A DNA stretch of 64,000 bases, from assembly GCF_000223215.1 (NCBI RefSeq), contig NC_017243.1, positions 2,976,001 to 3,040,000 on the forward strand. Direction: 5' to 3'. Below, piece by piece: positions 1 to 64,000 of the stretch. This DNA comes from Brachyspira intermedia PWS/A (lineage in GTDB: Bacteria > Spirochaetota > Brachyspiria > Brachyspirales > Brachyspiraceae). The position numbers and the translations under genes are program-made. The notes under the pieces are model-generated. The model was not told the origin of the DNA, ran no database searches, and saw only the letters and a program-made list of their open reading frames with translations. Position 1 is the first letter of the stretch. Every line of letters begins with the position of its first letter.

Positions 1-569
1 ATATAAAAGAAATAGAAGAGTTCCTAAAACATTATGAAGGAATATATGTTATAGATGAATCATATATAAACTTTGCAGGAGAAAGTGCTATAAAATTAAT
101 TAATGAATATAAAAATTTAATTATAATAAGATCCATTGCACATTCTCATTCTTTATCTGGACTTAATATTAACTTTATAATATCCAATTCAGAAAATATA
201 GAAAACATGTCAAAATTAAGACAGAAATACGGAATAAATAAAATATCCGAAACTATAACTCTTGCTGCTTTGAGAGATGAAAAAACTTCGTATAATAATA
301 TATTCGATATAGTTTTAGAGAGAGAAAGATTGGATACTTTACTAAGCAAAGAAGGTTTTATAGTAGTGCCTTCAAGAGCGAATTTCCTTTTAATAAAACA
401 TGTAAATAAAACATCTGATTATATATACGAAGAACTTATAAAAAGAAATATATTCGTAAAAAAATATGATAAAGAAAACATACTAGCTAATTTTCTAAGG
501 GTTACAGTATCAACTCATAAAATAAATAACATGTTTTTGAATGAGCTAAAAGACATCATATATACCTAA
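1..569 (+). CDS. HisC-like aminotransferase, 5' end cut by window, catalytic lysine absent
   Basis: The open frame runs from the window edge (reading from base 3) to a TAA at 567-569 and encodes the C-terminal part of a fold-type I PLP aminotransferase resembling histidinol-phosphate aminotransferase. The cofactor Asp (codon 54-56, motif YVIDESYINFAG) and the distal Arg in FLRVTVST are present. Where the family has the Schiff-base lysine in an S-K-S-x-x-L-A-G-L-R motif, this protein reads RSIAHSHSLSGLNINF, so the lysine is His (141-143) and the substrate Arg is Asn (165-167). It probably cannot do normal transamination; it may be a decaying paralogue or a PLP-binding protein with another role. 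The last codons and stop lie within the end of a repeat element. Confidence 0.75.
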   Translation, partial: IKEIEEFLKHYEGIYVIDESYINFAGESAIKLINEYKNLIIIRSIAHSHSLSGLNINFIISNSENIENMSKLRQKYGINKISETITLAALRDEKTSYNNIFDIVLERERLDTLLSKEGFIVVPSRANFLLIKHVNKTSDYIYEELIKRNIFVKKYDKENILANFLRVTVSTHKINNMFLNELKDIIYT

Positions 570-960
570 ATAACTATATTTTGTAAAAAATTATTTTATT
601 ATTTGTGGGGACTACCCCCTACCCCCTTAGTTCTTTTATTGGTATAAGGCGAAGCCCGCTTGCGGCGAGAACCATACGAAGTACGCCTACGGCGAAGAAC
701 TGCATTTTTAGTATAAATTTGGGGAATATTCTACATTTAATAAATATTTTTTAAATATAAAGTTCTAACAATTGCGTTCTCTAGAATCGTACATGGCGTA
801 GGCTTTTAACTGGGGAAGTGAGTATTTAAAGTTTTAAATATAATTGTGTAATGAGAAGTAATCAGCCGCACGTATAAAGGACATTCGTTAAGAATAAGCA
901 ATACCGTGCGGGTTGCCACTACGGCTAGTAGTTGACAAACTTAAAAATTTTTAATATATA
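559..960 (+). mobile_element. MITE-like element, copy 1 (end type Y left, type X right)
   Basis: This gene-free stretch of about 400 bp is bounded by two ends shared with other copies. The left end (type Y) begins TATATACCTAAATAAC and runs to a TTTTGTAA; the right end (type X) is TTGACA at 932-937, 17 bp, TATATA at 955-960. The interior holds GC-rich blocks with the recurring words GTACGCCTACGGCG and GAAGCCCGC. The right end would fire a transcript antisense to the dehydrogenase gene at 968-1924. Confidence 0.7.
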
Positions 961-967
961 ATAAATA

Positions 968-1924
968 TTATTTAGTTAAAACATTTATAGGATTTCCTTC
1001 CAAAAATGCTTTTATATTCTCATAAACTTTATGCATGAGTCTAGTTCTAGCCTCTAAAGTATTGCCTGCAAAATGCGGAGTTATATAACAATTCTTAGCA
1101 GTAAGCAAAGGATTATCTTCTGTAGGAGGCTCTTTTGAAAGCACATCTAAAGCGGCACCAGCTATAATATCATTATTCAAAGCATAAGCCAAATCTTTTT
1201 CAACTATCACTCCGCCCCTTGAAGTATTGATTAAAAATGCTGTTTTTTTCATCTTTGAAAGCAAATCTATATTAACAATATTTTCTGTTTCTTTATTTAA
1301 AGGTGCATTAAGAGATAAAAAATCGGCTCTCTCAAAAAGTTCATCTATACTAGAAGCATTTTCAACATTCTCTTTTTTACTTATTGAATAAACTAAAACT
1401 TTCATTCCCATTGCCTTAGCCATTTTTGCAACTTCTTTTCCTATATCTCCAAATCCAAATATACCCATAGTTTTATTTTCTATCTCCATTAAAGGATAAG
1501 AACTAAAAGAATAATCTTTGCATTTTATCCAATCGCCATTATGAACCTGATTATTATGTTCAACTATCCTAAAAGAAAGAGATAATACAAAAGCCATCAC
1601 AAGCTGAGCCACAGACTGCGGGCCGTATCCTCTTACATTAGTAACAGTAATTCCTAATTCTTTAGCAGCTTCAATATCCACAACATTATATCCTGTAGCA
1701 AGCATTCCTATATATTTTAAATTTGGAAGCGACTGCATTAACTTTTTATCAATTACAACTTTACTGTTTAATATTCCCCAAGCATCTTTAGCTGCTTCAT
1801 ACACTTTATTATAATCAGTTCTATCATAAACAGTTAAATCAGATATGCTTTCTATTTCTGCCCAAGATATATCTCCCGGATTCAATATAAATCCGTCAAG
1901 CACTACTATTTTTGGTTTATTCAT
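968..1924 (-). CDS. D-isomer-specific 2-hydroxyacid dehydrogenase (glycerate/phosphoglycerate dehydrogenase family)
   Basis: The 318-residue protein has normal length for the NAD-dependent D-2-hydroxyacid dehydrogenase family, cytosolic enzymes that interconvert 2-oxoacids and D-2-hydroxyacids. The nucleotide motif GFGDIGKEVAKMAKAMGM is seen near residue 157, followed by the catalytic Arg in INTSRGGVI, the Glu in LSKEPP and the catalytic His in YITPHFAGNT. The substrate could be hydroxypyruvate, glyoxylate or another 2-oxoacid; the sequence does not decide. It is monocistronic, with ATG start and an AAGGAAC ribosome site. Its only clear promoter is the end of the neighbouring repeat element at 1956-1984. 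Confidence 0.85.
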   Translation of the reverse strand: MNKPKIVVLDGFILNPGDISWAEIESISDLTVYDRTDYNKVYEAAKDAWGILNSKVVIDKKLMQSLPNLKYIGMLATGYNVVDIEAAKELGITVTNVRGYGPQSVAQLVMAFVLSLSFRIVEHNNQVHNGDWIKCKDYSFSSYPLMEIENKTMGIFGFGDIGKEVAKMAKAMGMKVLVYSISKKENVENASSIDELFERADFLSLNAPLNKETENIVNIDLLSKMKKTAFLINTSRGGVIVEKDLAYALNNDIIAGAALDVLSKEPPTEDNPLLTAKNCYITPHFAGNTLEARTRLMHKVYENIKAFLEGNPINVLTK

Positions 1925-1955
1925 ATTTAGTTCCTTTTATCATTTTTATGCATAA

Positions 1956-1984
1956 TATATACTAAAAATTTTTAAGTTTGTCAA
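1956..1984 (-). promoter_or_regulatory. Promoter inside repeat end, drives the 2-hydroxyacid dehydrogenase
   Basis: On the minus strand TTGACA (1984-1979), a 17-bp spacer and TATATA (1961-1956) make a near-consensus sigma-70 promoter. The predicted start lies near 1949, about 25 bases before the ATG at 1924. The whole promoter is the X-type end of the repeat element. Confidence 0.6.
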
Positions 1985-2225
1985 AATTTAGATTTTTAAT
2001 TTTATTGTTTGTGGTGGCTTTGCCCCCACCCCCCAGTTCTTTTTGTGACCAAAAGAACCAAAAAGACTGCATTTTTAACCCATATCTTAGGTGTTATCAT
2101 ACATTTAATATATATTCTTAAAATATTAAGGTAGTATGTGCGTTTTCGCGAAGCGTGCCTACGGCAGGCGTGCGGTGGGAAAAGAACAACAAAAAATTTA
2201 TAAACTTAAAAATTTTCAGTATATA
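1956..2225. mobile_element. MITE-like element, copy 2 (X-type ends on both sides)
   Basis: The left X end (1956-1984) and a diverged right X end (2198-2225, TTATAA for the -35) are in inverted orientation and flank GC-rich internal words including CGCGAAGCGTGCCTACGGCA. The right end overlaps the 3' end of the DUF2314 reading frame and supplies its stop codon. Confidence 0.65.
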
Positions 2226-2511
2226 TCAATAATATTTTCTATTTTAAAAATTATTTCGTCACCATATTTTATACTTTCAATATAGTAAGGTTTATTGTCT
2301 AATATACCAACAAAATTGTCTTTATTTATTTCTATGATTTTACCCACATTCTCTCAGAAATTGTTTCTGTGCTGCCATTATTCTCAACAAAAATTAATTT
2401 AACTAAATCATTAACTTTTAAAGAATCAATTTCTTCTTTGGAAGGTATTTCAAAAGTATCAGTATATTCCTTGTTCAATTCAAATGCATTTTCTAAATAA
2501 TATTCACTCAT
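2216..2511 (-). pseudogene. DUF2314-like small protein, single-base frameshift
   Basis: From ATG at 2511, preceded by an AGGTG ribosome site, the frame reads MSEYYLENAFELNKEYTDTF and so on to ERMWVKS and then TAG. Adding one A to the run of four A after the valine codon restores a continuous frame of 98 residues with IIEINKDNFVGILDNKPY and KYGDEIIFKIENI, ending at TGA 2218-2216. The motif set (VKLIF, MWVK, GILDN, GDE) resembles DUF2314-type domains; family assignment is from memory and moderate. Function unknown. The final codons lie within the X end of the adjacent repeat. Confidence 0.6.
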
Positions 2512-2651
2512 AATAATGCACCTATATATTGAAATATTATATATATTTTTTATGAATCGCTATTTATTAATTATAAGACTATTATAAAAAAATTGAAACT
2601 ATTTTAATATTACTTTTGATACTGAAAAATAAAAATTTTTAATTAAAAAAA

Positions 2652-2690
2652 TAAAAAAGACACAGGATATTTTTTATTTACCCTGTGTCC
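2652..2690 (-). terminator. Rho-independent terminator of hsp20 pair
   Basis: A perfect 8-bp stem GACACAGG/CCTGTGTC (2658-2665 and 2681-2688), read on the minus strand, is followed by a T-run. Confidence 0.8.
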
Positions 2691-2740
2691 TTATTATTAT
2701 GGATTATATCTTATGAATTGAATTTACATATAGGCTTTAA

Positions 2741-3187
2741 TTATTCTCCTTTGATTTCTATCTTCTTCTCATATTTAAGCTCTTCTTTCTTTGGAAGTGT
2801 TACCATAAGTACGCCGTTATTCAAATTGGCAGCTATATTTTCAACATCAATTCCTTTTGTGCTGATATTAAAGCTTTGCTCATAACTTGAAATAACTTCC
2901 TCTCTTGACTCTCCATTTTCTGATTTGAAAGTTTTTTTCCTTTTAGCAGATATGGAAAGTATATTCTCTTTTATTCCTATTTCCAAATCCTCTTTTTTTA
3001 CGCCCGGCATATCCATTTCTATAATGTAATTTTTATCATCTTCCTCTATTCTGTAATTTGATACTCTATTATGATAATCATTATAAGCATTGTAGCCATT
3101 ATAATGACCGCAATTTCCTGTTGAATTACATCTATTAGCATTTGAAAAAATTGAATGTAAAGTTGGTACAAATATTCTTCTTGACAT
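2741..3187 (-). CDS. Small heat shock protein, Hsp20/alpha-crystallin family
   Basis: This 148-residue cytosolic holdase has an N-terminal arm of about 50 residues rich in Asn and Tyr (NGYNAYNDYHNRV), then the alpha-crystallin domain with MDMPGVKKEDLEIGI, the conserved NNGVLMVTLPKKE and a charged tail. It binds unfolding proteins in an ATP-independent way and passes them to other chaperones. It lies 100 bases downstream of a second hsp20 on the same strand; the crystallin domains are very similar, so the pair looks like a tandem duplication with diverged N-terminal arms. A strong terminator follows. Confidence 0.92.
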   Translation of the reverse strand: MSRRIFVPTLHSIFSNANRCNSTGNCGHYNGYNAYNDYHNRVSNYRIEEDDKNYIIEMDMPGVKKEDLEIGIKENILSISAKRKKTFKSENGESREEVISSYEQSFNISTKGIDVENIAANLNNGVLMVTLPKKEELKYEKKIEIKGE

Positions 3188-3287
3188 ATTAAAACTCCTT
3201 AATTTATATTAACTTATCTCTTTTTTTAATTTTTAAAAATTTTCCATAAACCTCTATATTTTATAGCCTTCATTTAATTAATAATAA

Positions 3288-3743
3288 TTAACCTATATTG
3301 ATTTTCTTCTCATATTTTACTTCCTCTTTTTTAGGAAGAACTATTTTTAAAACACCGTCTGTCAAATTAGCTTCAATGTTCTCAACATCTATTCCTTTTG
3401 TGCTGATATTAAAGCTTTGTTCATATTTAGAAACAACCACTTCATTATCATTTTCTTTGTTCTCGCTATTTTCTGCTGAAGACTCAATAAGTTTTTGTTT
3501 ATTAACTCTCTTTCTTTCAGCATATATAGAAAGTACATTTTCTTTTATACCTATTTCTAAATCTTCTTTTCTTACACCCGGCATATCCATTTCTATAGTG
3601 TAACTTTTATCATCTTCTTCTATATTGTAATGAGATAATTTTCTAACCTCATCATTGTTATATAAACTGCCGAATGCCTCGTCAAAACTTCTAAAATCAT
3701 CTAACATAGAATGTAAAGCTGGAAAAAATAATCTTTTAGTCAT
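3288..3743 (-). CDS. Small heat shock protein, Hsp20/alpha-crystallin family (paralogue)
   Basis: The 151-residue protein has the same plan as its downstream neighbour: a short N-terminal arm, MDMPGVRKEDLEIGIKENVL and the terminal TDGVLKIVLPKKE motif. It differs by a Glu/Asn/Lys-rich insertion (about residues 93-112) inside the crystallin domain before VVSKYEQSF, a segment the paralogue lacks. It is the first gene of the pair, with AAAGGAG as ribosome site. The roughly 90-base leader upstream contains nested inverted repeats, so post-transcriptional heat control is possible but unproven; no CIRCE element is visible. Confidence 0.92.
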   Translation of the reverse strand: MTKRLFFPALHSMLDDFRSFDEAFGSLYNNDEVRKLSHYNIEEDDKSYTIEMDMPGVRKEDLEIGIKENVLSIYAERKRVNKQKLIESSAENSENKENDNEVVVSKYEQSFNISTKGIDVENIEANLTDGVLKIVLPKKEEVKYEKKINIG

Positions 3744-4047
3744 AATTAAACTCCTTTTTATGTAAACTTTTATATTTCTAAATCTAATCAGCGATTAACT
3801 ATCATTTGTTTTAACTCTTACCGAGTCATCATCGCTTACACTATTATATATGCAAGAAATATACCAATTATTTTTAAAGTATTGTATATTTATAAAACAC
3901 TATTAATGGTTGAGACAGTATATATGGTATATAAATTATAAAAGATGTACAATATTAATACATTGAATTTTTATAGTATGTATATCAATTATACGATATA
4001 AGGCCTAATCAAAAATAGATGTTCATACTCTATACAATTTAAATAAA
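3744..4047. other. Intergenic region between hsp20 and birA, with leader hairpin
   Basis: No gene is seen. On the minus strand a possible hsp20 leader includes AGCGAT (3836-3831) pairing with ATCGCT (3795-3790) and, nested inside, ACTC (3826-3823) pairing with GAGT (3817-3814). A TATAAT lies just upstream of the outer arm. The rest is A+T-rich without recognisable signals. Confidence 0.35.
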
Positions 4048-4102
4048 AATTGTAAACTCAAATAGTTTTTAAAGTTGACAATTATGATTGTTATGTTATT
4101 AT
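4048..4102 (+). promoter_or_regulatory. BirA-type biotin operator overlapping the birA promoter
   Basis: AATTGTAAACT (4048-4058) and AGTTGACAATT (4073-4083) are inverted half-sites matching at 10 of 11 positions, separated by 14 bp. This agrees with the known bacterial BirA box, TTGTAAACC with a 14-16 bp spacer and its complement. The right half-site contains the -35 box TTGACA (4075-4080); the -10 is TATTAT (4097-4102) after 16 bp. Bound holo-BirA would block RNA polymerase, giving biotin-dependent autorepression of birA-bioB-bioD. Confidence 0.75.
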
Positions 4103-4110
4103 TCTCAATT

Positions 4111-5094
4111 ATGGGAAAAAATTTAAAAGAAAATATAATATCAATACTAGAATCAAATAAGGGATTATTCATATCAGGCGAAAAACTAGCAAATGATTTG
4201 AATGTAAGTAGGGCTGCCGTTTGGAAAGTTATAAAATCTTTGAAAAATGAAGGTTATGATATTCTTTCTGTATCAAATAAAGGCTATGCTCTATCAAAAG
4301 AAACAGATATATTATCATCAAAAATAATAAAAGATAATATGCCTAAATATAGAGATAACTTCAACTTTGTAATATATAAAACTGTAGAATCTACAAATAT
4401 TGTAGCAAGAGGCATGGCAATGAACGGAGCTGACAGCGGAACCGTAGTAATTGCAGAAGAACAAACAAGCGGATACGGAAGAAATGGAAAATCTTTCTTC
4501 TCGCCTTATGGTACAGGAATATATATGAGCATTATACTCAATCTAAAAAAAGAGAAAAAGATTTTTAATAGTTCTTTTATCACTACTGCTGCCGCTATGG
4601 CTGTGTCAAAATCTATAGAAGAAATTTCAAATGAAAATACCCAGATTAAATGGGTTAATGATGTATTTATAAATGGTAAAAAAGTATGCGGAATACTCAC
4701 TGAAGGGGCTTTCAGTTTTGAAGATGGTAAATTAGATTATGCTGTTATAGGAATAGGTATAAATGTTAATTTCCCTAAGAATGGTTTTCCTGAAGAAATT
4801 AATAATATAGCTGTTTCAATAAATAAAATGCAAAATAACAAAGATATAAGAAATATTTTAATAGCTAAGATATTAGAAAGAATGTATGAATACTATTTTA
4901 ATAATGTGGCATTCTATGATGAATACAAAAAACGTTCTTTTTTAATAGGAAAAAAAGTTTCGCTTAATATAGACAATGAAGAGCATATAGTAAAAGTATT
5001 GGATATAGATAAAACTTTTGCTCTCGTAGCGGAATTTCAAGACGGTAAAATTGATAGAATAGTTTCAGGAAGTGTAAATCATAGAGTATCATAA
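4111..5094 (+). CDS. birA: Bifunctional biotin-[acetyl-CoA-carboxylase] ligase / biotin operon repressor
   Basis: The 327-residue protein joins an N-terminal winged helix (LANDLNVSRAAVWKVIKSL) to the biotin-protein ligase domain with SGYGRNGKSFFSP, IKWVNDVFINGKKVCGIL and GIGINVNFP, plus the C-terminal SH3-like domain. It makes biotinyl-AMP, biotinylates carrier lysines (for example the mmdC product in this window) and represses biotin genes. I take ATG 4111 because the frame-extending TTG at 4075 is the -35 box itself. The -10 box ends at 4102, so the transcript should start only one or two bases before this ATG and no Shine-Dalgarno is present: it may be leaderless. First gene of the biotin cluster. 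Confidence 0.9.
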   Translation: MGKNLKENIISILESNKGLFISGEKLANDLNVSRAAVWKVIKSLKNEGYDILSVSNKGYALSKETDILSSKIIKDNMPKYRDNFNFVIYKTVESTNIVARGMAMNGADSGTVVIAEEQTSGYGRNGKSFFSPYGTGIYMSIILNLKKEKKIFNSSFITTAAAMAVSKSIEEISNENTQIKWVNDVFINGKKVCGILTEGAFSFEDGKLDYAVIGIGINVNFPKNGFPEEINNIAVSINKMQNNKDIRNILIAKILERMYEYYFNNVAFYDEYKKRSFLIGKKVSLNIDNEEHIVKVLDIDKTFALVAEFQDGKIDRIVSGSVNHRVS

Positions 5095-5108
5095 ATAGGA
5101 GGTTATAA

Positions 5109-6109
5109 ATGAGTAACATAGATTTAATTATAAAAAAGAGATATCTTTAGAAGAATTAAAAGAGAAAATAATAAAAGGTTATGATATAACAAAAGAAGAG
5201 GCTATAAAATTAGTAGAAGCACCATTAGAAGATTTATGCTCTGTGGCTAATGGAATAAGAAAATATTTCTGCTCTAATATATTTGATATGTGTTCAATAA
5301 TCAATGCTAAAAGCGGAAAATGCTCAGAAAACTGTAAATTCTGTGCACAGTCATCTCATTATGATACAAAATGCGATGAGTACGATATTCTAGATAAAGA
5401 AAAAATATTAGAACAAGGAAAAAGCGATTTTAATAAAGGTGTCTTAAGATATTCTATAGTAACATCAGGAAGAGCTTTATACGGAAAAGAGATCGATGAA
5501 GTTTATGATGCTATAGAAACCATTAATAAAGAAACTGAAGGATATGTATGTGCTTCTTTAGGCTTGCTTGATGAGGAAGGATTCAGCAAAATGAAGAATG
5601 CAGGACTTAAAAGAGTTCATAATAATTTAGAAGCTTCAAGAAATTTCTTTCCTAAAGTATGCACTACTCATACTTATGATGATAAAATCAATGCTATAAA
5701 ATCAGCACAAAAAGCAGGAATGGTTGTATGCAGCGGTGGTATTATGGGAATGGGTGAAACTTGGGAAGACAGAATTGATATGGCAATAGAGCTTAGAGAA
5801 TTAGGAATAATGTCAATACCTGTTAATATGCTTAATCCTATAGCAAGCACTCCTTTTGAAAATATTAAACCTCTTACTGAAGATGATATGAAAAGAATTG
5901 TTGCTATATACAGATTCATTAACCCTAGAGCATTCATAAGACTTGCAGGCGGAAGAGGACTTATGAAAGATAAAGGAAGATCATGCTTTTTATCCGGAGC
6001 TAATGCCGCTATAACAGGCGATATGCTTACAACTGCAGGCATTTCAATAGAAACAGATAAAAAAATGGTTGAAGAATTAGGATATAAAATACAGTTAAAA
6101 GAAGACTAA
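5109..6109 (+). CDS. bioB: Biotin synthase, apparent frameshift at an A-run near the start
   Basis: This radical-SAM enzyme inserts sulfur into dethiobiotin. The radical-SAM motif is visible as SGKCSENCKFCAQSSHY, with later YNV-type residues RVHNNLEAS and the GGRG loop in RLAGGRGLMKDKGRSC. The natural start is ATG 5109, after an AGGAGG ribosome site, reading MSNIDLIIKK; the A-run at 5132-5137 has six A and the frame then stops at TAG 5148. Seven A would continue into EISLEELKEKIIKGYD and the intact remainder. A GTG at 5243 could start the remainder but has no ribosome site and would cut the N-terminal helix. Sequencing error, slippage or true mutation are all possible. It lies 14 bases after birA. 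Confidence 0.85.
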
Positions 6110-6143
6110 TTTATAATAAAGATTAATTTATTAGGAAATATTT

Positions 6144-6791
6144 ATGGCTAAAGCTATTTTTATAACAGCAACAGGTACTGATATAGGTAAAACTTATGTA
6201 TCAGGCTTAATTGCAAAACATATGAAAGATAAAGGATTGAATATCGGATACTATAAAGCAGCATTAAGCGGAAGTCTTGATATAACAGACAGCGATGCTT
6301 GGTATGTAAAACAGCAGGCCGATTTATTAGATTCTTATGATGAAATGGTGTCATACACTTATAAGCATGCCTATTCCCCTCATTTGGCAGCACAAATTGA
6401 GGGGAATCCTCCGGATATAAAGGTTATAAAAAATGCTTATAAAAATATAGATAACAGGCATGATTATATGATAGTAGAAGGAAGCGGCGGTATAATATGC
6501 CCTATTCGCTATGATAATAATCAAAAAATATTTTTAGAAGATATCATAAAAGAATTAAATATACCTTCTCTTATAATAGCGGATGCAGGACTTGGAACAA
6601 TAAATTCTACAGTTTTAACTATAGAATATATGAGAAGTAAAAATCTAAAAGTTAATGGTGTGATATTAAATAGATTTGAAATTGCAAATGAAATGCATGA
6701 TGATAATAGAAAAATGATAGAGGAGATGACAGGAGTAAAAATTATAGGCGTTGTTATAGACGGTATTTTAAAACTAGATGAAAAAATATAG
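6144..6791 (+). CDS. bioD: ATP-dependent dethiobiotin synthetase
   Basis: The 215-residue protein matches the family length and carries the P-loop TATGTDIGKT at residues 8-17, the DITDSDAW and YKAALSG segment for substrate and ATP binding, and VEGSGGIICPI (residues 112-122). It closes the ureido ring of 7,8-diaminopelargonate with CO2 and ATP in the cytosol. It follows bioB by 34 bases and so lies under the BirA-controlled promoter. A repeat element separates it from bioA, the preceding pathway step. No bioF or bioC is in the window. Confidence 0.92.
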   Translation: MAKAIFITATGTDIGKTYVSGLIAKHMKDKGLNIGYYKAALSGSLDITDSDAWYVKQQADLLDSYDEMVSYTYKHAYSPHLAAQIEGNPPDIKVIKNAYKNIDNRHDYMIVEGSGGIICPIRYDNNQKIFLEDIIKELNIPSLIIADAGLGTINSTVLTIEYMRSKNLKVNGVILNRFEIANEMHDDNRKMIEEMTGVKIIGVVIDGILKLDEKI

Positions 6792-6826
6792 AAACTCTAT
6801 TTGAATAGAATAATATTTTTACTTAA

Positions 6827-7217
6827 TATATACATAAAAAAATATACTTTGTCAAAAACAATTTATACTTTTGTTGTTATTCTGGGGCTTTGCCCCCGCT
6901 GTGCGTGCCTACGGCAACCCCACTTCTTTTGCGACCGTAGGGAGTGCCTGTGGTATTGCCACATACGAAGTACGCCTACGGCGAGAATCAGGCACAGCCC
7001 GCCTCGCGAAGCGTGCCTACGGCAGGAGAAAGGCTATATTGTAGCTTAAATTTAATAGTTTATATACATGTAAAATGAAATTAGTATTATTAGTACTAAT
7101 TTTATACTTGCACTTTCGCGTAGCGTATCCGAGTTTATCGAGGATATAAGGTTCTTTGACGAAGTCGCTGGAAAATAACAACAAAAAAATTGACAAACTT
7201 ACAAATTTTTAGTATAT
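6827..7217 (+). mobile_element. MITE-like element, copy 3, inserted between bioD and bioA
   Basis: The left Y end (TATATACATAAA to TTTGTCAA, 6827-6855) and right X end (TTGACA 7190 to TATATG 7218) bound a roughly 390-bp gene-free stretch full of GC-rich inverted words such as GCGTGCCTACGGCA and GTACGCCTACGGCG. It contains TATCCGAGTTTATCGAGG, which recurs in inverted, slightly diverged form in the fragment near 42230. Short open frames inside are not genes. Confidence 0.75.
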
Positions 7218-7218
7218 G
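7190..7218 (+). promoter_or_regulatory. Repeat-borne promoter facing bioA
   Basis: TTGACA (7190-7195), a 17-bp spacer and TATATG (7213-7218) form a good sigma-70 promoter at the X end of the element, with a predicted start about 15 bases before the bioA ATG at 7239. It would give bioA transcription independent of the BirA operator upstream. Confidence 0.6.
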
Positions 7219-7238
7219 TACTTAATAAAGGACTAGTT

Positions 7239-8579
7239 ATGACATTAGAAGAAAAGGATTTAAAATATATTTGGCATCCTTGCTCGCAGATGAAAGATTA
7301 TGAGGAGCTTCCTCCAATCATTATAGACAGAGGAAAAGGAATTTATTTATACGATAAAAATGGAAAAGAGTATATTGATATTGTAAGTTCTTGGTGGTGC
7401 AATTTACTTGGGCATTGCAATGAAAAAATAAATGCCAATATCAAAGCACAGCTTGACAGATTAGAGCATGTAATATTTGCAAACTTCTCTCATGAAGGAG
7501 CTATTAAATTATGCGAAGAGCTTATAAAAATAATTCCTAATGGACTTACTAAATTCAATTTTTCTGATAATGGTTCTTCATCTGTAGAAGCTGCATTAAA
7601 AATGGCTTTTCAATATCAGCATCAAATAGGAAATACAAAAAGAACAAGATTCATGTGTTTTACTGATGGTTATCATGGTGAAACTATTGGTGCATTATCC
7701 GTTGGAAGTTTGGACTTATATGCAAAAATATACAAGCCAATGTTAATGGACACTATACATATAGAAGCACCTGACTGCTACAGATGTAAATACAATCAAA
7801 ACAGAGATACTTGCAAATGCGAATGTTTTGAAGATGCTGAAAAAAAGTTTAAAGAATACGGAGAAGAAACTTGTGCCGTTATAGTAGAGCCTTTGCTTCA
7901 GGCTAGTGCAGGAATGAGAATATATCCTCCCCTATACTTGAAAAAATTAAGAGAGCTTTGCGATAAATACAATGTAGTTTTTATTGTTGATGAGATAGCT
8001 ACAAATTTTGGACGCACAGGAAAAATGTTTGCATGCGATCATGCCAATATTACACCCGATATAATGTGTATTTCAAAAGGCTTAACAGGCGGATACATGC
8101 CTATGGCAATAACAATAACAACAGACAAAATATACAATGCTTTCTATGCTGACTATAATGAAGGAAAAGCATTCATGCATAGTCATACTTACAGCGGAAA
8201 TCCTCTTGGCTGTTCTGCTGCTTTGGCTGTACAAAAAGTTTTGAGAGAAGATGATATTATAAATAAGGCACAAGTAAGAGCTAAATATTTAAATAATAAA
8301 TTAAAAGAAAAATTACTTGATCATAAAAATATAGGAGAGATTAGAAATATAGGGCTTATCAATGCCATGGAATTAGTTACTGATAAAAATACAAAAGAAG
8401 GATTTGACTCTAAACTTAGAATGGGTTATCAAATATATAGAAAGGCACTTCAAAGAGGACTTCTATTAAGACCTTTGGGAAATGTAATTTATTTTAATCC
8501 GCCTTTAATTATAAATGAAGATGAAATAGATAATGCTGTTGATTTATGTGTATCTTCTATAAATGATATACTGAAATGA
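7239..8579 (+). CDS. bioA: Adenosylmethionine-8-amino-7-oxononanoate aminotransferase
   Basis: This 446-residue class III PLP aminotransferase makes 7,8-diaminopelargonate using S-adenosylmethionine as amino donor. Visible are the N-terminal IWHPCSQMKDY typical of BioA, the GSSSVEAALKMAFQY segment, FTDGYHGETIGALSVG, the cofactor Asp in FIVDEIATNFGRTGKMFAC and the Schiff-base Lys in CISKGLTGGYMPMA. A Cys-rich insertion (CYRCKYNQNRDTCKCECF, near residue 186) is present, known in other BioA proteins of this subtype. The ATG follows an AAAGGAC ribosome site. It is separated from bioD by the repeat element and is probably expressed from its promoter. Confidence 0.93.
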   Translation: MTLEEKDLKYIWHPCSQMKDYEELPPIIIDRGKGIYLYDKNGKEYIDIVSSWWCNLLGHCNEKINANIKAQLDRLEHVIFANFSHEGAIKLCEELIKIIPNGLTKFNFSDNGSSSVEAALKMAFQYQHQIGNTKRTRFMCFTDGYHGETIGALSVGSLDLYAKIYKPMLMDTIHIEAPDCYRCKYNQNRDTCKCECFEDAEKKFKEYGEETCAVIVEPLLQASAGMRIYPPLYLKKLRELCDKYNVVFIVDEIATNFGRTGKMFACDHANITPDIMCISKGLTGGYMPMAITITTDKIYNAFYADYNEGKAFMHSHTYSGNPLGCSAALAVQKVLREDDIINKAQVRAKYLNNKLKEKLLDHKNIGEIRNIGLINAMELVTDKNTKEGFDSKLRMGYQIYRKALQRGLLLRPLGNVIYFNPPLIINEDEIDNAVDLCVSSINDILK

Positions 8580-8658
8580 TTAATTTTATAAATAATAATA
8601 AAGTATTATTTATGAGTAAAAAAGCATATATTAAATTCATTACAGTATAAACTTTATT

Positions 8659-8999
8659 TTATAAACTTAAAATTTATAGTATATACTAAAAAATTTTTAA
8701 CTTTGTAAACCTATGTCTTTATATAGAATTGTCAACTTTTTCCCGCCGCAAAAAGTTGCAAAAAGTGCAAGTATAAAATTAGTACTAAATAATACTAATT
8801 TAGTTTTACATGTAAGATAATTTATTAAATTAAAGCCCAAATGTAGCCTTTTTGCTTCTCGCCACAGGCGGGCTTCGCCTGTGGCAACAAAAGAAGTTGG
8901 GGTGTGGGGGCTAGTCCCCACTAATAATAAAAATAAGAAAATAATTTTCGATAAAATATAGTTGTTTAGGTATATACTAAAAATTTTTAACTTTGTCAA
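8659..8999. mobile_element. MITE-like element, copy 4, with abutting extra ends
   Basis: An isolated X end (8659-8685) abuts the left X end (from 8680) of an element ending in a Y end at 8949-8976. A third, left-oriented X end follows at 8971-8999, sharing the TATATA with the previous one. The interior carries CCCGCCGCAAAAAGTTGC and a GGGGCTAGTCCCC hairpin. This is a composite of at least two insertions sharing TA-rich borders and fills the region between bioA and the peptide-binding lipoprotein. Confidence 0.6.
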
Positions 9000-9063
9000 T
9001 TTTTTATTAGTATAGTAATACACCAAAAAATAGAAATATAAAATTAATGCAAAGGAAAAACAA

Positions 9064-10662
9064 ATGTTCAAAAAAATAATTACTGCTGGTTTATTAATGC
9101 TGTTAATTGTATTCGTATCTTGTTCAAAAAAAGAAATGAGTAATAATGATATAGTTATAAATCTTGCGCCAGAGCCTTTAACTATGGATCCAACTTTAAA
9201 CACAGACAATCTCACTATGATATATATTCTTCATGCTTTTGAAGGGCTTACAAAAAAAGATGCCAACAATAAAATAATAGGCGGAGCTGCTGAAAGCTGG
9301 GATATTAACAAAGCAGGCAATATCTACACTTTTCATTTGAGAACCAATGCTAAATGGAGCGACGGTAAAGAAGTTAAGGCACAAGACTTTGTTTATACTT
9401 GGAGGCGAGCCGTTGATCCAAAAACTGCTAACAAATACAGCTATTATTTTGAAGTGATAAAAAATGCCAAAGAAGTTATAAGCGGCGAAAAAACTATAGA
9501 AGAGCTTGGAGTAAGAGCAATAGACGATTATACATTTGAAGTGGAATTAAACAGCCCTACTGCATACTTTTTAGAGCTTGCTGCTTATCCTCCTTTTTAT
9601 CCCGTTCGAGAAGATATAATAAATGAATATGGAGATGATTGGACTCTAAAGCCTGCAACATATATTGGAAATGGTGCTTTTAAAATGACTGAAAGGAATT
9701 TCGATAAAAGCATAATACTAGAAAGAAATACTAACTATTGGAACAATGAAAATATAAAGCCAAACAAATTAACTTTTCTTTTAATGGAAGAGCCTAATAC
9801 TTCGCTTGCAGGTGTACTTAATAATTCAATTCATTTTGCAAAGCCTTTTCCTAGAAATGATATTGAAAGCCTAAAGCAAAAAGGAATAGTTCATATTGTA
9901 CCAGTAGCTGCATCATATTATTACAGATTCAATCTAAACAAAGAAGTTTTAAAAAATGAAAAGGTAAGAAAAGCTATATCTTTAGCCATTGACAGAGATT
10001 ATATAGTAAAATCAATCACAAGGTGCGGAGAGCGTCCGGCAGGAAGTTTAGTTCCTTATGGTATTAATGACATAGATGGAGATTTCAGAACTAAAGCAGG
10101 AGAGTATATAATATCTTCCAACTATCAGAAAAACATAGAAGAAGCTAAAAGATTATTATCTCAAGCAGGATACAAAAACGGAAGAAATTTTCCTGTAATT
10201 GATTTGCTTATAGCTACAAGAGAGTTTGACATAAATATTGCCGATGCTGTTCAGAGCATGCTTAAAGAGAATTTAAACATTGATGTAAGAATAGTTAAGC
10301 ATGAATGGGCTTCTTATCTACAAAACATGTATGACAGAAATTTTGATTTAGCTGTTTATCTATGGTATGCCGATTATAATGATCCTATAAACTTTTTAAA
10401 CATTTTTAAAAGTGATGCTCCAAACAATTACGGCTCATATTCAAACAAGGCATTTGATGATTACATTGACATAGCCTCCACAAACAAAAACAATCAGATA
10501 AGAATGCATGCACTTCATTTAGCAGAGAATGTTTTTATGAATGACAATGCTATAGTACCGATATATTTTTATTCTGAGGCACTTTTAGTATCTCATAAAT
10601 TAAAAAATGTTGAATATGATTCTCAAGGCTTATATAGATTTTTTAATGCGTATTTAGAGTAG
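9064..10662 (+). CDS. Peptide ABC transporter substrate-binding lipoprotein (OppA family)
   Basis: The 532-residue protein starts with a lipoprotein signal (FKKIITAGLLMLLIVFVSC, Cys about residue 20), followed by the family-5 extracellular solute-binding domain: LAPEPLTMDPTLNTDN, LTKKDANNKIIGGAAESWDI, YTFHLRTNAKWSDGKEV and KVRKAISLAIDRDYIV. It should be membrane-anchored and capture oligopeptides for an Opp-type permease, whose other genes are not in the window. It is monocistronic between a repeat element and a palindromic repeat. The specific ligand cannot be told from sequence. Confidence 0.9.
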   Translation: MFKKIITAGLLMLLIVFVSCSKKEMSNNDIVINLAPEPLTMDPTLNTDNLTMIYILHAFEGLTKKDANNKIIGGAAESWDINKAGNIYTFHLRTNAKWSDGKEVKAQDFVYTWRRAVDPKTANKYSYYFEVIKNAKEVISGEKTIEELGVRAIDDYTFEVELNSPTAYFLELAAYPPFYPVREDIINEYGDDWTLKPATYIGNGAFKMTERNFDKSIILERNTNYWNNENIKPNKLTFLLMEEPNTSLAGVLNNSIHFAKPFPRNDIESLKQKGIVHIVPVAASYYYRFNLNKEVLKNEKVRKAISLAIDRDYIVKSITRCGERPAGSLVPYGINDIDGDFRTKAGEYIISSNYQKNIEEAKRLLSQAGYKNGRNFPVIDLLIATREFDINIADAVQSMLKENLNIDVRIVKHEWASYLQNMYDRNFDLAVYLWYADYNDPINFLNIFKSDAPNNYGSYSNKAFDDYIDIASTNKNNQIRMHALHLAENVFMNDNAIVPIYFYSEALLVSHKLKNVEYDSQGLYRFFNAYLE

Positions 10663-10677
10663 TTTTATTTATTTCCA

Positions 10678-10883
10678 AACGCACGGTAATCGAATTTCTA
10701 AATATAATTAAAGTTATATTGATAAATCAACTTAATATTTAAAATTCAGTTTATCGTGCGTTAAATACATTTTAACTTTAATTTAAACTTGGGCGGGTAC
10801 TAAAATTTCTAAATAAGCTATAAAGATAATAAAAATTAAAAATTCTAAATTAGATAAAAAGGAATAAAGGGCGGGGTTTTAAA
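10678..10883 (+). repeat. Modular palindromic repeat (right half form)
   Basis: AACGCACGGTAA (10678-10689) is inverted as TTATCGTGCGTT near 10750-10762, followed by ACTTGGGCGGGTAC (10787-10800) and AAAGGGCGGGGTTTTAAA (10866-10883). The same four modules, in the same order and at similar spacing, recur across the window. Confidence 0.75.
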
Positions 10884-11087
10884 TATAGTTAAAAAATTAT
10901 ATTATTTCATATCAACTTTTCTCGGACTTCTTCAAAGCTGCAAAAGCACGCATTACTTTTTAACAAATTTATATTAAAATATTTTTATAGTTTTATAAGT
11001 TTTATTTTCTTATTAATAAAAAAATAATGAAAGTTATTATAAAAAATAAATATCAGTATATAAATAATATTTTAAATTTTACTTACA

Positions 11088-11290
11088 CTTGCCCACCCTC
11101 TAGGCTTTTTAAAATGATCAGTAATTTTTGTATTGTTTTTCTTTTTTACTTTTAACTGTTATTTTAACACCCACCCTAAATGTTAATTAAATTTTTTGTG
11201 CCTATTAACGCACGATTAACTTTTTTATAAATTTAGATTAATGTTATAATATAATTCTATTATGTTTATAATCTTCTCTGCGTGCGAGTA
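11088..11290 (-). repeat. Modular palindromic repeat (left half form)
   Basis: This is the mirror order of the previous repeat: GCCCACCCT (11091), ACACCCACCCTAA (11167), AACGCACGATTAA (11207) and CTGCGTGCGAG near 11278-11288. It faces the first half across about 200 bp of plain A+T-rich DNA, between two convergent genes. Confidence 0.7.
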
Positions 11291-11306
11291 TAAAAGCAAC
11301 TGATAT

Positions 11307-12824
11307 TTAATAAGCTATATTTTTTAATTTACTCATCAATTCAAAATTTCTTTTATAGCATTCTTTATATATTTGATAATATTCAAAGTAAATTTTAACG
11401 TTCTCATTAATAGGAGTTACAGGCTTGTCATTGTAAGTTATAATATTTTTTATAGCCTCTTCATAGCTTGAATACTCTTTATCAGCAACAGCCGAAGTTA
11501 TAGCCGCCCCCAATGCTGCCTGCTCCTTAGTCTTTGAAACATAAATCTCCATATTTAAAATATCAGCCTGAATCTGAAGCCATACATCACTATAAGAACC
11601 TCCTCCAGAAGCTATTAATCTATTGCATTTAATATTTAAATCATCAGTTAAAATCATAAAGCAGTCTTTTAAAGAATATACAACTCCCTCCATAACAGCC
11701 CTTAAAATATGATATCTATCATGATTTAAAGTCAATCCCAAAAACATAGCAGAAGCATCACTGTTCATATGAGGAGTTCTCTCGCCAGCTAAATAAGGAA
11801 GAAATATTATTCCATCACTTCCAGATTTTATATCTTTTACTTTTGAATCTATATTCTTAAAAGTTTCATCAGTATTGCAAAAATTATTCCTAGCCCATTT
11901 TAAAGCAAGCCCAGAAGATAAAGCAGCACCCAAATAATACCAAGTATTAGGAAATAAAAAATTGAAAGTATGAGAAGCCATATTCTTTTTATCATAAATA
12001 GGCTTATCTATAGGCATTAAAATTTGTCCTCCTGTCCCTATAGTTATGGATGCAGTGTTTGTATTTATTATGCCGTTACCTATAGCCTGCATAACTTGAT
12101 CAGCTCCGCCATATGAAACCTGAATACCTATTTCTAATCCAGTTTCTTTACTTGCATTCTCTGTAATTGATCCTGATATCTCATAAGGATAAAAAATATC
12201 AGGAAAAATGTTTCTATCTAAATTGAGTTCTTTTATTATATAATCAGACCAAAAAGAATTATCACTGTCAAAAACCCCCGTAGCAGCAGCATCAGTTATA
12301 TCGGAAGCAATTATACCAGTCAATTTATATCTTATATAGTCTTTATGAAGAATTACTTTATAAATCTTTTCATAAATATGAGGCTCATTGTTTTTTATCC
12401 AAAGCAAAGAAGGAAGTAAAAATCCTGCAGCTATAGGGCTATGATTGATTTGCATTATTTTGTCTAAACCTATTTTTTTATTTATATAATTAAGCTCTTT
12501 AACGCTTCTTGAATCACACCATAATATAGCTTTTCTCAAAGCATTTCCGTTTTTATCTAATGGCACAAGCCCATGCATTTGCCCTGAAAAACTTATCCCT
12601 GAAATTTTATAATTTGAATCTATTTTTCTTAATTGATTTAAAGAATCTTTTATAGTAAATATAGTGCTTTCCCACCATACATTAACATCCTGCTCAGCAA
12701 AATTATAGTAAGGCTTATCAAAATCATAATCTTTTTGAGATAATGCTGATATTTTGCCATTTGATGTCATTATTAAACTCTTTACAGATGAAGTTCCTAA
12801 ATCTATACCAATATAATAATTCAT
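11307..12824 (-). CDS. xylB: Xylulokinase (FGGY carbohydrate kinase)
   Basis: The 505-residue protein has the two-lobed FGGY sugar kinase plan: the ATP-binding start YIGIDLGTSSVKSLI, substrate segment GISFSGQMHGLVPLD with IKLWCDSRS-like ILWCDSRSV, the linker TIGTGGQILMP and the C-terminal signature LIASGGGSYSDVWLQIQAD. The GQMHG motif and overall length favour D-xylulose over glycerol or gluconate as substrate; it would feed xylulose 5-phosphate to the pentose phosphate pathway. No isomerase or transporter is adjacent. It is monocistronic and divergent from apt. Confidence 0.85.
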   Translation of the reverse strand: MNYYIGIDLGTSSVKSLIMTSNGKISALSQKDYDFDKPYYNFAEQDVNVWWESTIFTIKDSLNQLRKIDSNYKISGISFSGQMHGLVPLDKNGNALRKAILWCDSRSVKELNYINKKIGLDKIMQINHSPIAAGFLLPSLLWIKNNEPHIYEKIYKVILHKDYIRYKLTGIIASDITDAAATGVFDSDNSFWSDYIIKELNLDRNIFPDIFYPYEISGSITENASKETGLEIGIQVSYGGADQVMQAIGNGIINTNTASITIGTGGQILMPIDKPIYDKKNMASHTFNFLFPNTWYYLGAALSSGLALKWARNNFCNTDETFKNIDSKVKDIKSGSDGIIFLPYLAGERTPHMNSDASAMFLGLTLNHDRYHILRAVMEGVVYSLKDCFMILTDDLNIKCNRLIASGGGSYSDVWLQIQADILNMEIYVSKTKEQAALGAAITSAVADKEYSSYEEAIKNIITYNDKPVTPINENVKIYFEYYQIYKECYKRNFELMSKLKNIAY

Positions 12825-12967
12825 GATACTCTCCTATTATTTAATATAATATATTAAAATAAGTTTATTAAAAGAAGTATTTTTTAATTGATTTTTTCAT
12901 AAAAGTATTATAATAAAAAGTTGTGTAATTGTTTACATAATTATTTTTAAATAAAACGAGGTGTTAT

Positions 12968-13480
12968 ATGGAGTTAAAAGACTATATAAGAAATATTCAA
13001 GATTATCCTAAACAAGGCATACTTTTTAGAGATATTACCACATTACTTCAAAATAAAGATGCATTCAAATATGCAATAGATAAAATGGCTGAACAAATAA
13101 GCAGTGAAAAAATAGATTATATAGTCGGAGCAGAAAGCAGAGGTTTTTTAGTAGGTTCAGCATTAGCTTATAAACTAAACTGCGGATTTATTCCTGTAAG
13201 AAAAAAAGGAAAACTACCTTACAAGACTATTTCAGAAGAATATGCTTTAGAGTACGGCACAGATACTTTATATATGCATGAAGATGCTATTAAAAAAGGA
13301 GAGAGAGTTTTAATAGTAGATGATTTAATTGCTACAGGCGGAACTGCACTTGCTATGATAAAAATGGTTGAAAAATTAGAGGGTATAGTTGTAGGCTCTT
13401 CTTTCTTAATAGAGTTAAAAGAGTTAAACGGAAGAAAAGAAATAGAAAAATATCCTGTTCATGTTCTTATAGAGTATTAA
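12968..13480 (+). CDS. apt: Adenine phosphoribosyltransferase
   Basis: This 170-residue cytosolic enzyme salvages adenine to AMP with PRPP. The N-terminal IQDYPKQGILFRDITTLL and the PRPP-binding motif VLIVDDLIATGGT (about residues 117-129) are diagnostic, and VGAESRGFLVGSALAY forms the central loop. Length matches the family. It starts at ATG after ACGAGGTG and is followed by about 110 bases before groES, which has its own promoter-like TTGACT. Confidence 0.95.
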   Translation: MELKDYIRNIQDYPKQGILFRDITTLLQNKDAFKYAIDKMAEQISSEKIDYIVGAESRGFLVGSALAYKLNCGFIPVRKKGKLPYKTISEEYALEYGTDTLYMHEDAIKKGERVLIVDDLIATGGTALAMIKMVEKLEGIVVGSSFLIELKELNGRKEIEKYPVHVLIEY

Positions 13481-13591
13481 AGAATATTACTATTTAATCA
13501 GTTATTGACTTTTAACATTTTTTATTATAGAATATAGCAAAAATTATTAAAAAAATTATCGAAATAAATACATTTTAAGGAGATATAAAAT

Positions 13592-13858
13592 ATGTCATCT
13601 ATTAAACCATTAGCAGATAGAGTTCTTTTAAAAGTATTAGAACAAGAAGAAAAAACTTCAAGCGGAATACTTCTTCCAGATACAGCTAAAGAAAAAACTC
13701 AGAAAGCAGAAGTTATAGAAGTAGGAGACAGCGAAGATATAAAAGTAAAAAAAGGCGATATAGTTATATATGATAAATATGCTGGTATTCAAATAAAAGA
13801 AGGCGATACTGAATATTTAATAGTAAAAAATGAAGAGATAGTTGCTCTTATAAAATAA
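13592..13858 (+). CDS. groES: Co-chaperonin GroES
   Basis: The 88-residue protein is a complete GroES: IKPLADRVLLKVLEQEEKT, the mobile loop around SSGILLPDTAKEK that docks on GroEL, and GDIVIYDKYAGIQIK. It caps GroEL for folding of cytosolic proteins. Unlike the usual groES-groEL operon no groEL follows; a terminator ends the transcript 25 bases after the stop, so groEL must lie elsewhere. No CIRCE operator is seen upstream. The ribosome site is AAGGAGA. Confidence 0.95.
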   Translation: MSSIKPLADRVLLKVLEQEEKTSSGILLPDTAKEKTQKAEVIEVGDSEDIKVKKGDIVIYDKYAGIQIKEGDTEYLIVKNEEIVALIK

Positions 13859-13883
13859 TTAATAGCTATACAAATAAAAAATA

Positions 13884-13924
13884 AAAGAACACTAATCTTT
13901 AAAAAAAGATGGTGTTCTTTTTTA
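13884..13924 (+). terminator. Terminator of groES
   Basis: AAAGAACAC and GTGTTCTTT form a 9-bp stem enclosing a second small hairpin (ATCTTT/AAAGAT), followed by a T-run. Confidence 0.85.
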
Positions 13925-14088
13925 CTAATTAGGGTTTTTGGCAGTTTATATTATTGTTAATAAAACTTTTTCGTATCATAAAGAATTAATAAGGTTAAAT
14001 AATATAACAAATTATATTATTTAATTTTATTAATTTGTTCGATAATTAAATCATTAATTTCATTTCTTTAATCAGGAGATTTTTATAA

Positions 14089-15318
14089 ATGCTAAAATAT
14101 TTCATAATATTTCTTGCAATATTAAATATAGTATATGCTCAAGATAACACCACTAACAAAGATCCTGAATACAAATTCACTTACGAAAAAGAAAACAATT
14201 TTACAATATATAAAGAATCAGATGAAACTAATGAATCAAATACTACAAATACCCAAAATGAAATATCTATAATGCTTGAAAGAAGAGGCTTTCCTCTTGT
14301 TAATAGATTGGTAAGATTCACATCATTACACCCTGATATGTTTGATTTTGAAATAGATGAAAATCAAAAAGAAGAAATACTTTTAAAAGAAATTGATGAA
14401 AATGAAGAAACTGCATTAAACACTAATGAATCAGTTAATATGTATACAAATATATATGTAGTTCCTACAGATGAAAATGGAATAGCAAAGGCTAAACTGA
14501 ATTTAAAAAATCCCGGAAATGGCGTTGTACTTATGCATATACTTTATGTAGGCTCTACAGGAAATACTAATATATCCTATGAAGAATATGCTTATGTGAA
14601 TATAGAAGAAAAAAAGGAAAATCGTATATCTTCAAAACTATTAATTGGAGATAGCGATGATGTAAATATTAAAAGTTCCATATTAATAACATCAACTTTA
14701 TTTCCGTCTTTATTTTTGGTATCTATAGCATTAATATTTATAAGCTACTTTAAACATATATATGAAGAATATAGAAACAGTAAATCAAAAATTATAATAT
14801 ATACTTTCTTTGGATTTGCATCTATCAAAAAGAATTTTGCTCTAATGATATTCATAATATTGACAGAGTTATTAATAGTAGCTTGTTTTCTGCTTTTAGA
14901 CAGTTATATATTCTCTGTTATACTTATAGCATTCTTTATAGCAGGCTTCCTAATGAAAAGAGAAAAAATATATGCTATAGCCTTTTTTATACTAGCTTGT
15001 ATTTCTACAATATACCTTTATCTCGAAACATTTTCCACTCATATTGCTACAGAATATATAGTCAACAATGCTGTTATGGGAAATCCTGTATTTGTCTTCT
15101 TTTTCTTTTTAATATTTACGGCATTAGCAGGAGGAATATATATACCTATATGTGTATTAATATTATATCAAACTGTATTTGTTATGAGTGATACATCTTT
15201 AATAACAGCTTTAATTGGAATATTTGTATCTTCTATATTCTATATTGTAAAAGTAAAAAAAGATATTCCTTTCCTATACAGACTTAATTTATTGAAAATA
15301 AAAGATAATAATAGGTAG
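14089..15318 (+). CDS. Unknown integral membrane protein with exported N-terminal domain
   Basis: I do not recognise a family. The 409-residue protein starts with a signal peptide (KYFIIFLAILNIVYAQ), then an extracytoplasmic domain of roughly 170 residues, acidic and Asn-rich at first, then strand-like with VPTDENGIAKAKLNL and GNGVVLMHILYVG, resembling an immunoglobulin-like fold. From about residue 200 follow seven or so hydrophobic segments to near the C-terminus. It is cotranscribed with a small helical protein that starts 4 bases after its stop. Sensor, transporter or envelope assembly roles are all open. Confidence 0.7.
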   Translation: MLKYFIIFLAILNIVYAQDNTTNKDPEYKFTYEKENNFTIYKESDETNESNTTNTQNEISIMLERRGFPLVNRLVRFTSLHPDMFDFEIDENQKEEILLKEIDENEETALNTNESVNMYTNIYVVPTDENGIAKAKLNLKNPGNGVVLMHILYVGSTGNTNISYEEYAYVNIEEKKENRISSKLLIGDSDDVNIKSSILITSTLFPSLFLVSIALIFISYFKHIYEEYRNSKSKIIIYTFFGFASIKKNFALMIFIILTELLIVACFLLLDSYIFSVILIAFFIAGFLMKREKIYAIAFFILACISTIYLYLETFSTHIATEYIVNNAVMGNPVFVFFFFLIFTALAGGIYIPICVLILYQTVFVMSDTSLITALIGIFVSSIFYIVKVKKDIPFLYRLNLLKIKDNNR

Positions 15319-15321
15319 TAT

Positions 15322-15600
15322 ATGGTTTTTGATTTATTAAGAGATTTAGAATTGCTTTTATCCGATATAGTTTTCAGCGGCATAAACAATATAGATTACA
15401 GCACTATAGACAAAATAGAAGTTTTAGCAAAAAGGTTTGAAAAAATTTCTATGGAAAATATAAAAAATTTATTAATAGAATTTACAGATTCATTAAAAAA
15501 ATATAAAACAGATGAAGATAAAAGAACAAATATTAAAGAAGTATCAGACAATATTTCTAAAATAGAATTTTATATAAGAAATGCTTTATCTTATGAATAA
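15322..15600 (+). CDS. Small helical protein of unknown function
   Basis: The 92-residue soluble protein, rich in Lys, Glu and Asp with heptad-like hydrophobics (IKNLLIEFTDSLKKY, VSDNISKIEFYIRNAL), is probably all-helical. It begins four bases after the stop of the membrane protein gene, with a GGTAGT sequence as weak ribosome site, so translational coupling and a functional link to that membrane protein are likely. No family recognised. Confidence 0.65.
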   Translation: MVFDLLRDLELLLSDIVFSGINNIDYSTIDKIEVLAKRFEKISMENIKNLLIEFTDSLKKYKTDEDKRTNIKEVSDNISKIEFYIRNALSYE

Positions 15601-15607
15601 AATTACT

Positions 15608-16096
15608 TTATCTTTTTATATATCTTTCCATTTCTCTATCTAAAGTCTTTCTTTTTAGAGTTTCTCTTTTATCATGAAGTTTCTTACCTTTTGCCAAAGC
15701 TAATTCAACTTTCACTTTTCCTCTAGCAAAATATAATTTAACAGGAATTAAAGTAAGCCCTTGTTCTTTGATTTTTCCTTGAAGTCTTTTTAATTCTCTT
15801 TTTTTCATCAAAAGCTTTCTTTCTCTTAAAGGTTCATGATTATTTCTATTTCCAAAATGATAAGGCGATATATGCATATTGACTATAAAAAGCTCTCCAT
15901 TTTTTTTAAAAGAAGCATAGCTGTCAGACATATTAACACTTCTCTCCCTAAGAGATTTTACTTCTGTTCCAAGCAAAACTATACCTGCCTCAAATTTTTC
16001 TACAAGCTCATAATTAAAGAGAGCCTTTTTATTTTTTACTATTTCACCAGAAGAAATAGTGTTGCTACCTGATTTTTTATCCTTTTTACTAGCCAT
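15608..16096 (-). CDS. smpB: SsrA-binding protein SmpB
   Basis: The 162-residue partner of tmRNA in trans-translation (rescue of stalled ribosomes). It shows NKKALFNYELVEKFEAGIVLLGTEVKSLR, GELFIVNMHISPY and a basic C-terminal tail (KLHDKRETLKRKTLDREMERYIKR in outline) that enters the ribosomal A site. Length is normal. It is convergent with the small helical protein gene, with only 7 bases between stops, and has its own strong promoter. The tmRNA gene is not in this window. Confidence 0.95.
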   Translation of the reverse strand: MASKKDKKSGSNTISSGEIVKNKKALFNYELVEKFEAGIVLLGTEVKSLRERSVNMSDSYASFKKNGELFIVNMHISPYHFGNRNNHEPLRERKLLMKKRELKRLQGKIKEQGLTLIPVKLYFARGKVKVELALAKGKKLHDKRETLKRKTLDREMERYIKR

Positions 16097-16126
16097 AATA
16101 TATTACCATAATATTTAAGTATATAG

Positions 16127-16155
16127 ATTATACTTAAAATAAATCAATTTGTCAA
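16127..16155 (-). promoter_or_regulatory. smpB promoter
   Basis: TTGACA (16155-16150), a 17-bp spacer and TATAAT (16132-16127) on the minus strand: perfect consensus hexamers, about 30 bases before the smpB start. Confidence 0.75.
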
Positions 16156-16170
16156 TTATTCAATATATAC

Positions 16171-16205
16171 AAAAAGAGCCGGAGTTTTTAATTCCAGCTC
16201 TTTTA
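16171..16205 (-). terminator. Terminator downstream of the DUF305 gene
   Basis: AAAAGAGC CGGA and TCCA GCTCTTTT form an inverted repeat around a short A+T loop; T-runs occur on both strands. It follows the stop of the 16222-16884 gene. Confidence 0.7.
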
Positions 16206-16221
16206 TCAAACTTTATAAATT

Positions 16222-16884
16222 TTAACTCATAGAATTAATCATATTATTCATATCTTCTATTTCTTTTTCCTGTGCTTTTATTATTCTGTTTGCTATCTCT
16301 TTTATTTTGTCATCTTTAGTATATTCTAATATCTTTTTAGAAACATCAATAGCAGCCTGATGATGTGGTATCATACCCTTAAGAAAATCTATATCATTAT
16401 TTCCTGTTATTTCAATAACAGCCATATCAGCCATCATTTTATCCATAATAAGCTGCATCTCATTTCCTATAGCTACAGTATCAATATCACTGTAATCTGT
16501 ATTTTTAGCATTCAATTCTTTGATCAATGCATCAAATTCTGTAACTTCTTTATTCTGTTCTGTTATTATATTATTAGCTAATTCTATCAAGTTTTCATTT
16601 TTAGTAGTTTCTAATAATTTTTGAGAAGAAAGAATAGCACCTTTATGATGAGGAATCATATTAAATAAAAAATCAGCATCTATATTAGCAGTTTTTTGAA
16701 AAGCCTGATCCATCATAGGCTGATGCATTAAATCAATAATTTCAGAACCAGATTTATGAGCAGTATGAGCTGAATGATCCATAGTGTTGGCATTAGTATC
16801 TGCAGTATCTGTATTTTTCTCTGAACAAGATATAAATAATAAAGCAGCTAAAGAAATAATAAATGTTGTTATAATTTTTTTCAT
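16222..16884 (-). CDS. DUF305 lipoprotein with two His-rich motifs
   Basis: This 220-residue exported lipoprotein (signal KKIITTFIISLAALLFISC) has a short His-rich linker (MDHSAHTAHKSG) and two DUF305 repeats with the motifs MIPHHKGAILSSQ and MIPHHQAAIDVSK. DUF305 proteins are ferritin-like helical bundles, some linked to copper binding; the paired His-His motifs and His-rich linker fit a metal-binding envelope protein, but the metal is not shown by sequence. It is monocistronic with its own terminator. Confidence 0.8.
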   Translation of the reverse strand: MKKIITTFIISLAALLFISCSEKNTDTADTNANTMDHSAHTAHKSGSEIIDLMHQPMMDQAFQKTANIDADFLFNMIPHHKGAILSSQKLLETTKNENLIELANNIITEQNKEVTEFDALIKELNAKNTDYSDIDTVAIGNEMQLIMDKMMADMAVIEITGNNDIDFLKGMIPHHQAAIDVSKKILEYTKDDKIKEIANRIIKAQEKEIEDMNNMINSMS

Positions 16885-17000
16885 TTTCCATCCTTTTATT
16901 TATTTTTTATCATTGATTTTTATTCAATCTAATAACTTTTATAATATGAAAAAAGTAAAAAATTATAATGATATTAAAAACTATATATAATTAAACAATA

Positions 17001-17510
17001 TTAATCATCATCAAATATAGGCTTTTGTATTATGCATATGGTTTTATTGCTTTTATCAGAATCTCCGAAATATGCTTTAACGAAAGGTATTGAAACTATA
17101 TTATTATTTTCTTTTAATTTAATTTCAAATACATAATTAGAAGGAAGGCTATATACATCTGTTATCTCACCATAAATATTATTATCAGTATCTATGATTT
17201 TGTACCCTATTAATTCAGCCTCATAAAAAGTATCATCATCTAATTGAGGCAAATACGAAGAATCTATAAATATATCAAGCCCTATTAATTTTTGAGCATC
17301 TTCTATATTATTTATATCTTTTAATTGGAACACAAAAGATTTGTTCTTCTTTTTAACATTTAACAGAGTAAATGTTTGATTGTTGATGATAACAGGTGTA
17401 TCGTTAGTTAAAACAGGAAGAGAGGTAAAATAACTCTTATCAGAAAAAGCAATTTCTACCTCTCCTTTTAAACCATGTAAACCTGTGATTTTGCCGTAAA
17501 AAAAAATCAA
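17001..17510 (-). CDS. rimM: 16S rRNA processing protein RimM
   Basis: The 169-residue protein has the N-terminal RimM barrel (YGKITGLHGLKGEVEIAF) and a C-terminal PRC barrel (FYEAELIGYKIIDTD, GEITDVYSLPSNYVFEI). It assists 30S head maturation and binds ribosomal protein S19. Its start overlaps the end of khpA by 4 bases, typical translational coupling. In many bacteria trmD and rplS follow; here a DUF305 lipoprotein gene does. Confidence 0.9.
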   Translation of the reverse strand: MIFFYGKITGLHGLKGEVEIAFSDKSYFTSLPVLTNDTPVIINNQTFTLLNVKKKNKSFVFQLKDINNIEDAQKLIGLDIFIDSSYLPQLDDDTFYEAELIGYKIIDTDNNIYGEITDVYSLPSNYVFEIKLKENNNIVSIPFVKAYFGDSDKSNKTICIIQKPIFDDD

Positions 17511-17749
17511 TTGTCAATAATCTCAAGCATTACACGTTTACCACTTTTCATGGAAGCTGCAAAAAGAATAGTACGTAATGCATGAGCAATACGACCTCTT
17601 TTACCTATAATTTTACCTATGTCGCTTTGGTTCACTTTCAATTCCAGAATCGTACTCTTCTCACCTTCAATAACCTTAACACTAACACCATCAGGCTCAT
17701 CCACTAATTTTTTAGCCAAATACTCAATAAGCTCTTTTTCTTCCGTCAT
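17507..17749 (-). CDS. khpA: KH-domain RNA-binding protein KhpA
   Basis: This 80-residue single type-II KH domain has the GxxG loop as IGKRGRIAHALRTIL and ends in MLEIIDN. It lies between rpsP and rimM, the classical place of this gene (also called ylqC). KhpA binds RNA, often with KhpB, and affects cell division and ribosome-linked processes in other bacteria. The ribosome site is AAAGGAG. Confidence 0.9.
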   Translation of the reverse strand: MTEEKELIEYLAKKLVDEPDGVSVKVIEGEKSTILELKVNQSDIGKIIGKRGRIAHALRTILFAASMKSGKRVMLEIIDN

Positions 17750-17781
17750 AGCACACTCCTTTATATATTATAAGACGTAAA

Positions 17782-18140
17782 TTAAGCTTCGCTCTTCTCC
17801 TCAGCAGATTCAGGCTTAGCTTGTTTACGATGTTTGCGCCTTTTTTCAGGATTTTTCAATGCTCTTTTTTCTTTCTTTCAAGAGGAGCACCTTTATCTTT
17901 TTCCATTAAGCCTTCTTTTACAAGAATGCTTTTTACTACATAAGTTGGCTGTGCACCATTAGAAAGCCATTTTTTTAAACCTTCTACGTTCAACTTATAT
18001 AATACATCTTTAGCTTTAGGGTTAAACCAACCTAGCTCTTCAATAAAACGACCATCGCGTGGGAAACGAGCATCTGCAGCTACGATACGATAATGAGGCT
18101 CATGTTTGCGACCTATACGTTTTAATCTTAATTTTACCAC
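17782..18140 (-). CDS. rpsP: Ribosomal protein S16, C-terminal extension interrupted by an A-run frameshift
   Basis: The core is complete: [34 protein letters not shown] and [14 protein letters not shown]. The frame as written ends after LERKKKEH at TGA (17856-17858), 94 residues. Adding one A to the A-run just before that restores a basic then acidic tail, [18 protein letters not shown] and so on, ending at TAA 17784-17782, about 119 residues; the same stretch is open and charged in the shifted frame. Either version should function in the 30S subunit, since most S16 proteins lack a long tail. Second gene of ffh-rpsP-khpA-rimM. Confidence 0.85.
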
Positions 18141-18162
18141 CTTTCTTTTCCTCCAAGTTTAT

Positions 18163-19518
18163 TTACATTAATTTGTTTAAATCATCTATAGACATACCCA
18201 TACCCTCTAGGGACTTTGCGAGCTTATCCATCTTTTTAGTACTGCCCATCATGTTTTTCATCATAGTAAATTGCTTTATAAGCTGATTTACATCATAAAC
18301 ACTTTGACCGCTTCCTTTAGATATTCTCATCTTTCTTGAATTATTCAAAGGAAATAGGGCTAATCTTTCTTTTTTAGTCATTGACTGTATAATAGCTTTA
18401 TACTTTTTAAATTTCTCTTCTTCACGGCTTAAAAGTTCTGTATCTACATTAGCCATACCCGGAATCATAGATGTCATTTTACTGAGTCCGCCCATTTTAG
18501 CAGTAGCTTCTATCTGCTTCAAGAAATCATTATAATCGAAATTGTTCTCTATAACTTTCTGAAGCATTTCCTGAGCTTCTTTTTCACTTATAGCAGCACG
18601 GGCTTTTTCTACTAATTTTACTATATCACCCATACCGAGTATTTGTCCTGCCACCCTCTTAGCATCAAATACATCAATATCATCTAAATGCTCACCTACT
18701 CCGACAAACTTAACAGATGAACCTGTGGCATATTTTAGAGATAAAGCGGCACCGCCTCTAACTCCGGAATCGAATTTTGTAAGTATAACACCATTAATGC
18801 CAATATTGTTTTGGAAACTTTTTGCAACATCATAAACACTTTGACCTGCTGTAGAATCCACAACTAATAATTTTTCTGTAACATTAGCAGAGTTTACAAC
18901 ACGTCTTAGTTCAAGCATCATTTCTTCATCTATCTCTAAGCGTCCTGCAGTATCCACTAATATCATATTATACTGCTCTTTTTTAGCAATTGAAAGTGCT
19001 TTTTTAAGTATTTTATATGCTTTTTTCTCTTTAGTATCTATATGATAAGGAACACCAACTTCCCTAGCCAAAACGGCAAGCTGTTCCATAGCGGCAGGTC
19101 TGTGAACGTCAAGTCCTACAAGCATAACGCGTCTTTTATCTTTATAATACTTAGCCAATTTAGCAGAAGTAGTAGTTTTACCAGAACCCTGAAGTCCGAA
19201 AAGCAAAGTTATAGTTGTTTTCTCAACAGGCTCTAATTTCAAACCGCTTTCACCCTCGCCTATCATATTAACCAAAGTATCATGAACATCAGCTACAAAC
19301 TGATTAGCAGGCTCTACACCTTCTAATTTTTCTTTTCCTATAGCTCTATTAGTAGCTTCTTCAAGAAACTTGTCAGCAGCTTCTAAAGATACGTCAGCAG
19401 AAAGTAATGCTTCTTTTATAGTTAACAAACTATCTGTTATATCCTTATCTGTTAGGACTTTTTTTCCTTGTATTTTAGAGAATACATTAGATATAGATTT
19501 AGTTAAATTACCAAACAC
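18163..19518 (-). CDS. ffh: Signal recognition particle protein Ffh (SRP54)
   Basis: The 451-residue GTPase binds 4.5S RNA and signal sequences and delivers nascent membrane proteins to FtsY. The N domain is followed by G1 GLQGSGKTTTSAKLA, DVHRPAAMEQL, DTAGRLEIDEEM, TKFDSGVRGGAAL and the methionine-rich M domain ending GMGMSIDDLNKLM; SKGSGQSVYDVNQLIKQF is the SRP RNA-binding signature. First gene of the ffh-rpsP-khpA-rimM operon, with its own promoter. Confidence 0.97.
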   Translation of the reverse strand: MFGNLTKSISNVFSKIQGKKVLTDKDITDSLLTIKEALLSADVSLEAADKFLEEATNRAIGKEKLEGVEPANQFVADVHDTLVNMIGEGESGLKLEPVEKTTITLLFGLQGSGKTTTSAKLAKYYKDKRRVMLVGLDVHRPAAMEQLAVLAREVGVPYHIDTKEKKAYKILKKALSIAKKEQYNMILVDTAGRLEIDEEMMLELRRVVNSANVTEKLLVVDSTAGQSVYDVAKSFQNNIGINGVILTKFDSGVRGGAALSLKYATGSSVKFVGVGEHLDDIDVFDAKRVAGQILGMGDIVKLVEKARAAISEKEAQEMLQKVIENNFDYNDFLKQIEATAKMGGLSKMTSMIPGMANVDTELLSREEEKFKKYKAIIQSMTKKERLALFPLNNSRKMRISKGSGQSVYDVNQLIKQFTMMKNMMGSTKKMDKLAKSLEGMGMSIDDLNKLM

Positions 19519-19556
19519 TAAAAAACAACCTTATAAACATATTAATTCCAAGTCAT

Positions 19557-19584
19557 ATTATACATAATATATTTAAAAAGTCAA
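19557..19584 (-). promoter_or_regulatory. ffh operon promoter
   Basis: TTGACT (19584-19579), 16 bp, TATAAT (19562-19557) on the minus strand, about 40 bases before the ffh start. Confidence 0.65.
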
Positions 19585-19655
19585 TATTTAGCACAATTTT
19601 ACAAAAAATTATATATAATAATAAAGAGCACAGTAATACATTTAAAACATTATTA

Positions 19656-20921
19656 TCAATTTAATTTAAGTTTGCTGCTTAAGGCCTTACTTATATCTTT
19701 AGTTCCACTTGCTCCTACAGATGTTAAAAAGAATTTTTTATTAATCAATTTTTCATCTATTACTTCATTAACCAGTTTCAAATCTATTTTATCTATTATG
19801 TTATAAAGTTCTTTAAATGAAATATATTTAGATGAATACAGTTCATGTCTGGCATTTTTATTCATTATAAACTCAGCACTGAATTTACTAAATGCCATAG
19901 AACCTTTATAACTCTCTTTTGCCTCTTCAATCTCTTCTTCTGATATCCTTTCATTAACCAATCTTTCTATTTCATAATATATACTTTCTATAGTTTCTGC
20001 ATATCTGTCCAAACTAGTAGAACCATGTATCTCAAATGTACCGCCATTTATAAAACTAGAATTATAACTGTATATATTATAACAAAGTCCTTTATTCTCT
20101 CTTATTGATTGAAATAATCTTGAATAAGAACTTCCTCCGAATATATCATTAACTATATTCATAGCATATCTTTTTTTATTATCGCAGGCATTATATGAAG
20201 GTGTTACTAATGAAAAATAAACCTGATTAATTTCTTGTTTCTCTTTAGTGATAGTTTTATAATAAAAAGGAAGCTCATCATTAACTGTTCTAGTTTTTTT
20301 TTCTAATTTTATTTTTTCAAGTCTATCTACAGCATAATCAATATCAAAATTTCCGGCTATAGATATAATTAAATTATTAGAATTAAAATGTTCCTTAAAA
20401 TAAGAATAAATTTTATCTCTGCTTATCTTTTTTATATTATTAATATTTCCGCCTATAGGAAAACTCATAGAAGTACCTTTATAGGCAGCAGCAAAAAATT
20501 GATTAGCTGATATTTCTTCAGGGGTATCATTTGACATTTTAAGCTCTTCAATGATAACTTTTTTTTCTCTGTTTATATCATCTTCTCTGAATGCAGAATG
20601 AAGCATGATATTTTCTAAAGTATCAACTGCCCTATCAAAATATTTAGATATTATGTTAATATAAAATGAAGTTAAATGTCTTGAAGTAAAAGCATTAAAT
20701 ATACCGCCCACACCTTCTATATTTCTAATAAGTTCTTTTGAACTAATTTTGTCAGTTCCTTTAAAAAGCATATGCTCTATGAAATGAGTATATCCGTTTT
20801 CCTCTTTTTTCTCATTAGCACTTCCTGTTAAAAATATAAAACCTATAGATACAGTATCAAGCATAGGCATCTTTTCTAAAACAACCCTTGTACCATTTTT
20901 TAATGTTAATCTTTTTACCAT
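19656..20921 (-). CDS. M16-family zinc metallopeptidase (processing-peptidase type)
   Basis: The 421-residue protein has the inverted zinc motif HFIEHMLFKGT (HxxEH) near residue 47 and the downstream Glu-rich EEIEEAKES, plus the inactive-half signature LFQSIRENKGLCYNIYS. This is the size of a single-chain M16B peptidase (YmxG/PepR-like) that works as a dimer. The substrate is unknown; in other bacteria such genes sit near polynucleotide phosphorylase, which is not the case here. No signal peptide is seen, so it is likely cytosolic. Confidence 0.88.
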   Translation of the reverse strand: MVKRLTLKNGTRVVLEKMPMLDTVSIGFIFLTGSANEKKEENGYTHFIEHMLFKGTDKISSKELIRNIEGVGGIFNAFTSRHLTSFYINIISKYFDRAVDTLENIMLHSAFREDDINREKKVIIEELKMSNDTPEEISANQFFAAAYKGTSMSFPIGGNINNIKKISRDKIYSYFKEHFNSNNLIISIAGNFDIDYAVDRLEKIKLEKKTRTVNDELPFYYKTITKEKQEINQVYFSLVTPSYNACDNKKRYAMNIVNDIFGGSSYSRLFQSIRENKGLCYNIYSYNSSFINGGTFEIHGSTSLDRYAETIESIYYEIERLVNERISEEEIEEAKESYKGSMAFSKFSAEFIMNKNARHELYSSKYISFKELYNIIDKIDLKLVNEVIDEKLINKKFFLTSVGASGTKDISKALSSKLKLN

Positions 20922-21020
20922 ATTTTTTCCATAAATATTTTTATACTAAAATTATTATATATTAATTCTATAATTTTCGACAGTGTAATACATAAAATAT
21001 AATAATAATGATTTTTATAT

Positions 21021-21052
21021 AAAAAACCCTATTTAAATTAATAAATAGGGTT
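21021..21052 (-). terminator. Terminator of the mmd operon
   Basis: AACCCTATTT and AAATAGGGTT form a 10-bp stem with a T-run on the minus strand, about 50 bases after the mmdB stop. Confidence 0.85.
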
Positions 21053-21103
21053 AAGCATTATTTAATTATTAATTTATTTTTATCTAATCGTATGATCATC
21101 TAA

Positions 21104-22237
21104 TCAATGAAAGAATGTTAGAAGTATACCCATAACAATAGCACCGGATATTATACCTGAAATATTAACTGCCATCGCATGAAGAAGCAGACAGTTAGAT
21201 GAACTATTCTCCTGTCCGTAAACATGGGCACCCCAAGCAGGAATAGGAAAAGCACTTAAACCTGCAGAACCTATTATAGGATTAACTTTTCCGCCTGATA
21301 ATATATTAATAACTTTAGCAGCAATTATACCTATAGTAGTGCTTAATATCAATGACAATAAACCGAAAGCAAATATTATCACAGTATTAAATGTCATAAA
21401 ATAATCAGCTGAAGCAGAAGAACCTATTGCTATACCTATAAGCATTGTAAGTATTCCTGTTAAAGATTTCTGCAAATTGATTGAGAAATTTTTTATAATA
21501 TCTGATTCTCTCAAAATACTTCCGAATAAAAGAGCAGCTATAAGAGGGAATGAGTTTGCCAAAAATATTCCGCAAAGTCCCATAGCAATAACTGCAAATA
21601 TGATTTTCTCTCCTCTTGAAACCTGTCTTAAATAATTCATAGGGATTTTTCTTTCTCTTGTAGTAGTTAAAACCTTTGTAAGTCCTGACTGAAGTAAAGG
21701 AAGAAGCTCCATATAAAGATAAGCAGACATAACAATAGCAGCAAAATATTTAGGTTCTGTGATCAAAGAAGCCATATACATAGCCAAAGATCCGTCAGCA
21801 GCACCTATAATTGCAGTAGCAGCAGATAAATCTTCTCCCAAATTCAAAGAACTCATAATATAAAATACTACAAGTATACCAATCTGAGAACTAGCACCTA
21901 TAAAGAAATTCTTAGGATCAGCAAGTACAAGCCCTAAATCTATCATAGTACCAACTGCAAAAAATACAAGTACAGGATAAACTCCGCTGTCAGCACCGCT
22001 ATGCATTAAACCCAAAAAACCGCTTACTACATCTTCTGTCATTTTAGGAAGAGGCATATTAGCAGCAAGTATTGCAACTCCCATAGGAAGAAGAAGCAAA
22101 GGCTTTTTCTTATAATATATAGACATATATATAAGATATGCACCTAAAAGCATCATTATAATTTGGGCTATAGTTGGCGGATAAAAACCTGTAAGTAAAT
22201 TGTTAAAATCCAAACCTAAAGCTTTATTCATATTCAC
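21104..22237 (-). CDS. mmdB: Na+-translocating decarboxylase beta subunit (MmdB/OadB family)
   Basis: This 377-residue, highly hydrophobic inner-membrane protein has about ten membrane spans and the family signature IIGAADGSLAMYMASLI, holding the conserved Asp of the Na+ pathway. It catalyses decarboxylation of carboxybiotin coupled to Na+ export. It is the last gene of mmdA-mmdD-mmdC-mmdB and begins 9 bases after the biotin carrier gene. Oxaloacetate or glutaconyl-CoA decarboxylase beta subunits are nearly identical; the assignment rests on the CoA-type alpha subunit. Confidence 0.88.
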   Translation of the reverse strand: MNMNKALGLDFNNLLTGFYPPTIAQIIMMLLGAYLIYMSIYYKKKPLLLLPMGVAILAANMPLPKMTEDVVSGFLGLMHSGADSGVYPVLVFFAVGTMIDLGLVLADPKNFFIGASSQIGILVVFYIMSSLNLGEDLSAATAIIGAADGSLAMYMASLITEPKYFAAIVMSAYLYMELLPLLQSGLTKVLTTTRERKIPMNYLRQVSRGEKIIFAVIAMGLCGIFLANSFPLIAALLFGSILRESDIIKNFSINLQKSLTGILTMLIGIAIGSSASADYFMTFNTVIIFAFGLLSLILSTTIGIIAAKVINILSGGKVNPIIGSAGLSAFPIPAWGAHVYGQENSSSNCLLLHAMAVNISGIISGAIVMGILLTFFH

Positions 22238-22246
22238 CCCTTTATA

Positions 22247-22660
22247 TTACTTGATTTGTAATATAACCTGACCCTCTACAACTGAAGAACCTTTTTCAAC
22301 ATGTATAGATTTTACTTCACCTGAAGCAGGAGCTGTAATTTCATTTTCCATTTTCATAGCTTCTAATGTAGCTACAACCTGACCTTCCTGTACCTTATCT
22401 CCAACTGCAACACTGAATGATACTATAGTACCAGGCATAGTTGCTTTTACTGATATAGCATTCTCATCTATTGGAGCTGCTGGAGCTGCCGCTGGTTTTG
22501 GTGCTGGAGCTACTGCAGGTTTTGGCGTATTTACTGGAGCACTAACTATAGTAGATACTGTTTTATTTGAAGCTACAGGTCTTATCTCCTCTACTGATAC
22601 ATCATAAGTTTTTCCATTAACTGTGATTTTATATTGCTTAGTCATAATATTATTCTCCAA
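22247..22660 (-). CDS. mmdC: Biotin carboxyl carrier subunit (MmdC)
   Basis: The 137-residue carrier has an N-terminal segment, an Ala/Pro hinge (PKPAVAPAPKPAAAPAAPI) and a biotinyl domain with the target Lys103 in EAMKMENEI. It carries CO2 as carboxybiotin from the alpha subunit to the membrane beta subunit and must be biotinylated by BirA, encoded in this window with the biotin synthesis genes. Third in the mmd operon, with TGGAGAATAA before its start. Confidence 0.92.
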   Translation of the reverse strand: MENNIMTKQYKITVNGKTYDVSVEEIRPVASNKTVSTIVSAPVNTPKPAVAPAPKPAAAPAAPIDENAISVKATMPGTIVSFSVAVGDKVQEGQVVATLEAMKMENEITAPASGEVKSIHVEKGSSVVEGQVILQIK

Positions 22661-22735
22661 AAAAATATTTATATATAAAAAATCTTTCTTTAAGACTCTA
22701 ATAAATAAAATTAATAGAGTCTTATAATTTAATTA

Positions 22736-23056
22736 TTATTTTAATTTATTTACTCTGTCTACCATTCCCCATATAGGAGTTTTAGATTCTTTAATAGATG
22801 TAATAATAAATCTATTATTAGACATACCTGTATAAGCTGATATTGCAGCTGTAATCACTGCCACAAGTTCAGTATCATCTATTAAATCCTCTTCTTTAGT
22901 TTTACTTTCCTCTACTACTTTTATAATTTCTTCTTCTTTCTTTATATTTCTAGTTTTGAAAATCATTCCCAAAACTAAAGACAATATATAAAAAACTAAA
23001 GCAACTATAAAAACAGACATTATACCAAATATGGTAATAGCTGCATTATGTTCCAT
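22736..23056 (-). CDS. mmdD: Decarboxylase small membrane subunit (OadG/MmdD-like)
   Basis: This 106-residue protein has one N-terminal membrane span (ITIFGIMSVFIVALVFYILS) followed by a charged linker (NIKKEEEIIKVVEES) and a C-terminal segment VAVITAAISAYTGM, RFIITSIKES. This fits the small gamma/delta subunit that anchors and assembles Na+-pumping decarboxylases. It lies between the alpha and carrier genes in the order typical of methylmalonyl-CoA decarboxylase operons. Confidence 0.82.
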   Translation of the reverse strand: MEHNAAITIFGIMSVFIVALVFYILSLVLGMIFKTRNIKKEEEIIKVVEESKTKEEDLIDDTELVAVITAAISAYTGMSNNRFIITSIKESKTPIWGMVDRVNKLK

Positions 23057-23085
23057 TCAATTCTCCTTTTAATTAAAATCAAATT

Positions 23086-24630
23086 TTATAGAGGTATATT
23101 GCCATGTTTTCTAGGAAGTCTAGTTTCTCTCTTGCTTGCTAAAAGATGCAATGCATTAATCAAATAGCTTCTAGTATATTCCGGCTCTATTACATCATCT
23201 ACATAACCTCTAACAGCAGCTCTGTAAGGATTAGCAAATTCTTTTTTATATTCTTCTATTTTTTCAGCTCTTACTTTTTTAGGATCCTGAGCATTATCTA
23301 TATCTTTTTTGAATATGATATTAGCAGCGCCATCTGGTCCCATAACAGCAATCTCAGCAGAAGGCCAAGCATAAACCATATCAGCACCTAAATGCTTAGA
23401 ACACATAGCTATATAAGCTCCGCCATAAGACTTTCTTATTATAAGAGTGATTTTTGGTGCAGTAGCCTCTGAATAAGCATATAAAAGTTTAGCACCATGT
23501 CTTATAACTCCATTATGCTCCTGACCTACACCCGGTAAATATCCTGCTGTATCAACTAATGTAACCAATGGAATATTAAAGCTGTCGCAGAAGCGAATGA
23601 ATCTTGCAGCCTTATCTGCAGCATTAATATCTAATACTCCAGCCATAGAATTAGGCTGATTGGCTATTATACCAACTGATTTTCCGTCAAGACGAGCAAA
23701 ACATATAACTATATTAGTAGCAAATAAAGGCTGAAGTTCAAAAAACTCTCCATTATCTACAACCCTTTTTATAATCTCTTTTATATCATAAGGTTTATTT
23801 GGAGCATCTGGAAGAACATTTGATAATTCTTCATCTGCTCTGTTTGGATCATCATCTGTATTTTCTAAAGGCACATCTTCCAAATTATTCTGAGGTATAT
23901 AAGATAATAATTTTTTAACGCCTTCTAATGTAGAAACTTCATCAGGGAACATCAAAGAAGCAACACCTGAAGTTTTACTATGAACAAAAGCTCCTCCAAG
24001 CTCTTCAGCAGAAACCTGTTCGCCTGTTACAGCTTTTACTACCTGAGGGCCTGTTATAAACATATTTGAACTTTTATCAGTCATAAATATAAAGTCCATC
24101 AATGCAGGAGAATAAACAGCACCGCCTGCACAAGGTCCCATTATAACACATATTTGAGGTATAACTCCTGAAGCCTGAACATTTCTATAGAATATATCAC
24201 CATAACCTCTTAATGAATCAATACCCTCTTGTATTCTAGCTCCGCCTGAATCATTGATACCTATACAAGGACAGCCTAATTTGATAGCCATATCCTGTAC
24301 CTTACAAATCTTAGCAGCATGCATTTGTCCTAAAGAACCGCCTATAACAGTAAAGTCCTGAGCATATATACATACTTGTCTGCCGTTTATTTTACCGTAT
24401 CCTGTAACTACACCTTCGCCCGGAACTTTATTCTTTTCCATACCGAAATCACTGCATCTATGCTCTATAAAAGCATCAATCTCGCAGAAAGTACCTTCAT
24501 CTAAAAGCTGTAATATACGTTCTCTTGCTGTTAATTTACCTTTTTTATGGCGTTCTTCGTTTTTTTCTTTACCGCCGCCTTCTTCTATCTTTTCTTTTCT
24601 TTTTCTTAATTCATTGATTTTTTCTTGCAT
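23086..24630 (-). CDS. mmdA: Methylmalonyl-CoA decarboxylase alpha subunit (carboxyltransferase)
   Basis: The 514-residue protein belongs to the propionyl-CoA carboxylase beta-type carboxyltransferases: KGKLTARERILQLLDEGTF, GGSLGQMHAAKICKVQD, GINDSGGARIQEGIDSL, MGPCAGGAVYSPAL and GVIRHGAKLLYAYSEATAPK. It moves CO2 from methylmalonyl-CoA to biotin on the carrier. With the downstream small, carrier and beta subunits the operon encodes a Na+-pumping decarboxylase that could gain energy in succinate-to-propionate type metabolism. Glutaconyl-CoA as substrate cannot be fully excluded. Confidence 0.88.
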   Translation of the reverse strand: MQEKINELRKRKEKIEEGGGKEKNEERHKKGKLTARERILQLLDEGTFCEIDAFIEHRCSDFGMEKNKVPGEGVVTGYGKINGRQVCIYAQDFTVIGGSLGQMHAAKICKVQDMAIKLGCPCIGINDSGGARIQEGIDSLRGYGDIFYRNVQASGVIPQICVIMGPCAGGAVYSPALMDFIFMTDKSSNMFITGPQVVKAVTGEQVSAEELGGAFVHSKTSGVASLMFPDEVSTLEGVKKLLSYIPQNNLEDVPLENTDDDPNRADEELSNVLPDAPNKPYDIKEIIKRVVDNGEFFELQPLFATNIVICFARLDGKSVGIIANQPNSMAGVLDINAADKAARFIRFCDSFNIPLVTLVDTAGYLPGVGQEHNGVIRHGAKLLYAYSEATAPKITLIIRKSYGGAYIAMCSKHLGADMVYAWPSAEIAVMGPDGAANIIFKKDIDNAQDPKKVRAEKIEEYKKEFANPYRAAVRGYVDDVIEPEYTRSYLINALHLLASKRETRLPRKHGNIPL

Positions 24631-24941
24631 ATTTCTTTAAGTCCTTATTAGATTTTTTTATCTAACTATTAGATTTTAAACAAAAATTTAAATGACTAGT
24701 TAAAGAAACATATAACTATTTTTTATTTATTGCAATGGTGTTTTATAACTTTTGTATGTTTTAACAATTTAGTCGAAAGTTTAATTTTCTTTATACATAA
24801 AATATATCAAATAAAGTGATAAGATATTTTCATATAGTTTAAATAATATTACATTTTATATTACAAACAAATATATAAAATATTGACTTTAAAACATAAT
24901 CTGTTAATATTTAATTATATAAAAATCAAGGAGAAAATTAT
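24631..24941 (+). promoter_or_regulatory. Divergent intergenic region with promoter of the 24942 lipoprotein
   Basis: TTGACT (24883-24888), 16 bp and TAATAT (24905-24910) precede the plus-strand lipoprotein gene. A block near 24748-24780 (TTTTGTATGTTTTAA then ATTTAGTCGAAA) recurs near 25590 and 26830. Nothing else is seen. Confidence 0.45.
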
Positions 24942-25460
24942 ATGAGTAAAAAAATTTTTTTATCTCTTTTATTCGTTTTAGCATTGGCTGTAAGCTGTAA
25001 AAACAATGTAGCAGAACCAACAATAACTACTACAATAACATTCGATATATTATCAGAACAACTTTATACTGCAGATACTTCTTTTACTATATCAAAAGAA
25101 GCACCATCTATAATACCTATAACAACAGGAAAAATTATAAATTCTATAATATATCTTTCACCTACTCCAATTGGGGATAATAACGATGCAGCTACTGCTA
25201 TTACTCCTGCCAGACTAAAAGATGGATTAGATAAAACTTTTGCTTCTATACCAAATAGTACAATTAACTATGAAGTAATACCTCCTACAATAACCACTGA
25301 TGGAAAACAAACAATAACTTTTGATATAATTATGACTCCTAAAAACAGTTATGATAAATTTGACACAAGTACTTTTAGAAAAACTCTTTATTTAAAAGAG
25401 GTAACAGAGAAAAAAATTGTATATGGTATACAATACGAAGCATATTGGGCTGCAAATTAA
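24942..25460 (+). CDS. Lipoprotein of unknown function
   Basis: This 172-residue protein has a clear lipoprotein signal (KKIFLSLLFVLALAVSC, Cys about residue 19), followed by a Thr/Ile-rich, probably beta-strand protein (TITTTITFDILSEQLYT, YEVIPPTITTDGKQTITF). No enzyme motif is seen and I do not recognise a family; it may be specific to the genus. It is monocistronic with its own promoter and terminator. Its N-terminus (CKNNVAEPT) resembles that of the lipoprotein at 42354-42758 (CKDNVTNPN), suggesting related secretion leaders. Confidence 0.7.
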   Translation: MSKKIFLSLLFVLALAVSCKNNVAEPTITTTITFDILSEQLYTADTSFTISKEAPSIIPITTGKIINSIIYLSPTPIGDNNDAATAITPARLKDGLDKTFASIPNSTINYEVIPPTITTDGKQTITFDIIMTPKNSYDKFDTSTFRKTLYLKEVTEKKIVYGIQYEAYWAAN

Positions 25461-25492
25461 TTGATATACAAAATAAATAAATGATATAATTA

Positions 25493-25526
25493 GGGCATTT
25501 TCTTTAATAGAGAATGTCCTTTTTTA
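25493..25526 (+). terminator. Terminator of the 24942 lipoprotein gene
   Basis: GGGCATTTTCT and AGAGAATGTCC pair with two G-T wobbles around a short loop, followed by a T-run. Confidence 0.8.
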
Positions 25527-25544
25527 TTTCACTAATAGTAAAAA

Positions 25545-25630
25545 ATTAAAACTCTATTATTAAAAAATAAGTATTCATTATATATAATTTTGTATGTTTT
25601 AAAAATTTAGTAGAAATTTTAAATCATGCT
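25545..25630. repeat. Imperfect direct repeat, copy downstream of the 25770 lipoprotein gene
   Basis: About 80 bp (AAAAAATTAAAACTCTATTA ... ATTCATTATATATAA ... TTTTGTATGTTTTAA ... ATTTAGTAGAAA) align with 26770-26870. Together they bracket the lipoprotein gene at 25770-26594. Confidence 0.5.
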
Positions 25631-25710
25631 TTATTATTGAATATTAGAATTAATGATAAAATATATAATAATTATTTTTTGATTAACTAACATTAAGTAT
25701 TTATATTAAT

Positions 25711-25747
25711 AAAATAGGGGACTTTATTAAAAATCCCCTATTTTCAT
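25711..25747 (-). terminator. Terminator of the 25770 lipoprotein gene
   Basis: AAAATAGGGGA and TCCCCTATTTT form an 11-bp stem around an A+T loop just after the stop of the minus-strand gene. Confidence 0.85.
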
Positions 25748-25769
25748 TTTTTACTATTATTTTTTTAAC

Positions 25770-26594
25770 TTATTGAACAGATTTTGTATAAGTATATTTA
25801 TCTAATGTATTTAAATTAATATATGTATAAGTCTCACCTACAACTTTTCCATTTTCTACTACAGGAGAATTATATGATTTAATAGGAGTATAATTAAATG
25901 TTAAATTTCCCTCACTATCAATTACAAGTCCCTCTGAATAAACTACAGGATCTGTATATATAGCTGTTGCTCCTGTGCCATTAACTTTAAACCAAGAAGT
26001 AGGTATACTTAGTCTTGAATTTACATTTTCACCTTGCTGATCATAAATAAGAGAGTATGATATTAATGTTTTATCAATTACTAACTTATGTGTTCTAAAT
26101 GTACTAGCTGATACTGCTTCTTCTACATACTCCCAAGTACCCTCGCATTGACTAGAAACACCTCTTCCCTGAATAGTTCTATTATCAATAAAGCCGTTTA
26201 TCACTTTAGTTCCATCTGTTATATACAGATATGCAGCATCTGATGTATCATATATCTTTATATATCCCTTATAAGAATCAGCATAAACTAATAATATATT
26301 ATTATAGTTAACAGATTTGTATATATTGGATTTGTCAAATGAAACAGCAGCTGAATTATTATCATATTTCAAACCTGATATTCCTCCATCTTTGATTGTA
26401 ACATCATAGGTATTACCATCAGCACTATAAAATTTCCAAGCAGTTCCATCATAGCTAGATGGCATACCTGAAGCAACATATTTATCTTCTGTTGGAGGAT
26501 TAGTAGTATCATCGTTACTTGGCTCTGTAGATGGGTTACTACAACTTATCGCAAATATAAATAATAATAAAAACATGTAAATTTTAGTTTTCAT
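25770..26594 (-). CDS. Lipoprotein of unknown function
   Basis: The 274-residue lipoprotein has signal MKTKIYMFLLLFIFAISC, then a Ser/Thr/Pro/Asp linker (NPSTEPSNDDTTNPPTED) and a strand-rich domain with paired phrases (YDGTAWKFYSADGNTYDV, GTWEYVEEAVSASTFRTHK) that look like two copies of a lipocalin-like or beta-sandwich unit. No catalytic motif is visible and no family is recognised. It stands alone, bracketed by imperfect direct repeats, and may be a mobile or duplicated surface-protein cassette. Confidence 0.7.
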   Translation of the reverse strand: MKTKIYMFLLLFIFAISCSNPSTEPSNDDTTNPPTEDKYVASGMPSSYDGTAWKFYSADGNTYDVTIKDGGISGLKYDNNSAAVSFDKSNIYKSVNYNNILLVYADSYKGYIKIYDTSDAAYLYITDGTKVINGFIDNRTIQGRGVSSQCEGTWEYVEEAVSASTFRTHKLVIDKTLISYSLIYDQQGENVNSRLSIPTSWFKVNGTGATAIYTDPVVYSEGLVIDSEGNLTFNYTPIKSYNSPVVENGKVVGETYTYINLNTLDKYTYTKSVQ

Positions 26595-26769
26595 AATAAA
26601 TCCTTTAAATAAATTATATCTTTTAATCAGTATAATACAAAAAATCCAAAAAACAATATGACAAATTGTAAATATAAAAATTATTTGACATTTTTAGTTT
26701 TTCTGCTTTTATTTTACAAATTAATGATAATTCCTTATGCCAATAATAATATTCTTTTTTATTTAAGTA

Positions 26770-26870
26770 ATAATTAAAAAATTAAAATTCTATTCTTAAA
26801 AAGAAATATTCATTTTATATATCTACAACTTTTGTACATTTTAAGCATTCGGTCAAAAATTAAAAATACA
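26770..26870. repeat. Imperfect direct repeat, copy upstream of the 25770 lipoprotein gene
   Basis: This aligns with 25545-25630 over about 80 bp (TTAAAATTCTATTCTTAAAA, ATATTCATTTTATATAT, CTTTTGTACATTTTAA, ATTCGGTCAAAA). The remaining sequence between 26595 and 26964 is plain A+T-rich DNA. Confidence 0.45.
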
Positions 26871-26964
26871 CTAAAAACACTTGAAAAAAGTTAGATTATT
26901 CTTGCAATTCTAATATATAAAATAATTCAAATTACATTATAGCATATAGAATAAAAAAACAAAT

Positions 26965-27286
26965 TATATACTAAAAATTTTTAAGTTTGTCAAAATTAGT
27001 TTTTATATTGTTATTATTTTCGGGGACTAGTCCCACGCTGTGCGTGCCTTCGGCAACCCCTACTTCTTTTGCCGACGCTATGCGTGCCGTAGGCAAGGCA
27101 CCTACTCGGTGGTGACCCATACGAAGTACGCATACAGCGAGAAGCAAAAGGACTGAATTTTTGACACAAATCTTGGTTTTACCTTATATTTCAAACAAAA
27201 CTTAATAATATTTTATACTATTAATAAACAAAAATTACATTTACAAAAAAGTAAAAATTGACAAAATATAATTGTTTAGGTATATA
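26965..27286 (-). mobile_element. MITE-like element, copy 5 (X left, Y right)
   Basis: The X end (TATATAC at 26965 to TTTGTCAA) and Y end (TTGACA 27258-27263, 17 bp, TATATA 27281-27286) are intact. The interior holds GCTGTGCGTGCCTTCGGCAA and related GC-rich inverted words. The Y end makes a consensus promoter facing the decayed outer-membrane protein gene at 27349. Confidence 0.75.
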
Positions 27287-27348
27287 TAGTTTATTTTTTA
27301 TGCCTATGATTTTATATATACATATAGATTATTTTAGGAGAAAATAAA

Positions 27349-27963
27349 ATGAAAAATTAATTATAATAATAAGTATATTAGTCATTAGCTTAAGCAGCGG
27401 ATTAATGGCTAAAACAGGATTTAGTTTCGTATTAATAGTACCTATTGGAGCAAGTTTTGCAGAAATGATGATTCTATAATAAAATCTGATGTTGGTTTTG
27501 AATTTGGCATGCTTATTATTTAGGATTTGAATATTTATCATTCGGTTTAGACTTGGGATATAGCAGAGATGTATTTGCATTCAAATCTGCAATTGATGAA
27601 AAGTCTAAAGGCGGGGTAACTTTTGACAACTTAATGATAGGTATATTACCTAGAATAGATGTTTGATTTGTATCTATAGGTATAGGGCTGATGTAAAAAT
27701 ACCTTTAGCAGGAAGCAGGTATTTTAGAGAAAGTAGCGGAGGATATACTTCTCAAGGATATGATTATAAAAAACTTAAAAATACTTTTAAAAATCCTTAT
27801 ATCCCTTATGTAAAAGATCGCTGTTGATTTCTTATTGCCTTATAATATAGTTTTAGGAGCTTATTTCTCTTATGATATACATTTAGTTGAAACTAAAGAC
27901 CCTACTCTTCATGTTAAATCTTCAGCTTTTGATTTGGGTGCCAAAGTTGGTTTAAGATTCTAA
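27349..27963 (+). pseudogene. Decayed copy of the adjacent small beta-barrel protein gene
   Basis: An AGGAG ribosome site and ATG 27349 open a reading frame stopped at codon 4 (TAA) by a short A-run. Allowing several one-base shifts, the translation follows the intact gene at 28107-28748: signal ending SGLMAKTGF, DVGFEFG, LDLGYSRDVFAF, LMIGILPRIDV, NPYIPYVK, LGAYFSYDI and the final LGAKVGLRF. At least four indels plus an internal TGA (27664-27666) are needed, so this is real decay and not one base-call error. A terminator follows. Confidence 0.8.
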
Positions 27964-27994
27964 TCAAAATTTAATTAATAAAAATAATATTTGG

Positions 27995-28030
27995 GGAATG
28001 CATATTCAATAATATGTATTCCTTTTTTTA
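27995..28030 (+). terminator. Terminator of the decayed barrel-protein gene
   Basis: GGAATGCATATT and AATATGTATTCC pair around CAAT, followed by seven T. It is still well preserved. Confidence 0.85.
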
Positions 28031-28106
28031 TAGTAGTTTTTTATTATAAGTATATTATAGATATTGTCGAATATATAAGGCAATAAAATATAAAGGACTA
28101 TAAAAA

Positions 28107-28748
28107 ATGAAAAAAATAATAACAATTGCATGCTTATTAATAATTGCATTAAGCGGAAATTTGATGGCTAAAACAGGATTCGAAGTAAATGTTCTATTTC
28201 CTTTTGGAGTAAGTTTAGGAACATATACAGGAACAGATGCTTCTAAATATACCAAAGCTGATGCTGGTTTTGAATTTGGTATTCATGTTATACCTGGATA
28301 TTATTTCGGAATAAGTAATATAGCTTTAGGAATAGGTCTTGATATAGGTTATCAAAAAGATGTATTTGCTTTCGGATTAAAAGGAGAAAAAGGAAGATAC
28401 GGTGCTTCTTTTGACAGTTTCAATCTTGGTTTAATGCCTAGAATAGATTTAGCTTTCATATCTATAGGTGTAGGCGGAGGATTCAAATTCCCTATAGCAG
28501 GACTTATGTATGATAAAAGAGGTTCAAACGGAATAGCTCAGGCTAGTATGTATGATACAAAAACTATATATAGAGAATTTAATAAACCTTTTATACCTTA
28601 TGTAAAAGTTACTCTTGATTTTATTTTACCGCTTAATTTAACTGCTGGTATTTATATTTCTTATGATATACCATTTATGGAAAGTAAAACTTATGACTTT
28701 AAATTATCAAGTGTTGATTTAGGTGCTCAACTTGGTATAAGATTCTAA
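28107..28748 (+). CDS. Small outer-membrane beta-barrel protein
   Basis: This 213-residue protein has signal peptide KKIITIACLLIIALSGNLMA, then alternating amphipathic strands rich in Gly and aromatic residues (IALGIGLDIGYQKDVFAF, LDFILPLNLTAGIYISYD) ending in a C-terminal Phe (LGAQLGIRF), the usual barrel-assembly signal. Size suggests an 8-stranded barrel. It is probably surface-exposed; function unknown. The immediately upstream gene is its decayed paralogue, each with its own terminator, indicating a tandem duplication. Confidence 0.75.
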   Translation: MKKIITIACLLIIALSGNLMAKTGFEVNVLFPFGVSLGTYTGTDASKYTKADAGFEFGIHVIPGYYFGISNIALGIGLDIGYQKDVFAFGLKGEKGRYGASFDSFNLGLMPRIDLAFISIGVGGGFKFPIAGLMYDKRGSNGIAQASMYDTKTIYREFNKPFIPYVKVTLDFILPLNLTAGIYISYDIPFMESKTYDFKLSSVDLGAQLGIRF

Positions 28749-28775
28749 TATTTTATTTATTGAATTTAGTTAGTA

Positions 28776-28809
28776 AAAAGGGTGCATATAAATAATGCAT
28801 CCTTTTTTA
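28776..28809 (+). terminator. Terminator of the barrel-protein gene
   Basis: AAGGGTGCAT and ATGCATCCTT pair around ATAAATA and are followed by a T-run. Confidence 0.85.
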
Positions 28810-28834
28810 TGTCATTATTTTTTTATTTTAATTT

Positions 28835-29041
28835 CACTCCCCACCCTTTAGGTTTATAGACTTAATTTTCAATTTGAATTTAATTTTTCTTCAATGCCTA
28901 ATTAGAATTTTTTAGCTGCCCACCCAAGTTTTTTTTAAATTTATTATTTTACTCAGCGCACGAAAAGCTAAATTAAAAATATAGTATTATGTGTAATTTA
29001 ATTTTTTTTATATTAACAATTTTGTTCACCGTGCGTTAAAA
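28835..29041 (-). repeat. Modular palindromic repeat (left half form)
   Basis: TCACTCCCCACCCT (28835), GCTGCCCACCCAAGT (near 28916), CAGCGCACGAA (28954) and TTCACCGTGCGTTAA (29024-29039), in the same module order as other copies, between convergent genes. Confidence 0.75.
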
Positions 29042-29084
29042 TATAAAAATTATATTTTTAATAAATAAGATAAAGCAAAAATAA

Positions 29085-29115
29085 AGGGCTTAAGTATTAT
29101 AACTCAAGCCCTTTT
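29085..29115 (-). terminator. Terminator of the RND efflux operon
   Basis: GGGCTTAAGT and ACTCAAGCCC form a stem with T-rich flanks, about 25 bases after the RND transporter stop on the minus strand. Confidence 0.8.
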
Positions 29116-29138
29116 ATTATTATATTTATGTTTATATA

Positions 29139-32100
29139 TTATTTACCTGGAGTACTCAAAGCATCATTAATACTAGTTTCAACACTAGCTATATCTTTAG
29201 CATCATAGTCTTTAAGAGGTATTCTATTTCTAATAGCCGCATAAACAGTAGGAACTATAACAAGAGTAAACATAGTAGAAACTGTTAAACCTCCAAGAAC
29301 CGCTAATGATAAAGGCTGATACATCTCATTACCTTCTCCGCTGGATAAAGCCATAGGAAGAAGTCCTAATATTGTTGTAAGAGAAGTCATAAGTACTGGT
29401 CTTAATCTTCTAGGACCAGCAATCAAAGCTGCTTTATCACCATTAATTTTCTTTTCATGCATAAGCTGATTCATATAGTCTATCAGTACAATACCATTAT
29501 TAACTACAATACCTATAAGAACTATAACTCCTATACCGCTGTATACACTTAAAGTCTGTCCTGTAACAAGCAGCAAGAAAAGAGAACCAGCAAATCCAAA
29601 AGGTATAGCAAGAGCAATAACGAAAGGAGCTATATAAGATTCAAACTGACTTGCCATAATAGCATAAACTAATACTAAAGCCAAGAATAAAGCCTGTATA
29701 AGCTGTCCGAATGCTTCTTGCATGTCCTCATAATCTCCTGAATAAACTATAGTAAATCCTGAAGGTATGAAAACTTTTTGATTGATAGCAGCCTGTACAT
29801 CATTCATTATCTGATTCATAGGTCTTCCATAACCTGAAGCAGTAATAGAAGTAATTCTGCTGTCATTTTTTCTTGTTATTTCTGTAGGAGCAAAATTCTT
29901 ATCTACACTAGCAACAGCTGATATAGGAACCATACCGCTTGGAGTTGGTATAAGCATTCTTTTTACATCTTCTATGTTTATTCTGTCTCTTTCATTAAGT
30001 CTTACTATAACATCAATATCAGTAACATCTGAATTGTCAGGAGTCATTCTTGTAGCAGTAGTACCTCCGAAACTTGTTTTAATAGAATTAGCAACAGTAT
30101 TTATATTAAGTCCCATCTTTGAAGCTAAATCTCTGTTAATAACAACATTAAGTTCAGGACTAGCATCACTTTTTTTAAGACGAACATCTCTAAGTCCTGG
30201 AACATCTTGTAAAGCTGCCATTACATTATTAGCTAATTCTCTAGCTCTAACTAAATCTTCACCAACTATATCTATATCTATACCGCTTGAATCACTGTTT
30301 CCGCCGCCTCTCATACTAGTTACAGAGTCAACATTGATAGTAGCAGGATAACTTGCTAATCTTTTTCTTACAAGCTCAACATATTCTTCTGTTTCTTTAG
30401 TTCTTCCATCTGATTTATCTATAAGTTTTGCTCTTATCTGTCCTTTATTGGCATCAGAACCAGATCTAGCTCTTGATTGTATTCTGCTTAAATCCTTTCC
30501 TATAACATCTTCCATATCTTTTCTCATTCTGTCAATGAAAGCACCTGTCTGTTCTTTTCTAGTACCAACAGGCATAGTAATACTTGCCATTAACTGACCT
30601 TCATCAGATTCAGGGAATCCTTCTTTACCTATCAACATCAATCCTACAATGATAACGGCAAATACTATAGTTATAACAGGAATTAATACTCTGTTTTTAT
30701 GATGAACAGAAAAAGTTAATACTTTTTCATATATATAATTAACTTTAGAGTGGAAATATTTATCAAAGAAATTTTCAAACTTAGATAAGAATTTAGATTT
30801 TTTAGTAGTTACAAGTCTGGCACCAAGCATAGGAACAACTGTCAAAGCAACAGCTAAAGAAGCTATCATAGAAACAGTAACTGTAATACATAAATCTCTG
30901 AACATCTGTCCAGTTTGACCTTCAACAAAAAGGAAAGGTAAAAATACTGCTATTGTAGTAAGAGTAGAAGCAGATATCGCAAGTGCCACTGTGGAAGTAC
31001 CGTCTATAGCAGATGAATATTTACCATAACCATTATTCCTATAGAAGAATATATTTTCAAGTACAACAATAGAGTTATCAACCATCATACCAATACCAAG
31101 TACAAGTCCTGAAAGTGATATGATATTCAAAGTAGTTCCGAAGAAATACATCAAAGTAAATGTAACAATTATAGACATAGGAATGGATATTGCTATTATA
31201 AGTACAGTTCTTACATTCCATAAATATATCATAAGAATAATAACAGCAAATAAACCTCCCTGCCAAGCAGTATCAAGAACCCCTTTTATTGCATTATTAA
31301 CGTTATCAGCACTATTGAATAATACCTCATATTTGATACCTTCAGGTAAATTAAGAGAGTCTAACCTTTTCTTTATAGCATCAGAAACAGCAACAGTATT
31401 TGCACCGGATTCTTTGTTTATAGAAACGTTAACGGCAGGAGTACCATTTACTTTCATTACATCGCCGTCTTCATCATAACCTTCATAAATTGTAGCTAAT
31501 TCTCTAAGTCTTATAGGAGTGCTGTTTGTTTTTAATGCCACAACAACATTTCCTATATCATTAACAGTTTTAAACTCACCTGTAGTTCTTAAAGTATATT
31601 TATAAACCCCTTCATAAGTTTCACCGCCTGATATATTTTGATTCTCCATAGCCAATGTACTTACTATAGTATTAATATCAAGACCGTAAGCCTGAAGTCT
31701 GTTCATATCAACATCAACTTTAATCTGAGTTTTAAGTCCTCCTCTAATCTCAGCCATAGCAACACCGCCAACCTGTTCTATACTAGTTAATATCTGATTA
31801 TCAACTAAATTGTATAAAGCAGATAAGTTATCTGTACCATAGAAAGATATTTCCATAACTGGAATATTGTCTGTAGAGAATTTATAAACTGCAGGGCTTT
31901 CAGCATCGTCAGGCAAAGATTTTCTTATTCTGTCTATAGCCTCTCTAATATCTGCAGTAGCAGAAGCCAAATCACTTCCCCAGTTAAATTCTATAAAAAC
32001 TCTTGATTCTTCCTCTTCTGAAGATGAGCTTACCTCTTTAATATTGTTAACTGAAGAAACAGCTGATTCTATGATCCTAGAAACAGATTTTTCTACCTCT

Positions 32101-32273
32101 TCAGGACCAGCATTATCATAAGTTGTCCTAATACTAATAAAAGGCAATTCCATGTCAGGCAAAAAGTCGACAGGAAGCCTTGAAAGACTAACAGCACCAA
32201 GTATAACAACAGCAACTATACCCATAAAAACGGCTACGGGTCTTTTTACTATTAATTCAATAAAACTTCTCAT
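29139..32273 (-). CDS. RND (HAE1-type) multidrug efflux transporter
   Basis: The 1044-residue inner-membrane protein has 12 membrane spans and two large periplasmic loops; it starts RSFIELIVKRPVAVFMGIVA and shows the duplicated RND signatures (VDFLPDMELPFISIRTTYD; GIGVIVLIGIVVNNGIVLID). Membrane segment 4 reads GIGMMVDNSIVVLENI, so one of the two adjacent acidic residues of AcrB is Asn, as in several other HAE1 pumps. It would export drugs, detergents or lipids by proton antiport. It is the last gene of an operon in the order TolC, adaptor, pump. Confidence 0.93.
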   Translation of the reverse strand: MRSFIELIVKRPVAVFMGIVAVVILGAVSLSRLPVDFLPDMELPFISIRTTYDNAGPEEVEKSVSRIIESAVSSVNNIKEVSSSSEEEESRVFIEFNWGSDLASATADIREAIDRIRKSLPDDAESPAVYKFSTDNIPVMEISFYGTDNLSALYNLVDNQILTSIEQVGGVAMAEIRGGLKTQIKVDVDMNRLQAYGLDINTIVSTLAMENQNISGGETYEGVYKYTLRTTGEFKTVNDIGNVVVALKTNSTPIRLRELATIYEGYDEDGDVMKVNGTPAVNVSINKESGANTVAVSDAIKKRLDSLNLPEGIKYEVLFNSADNVNNAIKGVLDTAWQGGLFAVIILMIYLWNVRTVLIIAISIPMSIIVTFTLMYFFGTTLNIISLSGLVLGIGMMVDNSIVVLENIFFYRNNGYGKYSSAIDGTSTVALAISASTLTTIAVFLPFLFVEGQTGQMFRDLCITVTVSMIASLAVALTVVPMLGARLVTTKKSKFLSKFENFFDKYFHSKVNYIYEKVLTFSVHHKNRVLIPVITIVFAVIIVGLMLIGKEGFPESDEGQLMASITMPVGTRKEQTGAFIDRMRKDMEDVIGKDLSRIQSRARSGSDANKGQIRAKLIDKSDGRTKETEEYVELVRKRLASYPATINVDSVTSMRGGGNSDSSGIDIDIVGEDLVRARELANNVMAALQDVPGLRDVRLKKSDASPELNVVINRDLASKMGLNINTVANSIKTSFGGTTATRMTPDNSDVTDIDVIVRLNERDRINIEDVKRMLIPTPSGMVPISAVASVDKNFAPTEITRKNDSRITSITASGYGRPMNQIMNDVQAAINQKVFIPSGFTIVYSGDYEDMQEAFGQLIQALFLALVLVYAIMASQFESYIAPFVIALAIPFGFAGSLFLLLVTGQTLSVYSGIGVIVLIGIVVNNGIVLIDYMNQLMHEKKINGDKAALIAGPRRLRPVLMTSLTTILGLLPMALSSGEGNEMYQPLSLAVLGGLTVSTMFTLVIVPTVYAAIRNRIPLKDYDAKDIASVETSINDALSTPGK

Positions 32274-32317
32274 AATCGCTCCTTATCTAATTTTAACTAT
32301 AATCATAATAAGAAAAA

Positions 32318-33577
32318 TCAACCTCCAATTGAATATATAGCATCATCATTAGAAGTATTTGTTTCAGTTTGTTTTGGTTTTTCTACAGTAGTTGTTGTAT
32401 TAGGTTTTGTAGTAGCAGCTGGAGTATTGTTTCTTACTGTAGCAGCTGGTTTTGTAGTAGTAGCTGGTTTTTGAGTTGCTGTATTATTTTTTACAGTAGT
32501 ATTTGTATTTGCTGCTGGTTTTGTTGCAGACTGCTGTGCTTTTTGAGTATTATTATTGTTGTTATTTATTATATTAGTATCAGCTGAAGCAACTGCTGTA
32601 GGAGGAGTAATATATTCTAAAATAGTAGGGTCATTTTCTATTCTATTAACTAATGAACCGTTTTTCAAGAATTCACGTCCGAACATTACAACCTCTTCTC
32701 CCTCTTCAAGTCCGCCACTTAAAGCCACTTTATCTTTAGAAGTGAATAATACATTAACTTCTCTCGTATATGCTCTGTATTTTACATTGGTAGAATTTGC
32801 TGCCTGAACTTCTGATGGAGGGTTATTTGAATTATCTTCTTTAACAACATATATATAATTCTTACCTAAATCATCACTGAACATAGCACTGTTTGGTATT
32901 ACAAATACATTATCAGCAGAATTCAAAAGTATTGATACATCTGAAAACATTCCAGGTAATAAAAGTCTTTCTTTATTATCTATTAAAGCTTTTACCATTA
33001 AAGTACGAGTTGAAGGATTAACAGCATAATCTCTTTTAGTGATAGTAGCTTCTATTTCTTTATTAGGAGCTGAAGGAACTCTTATAATTACTTTTTGTCC
33101 CAATTCTATTCCAGCAATAGAACGTTCAGGAACTTGTATTTCTACTTCTAATTGGCTAATATCAGCAACATTTGCTATAGGAGTAGAAGCAGCTATTGAG
33201 GCACCTACTGCCATATATGTAGTTGTAACATAACCAGCAATAGGAGTTCTTGCCGGAGCATAAGCATAATTTGCACCTATTACAAATCTGTCTATCAATG
33301 CTATTGTATCACCTTTATTAACGAAACTTCCTTCATATTTTAATATATTAGCGATTTTTCCTGGTACATCAGATGATATTTCTACCTCTTTAATGGCTTT
33401 AATCTCAGCTGATAAATCAAGATATTCCTCTAAAGGCTGTTTTATAGGTGCAGCCACCAATACACTTATAGGATTTTCTTTTCTCTTCAAATCTACTGCT
33501 CCCTTCTTACAAGAAACAGATAAAATAGATAAAATTAAAACGATTGATAATATTATAATACTTATTCTTCTCATCAT
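32318..33577 (-). CDS. RND efflux adaptor (membrane fusion protein), lipid-anchored
   Basis: This 419-residue lipoprotein (signal ending SILSVSC) has the membrane-fusion architecture: flanking beta-barrel and lipoyl halves (KEVEISSDVPGKIANIL; YAPARTPIAGYVTTTYMAVG) with a very short hairpin, then PGMFSDVSILLNSADNVFVIP. The C-terminal 90 or so residues are a Thr/Ala/Pro/Asn/Lys-rich tail (PATTTKPAATVRNNTPAATT) unlikely to fold, perhaps spanning periplasm or contacting peptidoglycan. It bridges the pump and the TolC-like channel encoded on either side. Confidence 0.9.
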   Translation of the reverse strand: MMRRISIIILSIVLILSILSVSCKKGAVDLKRKENPISVLVAAPIKQPLEEYLDLSAEIKAIKEVEISSDVPGKIANILKYEGSFVNKGDTIALIDRFVIGANYAYAPARTPIAGYVTTTYMAVGASIAASTPIANVADISQLEVEIQVPERSIAGIELGQKVIIRVPSAPNKEIEATITKRDYAVNPSTRTLMVKALIDNKERLLLPGMFSDVSILLNSADNVFVIPNSAMFSDDLGKNYIYVVKEDNSNNPPSEVQAANSTNVKYRAYTREVNVLFTSKDKVALSGGLEEGEEVVMFGREFLKNGSLVNRIENDPTILEYITPPTAVASADTNIINNNNNNTQKAQQSATKPAANTNTTVKNNTATQKPATTTKPAATVRNNTPAATTKPNTTTTVEKPKQTETNTSNDDAIYSIGG

Positions 33578-33584
33578 AATCTCC

Positions 33585-34961
33585 TTAAGCTCCCAAAAGT
33601 TTTAGTATTTGTAAAGTGCTTGAAAAATAATCATATATAGCCTGTAAATATGCAAGCTGGGCATTCAAATATGTTATTTCGGCATCATTAAGTTCAAGTG
33701 TTGATATTGTACCGCCTCGATACTGTCTTTGAGCCATTTGTAAAGCATAAGCTGCTGTTCTAGCATTTTCTGCCTGTGATTGTAAATTCACAGCCTGAGA
33801 TCTTGCGGTAGAAATCAAATCTCGGCTGTTTATCTCTATAGTATCTCTTAACTCATCATAGCTTACTTCCATTTGCTTTATGCTAAGTTCAATTTCTTCT
33901 GCCCCTTTTGCTGTAGAAGAAAATGGTAAAAGAGAGTCAAGACTATAATTAAGAGAAAAACCTACTCCCCAATTAAATTCACCTTGTCTATTTTTCTTAA
34001 ATGTACCATTCTCCATTTTTATTTTATCTACAGTAGTAATACCTACATTAGCATTTGCTGATAAAGTTGGCCATAAGTAACTTCTTGCTACTTTCCTATT
34101 ATACTCTAACATCTCTAAATTACTAGCCATATTTTTTAATTCTATATTATTATTCATTATAACAGTAAGCAAATCATCATAAGACATATCCGGTAATGCT
34201 ATATTAGTAGCATCCAATATATTTCCTACTAAATCTACTTCATCAGCAATATTAGTTAATCCTATCTGTCTAATAAATGTTAATTTCAAACTTTGATATT
34301 GATTACTTAAAGTTATAACTTGAGGTTTTGTAGTTTCATATTGTACTTTAGCATTCAAATATTCATACTCTGAAACCTGTCCATTTCTATACTTTATATA
34401 TGATTCTCTCATTCTATTACTATAATTAAGCTGCTGCTGTAAATATACTCTGTAATTTTCCTGAGCCACAAATGTATTATAAAAATTTAATTTTGTATTG
34501 AGATCCACATTGAGTCTTTCATCATAATATGTATCTTTTTTCATTTTTAAATTAACATCTCTTGCCCTATCTGTGTTCCAGTTTCTAAATCCTGTAAATA
34601 ATGTTTTGGATAAAGTAGCAGAAGCTGACCAAGTATCAGGACTGGAATAGACACCTGTATTTATATCGTTAACTGAATATTCTTTGGATTCAGCTAAATT
34701 CAATCCTCCGCTTATACTTAAAGAAGGCATAAATAAATCAGAAAAAGAAGCATCTTTTTGAACCTGTGCTATTCTTACATCATATTCCGCCTGTTTTAAT
34801 GTTTTACTAGCATCAAAAGCCATCATCAAAGCATCTTCCAAAGTTATAGAGATTTTTTTTACCTCTGGGGCTTCATTAGATGCTATATTATCAGTTAAAT
34901 CTTGAGAATATAAAGAGATACTCAATATTAAAATCAAAACCAGAGTAACATAAAATTTCAC
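33585..34961 (-). CDS. TolC-like outer membrane efflux channel
   Basis: The 458-residue protein has a signal peptide (KFYVTLVLILILSISLYSQ) and two outer-membrane-efflux repeats with long helices (LEDALMMAFDASKTLKQAEYD in part; QMAQRQYRGGTISTLELNDAE). It forms the trimeric exit duct for the adaptor and RND pump encoded downstream with spacings of 7 and 44 bases. The start is GTG at 34961 preceded by AGGAG. Confidence 0.9.
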   Translation of the reverse strand: MKFYVTLVLILILSISLYSQDLTDNIASNEAPEVKKISITLEDALMMAFDASKTLKQAEYDVRIAQVQKDASFSDLFMPSLSISGGLNLAESKEYSVNDINTGVYSSPDTWSASATLSKTLFTGFRNWNTDRARDVNLKMKKDTYYDERLNVDLNTKLNFYNTFVAQENYRVYLQQQLNYSNRMRESYIKYRNGQVSEYEYLNAKVQYETTKPQVITLSNQYQSLKLTFIRQIGLTNIADEVDLVGNILDATNIALPDMSYDDLLTVIMNNNIELKNMASNLEMLEYNRKVARSYLWPTLSANANVGITTVDKIKMENGTFKKNRQGEFNWGVGFSLNYSLDSLLPFSSTAKGAEEIELSIKQMEVSYDELRDTIEINSRDLISTARSQAVNLQSQAENARTAAYALQMAQRQYRGGTISTLELNDAEITYLNAQLAYLQAIYDYFSSTLQILKLLGA

Positions 34962-35292
34962 CGACCGCTCCTAATATCAATTTATCATATTATGAAGTTT
35001 AATAATTATAAATTTTTATATTATAAACTTAGAATAGAAAATATCAAGTTACTATATAGCATATTATATATAAACTTTGTATTATTAGACGAATAAATTC
35101 AAAAATAGTTCCCCTGATATCTTTATAAATTTATAATAAATAAATTATAAATTTCGTAAACTATATTTACAATGCTTTTATTTATATTTTTTCTCAATAA
35201 ATAAGAAATATAAATAAATAATAATAAAACAATAAATCATTTTATACATATAATACAAATTTGATAATAACATGTTCATTTTTATGATTTTT
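34962..35292. other. Gene-free A+T-rich spacer upstream of the efflux operon
   Basis: Nothing beyond A+T-rich DNA is seen; the efflux operon promoter must lie here but no convincing hexamer pair stands out, and no repressor gene is adjacent. Confidence 0.4.
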
Positions 35293-37814
35293 TCATAAAG
35301 TTTTATTAATTAAATCAAAAACTTCATTATCTATTTTGGAAGCTAATTGAATTTCTTCTATAGATAAATTAACATCAATCAATATTTTGTTCTTACTAAT
35401 ATTGTATTTGTCAGCTATAATACCTGAAAAACGCTCTATTTCTACAGGGCTTAAATTTGAAAAGGCATATCTAAAATTAGGAAGCACCTCTAAAAATTTA
35501 TCTTCATCTAAATTTTTTATTGCAGAGTCTATACTTTCTATAATATTTTCATTAATAAATAAAATATCCCTTGCAGCTAAAAGTATACCATTCAAAAAAT
35601 ATGAAGCGGCCTCTATATCTGAAGACTCCATAAAAGATGATACTATATTAGAAAATTCATCTGCCATCAATCTTCCAGATTTATATTTTAAAGCCAAACA
35701 AACTGCATATATATGAGAACTTCCGAAAGTATTATCAAGCATTAAATCTATCTTATCATTAAAAATATCCATATCGCAATAATTAGGGTTTTCCAATGTA
35801 AATGAATACAGGTCTTTTATATAATGTGAATTTTTTAATGCTTCTTCTTCATTTAAATTCTTCATAGAATCCATATTTACAACAGCAAGCATAAATGTCT
35901 GTTTAGCTAAAGATTCTATAACCGGCATTATATCATAATTATCAAATAAAGATTCTCTATCTTTTGATAAATTATTATTAATAGCTTCCATATTAGCTAA
36001 ATATGATAAATTATTAAGACATGAGCAAAGACTTATAAAATTATTATCGCTAAGTATAGTTTCTTCTATTTTATTGTAATTATCAGTAAAAAAGCTGTAA
36101 ATACCCATAACATTAGCTTCTATTAAAAGTTTTGAAACTTCTCTAGCTTCTATACGGTTATTAAGTCTTTCAACTATTAAATTTGATGCTAATTCTTCTA
36201 TTGTTACACCATAAACAGATTTATCTATTAAAGCTGATTCTACAGATGTTTTATATTCATATTTCCAAATTTCTCTTGCTAGGTTCTTATTAATTTTATT
36301 TACATAGTCAGGACCTTTTTCTAATTTACAAAAGCCTGTATCTAAAAATCTCATCTTATGAAAAAATTTACTCTTTTCAAAATGACTCTCATTTTTTACT
36401 ATATCTAATATAGATTCTTTTTCTTCTGTTTTATCAGTTTTTATTTTATATTCTTTGCATTTATTTCTAAAATCTATAACAACAGGAGGCACTATACTTT
36501 TTGATGATACAGTACCATTTGACATACCTGAAAGAAGCTTCATCATCAAATCAAGATTGCTTGTATTCTCCAGAGATATATCACCTTTGACAAATGCACT
36601 TTTAGCAGCATCTATAAGCTCATAAACTCCTGCAGAATGCTTGCCTCTTAATTTTGCAAGATTAACCGCCATATAATAAGCATTAATACAGTCAGGAATA
36701 CTTACATTATGATTATGCCTATCTATATTTGAAGCCTTTATTATAAATGACATCACAACATTTAAATACATATTTTCTATATTATCATTATCATTTTTAC
36801 TGCTGTAATTTTCAAGTTCTTTATAAACTAAATTATAAAATGCCGGAAACTCTATTCCTGCTCTGTATCCTTTTCTAGCATCAGCATCTTCAAATGAATA
36901 TGGTATTAAATAGTTGGCTGTATTTGAAATTATATATTTTTTTAAATTTTTATATTCTTTATTTAATTTTTTATTATCTTTTTCATCTTCTTTTAATTTA
37001 TCTATTATGCCTTTAGTATGAAAACTTCCTGTAACTACCAAAACTCTATTATATTTTTCTAAAGCCTCTTTAACATTTAAAGCCATTACATATTCTCTGT
37101 TTCTAGTTTCAAAATCTTCATCTTCTATCAAACGCATATAATAGCCCAAAGCATAAACACTTTTTATAAAATCTTTGCTGTCTTTAAGTATTCCGTTTAT
37201 CTCGAAATCCCTCTCCCAAAGTTCGGCAAAAGTTCTAAGTCCTGCTTTTTTTGTAAGCTCTACAGTATAAGCATTAACATTGAATTTATTATCATCATTA
37301 TCATAAATTGATATTAATTTCTTTTTTTTATCTTCATTATCATTTTCTTTATTACTATATATATCTTCTGAATTTTCTTCATTATTATTATTATTATTTT
37401 CTTTTTCAGGCTTTGAATTTTCTATCATAAAAGCATAATTCATATCTATAAAACTGCAGTGAATATTATTTTTTAATGATTCTCTTATAGCGGTAAACTC
37501 CGGTGAATAATCCAAAAAAGGATAATAACATCTGTATTTTTCATCATTCCCATCGACATAACTTGAATAAATACAAAATGGTGCTTTGGTATCTTCTTCT
37601 ATCATATATTTCATCAAATCATTACAGTCGCTTGGCCCTTCTATAAGAACAGCATCAGGCTTAAAACTCTCGAAAATTTTCTTCAAATGATATGAGCATG
37701 CAGGCGAATGGTGTCTTATAGGAAAGAATATTACATTATCTTTTATACTCTCTTTAAAACACTCATCAAAATTGTTATTATCTTTTTTATTATTTTTATC
37801 CGTTTTTTCATCAT
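35293..37814 (-). CDS. DUF5682 family protein (TIKI/TraB-like N-terminal domain), start region frameshifted
   Basis: About 840 residues. The N-terminal domain opens VIFFPIRHHSPACSYHL, DAVLIEGPSD and later VLVVTGSFHTKGIID, motifs like those of the TraB/TIKI/EreA superfamily, and matches DUF5682 as I remember it; the rest is mostly helical. A strong ribosome site AAGGA precedes ATGATG (37814), but an A-run of six (37808-37803) puts that start out of frame; seven A would give MMKKTDKNNKKDNNNFDECF joined to the body. The in-frame alternative, TTG at 37866, has no ribosome site. DUF5682 genes usually sit with MoxR ATPase and VWA genes; none are here. Confidence 0.75.
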
Positions 37815-37915
37815 CAATAATCCTTAACAATGAAAAGTATTTTACTATAAAAACAGCATAATGCAATAATTACAAATATTACCTAAATACATAAATTATT
37901 ATAAAGTTTCATTCT

Positions 37916-38236
37916 AAATCCCGCCCTTTATCCTTTTTGTATTTTTCTGATGATTTTGTATTATTTTATTTAAAAATCTGAACTGTTATTTTAGCTGCCC
38001 ACCCAAGATTTTATTTAAACTTATAGCCCCATAACCGCACGCATAATGAGTCTAAAAATATAGACTTATTTGAAATTAAAATTACACAATATTATAGAAC
38101 GTATTAACCGTGCGTTAAATAAGCAAAAAATCTAATAATAACTTGGGCGGGTGCTCTAATTTCTGATTTAAACTGAAAAACAAATAAAGTTAATATTGCC
38201 ATATAAAACAATAAATATAAAGGGCGGGGTTTTAAA
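37916..38236. repeat. Modular palindromic repeat, full symmetric form
   Basis: All six modules are present: TCCCGCCCTTTA (37919), GCTGCCCACCCAAG (near 37993), AACCGCACGC (near 38033), AACCGTGCGTTAA (near 38106), ACTTGGGCGGGTGC (near 38140) and AAAGGGCGGGGTTTTAAA (38219-38236). The left and right halves mirror each other over about 320 bp. Confidence 0.8.
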
Positions 38237-38355
38237 ATAAATTTTTCTAAGATTGAATTTTAATAAAAATATACCCTATAGGGATGTAATTAAAAACTTG
38301 CAAAAAAATATTTTTATAATATACTAATGAAAACTTAATTATAGGATATATTATT

Positions 38356-39375
38356 ATGAAATATTTGTTAATTCTTTTTCTATCTATCATAATATTTTCT
38401 TGTTCTAATAATAATAACAATAATAAAGAATCAAACAATAATAATACAGATAAAGCAGCTATAAACATAGATGATAGTAAAGACATAAATCAAACAGAAC
38501 AATCAAATACAGATGATAAAGATAATAAATCAAATAATTCATCAATAAATACAAATGAAACAGAAGAAACAACATATTATTCATACACAGATGAAGAAAT
38601 TGTATCTTTTATAGAATCAGGAGATTTTCAAACAATCAAAAAATTAATTGAATCAAAAAGTTTAGATGTTAATTATAACTTAGAGATAGATGAATATTCC
38701 AAGTCAACCCCTTTAATAAAAGCTATAGAATATAAGCAAACTGATATTATAAATTATTTATTAGAAAATAATGCAGATGTTAATTTAACTTTAGGATATT
38801 CTACTCCATTAACAGAAGCTATGTATGATGAAGAACTTGTTCGTAAACTTATAGATTTAGGAGCCGATGTCAATTTACCTGCTCAGTCAGGATTTACTCC
38901 TCTTATGGCTAGCCATAATAATATTGCTATAGCAGAGCTTTTAATTGAAAAAGGTGCGGACATTGAAGCTAAAGATGATTATGGCATTAATGCTTTAGTT
39001 TATGCCTCAAGTGATGAAAATGAAGAGATGGTAAAATTTTTACTTGCGAAAGGAGCTGACGCCAATACAGTATGCGAAATAGAAAATGAAGATATGGTTA
39101 TATCGCCTACTCCTTTAATGAATGCTGCTTATAACGGGAATATTAATATAATAAATATGTTATTAGAAAATGGTGCTGATATTAATTATACCACTGATTT
39201 TGGAACAACCCCTTTGATGATGGCTGCTAGTTTTAATCACTTTGAAGCTGTAAAAGTACTCTTAGAAAATAATGCAGATACTTCTATAACTGATGAAGAT
39301 GGTAGGACTGCACTTGATTGGGCAAAATTAGAAAATTTTGAAGATATAGTTGAGCTTCTTGAAGAATATAATTAA
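38356..39375 (+). CDS. Ankyrin-repeat lipoprotein 1
   Basis: This 339-residue protein has a lipoprotein signal (KYLLILFLSIIIFSC), an Asn/Asp/Ser/Thr/Glu-rich low-complexity linker of about 60 residues (NNNNNNKESNNNNTDKAAIN), then about seven or eight ankyrin repeats (STPLIKAIEYKQTDIINYLL, TPLMASHNNIAIAELLIEKG, PTPLMNAAYNGNINIINMLL, TALDWAKLENFEDIVELLEE). It would be lipid-anchored with the ankyrin stack held away from the membrane for protein binding. First of three tandem paralogues; long stretches are identical between them. Upstream lies a CCCTATAGGG palindrome shared with copy 3. Confidence 0.88.
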   Translation: MKYLLILFLSIIIFSCSNNNNNNKESNNNNTDKAAINIDDSKDINQTEQSNTDDKDNKSNNSSINTNETEETTYYSYTDEEIVSFIESGDFQTIKKLIESKSLDVNYNLEIDEYSKSTPLIKAIEYKQTDIINYLLENNADVNLTLGYSTPLTEAMYDEELVRKLIDLGADVNLPAQSGFTPLMASHNNIAIAELLIEKGADIEAKDDYGINALVYASSDENEEMVKFLLAKGADANTVCEIENEDMVISPTPLMNAAYNGNINIINMLLENGADINYTTDFGTTPLMMAASFNHFEAVKVLLENNADTSITDEDGRTALDWAKLENFEDIVELLEEYN

Positions 39376-39385
39376 TACTTTTTAA

Positions 39386-39565
39386 TATATACCTAAACAA
39401 ATATATTTTGTCAATTCTAGTTTTTTAAATTTTATTATTTGTGATGGCACACAGACGTGCCGCTCTGCGTACTTCATAACACCCCACTTCTTTTGCGACC
39501 AAAGGAAGTGCTGCGAGAAAAAGAACAACATAAAAATTGACAAACTTAAAAATTTTAAGTATATA
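39386..39565 (+). mobile_element. MITE-like element, copy 6, between ankyrin genes 1 and 2
   Basis: The Y end (TATATACCTAAACAAA, 39386) and X end (TTGACA 39537-39542, 17 bp, TATATA 39560-39565) bound a short 180-bp form. It begins 10 bases after ankyrin gene 1 and its X end faces ankyrin gene 2, whose ATG is 35 bases beyond the -10 box. Confidence 0.75.
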
Positions 39566-39599
39566 CTAATAAAAAACTTGACTATAGGATATATTGTTT

Positions 39600-40622
39600 A
39601 TGAAATATTTATTAATTTTTTTACTTTCTATAATTATATTTTCTTGTAATACCAAAGAATCAAACAATAATAATACAGATAAAGCAGCTATAAATTTAGA
39701 TGAAAGTACAGATAATAATATAAATAAAACAGAACAATCAAATACAGACGATAAAGATAATAAATCAAATAATTCATCAATAAATACAAATGAAACAGAA
39801 GAAACAACATATTATTCATACACAGATAAAGAAATTATATCTTTTATAGAATCAGGAGATTTTCAAACAATCAAAAAATTAATCGAATCAAAAAGTTTAG
39901 ATGTTAATTATAACTTAGAGATAGATGAATATTCCAAGTCAACCCCTTTAATAAAAGCTATAGAATATAAGCAAACTGATATTATAAATTATTTATTAGA
40001 AAATAATGCGGATATTAATTTAAAAGAAGAACTTACAGGCTTTACTCCTCTTATGGCTAGCTTTCATAATATTGCTATAGCAGAGCTTTTAATTGAAAAA
40101 GGTGCTGACATTGAAGCAAGGAATGTTGACGGAATTAATGCTTTAGTTTATGCGGTTTCTTTAAATGATGAAGAGATGGTAAAATTTTTACTTGCGAAAG
40201 GAGCTGACGCCAATACAGTATGCGAAATAGAAAATGAACATATTTATATGCCGCCTACTCCTTTAATGAATGCTGTTTATAACGGAAACACTAATATAAT
40301 AAATATGTTATTGGAAAATGGTGCTGATATTAATTATACCAATGATTCTGATATGACTCCTTTAATTTATGCTGCTTATAAAGGAAACACTAATATAATA
40401 AATACATTATTAGAAAATGGTGCTGATATTAATTATACCAATTATTATGGAATGACTGCTTTAATGTATGCAGCAAGTTATAATCAATTTGAAGCAGTAA
40501 AAATACTTTTAGAAAATAATGCAGATACTTCTATAACTGATGAAGATGGTAGGACTGCACTTGATTGGGCAAAATTAGAAAATTTTGAAGATATAGTTGA
40601 GCTTCTTGAAGAATATAATTAA
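39600..40622 (+). CDS. Ankyrin-repeat lipoprotein 2
   Basis: The 340-residue paralogue of copy 1, with the same signal and linker but a different repeat content: it lacks the unit containing EAMYDEELVRKLIDLGADV found in copies 1 and 3, and has gained an extra NGADINYTN unit (GNTNIINMLLENGADINYTN then GNTNIINTLLENGADINYTN). Such repeat loss and gain points to recombination between near-identical units. I start it at ATG 39600, after TAGGA, and not at the upstream in-frame TTG. Its only evident promoter is the repeat end just upstream. Confidence 0.88.
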   Translation: MKYLLIFLLSIIIFSCNTKESNNNNTDKAAINLDESTDNNINKTEQSNTDDKDNKSNNSSINTNETEETTYYSYTDKEIISFIESGDFQTIKKLIESKSLDVNYNLEIDEYSKSTPLIKAIEYKQTDIINYLLENNADINLKEELTGFTPLMASFHNIAIAELLIEKGADIEARNVDGINALVYAVSLNDEEMVKFLLAKGADANTVCEIENEHIYMPPTPLMNAVYNGNTNIINMLLENGADINYTNDSDMTPLIYAAYKGNTNIINTLLENGADINYTNYYGMTALMYAASYNQFEAVKILLENNADTSITDEDGRTALDWAKLENFEDIVELLEEYN

Positions 40623-40632
40623 TACTTTTTAA

Positions 40633-40881
40633 TATATACCTAAACAAATATATTTTGTCAATTCTAGTTTTTTAAATTTTATTATTTGTGATGGCACACA
40701 GACGTGCCGCTCTGCGTACTTCGTAACACCCCACTTCTTTTGCGACCAAAGGAAGTACTGCGACTGAAAGGAGTACCTGACGAAATCCACTGTAAGTGTA
40801 GGTATGGTATTGCCGCTGTAGCGTGCGGCTGGAAAAAGAACAACATAAAAATTGACAAACTTAAAAATTTTAAGTATAAAC
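40633..40881 (+). mobile_element. MITE-like element, copy 7, between ankyrin genes 2 and 3
   Basis: The Y end (40633) and about 130 following bases are nearly identical to copy 6, then an extra segment (GACTGAAAGGAGTACCTGAC to GCGTGCGGCTGG) precedes the X end (TTGACA 40852-40857, 17 bp, TATAAA). It was evidently duplicated together with the ankyrin gene and then altered. Confidence 0.7.
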
Positions 40882-41062
40882 TAAAAAACAAATAAAGTTA
40901 ATATTCAAGTATAAAACAATAAACATAAAGGGCGGGGTTTTAAAATAAATTTTTAAGATTGAATTTTAATAAAAATATACCCTATAGGGATTTAATATAA
41001 AACTTGAAAAAATACATTTTTATAATATAATAAATAAAAACTTGACTATAGGATATATTATT

Positions 41063-42094
41063 ATGAAATATTTGTTAATTCTTTTTCTATCTACCATAAT
41101 ATTTTCTTGCTCTAACGATAATAATAACGATACTAACAATAATAAAGAACTAAATAATAATGCAGATAAAGTAACTATAAATTTAGATGACAATACAGAT
41201 AATAATAATATAAATAAAACAGAAGAATTAAAAACTGCAGATAATGAAGAAAATAATTCATCAATAAATACAAATGAAATGGAAGAAACAGAATATTATT
41301 CATACACAGATAAAGAAATTATATCTTTTATAGAATCAGGAGATTTTCAAACAATCAAAAAATTAATCGAATCAAAAAGTTTAGATGTTAATTATAACTT
41401 AGAGATAGATGAATATTCTAAGTCAACCCCTTTAATACAAGCTATAAAATATAAGCAAACTGATATCATAAATTATTTATTAGAAAATAATGCAGATGTT
41501 AATTTAACTTTAGGATATTCTACTCCATTAACAGAAGCTATGTATGATGAAGAACTTGTTCGTAAACTTATAGATTTAGGAGCTGATGTCAATTTACATG
41601 CTGAACTTACAGGCTTTACTCCTCTTATGGCTAGCCTTCATAATATTGCTATAACAGAGCTTTTAATTGAAAAAGGTGCTGACATTGAAGCAAAAGATGA
41701 TGACGGCATTAATGCTTTAGTTTATGCTGCTTCTTTCAATGATGAAGAGATGGTAAAATTTTTACTTGAAAAGGGAGCTGACGCCAATACAGTATGCGAA
41801 ATAAAAAATGAACATACTGATATATCGCCTACTCCCTTAATGAATGCTGCTTATAAAGGAAACACTAATATAATAAACATGCTATTAGAAAATGGTGCTG
41901 ATATTAATTATACCACTGATTTTGGAATGACTGCTTTGATGATGGCCGCTAGTTTTAATCAATTTGAAGCTGCAAAAGTACTCTTAGAAAATAATGCTGA
42001 TACTTCTATAACTGATGAATATGGCAGGACTGCACTTGATCTGGCAAAATCAGAAGATTATAAGGATATAGTTGAGCTTCTTGAAAAATATTAA
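41063..42094 (+). CDS. Ankyrin-repeat lipoprotein 3
   Basis: The 343-residue paralogue has lipoprotein signal KYLLILFLSTIIFSC, an Asn/Asp-rich linker more diverged than between copies 1 and 2, then the ankyrin stack including both EAMYDEELVRKLIDLGADV and ELTGFTPLMASLHNIAITEL. Its upstream 120 bp (with CCCTATAGGG) match those of copy 1, while its body mixes features of copies 1 and 2 (ELTG as in copy 2). I start at ATG 41063 after TAGGA. Partner proteins are unknown. Confidence 0.88.
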   Translation: MKYLLILFLSTIIFSCSNDNNNDTNNNKELNNNADKVTINLDDNTDNNNINKTEELKTADNEENNSSINTNEMEETEYYSYTDKEIISFIESGDFQTIKKLIESKSLDVNYNLEIDEYSKSTPLIQAIKYKQTDIINYLLENNADVNLTLGYSTPLTEAMYDEELVRKLIDLGADVNLHAELTGFTPLMASLHNIAITELLIEKGADIEAKDDDGINALVYAASFNDEEMVKFLLEKGADANTVCEIKNEHTDISPTPLMNAAYKGNTNIINMLLENGADINYTTDFGMTALMMAASFNQFEAAKVLLENNADTSITDEYGRTALDLAKSEDYKDIVELLEKY

Positions 42095-42113
42095 AATATA
42101 ATTAATGCTTTTT

Positions 42114-42260
42114 AATATATACTGAAATTTTTTAAGTTTGTCATTTTTTTATTCAACTTTTTCCCGCCGCAAGCCTACCTAAAGGTACCCTCTTCAGTCG
42201 CAGGCGGACAGAGTCAAAGAACCTTATATCCTAGATAAACTTATATACAATTATCGAGTG
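42114..42260 (-). mobile_element. MITE-like fragment downstream of ankyrin gene 3
   Basis: An X-type end (TATATACTGAAA to TTTGTCA) is followed by CCCGCCGCAAGCC and a segment matching, in inverted orientation, the ATATAAGGTTCTTTGAC part of copy 3. No second end is seen. Confidence 0.5.
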
Positions 42261-42298
42261 TATAAATAAAAAATGATTAAATATATTTTTATTATAAA

Positions 42299-42334
42299 AA
42301 AGAGATACTTTATAAAAATATAAAATACCTCTTT
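42299..42334 (-). terminator. Terminator of the lipoprotein pair
   Basis: AAAGAGATACTTTATA pairs imperfectly with TATAAAATACCTCTTT and is followed by a T-run on the minus strand. Confidence 0.7.
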
Positions 42335-42353
42335 ATAAATTATATTTTAAATA

Positions 42354-42758
42354 TTATTTTATTTTTACTAATGTAAAAGCAGGGGGTTGAGATACACCAG
42401 GAAGAGATAGTAATAATTGTCCTCCTGTAGCTTCTGTTTCGCTTTCAAATTGTATAACATAAGTATAATTTTCTAACTGAAAAGCAATAATTGTTTGTGT
42501 GCTGCTTGGATCTTGTACTATATTCATTTTTTCTCCTTCATAGATAATGGTGAATGTTCCTCTAACAAAAGAAGTAATATTACCCTCATTATCAAGTGTA
42601 AAGGCAACTTTTGATGTTCCATAAGTAGCTTCATAACTGCCAGCTCTCTCAGCAATTGTTATTTTTTTAATTTCTGTGTTAGGATTTGTAACATTATCCT
42701 TACAGCTTATGATAGCAGCAAATACTAAAGTTAGTAAAAATATTATTTTTTTATTCAT
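42354..42758 (-). CDS. Small lipoprotein of unknown function
   Basis: This 134-residue protein has signal KKIIFLLTLVFAAIISC then a compact strand-rich domain (AGSYEATYGTSKVAFTLDNE, TIIYEGEKMNIVQD, YTYVIQFESETEATGG). The alternation of short strands and turns suggests a lipocalin-like or META-like beta fold; no family is recognised. It follows another lipoprotein gene by 38 bases and is probably cotranscribed with it. Confidence 0.7.
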   Translation of the reverse strand: MNKKIIFLLTLVFAAIISCKDNVTNPNTEIKKITIAERAGSYEATYGTSKVAFTLDNEGNITSFVRGTFTIIYEGEKMNIVQDPSSTQTIIAFQLENYTYVIQFESETEATGGQLLLSLPGVSQPPAFTLVKIK

Positions 42759-42796
42759 TTTAAATTTTCTCCTTAAAATTTATTTTATTCTATATA

Positions 42797-43591
42797 TTAC
42801 TGTGCTGGTTCTTGAGTCTTACTATTTAAATCTACATATATTGTAGGATAACCAAAAGCAGTATTTTGTAATAAAGCATCATAAGATATAAGATTATCTG
42901 CGTTATCTCTATAAGAATATTTATCAAAAATGATATAGGAGTTAGGATCAATAAAATTCATATATCTTAAACCTTGTTCATATTCTACTTTTACAATAAA
43001 TCCTGGATTTATTATTGTTTGAGAAGCATCCGATGAATCTTTAATAATTATAGCACCTTGAGCGTCAATCTCATAAGTAACTGTCAAAGGCTTACTGCTA
43101 GCATCATCAAATTGAGTATATACTATACCTTTATAATCTGATATTCCGCTATTCACATTATAAAATTCTTCTTTACATAAAGTAACTCTGCCTAATGAGG
43201 TAAGCTGACCATTAACAGAGTTCCATAAATCTATTTCTACAAAACGTCCTTCCCAAAGTATTTTGATTAATATTATACCTTCTTCATTGTTTTCTTTTTC
43301 ATAAATGGTATAAATATTTTCAGAACTTTCCTGTATAATATAAGGATCCACATGCATACTTTCATTGTTGGCAACAATATCTAATGAATTATTATCATTG
43401 ATTGTTAACGTCATAAGAATGTTGCCTTGCTCATCACTGATACTCTTATATATACCTTTCCATTGATTTAAGTCTGAGCTTGAAGGTGAATTCGGATTTG
43501 TGGCAGAATTATTATTTTTGCTGCAGCTTATAGATAATACTATAATAAAAATAAGTAGTATTTTTTTATCATTTTTAATTATATCTCCCAA
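42797..43591 (-). CDS. Lipoprotein of unknown function; start region with A-run and pentanucleotide repeat
   Basis: About 260 residues: hydrophobic signal ILLIFIIVLSISC, Asn/Ser-rich linker, then a strand-rich region with two related halves (QWKGIYKSISDEQGNILMTL; DYKGIVYTQFDDASSKPLTV). The open frame can start at TTG 43591, but the better start is ATG 43572 behind GGGAG, which is one A short (run of seven at 43567-43561) of reading MIKKILLIF into the signal. Seven TATTA units lie just upstream. First of a two-gene lipoprotein operon; no family recognised. Confidence 0.65.
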   Translation of the reverse strand: MGDIIKNDKKILLIFIIVLSISCSKNNNSATNPNSPSSSDLNQWKGIYKSISDEQGNILMTLTINDNNSLDIVANNESMHVDPYIIQESSENIYTIYEKENNEEGIILIKILWEGRFVEIDLWNSVNGQLTSLGRVTLCKEEFYNVNSGISDYKGIVYTQFDDASSKPLTVTYEIDAQGAIIIKDSSDASQTIINPGFIVKVEYEQGLRYMNFIDPNSYIIFDKYSYRDNADNLISYDALLQNTAFGYPTIYVDLNSKTQEPAQ

Positions 43592-43605
43592 TTAAATTTT
43601 TCTTA

Positions 43606-43640
43606 TATTATATTATATTATATTATATTATATTATATTA
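43606..43640. repeat. Pentanucleotide tandem repeat (TATTA)7 upstream of a lipoprotein gene
   Basis: There are seven uninterrupted TATTA units. On the coding (minus) strand each unit step creates a TATAAT, the -10 consensus, so the array is a ladder of possible -10 boxes 35-70 bases before the start. Confidence 0.75.
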
Positions 43641-43797
43641 TATATAATATTTAATCATATTAATATATGAAAGTTTATTCTTTTTTATATTATGTAAATA
43701 ATATATTGTTATATTCGATTTTAACTGTAATTAAAAAAGTTAATAAAATATTTTATTTGCTGAAAATAAATGTTTCAGTTTATCAATTTATTTTCAT

Positions 43798-44001
43798 CTG
43801 CCCGCCCTATTGCCTTATTATTTTAATTTTATATTTCTATTTAAATTTTCCTTAATGTCAAAACAGAAATTATAACACCCACCCTAAATTTTATTAGATT
43901 TAAAAATTCACTAACCGCACGCTAAACAAAATTATAAATATAGAATAATTATAAATTAAAATTTAAATTATAAATAAGATTTCGTTCACCGTGCGTTAAA
44001 T
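43798..44001 (-). repeat. Modular palindromic repeat (left half form)
   Basis: GCCCGCCCTA (43800), ACACCCACCCTAA (near 43876), AACCGCACGC (43914) and TTCACCGTGCGTTAA (near 43983-43999). A small piece of the MITE-like interior (CCCGTGGCAAAAGTTG) follows near 44085. Nothing else is seen up to 44180. Confidence 0.7.
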
Positions 44002-44182
44002 AAACTCTAAACTTTATAAAATATAATTTTTGAGTTATTATAAATAAATTTGTAATATGTTTTTTAATTTTTATCAACTTTTCCCGTGGCAAAAGTTGAT
44101 ACCGCAGGTACGCAAAGCGAAAGCACTAATTTATATTTTTAGCATTAAATTAAAAATATATAGGATTACAGTAAAAAGTAAA

Positions 44183-44219
44183 TAAAAAGCATAAAGCGAA
44201 GAATCCATCACTTTATGCC
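44183..44219 (-). terminator. Terminator of the PIN-PhoH gene
   Basis: GCATAAAG (44189-44196) and CTTTATGC (44211-44218) form a stem; a T-run follows on the minus strand. Confidence 0.8.
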
Positions 44220-44243
44220 TTATTGTTTTAAATAATTAAAAAA

Positions 44244-45599
44244 TCATAATACATTGGCAGCAAGTTCTGCAAGCTGTGAACGCTCACCTTTTTCAAGTGT
44301 TACAGTACCGCTTAAAACTTCTCCTTTTGTGCGGTCTATTAAATAAGTAAGCCCATTGTTTCTTTCATCCAAATAAGGAGTATCTATCTGATGAATATCT
44401 CCTGTGAAAACTATTTTTGTTCCTTCGCCTGCTCTTGTTATGATAGTTTTTATTTCATGAGGAGTAAGGTTCTGTGCTTCATCTACTATAAAATAAATCT
44501 TATTCAAACTTCTTCCTCTAATGTAGGCAAGAGGTGAAATTACTATTTTTTCATTTTCAAGCATTTTTTTGATATTCTTACTTTCATCACTATCATCAGA
44601 ATGTATATGCTGTATTACTGAAAGATTATCAAATAAAGGCTGCATATAAGGATCTAATTTGCTATTAACATCGCCTGGTAAGAAACCTAAATCTTTATTA
44701 GAAAGTGCTACTACTGGACGGGCTAAAAGTATTTGTCTGTACTCTCTTCTTTTTGCTAAAGCAGCAGCTAATGCTAAAAGAGTTTTACCAGTTCCAGCTT
44801 TACCCATTATAGTAACTAAAGGTATATTATTATCGAGTAAAACATCTAAAGCCATAGCCTGTTCTTCATTTCTTGGCTTTATACCATAAGCATTTATATC
44901 AGTATCAACATGAACTATTGTTTTTGTGTCATCTTTATATTTTCCTATAACTGCCTCATCATCTTCTTTTACTCTGTAGCAGAAATATGTATTAGGATAA
45001 ATAGAATGCTCGCCTTTAACTTCTATTTCTTTATTTTCGCTAAGCTCTTTTATATAAATGCGTGCATTATCTCCTGAAATACTTTCTATACCTGTAAACA
45101 ATGAAGATAATTTTTCTATCTTGTCAGTATTATAGTCTTGAGTATCTATTCCCAAACTTCTAGCCTTCATTCTCATATTAATGTCTTTAGTTATAAGAAT
45201 GACTCTATGATTTTCACATTTTATATTATAGGCACAAGATAGTATTTTATGATCAGGTATGTTTCCTGCAAATACTTTTTTGAATTCTTCTCTCTCTTCA
45301 TTATTAACATCTATAAATACTTTACTTTTATTATCAAGCAAAGCACCTTTTTTAAATATATCCTTTACCCCTTGAAGTTCCTCATTTTTTTCTACAATGA
45401 CATCAAGTTCTCGTATAAACTCTCTGGCATTGAAATTGATTGTATCGCTTCCTTTTTTGAATTTATCAACTTCTTCCAAAACTGTAATAGGTATAACTAT
45501 ATTAGTTTCTTCAAAAGAAAATATTGACTTAAAATCATGAAGTATAACATTTGTATCAAATACGAACACTTTTTTATTAGGTATAAAATTCTCTGTCAT
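44244..45599 (-). CDS. PIN domain-PhoH family ATPase
   Basis: The 451-residue cytosolic protein fuses an N-terminal PIN RNase domain (FVFDTNVILHDFKSIFSF; later LITKDINMRMKARSLG) to a C-terminal PhoH ATPase/helicase-like domain with Walker A VTIMGKAGTGKTLLALA and Walker B KIYFIVDEAQNLTPHEIKTI, followed by FTGDIHQIDTPYLD. This is the PhoH2-type arrangement, linked to RNA unwinding and cleavage in other bacteria. It is monocistronic with a terminator. Confidence 0.9.
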   Translation of the reverse strand: MTENFIPNKKVFVFDTNVILHDFKSIFSFEETNIVIPITVLEEVDKFKKGSDTINFNAREFIRELDVIVEKNEELQGVKDIFKKGALLDNKSKVFIDVNNEEREEFKKVFAGNIPDHKILSCAYNIKCENHRVILITKDINMRMKARSLGIDTQDYNTDKIEKLSSLFTGIESISGDNARIYIKELSENKEIEVKGEHSIYPNTYFCYRVKEDDEAVIGKYKDDTKTIVHVDTDINAYGIKPRNEEQAMALDVLLDNNIPLVTIMGKAGTGKTLLALAAALAKRREYRQILLARPVVALSNKDLGFLPGDVNSKLDPYMQPLFDNLSVIQHIHSDDSDESKNIKKMLENEKIVISPLAYIRGRSLNKIYFIVDEAQNLTPHEIKTIITRAGEGTKIVFTGDIHQIDTPYLDERNNGLTYLIDRTKGEVLSGTVTLEKGERSQLAELAANVL

Positions 45600-45948
45600 C
45601 GCAAGTCCTTAAAATTATTTTTAGCATAGTTTCACACTATAATATAAGTATAAAAATAAATGCTATATAATAAGTATTGTACAAAAGAGACAAAAAAGCA
45701 AATTCATTAAACTTCTTTCATATTATAAATATATAATTTTGTTATTAGAGCATACAATATTGTTACTTTATACAACATAATAAAATCATATAAACATTAT
45801 TATATATAAATAACAATAAAGTACATCTATCAAACTTCAAATATTACAAATATACCTTTTAAGCATAAAACTATATAACACATAAATATTTGATATAATT
45901 TATTTTTTCTGTAAAATACAAATAAATTAAAACAAAGGAACAAATCAA
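45600..45948. other. Gene-free divergent spacer
   Basis: A+T-rich DNA between the divergent PIN-PhoH and acetyltransferase genes. A TATAAT near 45893 may serve the acetyltransferase. No repeat or conserved structure is seen. Confidence 0.4.
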
Positions 45949-46515
45949 ATGAATATAGAAGAGTTTATAAAACACTGTAAAGAAGGCAATCCCATATCAA
46001 GCGAAGATAAAGAACTTGCACCGCTTTTATATGAATGCTCACAAAATGCAATAAAAGTAACAATGGAAATCAATAACAGCTATCATACTACAGAGGAGGT
46101 GAGAAAATTATTTGAACAATTAACAAGTGAAAAAATAGATGAAAGTTTTACATGTTTTCCTCCATTTTATACAGACTTTGGAAGAAATATAAAGATAGGA
46201 AAGAATGTATTTTTTAATACTGGATGTTCATTTCAGGACAGAGGCGGAATCACTATAGGTGATAATGTATTTATTGGTATGAATGTAATTATTTCTACAC
46301 TTAATCATGGAATAGAGATACAAAACAGAAGTACAACATATCCTTCAAAAGTAACAATAGGAAATAATGTTTGGATAGGTTCAGGTGCTAATATACTTCC
46401 AGGTGTAACAATAGGAGATAACTCAATAATAGCTGCTGGTACTTTGGTAAATAAAGATGTTCCTTCTAATGTGATAGTCGGCGGAGTGCCTGCTAAAATA
46501 ATAAGAAATTTATAA
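45949..46515 (+). CDS. Hexapeptide-repeat acetyltransferase (maltose/galactoside O-acetyltransferase type)
   Basis: This 188-residue protein has an N-terminal helical cap ([20 protein letters not shown]) and a left-handed beta-helix with hexapeptide turns (INIGKN-type [48 protein letters not shown]) closing with [13 protein letters not shown]. The catalytic His is in [11 protein letters not shown]. Such enzymes transfer acetyl from acetyl-CoA to sugars; the acceptor is unknown. It starts 42 bases upstream of a hydrolase lipoprotein gene and may be cotranscribed. Confidence 0.88.
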
Positions 46516-46557
46516 TAAAAATTTAATACAAATAAAATTAATTATAAGGAGATTTCT

Positions 46558-47649
46558 ATGAAAAAAATAATATTATCAGCAACTTTAATACTAACTTTTT
46601 TAATATCTTGTAACAATAACCAATCACAAAATAATCAATCTAAAGGAGGAGATAATATGGATACAAGAGTTTTCAAAATTTACACAAACATAGAAATGAA
46701 AAAAGTAAGATTTAAAAATCGTTACGGCATAGAAATAGCAGGAGATTTATATTTACCAGAAAATTATACTAATCAAAAAAATCCTGCCATAGTTGTGTCC
46801 GGACCATTCGGAGCAGTTAAAGAACAAGCTTCAGGATTATATGCACAGGAAATGGCTACTTATGGTTTTGTTGCTTTAGCATTCGATCCTTCTTTTACTG
46901 GTGAAAGCGGCGGAGATGTAAGAAACACTTCTTCACCTGATATATTTACTGAAGATTACAGTGCTGCTGTAGATTATTTAGGTTTGCTTGATTATGTAGA
47001 CAGAAACCGTATTGGTGCAATAGGTATTTGCGGACTTTCTGGTATGGCTATCACTGCAGCTGGAACTGACACTAGAATAAAGGCTGTAGCAACTCTTTCA
47101 ATGTATGATATGTCAAGAGATATGAGTAAAGGACATCAAGACTATTATACTCCTGAACAAAGAAGAAAAATAAGAGAATATTTGAGCGAGCAGCGTTGGA
47201 AAGATGCTGAAAGCAAAACTTATGCTTTAGGTAATCATGAACCTTATTTTGATGAGAACAATAATTTAATGGCTTCTGCAATGGTTGTACCTGAAGAACT
47301 TCCTGAAAATGCTGATCCTGTATTTGCTGCTTTCTACAACTATTATGCTAAAAGAGCTTATCACCCTAGAGCTATAAACTTTGTTACTTCTTGGACTGCT
47401 ACAATGCCTGTATCATTTTGGAATTTCCCTTTAATGGCTAATATTAAAGATGTTTCTCCTACTCCTATACTTTTAGTAGCAGGTGACAGAGCACATTCAA
47501 GATACTATTCTGAAGATGTTTATAAAGAAGCATTAGAACCAAAAGAATTAGTAATAGTAGAAGATGCTGATCATGTTGATTTATACGATAATATGGAGAA
47601 AATTCCTTTTGAAAAATTATCACAGTTTTTCAATGATAATTTAAAATAA
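46558..47649 (+). CDS. Alpha/beta-hydrolase lipoprotein (YcjY-like), Cys at the nucleophile position
   Basis: The 363-residue protein has a lipoprotein signal (KKIILSATLILTFLISC), an Asn/Gln linker, then an alpha/beta hydrolase fold with AGDLYLPENY, VSGPFGAVKEQASGLYAQ, the nucleophile elbow IGAIGICGLSGMAITAA, and a late ILLVAGDRAHSRYYSED and ADHVDLYD with the likely acid and His. The elbow has Cys where most hydrolases have Ser, a feature of the dienelactone-hydrolase/YcjY side of the superfamily. It is anchored in the envelope; substrate unknown. Confidence 0.82.
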   Translation: MKKIILSATLILTFLISCNNNQSQNNQSKGGDNMDTRVFKIYTNIEMKKVRFKNRYGIEIAGDLYLPENYTNQKNPAIVVSGPFGAVKEQASGLYAQEMATYGFVALAFDPSFTGESGGDVRNTSSPDIFTEDYSAAVDYLGLLDYVDRNRIGAIGICGLSGMAITAAGTDTRIKAVATLSMYDMSRDMSKGHQDYYTPEQRRKIREYLSEQRWKDAESKTYALGNHEPYFDENNNLMASAMVVPEELPENADPVFAAFYNYYAKRAYHPRAINFVTSWTATMPVSFWNFPLMANIKDVSPTPILLVAGDRAHSRYYSEDVYKEALEPKELVIVEDADHVDLYDNMEKIPFEKLSQFFNDNLK

Positions 47650-47735
47650 TTAATAATATTTTTTTCATTAGTATTCTCTTAATCCAAGTATTATTTTTAT
47701 AATTCTTGGATTTTTTATTTGTAATTATAATCAAA

Positions 47736-47937
47736 TAACGCACGGTAAGTAAAGCTTTAATTATAATAAAAATTACAATTATTAATAAATCTATTTTTAT
47801 AATTTTACTTATCGTGCGGTATGTTAATAATAAATTTAAATAAAGCTTGGGCGGGTTTTATATTTGCAGTATAAACTATAAAGAAATAAAGATAAAAATA
47901 ACTAATAAAATTAAAAACTATAAAGGGCGGGCATATG
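47736..47937 (+). repeat. Modular palindromic repeat (right half form)
   Basis: AACGCACGGTAAG (47736), CTTATCGTGCGG (near 47809), GCTTGGGCGGG (near 47845) and AAAGGGCGGGC (47921), just after a plus-strand gene. Confidence 0.75.
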
Positions 47938-47960
47938 TAATTAAATTTTAAAACTTATTT

Positions 47961-48170
47961 TCACTCCCCACCCTCAAGATTTTATAATTTTATTTTGTAT
48001 AAACATTTCTTTTATGTTTTTTATTTTAATTAGAGTTTATTAGCACCCACCCAAGTGTTTTTTAAATTTGTTATGTATACTACCGCACGATTAAATATTT
48101 TTTAATTTATAGAAATATTATAAAAAGAAAATATATTCATATTTGATGATTTGTTTACCGTGCGTTATGA
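47961..48170 (-). repeat. Modular palindromic repeat (left half form)
   Basis: TCACTCCCCACCCT (47961), GCACCCACCCAAGTG (near 48041), ACCGCACGATTAA (near 48082) and TTACCGTGCGTTA (near 48155). It mirrors the preceding repeat, the two sharing one convergent gene boundary and lying back to back. Confidence 0.75.
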
Positions 48171-48182
48171 ATCAAATTATTA

Positions 48183-49082
48183 TTACATTTTATTATTAAA
48201 TTCATTTGTGAGCCTATCTAAAAATATTTTGGAAGCCCTTGAAAACTCCTGATTCTTCTTCCAAACTATATTAAGCCCAGATTCTAATTTGGGCTTTAAA
48301 GGTATAAAACAAATATTTTCATTATGCATATTGTCAATTAATTTATCTAAACATAAAGCATAACCCATACCTTCCTGAACCATAATTAATGCATTGTAAA
48401 TCAAATTGTAAGTAGCAACTATATTTAGCTTATCAAAAGTATCAGAAAACCACCTTGAAAAATCATTATCCTGCATTTCAGTTTCTATCACCTGCCTCGA
48501 TATTATCAAAGGTATATTTAATAAATCAGTTTTTATTATACTTTTCTTTTTCGCAAGCTCAGAATCTTTTTTCATGATTAGCCCCCAAGTATCTTTGGCA
48601 GGCACTTTCAAATAATCATACTTTGATAAATCTGCAGGATCTATCAACAAACCAAAATCTAATAAACCTTTATCAAGTTTTTCTGTTATATCCTGAAAAT
48701 TTCCGCTGTAAATATTATATTTTATATGGGAATAAGTTTTTTGAATATCTTTCATAACAGAAGCAATTAAGCTCATAGCCCAACTCTCACCTGCCCCAAT
48801 AAATATATCACCAGCTATTAACTCATCGGTGAAATTGAATTCTGCTCTGGTTTTATCTATCATATCAATTATTTCTTCGGCTCTTTTTTTTAATAAAATG
48901 CCTTCAGGAGTGAGAATTATATTATTATGCTTTCTTTCAAATAGTTTATGCCCTATATCTCTTTCAAGTATATTTATCTGTCTTGATAGATTTGGCTGAG
49001 TGAGATTAAGATATTTAGCCGCCTTTGTAATATTGCCTTCTCTTACAGTTGTTAAAAAATATTTTAAAGCCCTAATTTCCAT
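48183..49082 (-). CDS. LysR-type transcriptional regulator
   Basis: The 299-residue regulator has an N-terminal winged helix-turn-helix (FLTTVREGNITKAAKYLNLT, QPNLSRQINILERDIGHKLF) and a periplasmic-binding-like effector domain (GDIFIGAGESWAMSLIASVM). I start at ATG 49082, behind GGAGAG, rather than seven codons upstream. LysR proteins often control a divergent neighbour; here that is a small phosphatase gene 177 bases away, so a link is possible. The effector is unknown. Confidence 0.92.
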   Translation of the reverse strand: MEIRALKYFLTTVREGNITKAAKYLNLTQPNLSRQINILERDIGHKLFERKHNNIILTPEGILLKKRAEEIIDMIDKTRAEFNFTDELIAGDIFIGAGESWAMSLIASVMKDIQKTYSHIKYNIYSGNFQDITEKLDKGLLDFGLLIDPADLSKYDYLKVPAKDTWGLIMKKDSELAKKKSIIKTDLLNIPLIISRQVIETEMQDNDFSRWFSDTFDKLNIVATYNLIYNALIMVQEGMGYALCLDKLIDNMHNENICFIPLKPKLESGLNIVWKKNQEFSRASKIFLDRLTNEFNNKM

Positions 49083-49205
49083 ATACTCTCCGAAATACAT
49101 AAACTTTTTATATTTTATAATAATGCTATAATAATGTAAATAATTAGTTAATGAATATTAATTTGACTATTATTTGTTATATTTAATTTATATAAAAAAC
49201 TAAAA

Positions 49206-49233
49206 TTGACAATTTCAATTATTTAATTATAAT
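49206..49233 (+). promoter_or_regulatory. Promoter of the phosphatase gene
   Basis: TTGACA (49206-49211), 16 bp, TATAAT (49228-49233): perfect hexamers about 25 bases before the ATG. Confidence 0.7.
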
Positions 49234-49258
49234 GTAAAACTTACTGGAGTTTTTTACT

Positions 49259-49711
49259 ATGAAAAAATTATATAAAAATCTATATGTAGGTAATGACAGA
49301 GATTGCGAAGAGTTTAAAGGGGCTATAGTTCATGCTTGCCAAAGCTGTTTTGTTAGAGGCGTAAGAGGAAATATAGGCGATAAAAAAGTGTATCAAAATA
49401 ATAATGATTTATATTTGAATTTACTTGATATAAGCAGCTTATCTTTTGAATATGCTTTTCCTATGATAAAGAGAGCTATGGAGTTTATAGATGAACATAT
49501 AAATGATATGGAAGTATTAGTTCATTGTAATTTTGGTATGTCAAGATCTCCATCTATAGCACTTCTTTATATGGCAAGAAAAGGCTATATAAGTAATACT
49601 TCATTCAAAGATGCTTTAAGAGATTTTCATGAAATATACACTTACTATTCACCTGGAATGGGAATGTATAGATACTTCGATAATTATTGGTATGAAATAA
49701 TGAGTTTTTAG
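49259..49711 (+). CDS. Dual-specificity-type protein phosphatase
   Basis: The 150-residue protein has the cysteine-phosphatase signature VLVHCNFGMSRSPSIALLYM (Cys nucleophile, Arg and Ser) near residue 90 and the general size of small dual-specificity phosphatases. It would remove phosphate from Ser/Thr/Tyr or from another phospho-ester; the target is unknown. Upstream is a consensus promoter and a TGGAG ribosome site. Downstream the restriction-modification island begins after 111 bases. Confidence 0.85.
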   Translation: MKKLYKNLYVGNDRDCEEFKGAIVHACQSCFVRGVRGNIGDKKVYQNNNDLYLNLLDISSLSFEYAFPMIKRAMEFIDEHINDMEVLVHCNFGMSRSPSIALLYMARKGYISNTSFKDALRDFHEIYTYYSPGMGMYRYFDNYWYEIMSF

Positions 49712-49744
49712 AAAAATAAGATATATAAAGCTAAAAATAATTTT

Positions 49745-49773
49745 TTGACAAATATAAATTATAATTATATAAT
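49745..49773 (+). promoter_or_regulatory. Promoter of the restriction-modification operon
   Basis: TTGACA (49745-49750), 17 bp, TATAAT (49768-49773); the methyltransferase ATG is 50 bases downstream with an AGGAAAT ribosome site. Confidence 0.7.
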
Positions 49774-49822
49774 CCGAATAATTAAGCTATAATGTAAATT
49801 TAATATATTAGGAAATCATATA

Positions 49823-50794
49823 ATGTGCAGATTTATTGATTTATTTGCAGGAGTAGGAGGTTTTCATTTAGCCTTTAATTCTGAATATTGTGTTTTTGCC
49901 AGTGAGATAGATAAATACGCAAGTGAAACATATAAATTAAATTTTCCTGATACAAGGTTAGAAGGGGATATTACAAAAATAGATGAAAAAGATGTTCCGG
50001 AACATGATATTCTTTGTGCCGGTTTTCCTTGTCAGCCTTTTTCTGTAGCAGGTTATAGAAAAGGGTTTGAAGATGTAAGAGGTACTTTGTTTTTTGATAT
50101 TGCCAGAATAATTAAATATCATAGACCTAAAGCAGTATTATTGGAAAATGTTAAAAATCTTGAAAATCATGATAATGGTAATACTCTTAAAACAATAATA
50201 AATGTATTGCAAGATTTAAATTATTATGTATGCTATAAAATTTTAAATTCTGCTGAATATTCAAATATTCCTCAAAATAGGGAAAGAATCTTTATTGTAG
50301 CTTTTAATAAAGATACAGTATTAAATTATTCTTATTTTAAATTTCCTGAACCTGTAGAATTAACTAATACTATTCATGATTTTATAGATCAAGAAAAACA
50401 AGATGATGTTTTTTATTATAATAATACTAAGTACTATGAAATTTTTAATGAAGGAATGCTTAATAAAAATACCGTTTATCAGTGGAGAAGACATTATATA
50501 AGAGAAAATAAATCTAATTTATGTCCAACTTTGACAGCTAATATGGGAGAGGGGGGGCATAATGTTCCTATAATACGCGATGATTATGGTATAAGAAAAT
50601 TGACGCCAAGAGAATGCTTTAATTTTCAAGGATATCCTAAAAATTTTAAACTTCCAAATCAATCAAATTCTAAATTATATAAACAAGCTGGTAATTCTAT
50701 TGTTTATCCTTTAGTAAAAAAGATAGCAGATAATATTCTTAAAGTTATAAATAATATCAATATGTCTGAGGAAACAAATGCTGAATTTTTTTGA
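49823..50794 (+). CDS. DNA (cytosine-5) methyltransferase, type II
   Basis: This 323-residue protein shows the ordered m5C-methyltransferase motifs: I FIDLFAGVGGFHLAF, IV CAGFPCQPFSVAG with the catalytic Cys, VI LLENVKNL, VIII IPQNRERIFIVA, and IX-X LTPRECFNFQGYP and KLYKQAGNSIVYP. The short target-recognition region gives no visible specificity. It overlaps the next gene, a putative restriction enzyme, by 17 bases and is followed by vsr; the trio is a complete protected restriction system. Vsr presence fits a cytosine target prone to T-G mismatches. Confidence 0.95.
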   Translation: MCRFIDLFAGVGGFHLAFNSEYCVFASEIDKYASETYKLNFPDTRLEGDITKIDEKDVPEHDILCAGFPCQPFSVAGYRKGFEDVRGTLFFDIARIIKYHRPKAVLLENVKNLENHDNGNTLKTIINVLQDLNYYVCYKILNSAEYSNIPQNRERIFIVAFNKDTVLNYSYFKFPEPVELTNTIHDFIDQEKQDDVFYYNNTKYYEIFNEGMLNKNTVYQWRRHYIRENKSNLCPTLTANMGEGGHNVPIIRDDYGIRKLTPRECFNFQGYPKNFKLPNQSNSKLYKQAGNSIVYPLVKKIADNILKVINNINMSEETNAEFF

Positions 50795-51926
50795 ATTAGA
50801 TAAAAAAGAAAATAAAAATTATGTCAATTTAATGAAAATAGTTGCAAAACTTTCTAGGTTATATAGTGACAGCGATACTCCATATATATATTATAGAGCT
50901 ATGGAGAACTTATTTTGCTATTGTTTTGGAGCTAAAAATTTAAGCAGATCAGATATTGCATTTGATGCTAAATTAGGAAATCTTGGAATAGGATTAAAAA
51001 CTTTTGTTGGTGAAAATAAAGATTATAGTTTTGAAAAAATAGCAGAATTTAATAAAGATTCAAAACTTATAAAAGATAAAAAAGATGAAAGAGAGATAAT
51101 GGAATTTCTTGCTAATTTAAGGAATGATAGAATTAATCTTGCCAAGAACCTTTATGGAATATCAGAATCTTTATATCATATTATAGCAAGAAGAAAAAAA
51201 TCACTCTTATTTTTTGAAACAGATTATAACGAAATTGATATTTCAAACTTAAGAATAGAAAGGCAGAAAGGAAGTAAAGAAGAAAAGTCTTTAAATTTTA
51301 CAGATGGAAATCATTTATATAAGTTTAATTTCTCAAAAAGTACTTTATTTAGAAGATTTGATATTCCTAAAGAAAGTTCCTGCACAGATGTAGTTATATT
51401 TGAAAATCCTGCAGAACTTTTATTGTCAATTGATGAAATTACATATAACTTTAAACCTAAATGTGAATATGTTATTCTTCCATTGTATACAGTAAAAGAA
51501 GGAAAAAAAATAGTTCAGGAAAAATCTGCTTTGAATCAATGGAATGCAGGCGGAAGAAAGAGGGATCCTGATGAAGTATATATTACAATACCTTCATTTA
51601 TAAGAAATAATTTTCCTAATTTTTTTCCAGGAAGGGATACTCCATTTATTTTGAAAACTCCTATAGGTGAAATATTAAATGCTAAAGTATGTCAAGATAA
51701 TAATAAAGCATTAATGACAAATCCTAACAAAGCATTAAGTAATTGGCTTTTGAGAAATATTCTCAAATTAAAAGAATTAGAACTTGCTACTATTGAGAGA
51801 TTAGAAATTTTAGGTATAGATTCTGTCATAATAACTAAGGAAAAAGCTGGAGAGTATTCTATAGATATACAAAGCTGGGGAAGTTATGAAAGATTTATAG
51901 AAGAAGTAAAAACAAACGAAAATTAA
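50778..51926 (+). CDS. Putative type II restriction endonuclease with B3-like C-terminal domain
   Basis: The 382-residue protein overlaps the methyltransferase gene. Its N-terminal half has an acidic DIAFDAKLGNLGIGLKTF segment that fits a PD-(D/E)xK-like active site. The C-terminal half (VYITIPSFIRNNFPNFFPGR, FILKTPIGEILNAKVCQD, KALMTNPNKALSNWLL, WGSYERFIEE) resembles the DNA-binding B3-like domain at the C-terminus of NgoFVII/BfiI-type restriction enzymes, which usually carry a phospholipase-D nuclease domain instead. So it may be a swapped-nuclease relative. Assignment is from gene order and remembered motifs. Confidence 0.72.
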   Translation: MLNFFELDKKENKNYVNLMKIVAKLSRLYSDSDTPYIYYRAMENLFCYCFGAKNLSRSDIAFDAKLGNLGIGLKTFVGENKDYSFEKIAEFNKDSKLIKDKKDEREIMEFLANLRNDRINLAKNLYGISESLYHIIARRKKSLLFFETDYNEIDISNLRIERQKGSKEEKSLNFTDGNHLYKFNFSKSTLFRRFDIPKESSCTDVVIFENPAELLLSIDEITYNFKPKCEYVILPLYTVKEGKKIVQEKSALNQWNAGGRKRDPDEVYITIPSFIRNNFPNFFPGRDTPFILKTPIGEILNAKVCQDNNKALMTNPNKALSNWLLRNILKLKELELATIERLEILGIDSVIITKEKAGEYSIDIQSWGSYERFIEEVKTNEN

Positions 51927-51948
51927 TTTTATATTGGAGTTACTAATA

Positions 51949-52371
51949 ATGTCAGATACAAAAACTCCTGAAGAAAGAAGCCGAAATATGGCAAGAATAA
52001 AAAGTGAAAATACAAAACCTGAAAATATTGTTAGAAAATATCTTTTTAAACATGGATTTAGATATAGAAAAAATGATAAAAGATATCCCGGCAAACCAGA
52101 TATCGTACTTCCAAAATATCATACTATAATTTTTGTCAACGGATGTTTTTGGCATATGCATAACTGTTCAAGAGGAAGAATGCCTCTTTCTAATAAAAGC
52201 TATTGGGTACCTAAAATAAAACGCAACATAGAAAGGGACAAAAATAATATAATAAATTTAGAATCAATGGGATGGAAAGTTATTGTAATTTGGGAATGTG
52301 AACTAAAAAATAAAATTGCAGAAGAAAGACTGAAAAAGTTATGTGAAGAAATAATAAATGATAAAAATTAA
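51949..52371 (+). CDS. vsr: Very short patch repair endonuclease
   Basis: The 140-residue protein has TPEERSRNMARIKSENTKPE, HGFRYRKNDKRYPGKPDIVL with the catalytic Asp, and FVNGCFWHMHNC with the metal and Zn ligands, ending in WKVIVIWECELK. It nicks at T-G mismatches arising by deamination of 5-methylcytosine, limiting mutation caused by the adjacent methyltransferase. I start at ATG 51949 behind TTGGAG; an upstream in-frame TTG at 51934 overlaps that ribosome site. Third gene of the island. Confidence 0.95.
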   Translation: MSDTKTPEERSRNMARIKSENTKPENIVRKYLFKHGFRYRKNDKRYPGKPDIVLPKYHTIIFVNGCFWHMHNCSRGRMPLSNKSYWVPKIKRNIERDKNNIINLESMGWKVIVIWECELKNKIAEERLKKLCEEIINDKN

Positions 52372-52388
52372 TAATATATTACTGATGC

Positions 52389-52417
52389 TTGACAATATAA
52401 AATATTTGTATTATACT
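52389..52417 (+). promoter_or_regulatory. Riboflavin operon promoter
   Basis: TTGACA (52389-52394), 17 bp, TATACT (52412-52417), immediately upstream of the FMN riboswitch. Confidence 0.8.
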
Positions 52418-52429
52418 ATTACATATAAA

Positions 52430-52558
52430 TCTTCGGGGCTAGGTGAAATTCCATACCGGCGGTAAAGTCCGCGAGCCTTTTTGATGTTCCTCATTCAAAA
52501 ACGGCAGATTTGGTGCGATTCCAAAACCGACAGTTAAAGTCTGGATGGTAGAAGATAA
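52430..52558 (+). ncRNA. FMN riboswitch (RFN element)
   Basis: The hallmark sequences are present in order: CGGGGCTAGGTGAAATTCC, ACCGGCGGTAAAGTCCGCGA, a variable arm (TTTTGATG/CATTCAAAA), GATTTGGTGCGATTCCAAA, CCGACAGTTAAAGTCTGGAT and a closing GAAGAT against ATCTTC at the start. It senses FMN and controls ribD and the genes after it, through the terminator at 52590. Confidence 0.97.
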
Positions 52559-52589
52559 AATTAATGTAAACTACTACATAAAATAATGG

Positions 52590-52627
52590 CTCTAATTGTT
52601 ATTTTTAACATTTAGAGTTTTTTTGTT
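52590..52627 (+). terminator. Riboswitch-controlled terminator
   Basis: CTCTAATTGTTA and AACATTTAGAG pair around a T-rich loop and are followed by seven T, between the riboswitch and ribD: the expression platform. Confidence 0.85.
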
Positions 52628-52699
52628 TACAAGTCAAAAAATCCGCCAATTAAAAACCTCAAAGATTAATAAAAAATATTTTTTAAGAGTATTAGCATT

Positions 52700-53809
52700 A
52701 TGCAGAACAATATGCATGAAAAGTACATGAAAATGGCTATAGAGGAAGCTAAAAAAGGAGAAGGTTTTACAAGTCCTAATCCTTTGGTTGGTGCTGTTAT
52801 AGTGAAAGACGGAAAAGTTATAGGCATTGGATACCATAAAAAATGCGGTGAAAATCATGCAGAGATTAATGCTTTTTTAGATGCCAAAGAAAAAGGCGAA
52901 AATGTTGAAGATGCTGATATATATGTAACTTTAGAGCCTTGTTCTCATTATGGAAAAACTCCTCCTTGTGCTGATGCTATTATAAAAAATAAATTAAAAA
53001 GAGTGATTATAGGATGCGTTGATTCTAATCCCAAAGTAGCAGGAAATGGCATAAAAAAATTAAAAGATGCTGGCATTGAAGTTATAGTAAATGTGCTTGA
53101 AGAAGAATGCAGAAAATTAAATGAGGTTTTCTTCTATTATATAGCTAATAAAAGACCATTTATTGTTATGAAATATGCTATGACTATTGATGGTAAAATA
53201 GCTACTGTAAGCGGAAAATCAAAATGGATAACTTCAGAAAAAACTAGAGAGCATTCTCATAGATTTAGAAATAAATACTCTGCTATAATGGTTGGAATAA
53301 ATACTGTAATAGAAGATAATCCTACACTTAATTGCAGACTTCCAAATACTAGAAATCCTATAAGAATAATTTTGGATAGTTCTTTAAAAATAGATTTGTA
53401 TTCTAATATTTGTAAAACTGCTAAAGAAATAAAAACTTTTATAGCTACTATTAGCGATGATGATAAAAAAATAAAAGAACTTGAAAGTTTTGGTATAGAT
53501 ATAATAAAAACAGAAAATGATAATGGCAAAGTTAGTTTAAAAGATTTGATGAGAATACTCGGAGAAGAAAAAGATATTGACAGTGTGTATGTTGAAGGCG
53601 GTGCTGCTTTACATGCGAGTTTATTAAAAGAAAAGCTAGTAAATAAGGCTTTGATTTATATAGCACCAAAAATATTCGGAGGTCTTGAAGCAAAAAGCCC
53701 TATAGGAGGCGAAGGGATAGATGATCCTAATGATGCTGTTAAACTTACTGAAGGCAGCATAACAAAAATAGAAGACGATTTATTTTTAGAGTATTACTTA
53801 CAATATTAA
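52700..53809 (+). CDS. ribD: Bifunctional diaminohydroxyphosphoribosylaminopyrimidine deaminase/reductase
   Basis: This 369-residue protein joins an N-terminal deaminase (TSPNPLVGAVIVKDGKVIG, the Zn motif NHAEINAF and PCSHYGKTPPCADAII) to a C-terminal NADPH reductase (RPFIVMKYAMTIDGKIAT, VEGGAALHASLLKEKLV). It performs two early steps of riboflavin synthesis. The length is normal. It is the first gene after the FMN riboswitch. A fragment of the MITE-like interior (TTTTTGCCACGGGAAAAAGT) lies between it and ribE. Confidence 0.95.
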   Translation: MQNNMHEKYMKMAIEEAKKGEGFTSPNPLVGAVIVKDGKVIGIGYHKKCGENHAEINAFLDAKEKGENVEDADIYVTLEPCSHYGKTPPCADAIIKNKLKRVIIGCVDSNPKVAGNGIKKLKDAGIEVIVNVLEEECRKLNEVFFYYIANKRPFIVMKYAMTIDGKIATVSGKSKWITSEKTREHSHRFRNKYSAIMVGINTVIEDNPTLNCRLPNTRNPIRIILDSSLKIDLYSNICKTAKEIKTFIATISDDDKKIKELESFGIDIIKTENDNGKVSLKDLMRILGEEKDIDSVYVEGGAALHASLLKEKLVNKALIYIAPKIFGGLEAKSPIGGEGIDDPNDAVKLTEGSITKIEDDLFLEYYLQY

Positions 53810-53908
53810 TAGATAAATTTTATTATTAAATTAATATACCTTGTGCTTTTTGGTACTTTTTGCCACGGGAAAAAGTACAGAAATTATTTAAGAGAGAAAA
53901 TATTAATA

Positions 53909-54550
53909 ATGTTTACTGGTATAGTTGAAGAAATAGGAACTGTTAAATCTGTACAAAGCAAAGTTATCACGATAGAAGCAAGCAAAATATTCGATGATTT
54001 GCACTTAGGTGATAGTGTTGCTGTTAATGGTACTTGTTTAACAGTATCTAGTTTTGATAATAAAATATTTAATGCAGATGTTACTCAAGAAACTTTGAAC
54101 CGTACTAATTTAGGAAGTTTAAAAAACGGAAGTAAAGTTAATCTTGAAAGAGCTATGACTTTAAGCGGAAGATTTGGCGGTCATATAGTAAGCGGACATA
54201 TTGACGGAGTGGGAAGCATTAAGTCTATGAAGAAAGATGACAATGCTATAATACTCACTATTGAAGTGCCTAAACACTTAATGAAGTATATAGTAGAAAA
54301 AGGTTCTGTTGCTGTTGACGGCATAAGTTTGACAGTGGCAAGTTTAACCGATAATACTTTTTCTATAGCGGTTATTCCTCATACATTGAAGGAAACTGTA
54401 CTTTATTATAAAAAAGAAGGTGATAAGGTTAATATTGAAAATGATGTTATAGGCAAATATGTTGAAAGGCTTTTAACATTTAAAGAAGATAATGATGATA
54501 GTAAAAAATCCAATATAACAATGGACTTTTTACTTAAAAATGGTTTTTAA
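53909..54550 (+). CDS. ribE: Riboflavin synthase alpha chain
   Basis: The 213-residue protein consists of two lumazine-binding repeats (MFTGIVEEIGTVKS, LGDSVAVNGTCLTVSSFD; then FGGHIVSGHIDGVGSIKSM, EKGSVAVDGISLTVASLT). It converts two 6,7-dimethyl-8-ribityllumazine to riboflavin. I start at ATG 53909, since MFTGIVEE is the universal N-terminus; the longer upstream frame runs through a repeat fragment. Second gene of the rib operon. Confidence 0.95.
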   Translation: MFTGIVEEIGTVKSVQSKVITIEASKIFDDLHLGDSVAVNGTCLTVSSFDNKIFNADVTQETLNRTNLGSLKNGSKVNLERAMTLSGRFGGHIVSGHIDGVGSIKSMKKDDNAIILTIEVPKHLMKYIVEKGSVAVDGISLTVASLTDNTFSIAVIPHTLKETVLYYKKEGDKVNIENDVIGKYVERLLTFKEDNDDSKKSNITMDFLLKNGF

Positions 54551-54632
54551 TAATTATGCACTTTTTACAGCTTTTTACAGCTAATAAATATTAGGAAAAA
54601 GTTGAATAAAAAATAAAAATGGAGCATTAAAA

Positions 54633-55832
54633 ATGGAAAATGTTTACAGCACTATTGATGAAGCTTTAGAGGATTTAAGAAACGGAAAAATTATAGTTGT
54701 TTCTGATGATGAAGATAGAGAAAATGAAGGCGATTTAATCTGTGCGGCAGAATTTGCTACTACAGAAAATATCAACTTTATGGCTACTTATGCTAAGGGT
54801 TTGATATGTATGCCTATGAGTAAAGAAATTACTAATAGATTAAATTTAAATCAAATGGTTACAAAAAATACTGATAATCATGAAACAGCTTTCACAGTAT
54901 CTATTGACCATGTTGAAACTACAACAGGTATATCAGCAGTTGAAAGATCTATCACAGCTTTAAAAGTTATTGATGAAAATGCTAAACCTGAAGATTTTAG
55001 ACGTCCCGGTCATATGTTCCCATTACTTGCAAAAGAAGGCGGAGTATTAGTAAGAATGGGACATACTGAAGCTACTGTTGATTTGATGAGATTAGCAGGT
55101 TTAAAAGAATGTGGTTTATGCTGCGAGATTATGAGAGATGACGGTGATATGATGAGAAGAGATGATTTGATTGATTTCGCTAAAAAACATAATCTTAAAA
55201 TGATAACTGTTTCTGATTTGATTGATTATAGAAAAAAGAATGAAGATTTAATGGAGCTTTATGCTAAGGCTAAAATGCCTACTAAATATGGTGAGTTTGA
55301 AATACTTACTTTCGTAAATAAAATCACAAAAGAACATCATGTAGTTTTAACTATGGGAGATATTTCAAGCGGAGAAGATGTACTTTGCAGAGTTCATTCT
55401 GAATGTTTGACAGGCGATGCATTAGGCTCAAAAAGATGCGATTGCGGTGAACAGTATGATTATGCTATGAGAAAAATTGCTGAGGAAGGCAGGGGCATCA
55501 TGGTTTATATGCGTCAGGAAGGAAGAGGAATAGGACTTGTTAATAAATTAAGAGCTTATGAACTTCAGGACAGCGGACTTGATACAGTTGATGCTAATAT
55601 AGCTTTGGGCTTCAGAGATGATATGCGTGAATATTATGAGGCTTATCAAATGCTTAAAAATTTAGGTATTAAGAGCATAAAAATAATGACTAATAACCCA
55701 GATAAAATAAAGTATTTGAATAATTACGGCTTAGAGATAAAAGACAGAGTACCTATACAGATAGAAGCTTCAGAGTATGATGCATTTTATCTAAAGACTA
55801 AAAAGGAAAGAATGGGTCATATTTTAGATTAA
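54633..55832 (+). CDS. ribBA: Bifunctional 3,4-dihydroxy-2-butanone-4-phosphate synthase / GTP cyclohydrolase II
   Basis: The 399-residue fusion has RibB ([40 protein letters not shown]) and RibA ([19 protein letters not shown] with three Zn Cys, [20 protein letters not shown]). It supplies both precursors of lumazine. The next rib gene, ribH, lies 1.56 kb away because an Rpn nuclease gene and structured repeats occupy the gap. A hairpin with a T-run starts at its stop codon and may end or attenuate the transcript. Confidence 0.95.
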
Positions 55833-55893
55833 AAAACTTGTGAGTGCCTGACATTTGCAAAAATGTCAGGGCCTATCAACGAACAAGTTTTTT
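55832..55893 (+). repeat. Structured repeat A: nested hairpin with T-run directly after ribBA
   Basis: The outer stem is AAAAACTTGT (55832-55841) with ACAAGTTTTT (55883-55892), 10 bp perfect. The inner stem is CCTGACATTT (55847-55856) with AAATGTCAGG (55861-55870), 10 bp perfect, closed by a GCAA (GNRA) tetraloop. GAGTG and GCCTATCAACGA are left unpaired at the junction. The T-run could make it a terminator. Its first half resembles the end of the Rpn C-terminal reading frame near 56919-56956. Confidence 0.7.
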
Positions 55894-55941
55894 ATATATA
55901 TATAAAACGTATGGGCCATATATAGATTGAATTTAAAAATA

Positions 55942-56024
55942 AAAAATTACGAGCCTCTGTAAACTGACAAAGGAAGTTGCTAGAGCTTATCACAATAGAC
56001 ATACAAAGCAAGCTAGTAATTTTT
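55942..56024 (+). repeat. Structured repeat B upstream of the Rpn gene
   Basis: The outer stem is AAAAATTAC (55942-55950) with GTAATTTTT (56016-56024), 9 bp perfect. The inner arm CTCTGTAAACT and AGTTGCTAGAG pairs at 9 of 11 positions around GACAAAGGA. It has the same GAGC entry sequence as the array at 56958-57370. Confidence 0.65.
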
Positions 56025-56043
56025 TATGATATAGACTAGCATT

Positions 56044-56071
56044 TTGACATTTATATTAATTTTATTATAAT
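56044..56071 (+). promoter_or_regulatory. Promoter of the Rpn gene
   Basis: TTGACA (56044-56049), 16 bp, TATAAT (56066-56071). The expected start is within about 3 bases of the ATG at 56081, so the mRNA is probably leaderless. Confidence 0.65.
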
Positions 56072-56080
56072 GTTTGTATT

Positions 56081-56644
56081 ATGGATAATGTAAAATATTT
56101 TAATACATTGAATGATTATTTTGTAAGATATCTTTTATCTGATAGAGGAAGTGAAGCAATATTGTTGGATTTTATTAATTCAATAATGCTTGACTCCAAT
56201 ATGAAAACATTTAGAAGTGTTGAAATACTAACTCCATTTAATTATAAAGAAAATTATGAAGATAAAGAAACAATTACAGATGTAAAATGTATAACTCAAA
56301 ATGGCTCAGTTGTTGTAATAGAGATTCAGCTTCAAGGAAATTCAAGGTTTCCAGAGAGAATACTTTATTATTGGGCTTCTAATTACAGCAAACTTTTAAA
56401 GCAGGGTGAAAAATATGATGCTCTAACTCCTGTAATTAGTATTAATCTTCTTAATTTTAATTTAGATGATTCAGAAAATATTCATTCCTGCTATATGATT
56501 TATGATACAGGTAATCAAAGATTATTAACTGATCATTTACAAATACACATAATTGAAGTAAAAAAATTTAAATACAATTTATTAAAACCTGATTTAAATT
56601 GCTGGCTTAAATTTTTTACTATAAAGGAAAGTGATAATAAGTAG
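56081..56644 (+). CDS. Rpn/YhgA-like PD-(D/E)xK nuclease (putative transposase), N-terminal part
   Basis: The 187 residues comprise the nuclease domain of the recombination-promoting nuclease (Rpn) family: start NVKYFNTLNDYFVRYLLSD, active-site run ETITDVKCITQ and VVVIEIQLQG, then RILYYWASNYSKLLKQGE. The frame ends at TAG 56642-56644 and continues in the same frame at ATG 56651, so one amber codon splits a gene of normal length. Rpn enzymes are DNA endonucleases with toxic or defence activity in E. coli. No Shine-Dalgarno precedes ATG 56081, and the promoter sits right at the start. Confidence 0.88.
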   Translation: MDNVKYFNTLNDYFVRYLLSDRGSEAILLDFINSIMLDSNMKTFRSVEILTPFNYKENYEDKETITDVKCITQNGSVVVIEIQLQGNSRFPERILYYWASNYSKLLKQGEKYDALTPVISINLLNFNLDDSENIHSCYMIYDTGNQRLLTDHLQIHIIEVKKFKYNLLKPDLNCWLKFFTIKESDNK

Positions 56645-56650
56645 GTTATA

Positions 56651-56929
56651 ATGTCAGAATTAGTAAAAGAAAAGCCTATAATGGAAGAAGTACAAAGAAG
56701 ATATAATAACTTCATTAAAGATAGATTGATGATGAATGAATATGATAAAAGACAAGCATATTTATATGGTAATCAAATAATGCTTGAAGAAGAACGAAGA
56801 CTAGGAATTGAAGAAGGTAAAAAAGAACAGCAAATATCTATAGCTAGAAACTTTAAAAAAGCCGGCATAGATATAAAAATAATTAGTGAAAATACAGGTT
56901 TGAGTATAGAAGAAATAGAAAACTTGTGA
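56651..56929 (+). CDS. Rpn family C-terminal part, possible separate small protein
   Basis: The 92 residues correspond to the C-terminal helical region of Rpn proteins (RLMMNEYDKRQAYLYGNQIM, LGIEEGKKEQQISIARNFKK, GLSIEEIENL). It is in frame with the nuclease part, separated only by TAG GTT ATA. A weak AGG lies 5 bases before the ATG. Some E. coli Rpn genes are reported to make such a C-terminal product from an internal start, which restrains the full nuclease; here the stop codon would make the separation obligatory unless read through. Alternatively it is simple gene decay. Confidence 0.7.
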   Translation: MSELVKEKPIMEEVQRRYNNFIKDRLMMNEYDKRQAYLYGNQIMLEEERRLGIEEGKKEQQISIARNFKKAGIDIKIISENTGLSIEEIENL

Positions 56930-56957
56930 GTATATGGCATTTACAAAATGTCAGGGT

Positions 56958-57370
56958 TCTAGCAAATTTAAAATATAAAGCTAGATAAATTGCGAGCCTC
57001 TGGAAACTAATAAAGAAAATTGCTAGAACTTATTTCCATAGGCATTAAAGCGAGCCAAGCAAGTAGGCACCTTTACGGGTGGCATAGCAATAATAAGAAA
57101 AAGCGAGCCGAAGCCAGCTAGTGAGTTTACTCGCTAGCTTATTTAAGGCGTAGGCAAGCATAGCAATAATAATAAAATTTTCTAGCAAATTTAAAATATA
57201 TAAAGCTAGATAAATTGCGAGCCTCTGATAACTGACGAAGGAAGTTGCCAGAGCCTAGATAGCGAGCAATTTTCTAGCAAATTTAAAATATATAAAGCTA
57301 GATAAATTGCGAGCCTCTGGTAACTGACGAAGGAAGTTGCCAGGGCCTAGATAGCGAGCAATTTTCTAGC
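56958..57370 (+). repeat. Tandem structured-repeat array between the Rpn gene and ribH
   Basis: Two 92-bp units (TCTAGC at 57181, 57273 and 57365) and a longer, diverged first unit (TCTAGC at 56958). Each unit has GCTAGA-T-AAATTGC pairing with GCAATTT-TCTAGC as outer stem, an inner 11-bp arm CTCTGRTAACT/AGTTGCCAGRG around GACGAAGGA, and constant GAGC and CTAGATAGCGA joints. Unit 1 contains an insertion with the hairpin GCTAGTGAGT/ACTCGCTAGC near 57115-57138. The last TCTAGC lies 13 bases before the ribH ribosome site. Confidence 0.75.
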
Positions 57371-57393
57371 AAATTTAAAAAAGGATAGTTAAT

Positions 57394-57864
57394 ATGAAAA
57401 CTTTTGAAGGAAAACTCGTTAGTGAAAAACCAATTAAAATCGGTATAGTGTGTGCTAGATTCAATGAATTCATTGTTTCTAAACTTTTGGGCGGTGCTTT
57501 AGATGCTTTATCTCGTCATAACATAAAAGACGATGATATTACTGTAGCTTGGGTGCCTGGTGCTTTTGAGATACCTCTAATAGCTTCTAAAATGGCTAAA
57601 TCTAAAAAGTATGATGCTGTTGTTTGTTTGGGTGCTGTTATAAGAGGTTCTACTACTCATTATGATTATGTTTGTGCTGAAGTTTCTAAAGGTATTGCCA
57701 ATGTTTCTCTTAATTCTGATATACCTGTAATGTTCGGCGTACTTACTACTGAAAACATTGAACAGGCTATTGAAAGAGCAGGAACTAAAGCTGGAAACAA
57801 GGGATTTGATTCTGCTATGGCTGCTATTGAAATGGTTAATTTAATCAGAGAGATAGAAAAGTAA
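57394..57864 (+). CDS. ribH: 6,7-dimethyl-8-ribityllumazine synthase
   Basis: The 156-residue protein has normal length with [38 protein letters not shown] and [20 protein letters not shown] holding the catalytic His. It condenses the RibB and RibD products to lumazine, forming icosahedral or pentameric shells. It is separated from ribBA by the Rpn insertion; its ribosome site AAGGAT follows the structured array, which might influence its expression. A strong terminator ends the operon. Confidence 0.95.
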
Positions 57865-57898
57865 ATATCTTATAAATTTATATTATTTTCATATTATA

Positions 57899-57940
57899 AA
57901 AACAAGGGCTTAAATTATTTTTTAAGTTCCTTGTTTTTTT
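57899..57940 (+). terminator. Terminator of ribH
   Basis: AAAACAAGG with the inner GCTTAAA pairs with TTTAAGTT and CCTTGTTTT, followed by a T-run. Confidence 0.85.
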
Positions 57941-58063
57941 ATTTTCCTTATTTGTATTATTTGTTATATTTATAATAATAAAATTGTCATTTAATAACTA
58001 TTTATTTTTTATAAATTTAGTATATTATTTATTAGAATTTTTTACTAATAAGGAGCTTATCTT

Positions 58064-58552
58064 ATGAATTTGAAAGGATCTAAAACTGAGGTTAATTTGA
58101 GAAATGCTTTTATAGGTGAGGCTATGGCTAGATGTAGGTACATGTATTATGCTGAAAAAGCCCGTGAGGAAGGAAAAGAAGATGTTGCTGCTGCTTATGA
58201 AAAATTTGCAAGAAATGAACAGGAACATGCTAAAATATGGTTTGAAAATTTTCATGGTATACCTACTACAGAAGAAAATTTAAAAGAATCTATAATAAAT
58301 GAAAATTACGAATCTATAGATATGTATCTTTCTTATGCTAAAACTGCCCAAGAAGAAGGTTTTGATGAGTTGGCTATGGCTTTTATGAATGTTGCGAGGA
58401 TTGAAGATGGACATAAAAAACAATTCCAAAGTTTACTTAGAGCTAGTAAAGTAGATATACCAAGCTGGCAATGTGATATATGCGGATATATAGATTCTGA
58501 AAATAAAAATCCTAGTATATGTCCTGTATGTAAGCATAAAATAAAAAAATAA
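58064..58552 (+). CDS. Rubrerythrin
   Basis: This 162-residue protein has an N-terminal four-helix di-iron domain (ARCRYMYYAEKAREEG, ARNEQEHAKIWFENFHG, ARIEDGHKKQFQSLLRA) and a C-terminal rubredoxin-like knuckle with paired Cys (WQCDICGYID, ICPVCKHK). It reduces hydrogen peroxide in anaerobes, using electrons from NADH via rubredoxin-type partners. A nearby flavoprotein oxidase-like gene (59014-60354, convergent) fits an oxidative-stress neighbourhood. The ribosome site is AAGGAG. Confidence 0.95.
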   Translation: MNLKGSKTEVNLRNAFIGEAMARCRYMYYAEKAREEGKEDVAAAYEKFARNEQEHAKIWFENFHGIPTTEENLKESIINENYESIDMYLSYAKTAQEEGFDELAMAFMNVARIEDGHKKQFQSLLRASKVDIPSWQCDICGYIDSENKNPSICPVCKHKIKK

Positions 58553-58568
58553 TAATCAATATCATATT

Positions 58569-58629
58569 TAATATCCTATTGTAAGTTTTACTATTAGTTA
58601 AATAATAGAAATATTTGCAATAGGATATT
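58569..58629 (+). terminator. Long hairpin downstream of rubrerythrin
   Basis: AATATCCTATTG (58569-58580) and CAATAGGATATT (58618-58629) form a perfect 12-bp stem with a second hairpin (CTATTA/TAATAG) in the loop. No T-run follows on the plus strand, so it may be a processing or boundary structure rather than a terminator. Confidence 0.55.
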
Positions 58630-58643
58630 AAAAAATTTTATTT

Positions 58644-58961
58644 ACATACCCCGCCCTTTTTATTTCAATGTTTTCATTAAAATTTTTATTTTATATATAT
58701 TTATTGCCTACAAAGAAAAAGCATCCCCGCCCAAGTGTTATTTAAATTAAAAACTACTCAACGCACGGTGAACGAAATTTTTTATATAATTAAAATGTTA
58801 TTATAAATCAGTTCATAATTATAGCTTTATCCTGCGTGCGGTTAATGACATCATAATCGTATAAAAAACTTGGGTGGGCAGCTAAAATGTCAGTTTAAGT
58901 TTATAAGAAAAATTAAACTGTAATACCAGAAAAAATAAAAAGCCTAGAGGGTGGGGAGTGA
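58644..58961. repeat. Modular palindromic repeat, full symmetric form
   Basis: TACCCCGCCCTTT (58648), GCATCCCCGCCCAAGTG (near 58721), AACGCACGGTGAA (58754), CTGCGTGCGGTTAA (near 58831), ACTTGGGTGGGCAGC (near 58868) and GAGGGTGGGGAGTGA (near 58947): all six modules, between convergent genes. Confidence 0.8.
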
Positions 58962-58964
58962 AAA

Positions 58965-58998
58965 TAAATAACCATGCTGCATTAATAACAGCATGGTT
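58965..58998 (-). terminator. Terminator of the flavoprotein gene
   Basis: AACCATGCTG (58970-58979) and CAGCATGGTT (58989-58998) form a perfect 10-bp stem, T-rich on the minus strand afterwards. Confidence 0.8.
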
Positions 58999-59013
58999 TA
59001 AAATTAATATTGT

Positions 59014-60354
59014 TTATTTAGCCGCATTTCCTGCCACATTCAAAGAATCCCAAGTTCTTGCGAAAGGAGGAGCATAACATAAATCTAACATTCCTAATTC
59101 ATCTACAGTAAGCCCTGCATGTATACAAGCAGCTATAACATCAGCCCTCAATACAGCACCTCTTTTTCCTAATATCTGACCGCCTATTATCTTTCTGCTA
59201 TCAGCTAAATATATAAGTTTTATATGTAAGTCCTGATAACCAGGATAATAATGTGTATGATCTAAATCTTTTACAGTAACAGTTTTGTAATTGATATTTC
59301 TTTTTTTAGCTTCTTCTTCTGTTATACCTGTTCTTGCAGCTTCAAGTTCAAAAGCAAGTATACAGGCACTAGTTAAACTTCCTATAAACTTTTCATGCCC
59401 TCCTACCAAATTGCTTGCAACCATTCTTCCTAATTTGTTAGCCCCTGTAGCAAGAGCAGCATAAGTCTGATCATCTAATACTTTATCATATATGCTAGCA
59501 CAATCTCCAGCAGCATATATAGAATCAATGCTTGTTTTTCCTTCCCTATCAACTAAAATAGCACCATTATCCATTAATTTAATGCCAACTTCTTTAGCTA
59601 AATCATTATTAGGTGTAACACCTATAGCAACAACAACATAATCAGCATCATATTTACCTTTGTCTGTAATAACTGCTTTTACATTATTGTTATTATCAGC
59701 TTCTAATGACTGAACTTTTTCATTAAGATGTAAGTCAACATTTTCTTTTATATGCTCTATCACCATATCAGAAAATTCTTTATCAAATTTATTTCCAAAT
59801 ACTCTGTCTGAACGCTGTATAATAGTAACATTCTTTCCTATATGCTTCAAAGCATGAGCAGCCTCTATAGCTATAAATCCAGCACCCAATATTACAACAT
59901 TTTTAATATTAGAGTCTTTCATTTTCTCTCTCATATTAATAGAGTCACTAAAGTCTTTTAAAGTAGATACATTTCCTATATTAATGTTTGGTATATTAGG
60001 TATTATTGATTTTGCTCCTGTAGCTATGAGAAGCGAATCATAATTATCTTCAAATTCTTTATTATTAATAATATCTTTAACTAATACCTTCTTATTTTTA
60101 GCATCTATTTTTAAAACTTCATGCTTAACTTTCAAGTCTATTCCCGATTTTATAGTAGCCTCAGCAGTTCTTGCTATCATAGTATTAGGGCTTTCATAAA
60201 AACCGCCTACATAATAAGGCATACCGCATGCTCCCCAAGATACAACATCTGTCTTTTCATAAACCGTAATTACAGCTTCTTTATCTATTCTTCTAGCCTT
60301 AGCAGCCGCACTCATTCCGGCAGCAACGCCTCCTATTATTATAACTTTTTTCAT
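59014..60354 (-). CDS. CoA-disulfide reductase / NADH oxidase-like flavoprotein
   Basis: The 446-residue protein is a single-cysteine pyridine-nucleotide disulfide oxidoreductase: FAD motif KVIIIGGVAAGMSAAAKARR, the redox Cys in SWGACGMPYYVGG, NAD motif NVVILGAGFIAIEAAHAL and the second FAD segment TSIDSIYAAGDCA. It either reduces CoA disulfide or reduces O2 to water or peroxide with NADH; Brachyspira is known for a strong NADH oxidase. I start at ATG 60354 behind AAGGAG, since the longer frame has no ribosome site and an unlikely N-terminus. Confidence 0.87.
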   Translation of the reverse strand: MKKVIIIGGVAAGMSAAAKARRIDKEAVITVYEKTDVVSWGACGMPYYVGGFYESPNTMIARTAEATIKSGIDLKVKHEVLKIDAKNKKVLVKDIINNKEFEDNYDSLLIATGAKSIIPNIPNINIGNVSTLKDFSDSINMREKMKDSNIKNVVILGAGFIAIEAAHALKHIGKNVTIIQRSDRVFGNKFDKEFSDMVIEHIKENVDLHLNEKVQSLEADNNNNVKAVITDKGKYDADYVVVAIGVTPNNDLAKEVGIKLMDNGAILVDREGKTSIDSIYAAGDCASIYDKVLDDQTYAALATGANKLGRMVASNLVGGHEKFIGSLTSACILAFELEAARTGITEEEAKKRNINYKTVTVKDLDHTHYYPGYQDLHIKLIYLADSRKIIGGQILGKRGAVLRADVIAACIHAGLTVDELGMLDLCYAPPFARTWDSLNVAGNAAK

Positions 60355-60382
60355 TTTTAACTCCTTTTTAATACCTATATGT

Positions 60383-60411
60383 AGTATATTAAAAAATAAT
60401 AGGTTTGTCAA
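60383..60411 (-). promoter_or_regulatory. Promoter of the flavoprotein gene
   Basis: TTGACA (60411-60406), 17 bp, TATACT (60388-60383) on the minus strand, about 30 bases before the start. Its TTGACAAAC start resembles the MITE X end. Confidence 0.7.
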
Positions 60412-60570
60412 TTCTTATCGCTTATTTAAGTAATATAATAAAAATTTACAAAATTACAATGATATTTTAACTTTTTACAAAAGATATATCAAAATTAAAA
60501 AGTTGAAAAAAATTAACTTAAAGATATACTATTATACAAGTAATTATTTTTTAGGGAAAGTAAATTAATT

Positions 60571-61575
60571 ATGGATAATTCATCAGATTATAGTCTTCAA
60601 AACAAAGTAAATAATATGATATCTCATTATAAAGAAATATGCGATAGAGAACCTCATAATCATAAAGCCAGAGTAGATTTCGGGGTATTCTATACTCAAT
60701 TAGGAAATCATAAAGAAGCTATAGAGCTTTTCAAAGAGGCTTTACTCATAAAAAATAATGATTATTCTATATATAGACTTTTAGGAATATCATATACAAA
60801 GATAAATAATTACTATAATGCTATTACATATCTTGAAAAAGCTTGTGAATTAGAAAATAATGATTATATAAGTCTTAATTGGCTTGGCAAATGCTATATA
60901 GAAGTTGGACGTTATGAAGATGCTGTAAATGTATTAAATAAATCTTTTATGCTCGCACCTAAAGAATATCTTAATTGGCGTACTTTGGGAATAGCTTTAT
61001 ATAATCTAAAAAGAACAGATGAATCTATAGAATCTTTTGAAAGAGCCATAGAACTTAATAAATATGATTATAATAGTCTATATATGCTCGCTATAGCCTA
61101 TAAAGATAAATATGAATATAAAAAAGCTATAGATATATTAAAGAAAGTAACAGAAGTAGAAAAAGATAATTACTCCGCATATTTTAATATGGGACTATGC
61201 TTCTTTATGATTGATGACTTTGATAATGCTGTATCTGCTTTTAATAGTGCTTTAAATATAGATGATAAAGATTATTTGCTATACTATTATCTTGGAATTT
61301 CTCTATATGAAACAAAAGACTATATAAATGCCATATCATATTTAAATAAATCTATAGAAATAAATAATAGCCATTCATCATCTTATTATTATTTAGGGCT
61401 TTCATACTATTCAGCAGGACTTTATGATAATGCTGGAAATGTGCTAGAAGAATGTGTTAAATTAGATGGTAATAATAAAGAAGTTTATATATTGCTTGCT
61501 AACACTTATAATGCTATGGGAGACATAGAAAAATCTATAATAGCATTCAATAAATCTAAAGAAATAATATCTTAA
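60571..61575 (+). CDS. Tetratricopeptide-repeat protein
   Basis: The 334-residue protein is almost entirely TPR units, about eight, each near 34 residues (ARVDFGVFYTQLGNHKEAIE, YISLNWLGKCYIEVGRYEDA, SAYFNMGLCFFMIDDFDNAV, SSYYYLGLSYYSAGLYDNAG). No signal peptide or catalytic domain is seen, so it is a cytosolic scaffold with unknown partners. Its stop overlaps that of the convergent PepSY-like gene by four bases. Confidence 0.88.
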   Translation: MDNSSDYSLQNKVNNMISHYKEICDREPHNHKARVDFGVFYTQLGNHKEAIELFKEALLIKNNDYSIYRLLGISYTKINNYYNAITYLEKACELENNDYISLNWLGKCYIEVGRYEDAVNVLNKSFMLAPKEYLNWRTLGIALYNLKRTDESIESFERAIELNKYDYNSLYMLAIAYKDKYEYKKAIDILKKVTEVEKDNYSAYFNMGLCFFMIDDFDNAVSAFNSALNIDDKDYLLYYYLGISLYETKDYINAISYLNKSIEINNSHSSSYYYLGLSYYSAGLYDNAGNVLEECVKLDGNNKEVYILLANTYNAMGDIEKSIIAFNKSKEIIS

Positions 61576-62036
61576 TTAGTTGCTTCAGATTGAACATTAT
61601 CCAAATTTTCCTGACTAATTATAATACCATAGCCTGTAATTTCTATTAAATATTTATCATCTAATTTGATAAGAAAATTTTTATCTCTTCTCTCTATATC
61701 CGTAATTTTAGAATGCGGATACTCATTATCTATAACATTAACCATAGACTTATGTATGCAGCTTCTAGGTATTCCAATATTTTTAGTTTCATCATTGATT
61801 ATAGATATTTTTTTCCAAAGGCCTGTATTATAAAAAATAAATTTATAACCAAAATCTATATCAACTTCATATCCGCCGCCATTTTGATATAATGAAACAG
61901 ATTCTATATTATTTCCTGGAAAATTAATATTTAAAAAATTTTTTGCTCTCAAAGGCAGAGAATTTTCTGTCATAGTTTGAGAATATATATTTATATTTAG
62001 CATTAATATAAGAAAAATCAATTTTAAATATTTCAT
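61572..62036 (-). CDS. Secreted PepSY-like (BLIP-like) protein
   Basis: The 154-residue exported protein has signal KYLKLIFLILMLNINIYSQ then two PepSY-like units: LPLRAKNFLNINFPGNNIES with YEVDIDFGYKFIFYNTGLWK, and VNVIDNEYPHSKITDIERRD with FLIKLDDKYLIEI. This is the pattern of beta-lactamase-inhibitor-like PepSY proteins found in host-associated anaerobes. The function of these small periplasmic proteins is unclear. Confidence 0.75.
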   Translation of the reverse strand: MKYLKLIFLILMLNINIYSQTMTENSLPLRAKNFLNINFPGNNIESVSLYQNGGGYEVDIDFGYKFIFYNTGLWKKISIINDETKNIGIPRSCIHKSMVNVIDNEYPHSKITDIERRDKNFLIKLDDKYLIEITGYGIIISQENLDNVQSEATN

Positions 62037-62107
62037 AGTGTTTATTTTCGTATTTTATCGTTATAATGTTAGAATTTTTTATACCGCAAATTATTTTAGC
62101 GGATAAG

Positions 62108-62134
62108 ATACCGGCTATATAATTATAACCGGTA
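62108..62134. terminator. Bidirectional hairpin between the PepSY-like and small-protein genes
   Basis: ATACCGG and CCGGTAT form a perfect 7-bp stem extended by A+T pairs; no immediate T-run, so termination is uncertain. Confidence 0.45.
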
Positions 62135-62148
62135 TTCCCATAATATTA

Positions 62149-62283
62149 TTAAAGATTATCATTTTCTTTCTCGGATGTATTATCTTTAATAATATCATTG
62201 TACTCTTCAATCAAAGAATTGTAGTCATCATCATTAAATATAACAGAATCATTATAATTATTATTTTTAAATTTTTTAATCAT
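62149..62283 (-). CDS. Small acidic protein (44 residues) of unknown function
   Basis: An ATG at 62283 is preceded by a perfect GGAGG 7 bases upstream and opens a 44-residue frame: MIKKFKNNNYNDSVIFNDDD, then YNSLIEEYNDIIKDN and a Glu/Asp/Asn-rich end. The excellent ribosome site and the basic-then-acidic composition support expression. No family recognised. The 310 bases upstream (62284-62593) are A+T-rich and hold only the rpsT terminator. Confidence 0.55.
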   Translation of the reverse strand: MIKKFKNNNYNDSVIFNDDDYNSLIEEYNDIIKDNTSEKENDNL

Positions 62284-62540
62284 AATCAATCCTCCCCATT
62301 ATTATATTTTTTTGTGATAATATTATCAAAATAGCACAGAATAATTTACCTTTATATACTATCAAAGCTCATAAACTTAAACAATAAAAACTGTATATAT
62401 CATTTAATAAACTCAAACTGTATATTATAATAATAACAAAAATTTTCTATTAGGAAATAAAAAATATATATTTTTTTACAAAAATGTAATTTTTTTTATT
62501 TTTTTAAAATAAATTGACATTTATGATTAAAATCATAAAA

Positions 62541-62572
62541 AAAGGTCTATACATTTCTGTATAGACCTCATT
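62541..62572 (-). terminator. Terminator of rpsT
   Basis: AGGTCTATACA and TGTATAGACCT form a perfect 11-bp stem around TTTC, with a T-run on the minus strand. Confidence 0.9.
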
Positions 62573-62593
62573 ATTTTTTAGTAACAATCAAAA

Positions 62594-62857
62594 TTAATTC
62601 ATAGCATTAATTTTTTTCATCATATCTGATTTTTTAGCAGCTGCTCTATTAGAATGAATAACTGATTTTCTAGCAGCTTTATCTAAAGCACTCGCATATT
62701 TTTTGAATTCTTCTGAAGCAAGATTTTTATCATTGCTTTCTACTGCTTTAATTACTTTCTTTTTCTGAGTATTTAAGAAACTTTTAATTTTTCTATTGTA
62801 AAGATTTCTAACTTCATTTTGTCTTAATCTTTTAGATGCTGAAGCTATATTAGGCAT
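62594..62857 (-). CDS. rpsT: Ribosomal protein S20
   Basis: This 87-residue, Lys/Arg-rich three-helix protein has PNIASASKRLRQNEVRNLYN, SFLNTQKKKVIKAVES and KAARKSVIHSNRAAAKKSDM, the usual S20 pattern. It is an early-assembling 30S protein binding 16S rRNA. It lies 28 bases downstream of tRNA-Asp, so the two are probably on one transcript, ended by the strong terminator. Confidence 0.93.
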   Translation of the reverse strand: MPNIASASKRLRQNEVRNLYNRKIKSFLNTQKKKVIKAVESNDKNLASEEFKKYASALDKAARKSVIHSNRAAAKKSDMMKKINAMN

Positions 62858-62885
62858 TATCGCTCTCCATGTTAAAATAAAAAGC

Positions 62886-62959
62886 GGAGTTGACGGGGCT
62901 CGAACCCGCGGCCTCCTGCGTGACAGGCAGGCGCTCTAACCAAACTGAGCTACAACTCC
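62886..62959 (-). tRNA. tRNA-Asp (GTC anticodon)
   Basis: The minus strand folds as a 74-nt cloverleaf: acceptor GGAGTTG/CAACTCC, D arm GCTCAGTTTGGTTAGAGC, anticodon arm CCTGCCTGTCACGCAGG with GTC, and T arm GCGGGTTCGAGCCCCGT. The CCA end is not encoded. Confidence 0.95.
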
Positions 62960-62982
62960 AAATTAGTTAAGGATTGCTTTGT

Positions 62983-63010
62983 ATTATATACCAATTCTGT
63001 TTTTTGTCAA
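62983..63010 (-). promoter_or_regulatory. Promoter of tRNA-Asp and rpsT
   Basis: TTGACA (63010-63005), 16 bp, TATAAT (62988-62983), about 25 bases before the tRNA. Confidence 0.75.
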
Positions 63011-63062
63011 CTACTAAATTTAAAAATTTTAAAAAAATTATAAATTTATCACCATTATTTAT

Positions 63063-63270
63063 TAAACGCACGCTAAAAATAACATAAAATATAAACAAAT
63101 TAACAATTACAAGCATAACAACATACAAAAAATAGATAATACGTGCGCTAAATTATATTCTAAATTAAAAACAGCTTGGGTGGGAAGCTAAAAATTCTAT
63201 TTAGACTGTTAAAAATATAAAGGTTTATAATTCAAAATATATCAAGAAGTATAAAGGGCGGGATTTAAAA
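63063..63270 (+). repeat. Modular palindromic repeat (right half form)
   Basis: AAACGCACGCTAA (63063), TACGTGCGCTAA (near 63140), GCTTGGGTGGGAAGCT (near 63174) and AAAGGGCGGGATTTAAA (near 63253-63269). Confidence 0.7.
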
Positions 63271-63279
63271 TAATACAAA

Positions 63280-63325
63280 AAAGAAAAGCGAAGGAAATAT
63301 TAACTCCTCCGCCTTAATTTTATAT
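63280..63325 (-). terminator. Terminator of fabV
   Basis: AAAAGCGAAGGA pairs imperfectly with TCCTCCGCCTT; T-rich on the minus strand. It lies just downstream of the fabV stop. Confidence 0.6.
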
Positions 63326-63339
63326 TTAATAATTAGTTA

Positions 63340-64000
63340 TCATATCTGAACATCTTGGCTATAATCAATACCTTCTTCATCAAAGCCATGCATATTCATA
63401 TAATCTTTTCTGAATAATGCTAAATCAGCTATTTCTTTTAGATTATCTTTTGTTAATTTATTCCAAGAATCCAAAACTTCTTTTTGAACATCTTCTCTCA
63501 ATTCCCAATCATCTAATCTTATTCTGTTTTCACTGTCAACAGGTACTTCTCCGCCATTATAGAGTTTTTCGTTCAAAAGTCTATACATTTGCTCTATACA
63601 GCCCTCATGAAGGCCTTTATTTTTCATTACCTTGAACAATATGCCTATATAAAGTGGAACTGTAGGGATAACTGCTGAAGATCTAGTTACTACGGCCTTG
63701 TTTACTGACACATATGCGTGTCCTTTGATTTTATCCTGCATCTCTTTATCCAATTCATGAGCTGTTGCCTCTAAATGATCCTTAGCTTTTCCTATAGTAC
63801 CTTCTCTATATACTGCTTTTGTCATTTCAGGGCCTATATAAGAGTAAGCTACATTGATAGCATTTTCAGCTAATAGATCAGCATTAAGTAAGGCATCTGT
63901 CCATAATTTCCAATCTTCTCCGCCCATAACTTTTACAGTAGATTTTATATCATCTTCATTAGCAGGGTCAATAGATACCTCTAATAACTCCTCTGTAAGG
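63340..64000 (-). CDS. fabV: Trans-2-enoyl-CoA/ACP reductase FabV, 5' end outside window
   Basis: The visible 220 or so C-terminal residues read through the right edge (VSIDPANEDDIKSTVKVMGG precedes EDWKLW). They match the FabV/TER family: KVMGGEDWKLWTDALL, NVAYSYIGPEMTKAVYREGT, the helix after the catalytic Tyr and Lys region, SSAVIPTVPLYIGILFKVMK and the end LFRKDYMNMHGFDEEGIDY. FabV reduces enoyl thioesters with NADH, either in fatty acid synthesis or crotonyl-CoA reduction in butyrate formation. The N-terminal Rossmann part is outside the window. Confidence 0.9.
   Translation of the reverse strand, partial: LTEELLEVSIDPANEDDIKSTVKVMGGEDWKLWTDALLNADLLAENAINVAYSYIGPEMTKAVYREGTIGKAKDHLEATAHELDKEMQDKIKGHAYVSVNKAVVTRSSAVIPTVPLYIGILFKVMKNKGLHEGCIEQMYRLLNEKLYNGGEVPVDSENRIRLDDWELREDVQKEVLDSWNKLTKDNLKEIADLALFRKDYMNMHGFDEEGIDYSQDVQI

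Follow-up and report, generated by a model that had tools for sequence, protein, structure and literature searches.

MITEs of the IS630/Tc1-mariner type duplicate a TA target and have short inverted ends. The Correia elements of Neisseria are MITEs with sigma-70 promoters able to drive neighbouring genes, as described in PMC10969869. For MITEAba12 of Acinetobacter, outward sigma-70-like promoters are predicted at both ends and RNA is described from one end (PMC6382973). In biotin operons under BirA, the published operator consensus is TTGTAAACC-[N14/15]-GGTTTACAA (PMC545781). We analysed a 64,000-nt window of the Brachyspira intermedia PWS/A genome (NC_017243.1, positions 2,976,001-3,040,000; this genome is G000 below), and all coordinates given here are those of the window. 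The genes of the window, in agreement with the family models, show the biotin cluster in the order birA, bioB, bioD, repeat element, bioA. The genes and the operator are as follows.

4050-4081, plus strand: BirA-type operator TTGTAAACT-N14-AGTTGACAA, whose right half includes the birA promoter -35 (TTGACA)
4111-5094, plus strand: birA, biotin ligase with an N-terminal HTH of the repressor type (HTH_11 57.4 bits, cut-off 25; BPL_LplA_LipB 75.9 bits; TIGR00121 ligase domain 153 bits)
5109-6109, plus strand: bioB (NCBIfam TIGR00433, 386 bits), frame unlike relatives at an A-run near the 5' end
6144-6791, plus strand: bioD (NCBIfam TIGR00347, 143 bits), six codons shorter at its end than in relatives
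7239-8579, plus strand: bioA (NCBIfam TIGR00508, 580 bits, cut-off 405)

The birA ATG was placed from comparison with relatives. The lengths of A-runs in bioB and bioD (5109-5145 and 6770-6795) depart from those of close relatives; the start frame of bioB is broken at its A-run, and it is the A-run length difference that ends bioD six codons early. The PWS/A genome was sequenced with 454 FLX at 14x (PMC3163572), so 454 sequencing error could account for the A-run differences. The bioB and bioD reading frames are open in the relative G022. A canonical bioF was found above the TIGR00858 cut-off in 0 of 26 Brachyspira genomes, and the biotin cluster therefore seems to begin at the bioA step.

The insertion between bioD and bioA is 384 bp long, with edges at 6831-7214 set by comparison with empty sites, and is flanked by a TA duplication.

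6829-6830: TA target duplication, left copy (empty-site comparison)
6829-6855, minus strand: L end, outward TTGACA-17-TATATA, reading antisense into the bioD 3' end
6831-7214: non-autonomous MITE-like element, L end on the left and R end on the right
6890-7030: G+C-rich middle of the element, far shorter in the copy of G022 by alignment
7190-7216, plus strand: R end, TTGACAAACTTACAAATTTTTAGTATA
7190-7195, plus strand: candidate -35, TTGACA, entirely within the element
7213-7218, plus strand: candidate -10, TATATG, made of the element TA, the duplicated TA and the native TG
7215-7216: TA target duplication, right copy (empty-site comparison)
7227-7232, plus strand: AAAGGA, ribosome-binding-site-like, left over from the ancestral bioD-bioA gap

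bioD and bioA are adjacent in 20 of the 26 Brachyspira genomes, and 18 of these 20 lack the element, the gap there being 12-124 bp. The carriers among the 20 are G000 and its relative G022 only, where the element sits at an identical position and the gap reaches 447 and 333, respectively. The gaps of G006, G010 and G025 were read from the printed sequence, the automatic ORF search having taken bioB for bioD. An earlier note on this DNA had claimed that a copy of a repeat splits the biotin cluster, and had proposed to check whether related strains lack it. Both the split and the absence from most relatives were confirmed, and 6827-7238, which the note had given as the element, found 95 matches when used as a query against its own genome. 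The repeat is thus real, but its extent had to be corrected to the edges given above. The filled flanks, ...ACTTAATATA / TATATGTACTTAATAAAGG..., compared with the empty ...AATATATGTACTTAATAAAGG of G025 and G010, fit a single insertion at TA with duplication of the TA; at bioD-bioA alone the length of the duplication is ambiguous (TA or TATA), because the target is TATA-rich. Target-site duplication was examined at two sites, and the second filled and empty pair, the bioA stop codon of G014 compared with that of G024, again showed a TA duplication. In G014 (L038) the copy is inserted at the stop codon itself and the new stop comes from the element end.

The copies of G000 and G022 have common boundaries and, outside the G+C-rich middle, are one substitution and one A-run length apart; in the middle, G000 has about 97 additional bases. 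G+C-rich palindromic modules (6890-7030), with similar ones in other copies, are gained or lost within the element. Per 200 bases, divergence is about 0.5-6% in the flanking genes of the two genomes and 17/200 upstream of birA. Over 6827-7285, the element diverges far less between the two genomes than its flanks do. That the element is more alike than its surroundings suggests that a short tract was exchanged recently or that gene conversion took place; selection on the element could also have produced this likeness.

The element belongs to a large family, with over a hundred copies in this genome. A right-end pattern with up to 3 mismatches gave at least 129 matches in the PWS/A genome vs 2 with the reversed-pattern control. 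Two end types were recognised, L (TTGACAAARTATADTTGTTTAGGTATA) and R (TTGACAAASTTAAAAATTTTYAGTATA), and 101 own-genome blocks (392 kb) held 127 L and 127 R ends at up to 4 mismatches. Both types carry TTGACAAA and GTATA and face outward, and are therefore terminal inverted repeats. They form 94 pairs enclosing 129-534 bp (40 LR, 40 RL, 9 LL and 5 RR), and 66 ends are unpaired. R ends with up to 2 mismatches were found in at least 23 of the 26 Brachyspira genomes, with at least 228 in the richest and reversed-pattern controls all at 0; these genome counts are perhaps lower bounds, because the pattern search missed at least two exact ends (1958-1984 and 8973-8999) seen by script in the window. 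Within the own-genome blocks there were no end pairs 800-4000 bp apart and no autonomous partner with identical ends was seen; the transposase search, which covered the DDE_3 family only, gave none in this genome and one fragment with stops in 1 of the 26 genomes. The elements are short, without a transposase gene of their own, bounded by terminal inverted repeats, flanked by a target duplication and dispersed in many copies, so the family has the features of MITEs, save a known partner. No Brachyspira MITE or repeat family was recognised in the open-licence literature, and the family appears to be undescribed; its kind, a MITE with outward promoters, is already known.

Several other copies were noted. 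At 24 junctions in the own-genome blocks a plus-strand end meets a minus-strand end with a common TATA, copies inserting side by side and forming chains. Copies or ends at 39388-39563, 40635-40878 and 42118-42144 separate tandem genes, one of which (39594-40622) is an ankyrin-repeat gene. These tandem gene copies at 39-41 kb were tried as an empty-site test, but no simple filled and empty pair was present among the matches listed. The R end at 1958-1984 points at a 2-hydroxyacid dehydrogenase gene (968-1924, minus strand), 33 bases off. A search of Rfam gave nothing in the element, and the single below-threshold match falls in bioD.

The regulation of the cluster was examined through its operator. 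The site at 4050-4081 fits the TTGTAAACC-[N14/15]-GGTTTACAA consensus and is kept upstream of birA in all 19 readable genomes, with one mismatch in G020. Genome-wide, the operator pattern gave sites in 18 of the 26 genomes (one palindromic site in 17, two in G024), and the reversed-pattern control gave one match each in 5 genomes. In PWS/A the operator upstream of birA is the single such site; bioA is thus without an operator of its own, and a separate BirA site at bioA was rejected. The earlier note was right on both counts, that a BirA operator serves birA-bioB-bioD and that bioA, beyond the element, has none. A consensus operator upstream of the operon and a BirA with a DNA-binding domain (HTH_11) are the features of a BirA regulon, and in the ancestral arrangement bioA would have been under the operator upstream of birA.

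We then considered the promoter-like motif ahead of bioA. TTGACA at 7190 and TATATG at 7213 are 17 bases apart, and 20 bases separate the latter from the bioA ATG at 7239, positions that had been given correctly. The -10 had been taken as part of the element end, which holds for the TATA, supplied by the element and the duplication; the hexamer is only partly element, because its final TG is ancestral flank. Scores were obtained with a sigma-70-type weight matrix built from approximate E. coli frequencies, and came to 7.7 bits for the bioA site, 10.0 for birA and 12.7 for a perfect site. For the five nearest empty-site genomes (G007, G010, G023, G024, G025), the 120 bp that precede bioA score 1.8-4.8 at best, vs 7.7 here, so the promoter-like site was created by the insertion. 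Among the other 13 empty-site genomes, G014 has 9.6 bits before bioA, above G000, and the remainder have 3.5-7.5. Applied at 8 bits or more to 58 gene upstream regions, the matrix found 18 sites forward, 5 reversed and 2 in shuffled sequence (forward vs reverse P = 0.005); the bioA site lies below this level, where forward clearly exceeds reverse. Its -10 ends in G and is without the near-invariant T at position 6. A stricter consensus scan did not report the bioA site, and found 3 sites vs 2.8 expected, no excess over shuffles. Given the 7.7-bit score and the failure in the strict scan, what the insertion created is a candidate of moderate rather than high strength. The claim that the element gives bioA its own promoter therefore stands as far as a promoter-like site is concerned, but is weakened by the imperfect -10 and the negative strict scan. 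On these motifs, a promoter gain at bioA is plausible, the case being about evenly balanced.

The same motif recurs throughout the family, L and R ends being alike in having TTGACA 17 bases from an outward TATA. TTGACA is exact in 170 of the 254 ends and TATA in 235; TATA is followed by TA in 193 ends and by TG, the bioA case, in 2. TTGACA and TATA, common to nearly all ends, may have been conserved solely because a transposase binds them. A neighbour could be assigned to 251 ends: gene stops are faced directly by 115 of them and gene starts by 67, 15 are within an ORF and 54 have another end in between; among the start-facing ends, 14 of 67 lie 8-39 bases from the start, the bioA end being at 22. 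Gaps with elements (n=128) are tandem in 72 cases, convergent in 47 and divergent in 9, compared with 61, 8 and 20 for gaps without elements (n=89), these counts coming from blocks picked for holding ends, not from the whole genome, with genes taken as simple ORFs of at least 90 codons. Convergent gaps often hold an element, divergent gaps seldom. This avoidance of gene starts across the family argues against general selection for promoter donation, for which the 67 start-facing ends among 182 direct ones give no support; the pattern fits a purging of insertions near promoters rather than their general recruitment as promoters. Three start-facing ends, at 1317611, 2001421 and 2566697 of the chromosome, are perfect TTGACA-17-TATAAT, 23, 8 and 35 bases from their genes; they are stronger promoter candidates than the bioA end. 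Of these genes one matches no family, one is of the Rpn/PD-(D/E)XK nuclease family and one codes for a chorismate mutase/prephenate dehydratase.

The plus strand of the element gave no intrinsic terminator, and read-through from the BirA-regulated promoter into bioA therefore probably persists, perhaps reduced. Folding of the element RNA is much stronger than that of shuffles (z = -5.9). For bioA, dN/dS is 0.073 when the two carriers are compared, similar to pairs of element-free genomes, and 0.05-0.14 over the remaining 14 pairings of six genomes. The estimates come from the simple pairwise Nei-Gojobori method, with ORFs trimmed or taken from stop to stop; the sets were taken without G002, G009, G020 and G023 for birA, G014 and G018 for bioD, and G020 and G021 for bioA. 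bioA is under purifying selection and therefore remains in use, and a loss of its function is unsupported.

The explanation that we prefer, and to which we give an even chance, is that bioA is supplied by a weak, unregulated promoter at the element end together with read-through from the operon. An ancestral birA-bioB-bioD-bioA operon would have been repressed via the single BirA operator upstream of birA, until a non-autonomous, TA-inserting mini-transposon entered the short bioD-bioA gap. The TTGACA of its right end, 17 bases, TATA including the duplicated TA, and two native bases would then make up a hybrid sigma-70-like promoter with a predicted start at about 7225, 2 bases ahead of the ribosome-binding site of bioA. 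bioA would be transcribed partly by the remaining read-through from the biotin-regulated promoter, probably cut by about 390 untranslated, strongly folded bases, and also, weakly and constitutively, from the element end. With both sources the biotin control of bioA would be softened, not lost.

A less probable reading, still a serious one, is that the element is a tolerated passenger, that read-through from the birA promoter feeds bioA, and that the promoter-like bases are inactive ends recognised by a transposase. The lack of a plus-strand terminator, the TATATG at the -10, the conservation of the ends whatever genes adjoin and the unchanged selection on bioA all agree with it. It accounts poorly for the best motif before bioA, which clearly outscores those of the nearest empty-site relatives, and for TTGACA-17-TATA being present in both end types despite their different middles.

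We consider it improbable that the insertion is polar, the structured untranslated element cutting read-through (e.g. by Rho), without a promoter, and lowering bioA while biotin synthesis becomes dispensable in the lineage. The strong folding, the apparent frame differences in bioB and bioD, the missing canonical bioF and the rarity of elements in divergent gaps point that way, but dN/dS of bioA is low in both carriers, bioB and bioD are open in G022 and the A-run differences may be sequencing errors. Equally doubtful is the proposal of the earlier note, by which bioA would be transcribed mainly from the element end and would have stopped responding to biotin: bioA without an operator, TTGACA at 17-base spacing and a ribosome-binding site right after the predicted start would suit it, but the score is moderate, the -10 is imperfect and no barrier to read-through was identified, making full release of bioA from biotin unlikely.

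Returning to a weak element-end promoter acting beside operon read-through, the family as a whole can be read in the same terms, although only tentatively. Its ends might be portable, half-built promoters found genus-wide, each bringing TTGACA-17-TA, with the TA duplication completing the -10 up to its last two bases, which would come from the new site. The more than 250 ends in this one genome would then be a graded constitutive set, by which genes could be detached from metabolite-controlled operons; if true, the set would run from perfect TTGACA-17-TATAAT ends, such as that at chorismate mutase/prephenate dehydratase, to weaker, bioA-like ones. To our knowledge, few promoters are mapped in Brachyspira, and a search of the open-licence literature for transcription starts in the genus gave a single hit, which concerns Rhodobacter capsulatus. 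Close relatives in which one and the same operon, with one operator, has the site filled or empty offer a natural experiment on whether a biosynthetic gene can be uncoupled from its repressor by the end of a MITE. The locus also draws attention to a mobile family, abundant and apparently undescribed, in this animal-associated spirochaete genus.

Compared with IS630/Tc1-mariner-type MITEs, the Brachyspira element has the same TA duplication and short inverted ends; a derivation from this group would fit the duplication, but no DDE_3-type transposase was found in this genome, and the family is not placed in that group. Likened by description to the Correia elements (PMC10969869), the repeat is short, abundant and non-autonomous and has promoter-like sequence, but differs in host, sequence and ends, and promoter function is demonstrated for Correia elements, as described there, where ours is a prediction. 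Like MITEAba12, it has outward sigma-70-like motifs at both ends; MITEAba12 is described as measuring 111-114 bp, duplicating 9 bp of its target and having a resident IS as its partner (PMC6382973), whereas the Brachyspira family spans 129-534 bp, duplicates TA and has no partner found. Finally, the cluster resembles a BirA-regulated biotin operon, as described in PMC545781, in its TTGTAAACC-[N14/15]-GGTTTACAA operator and in a BirA with an HTH, but here the cluster begins with birA itself, and bioA is split off by a mobile element.
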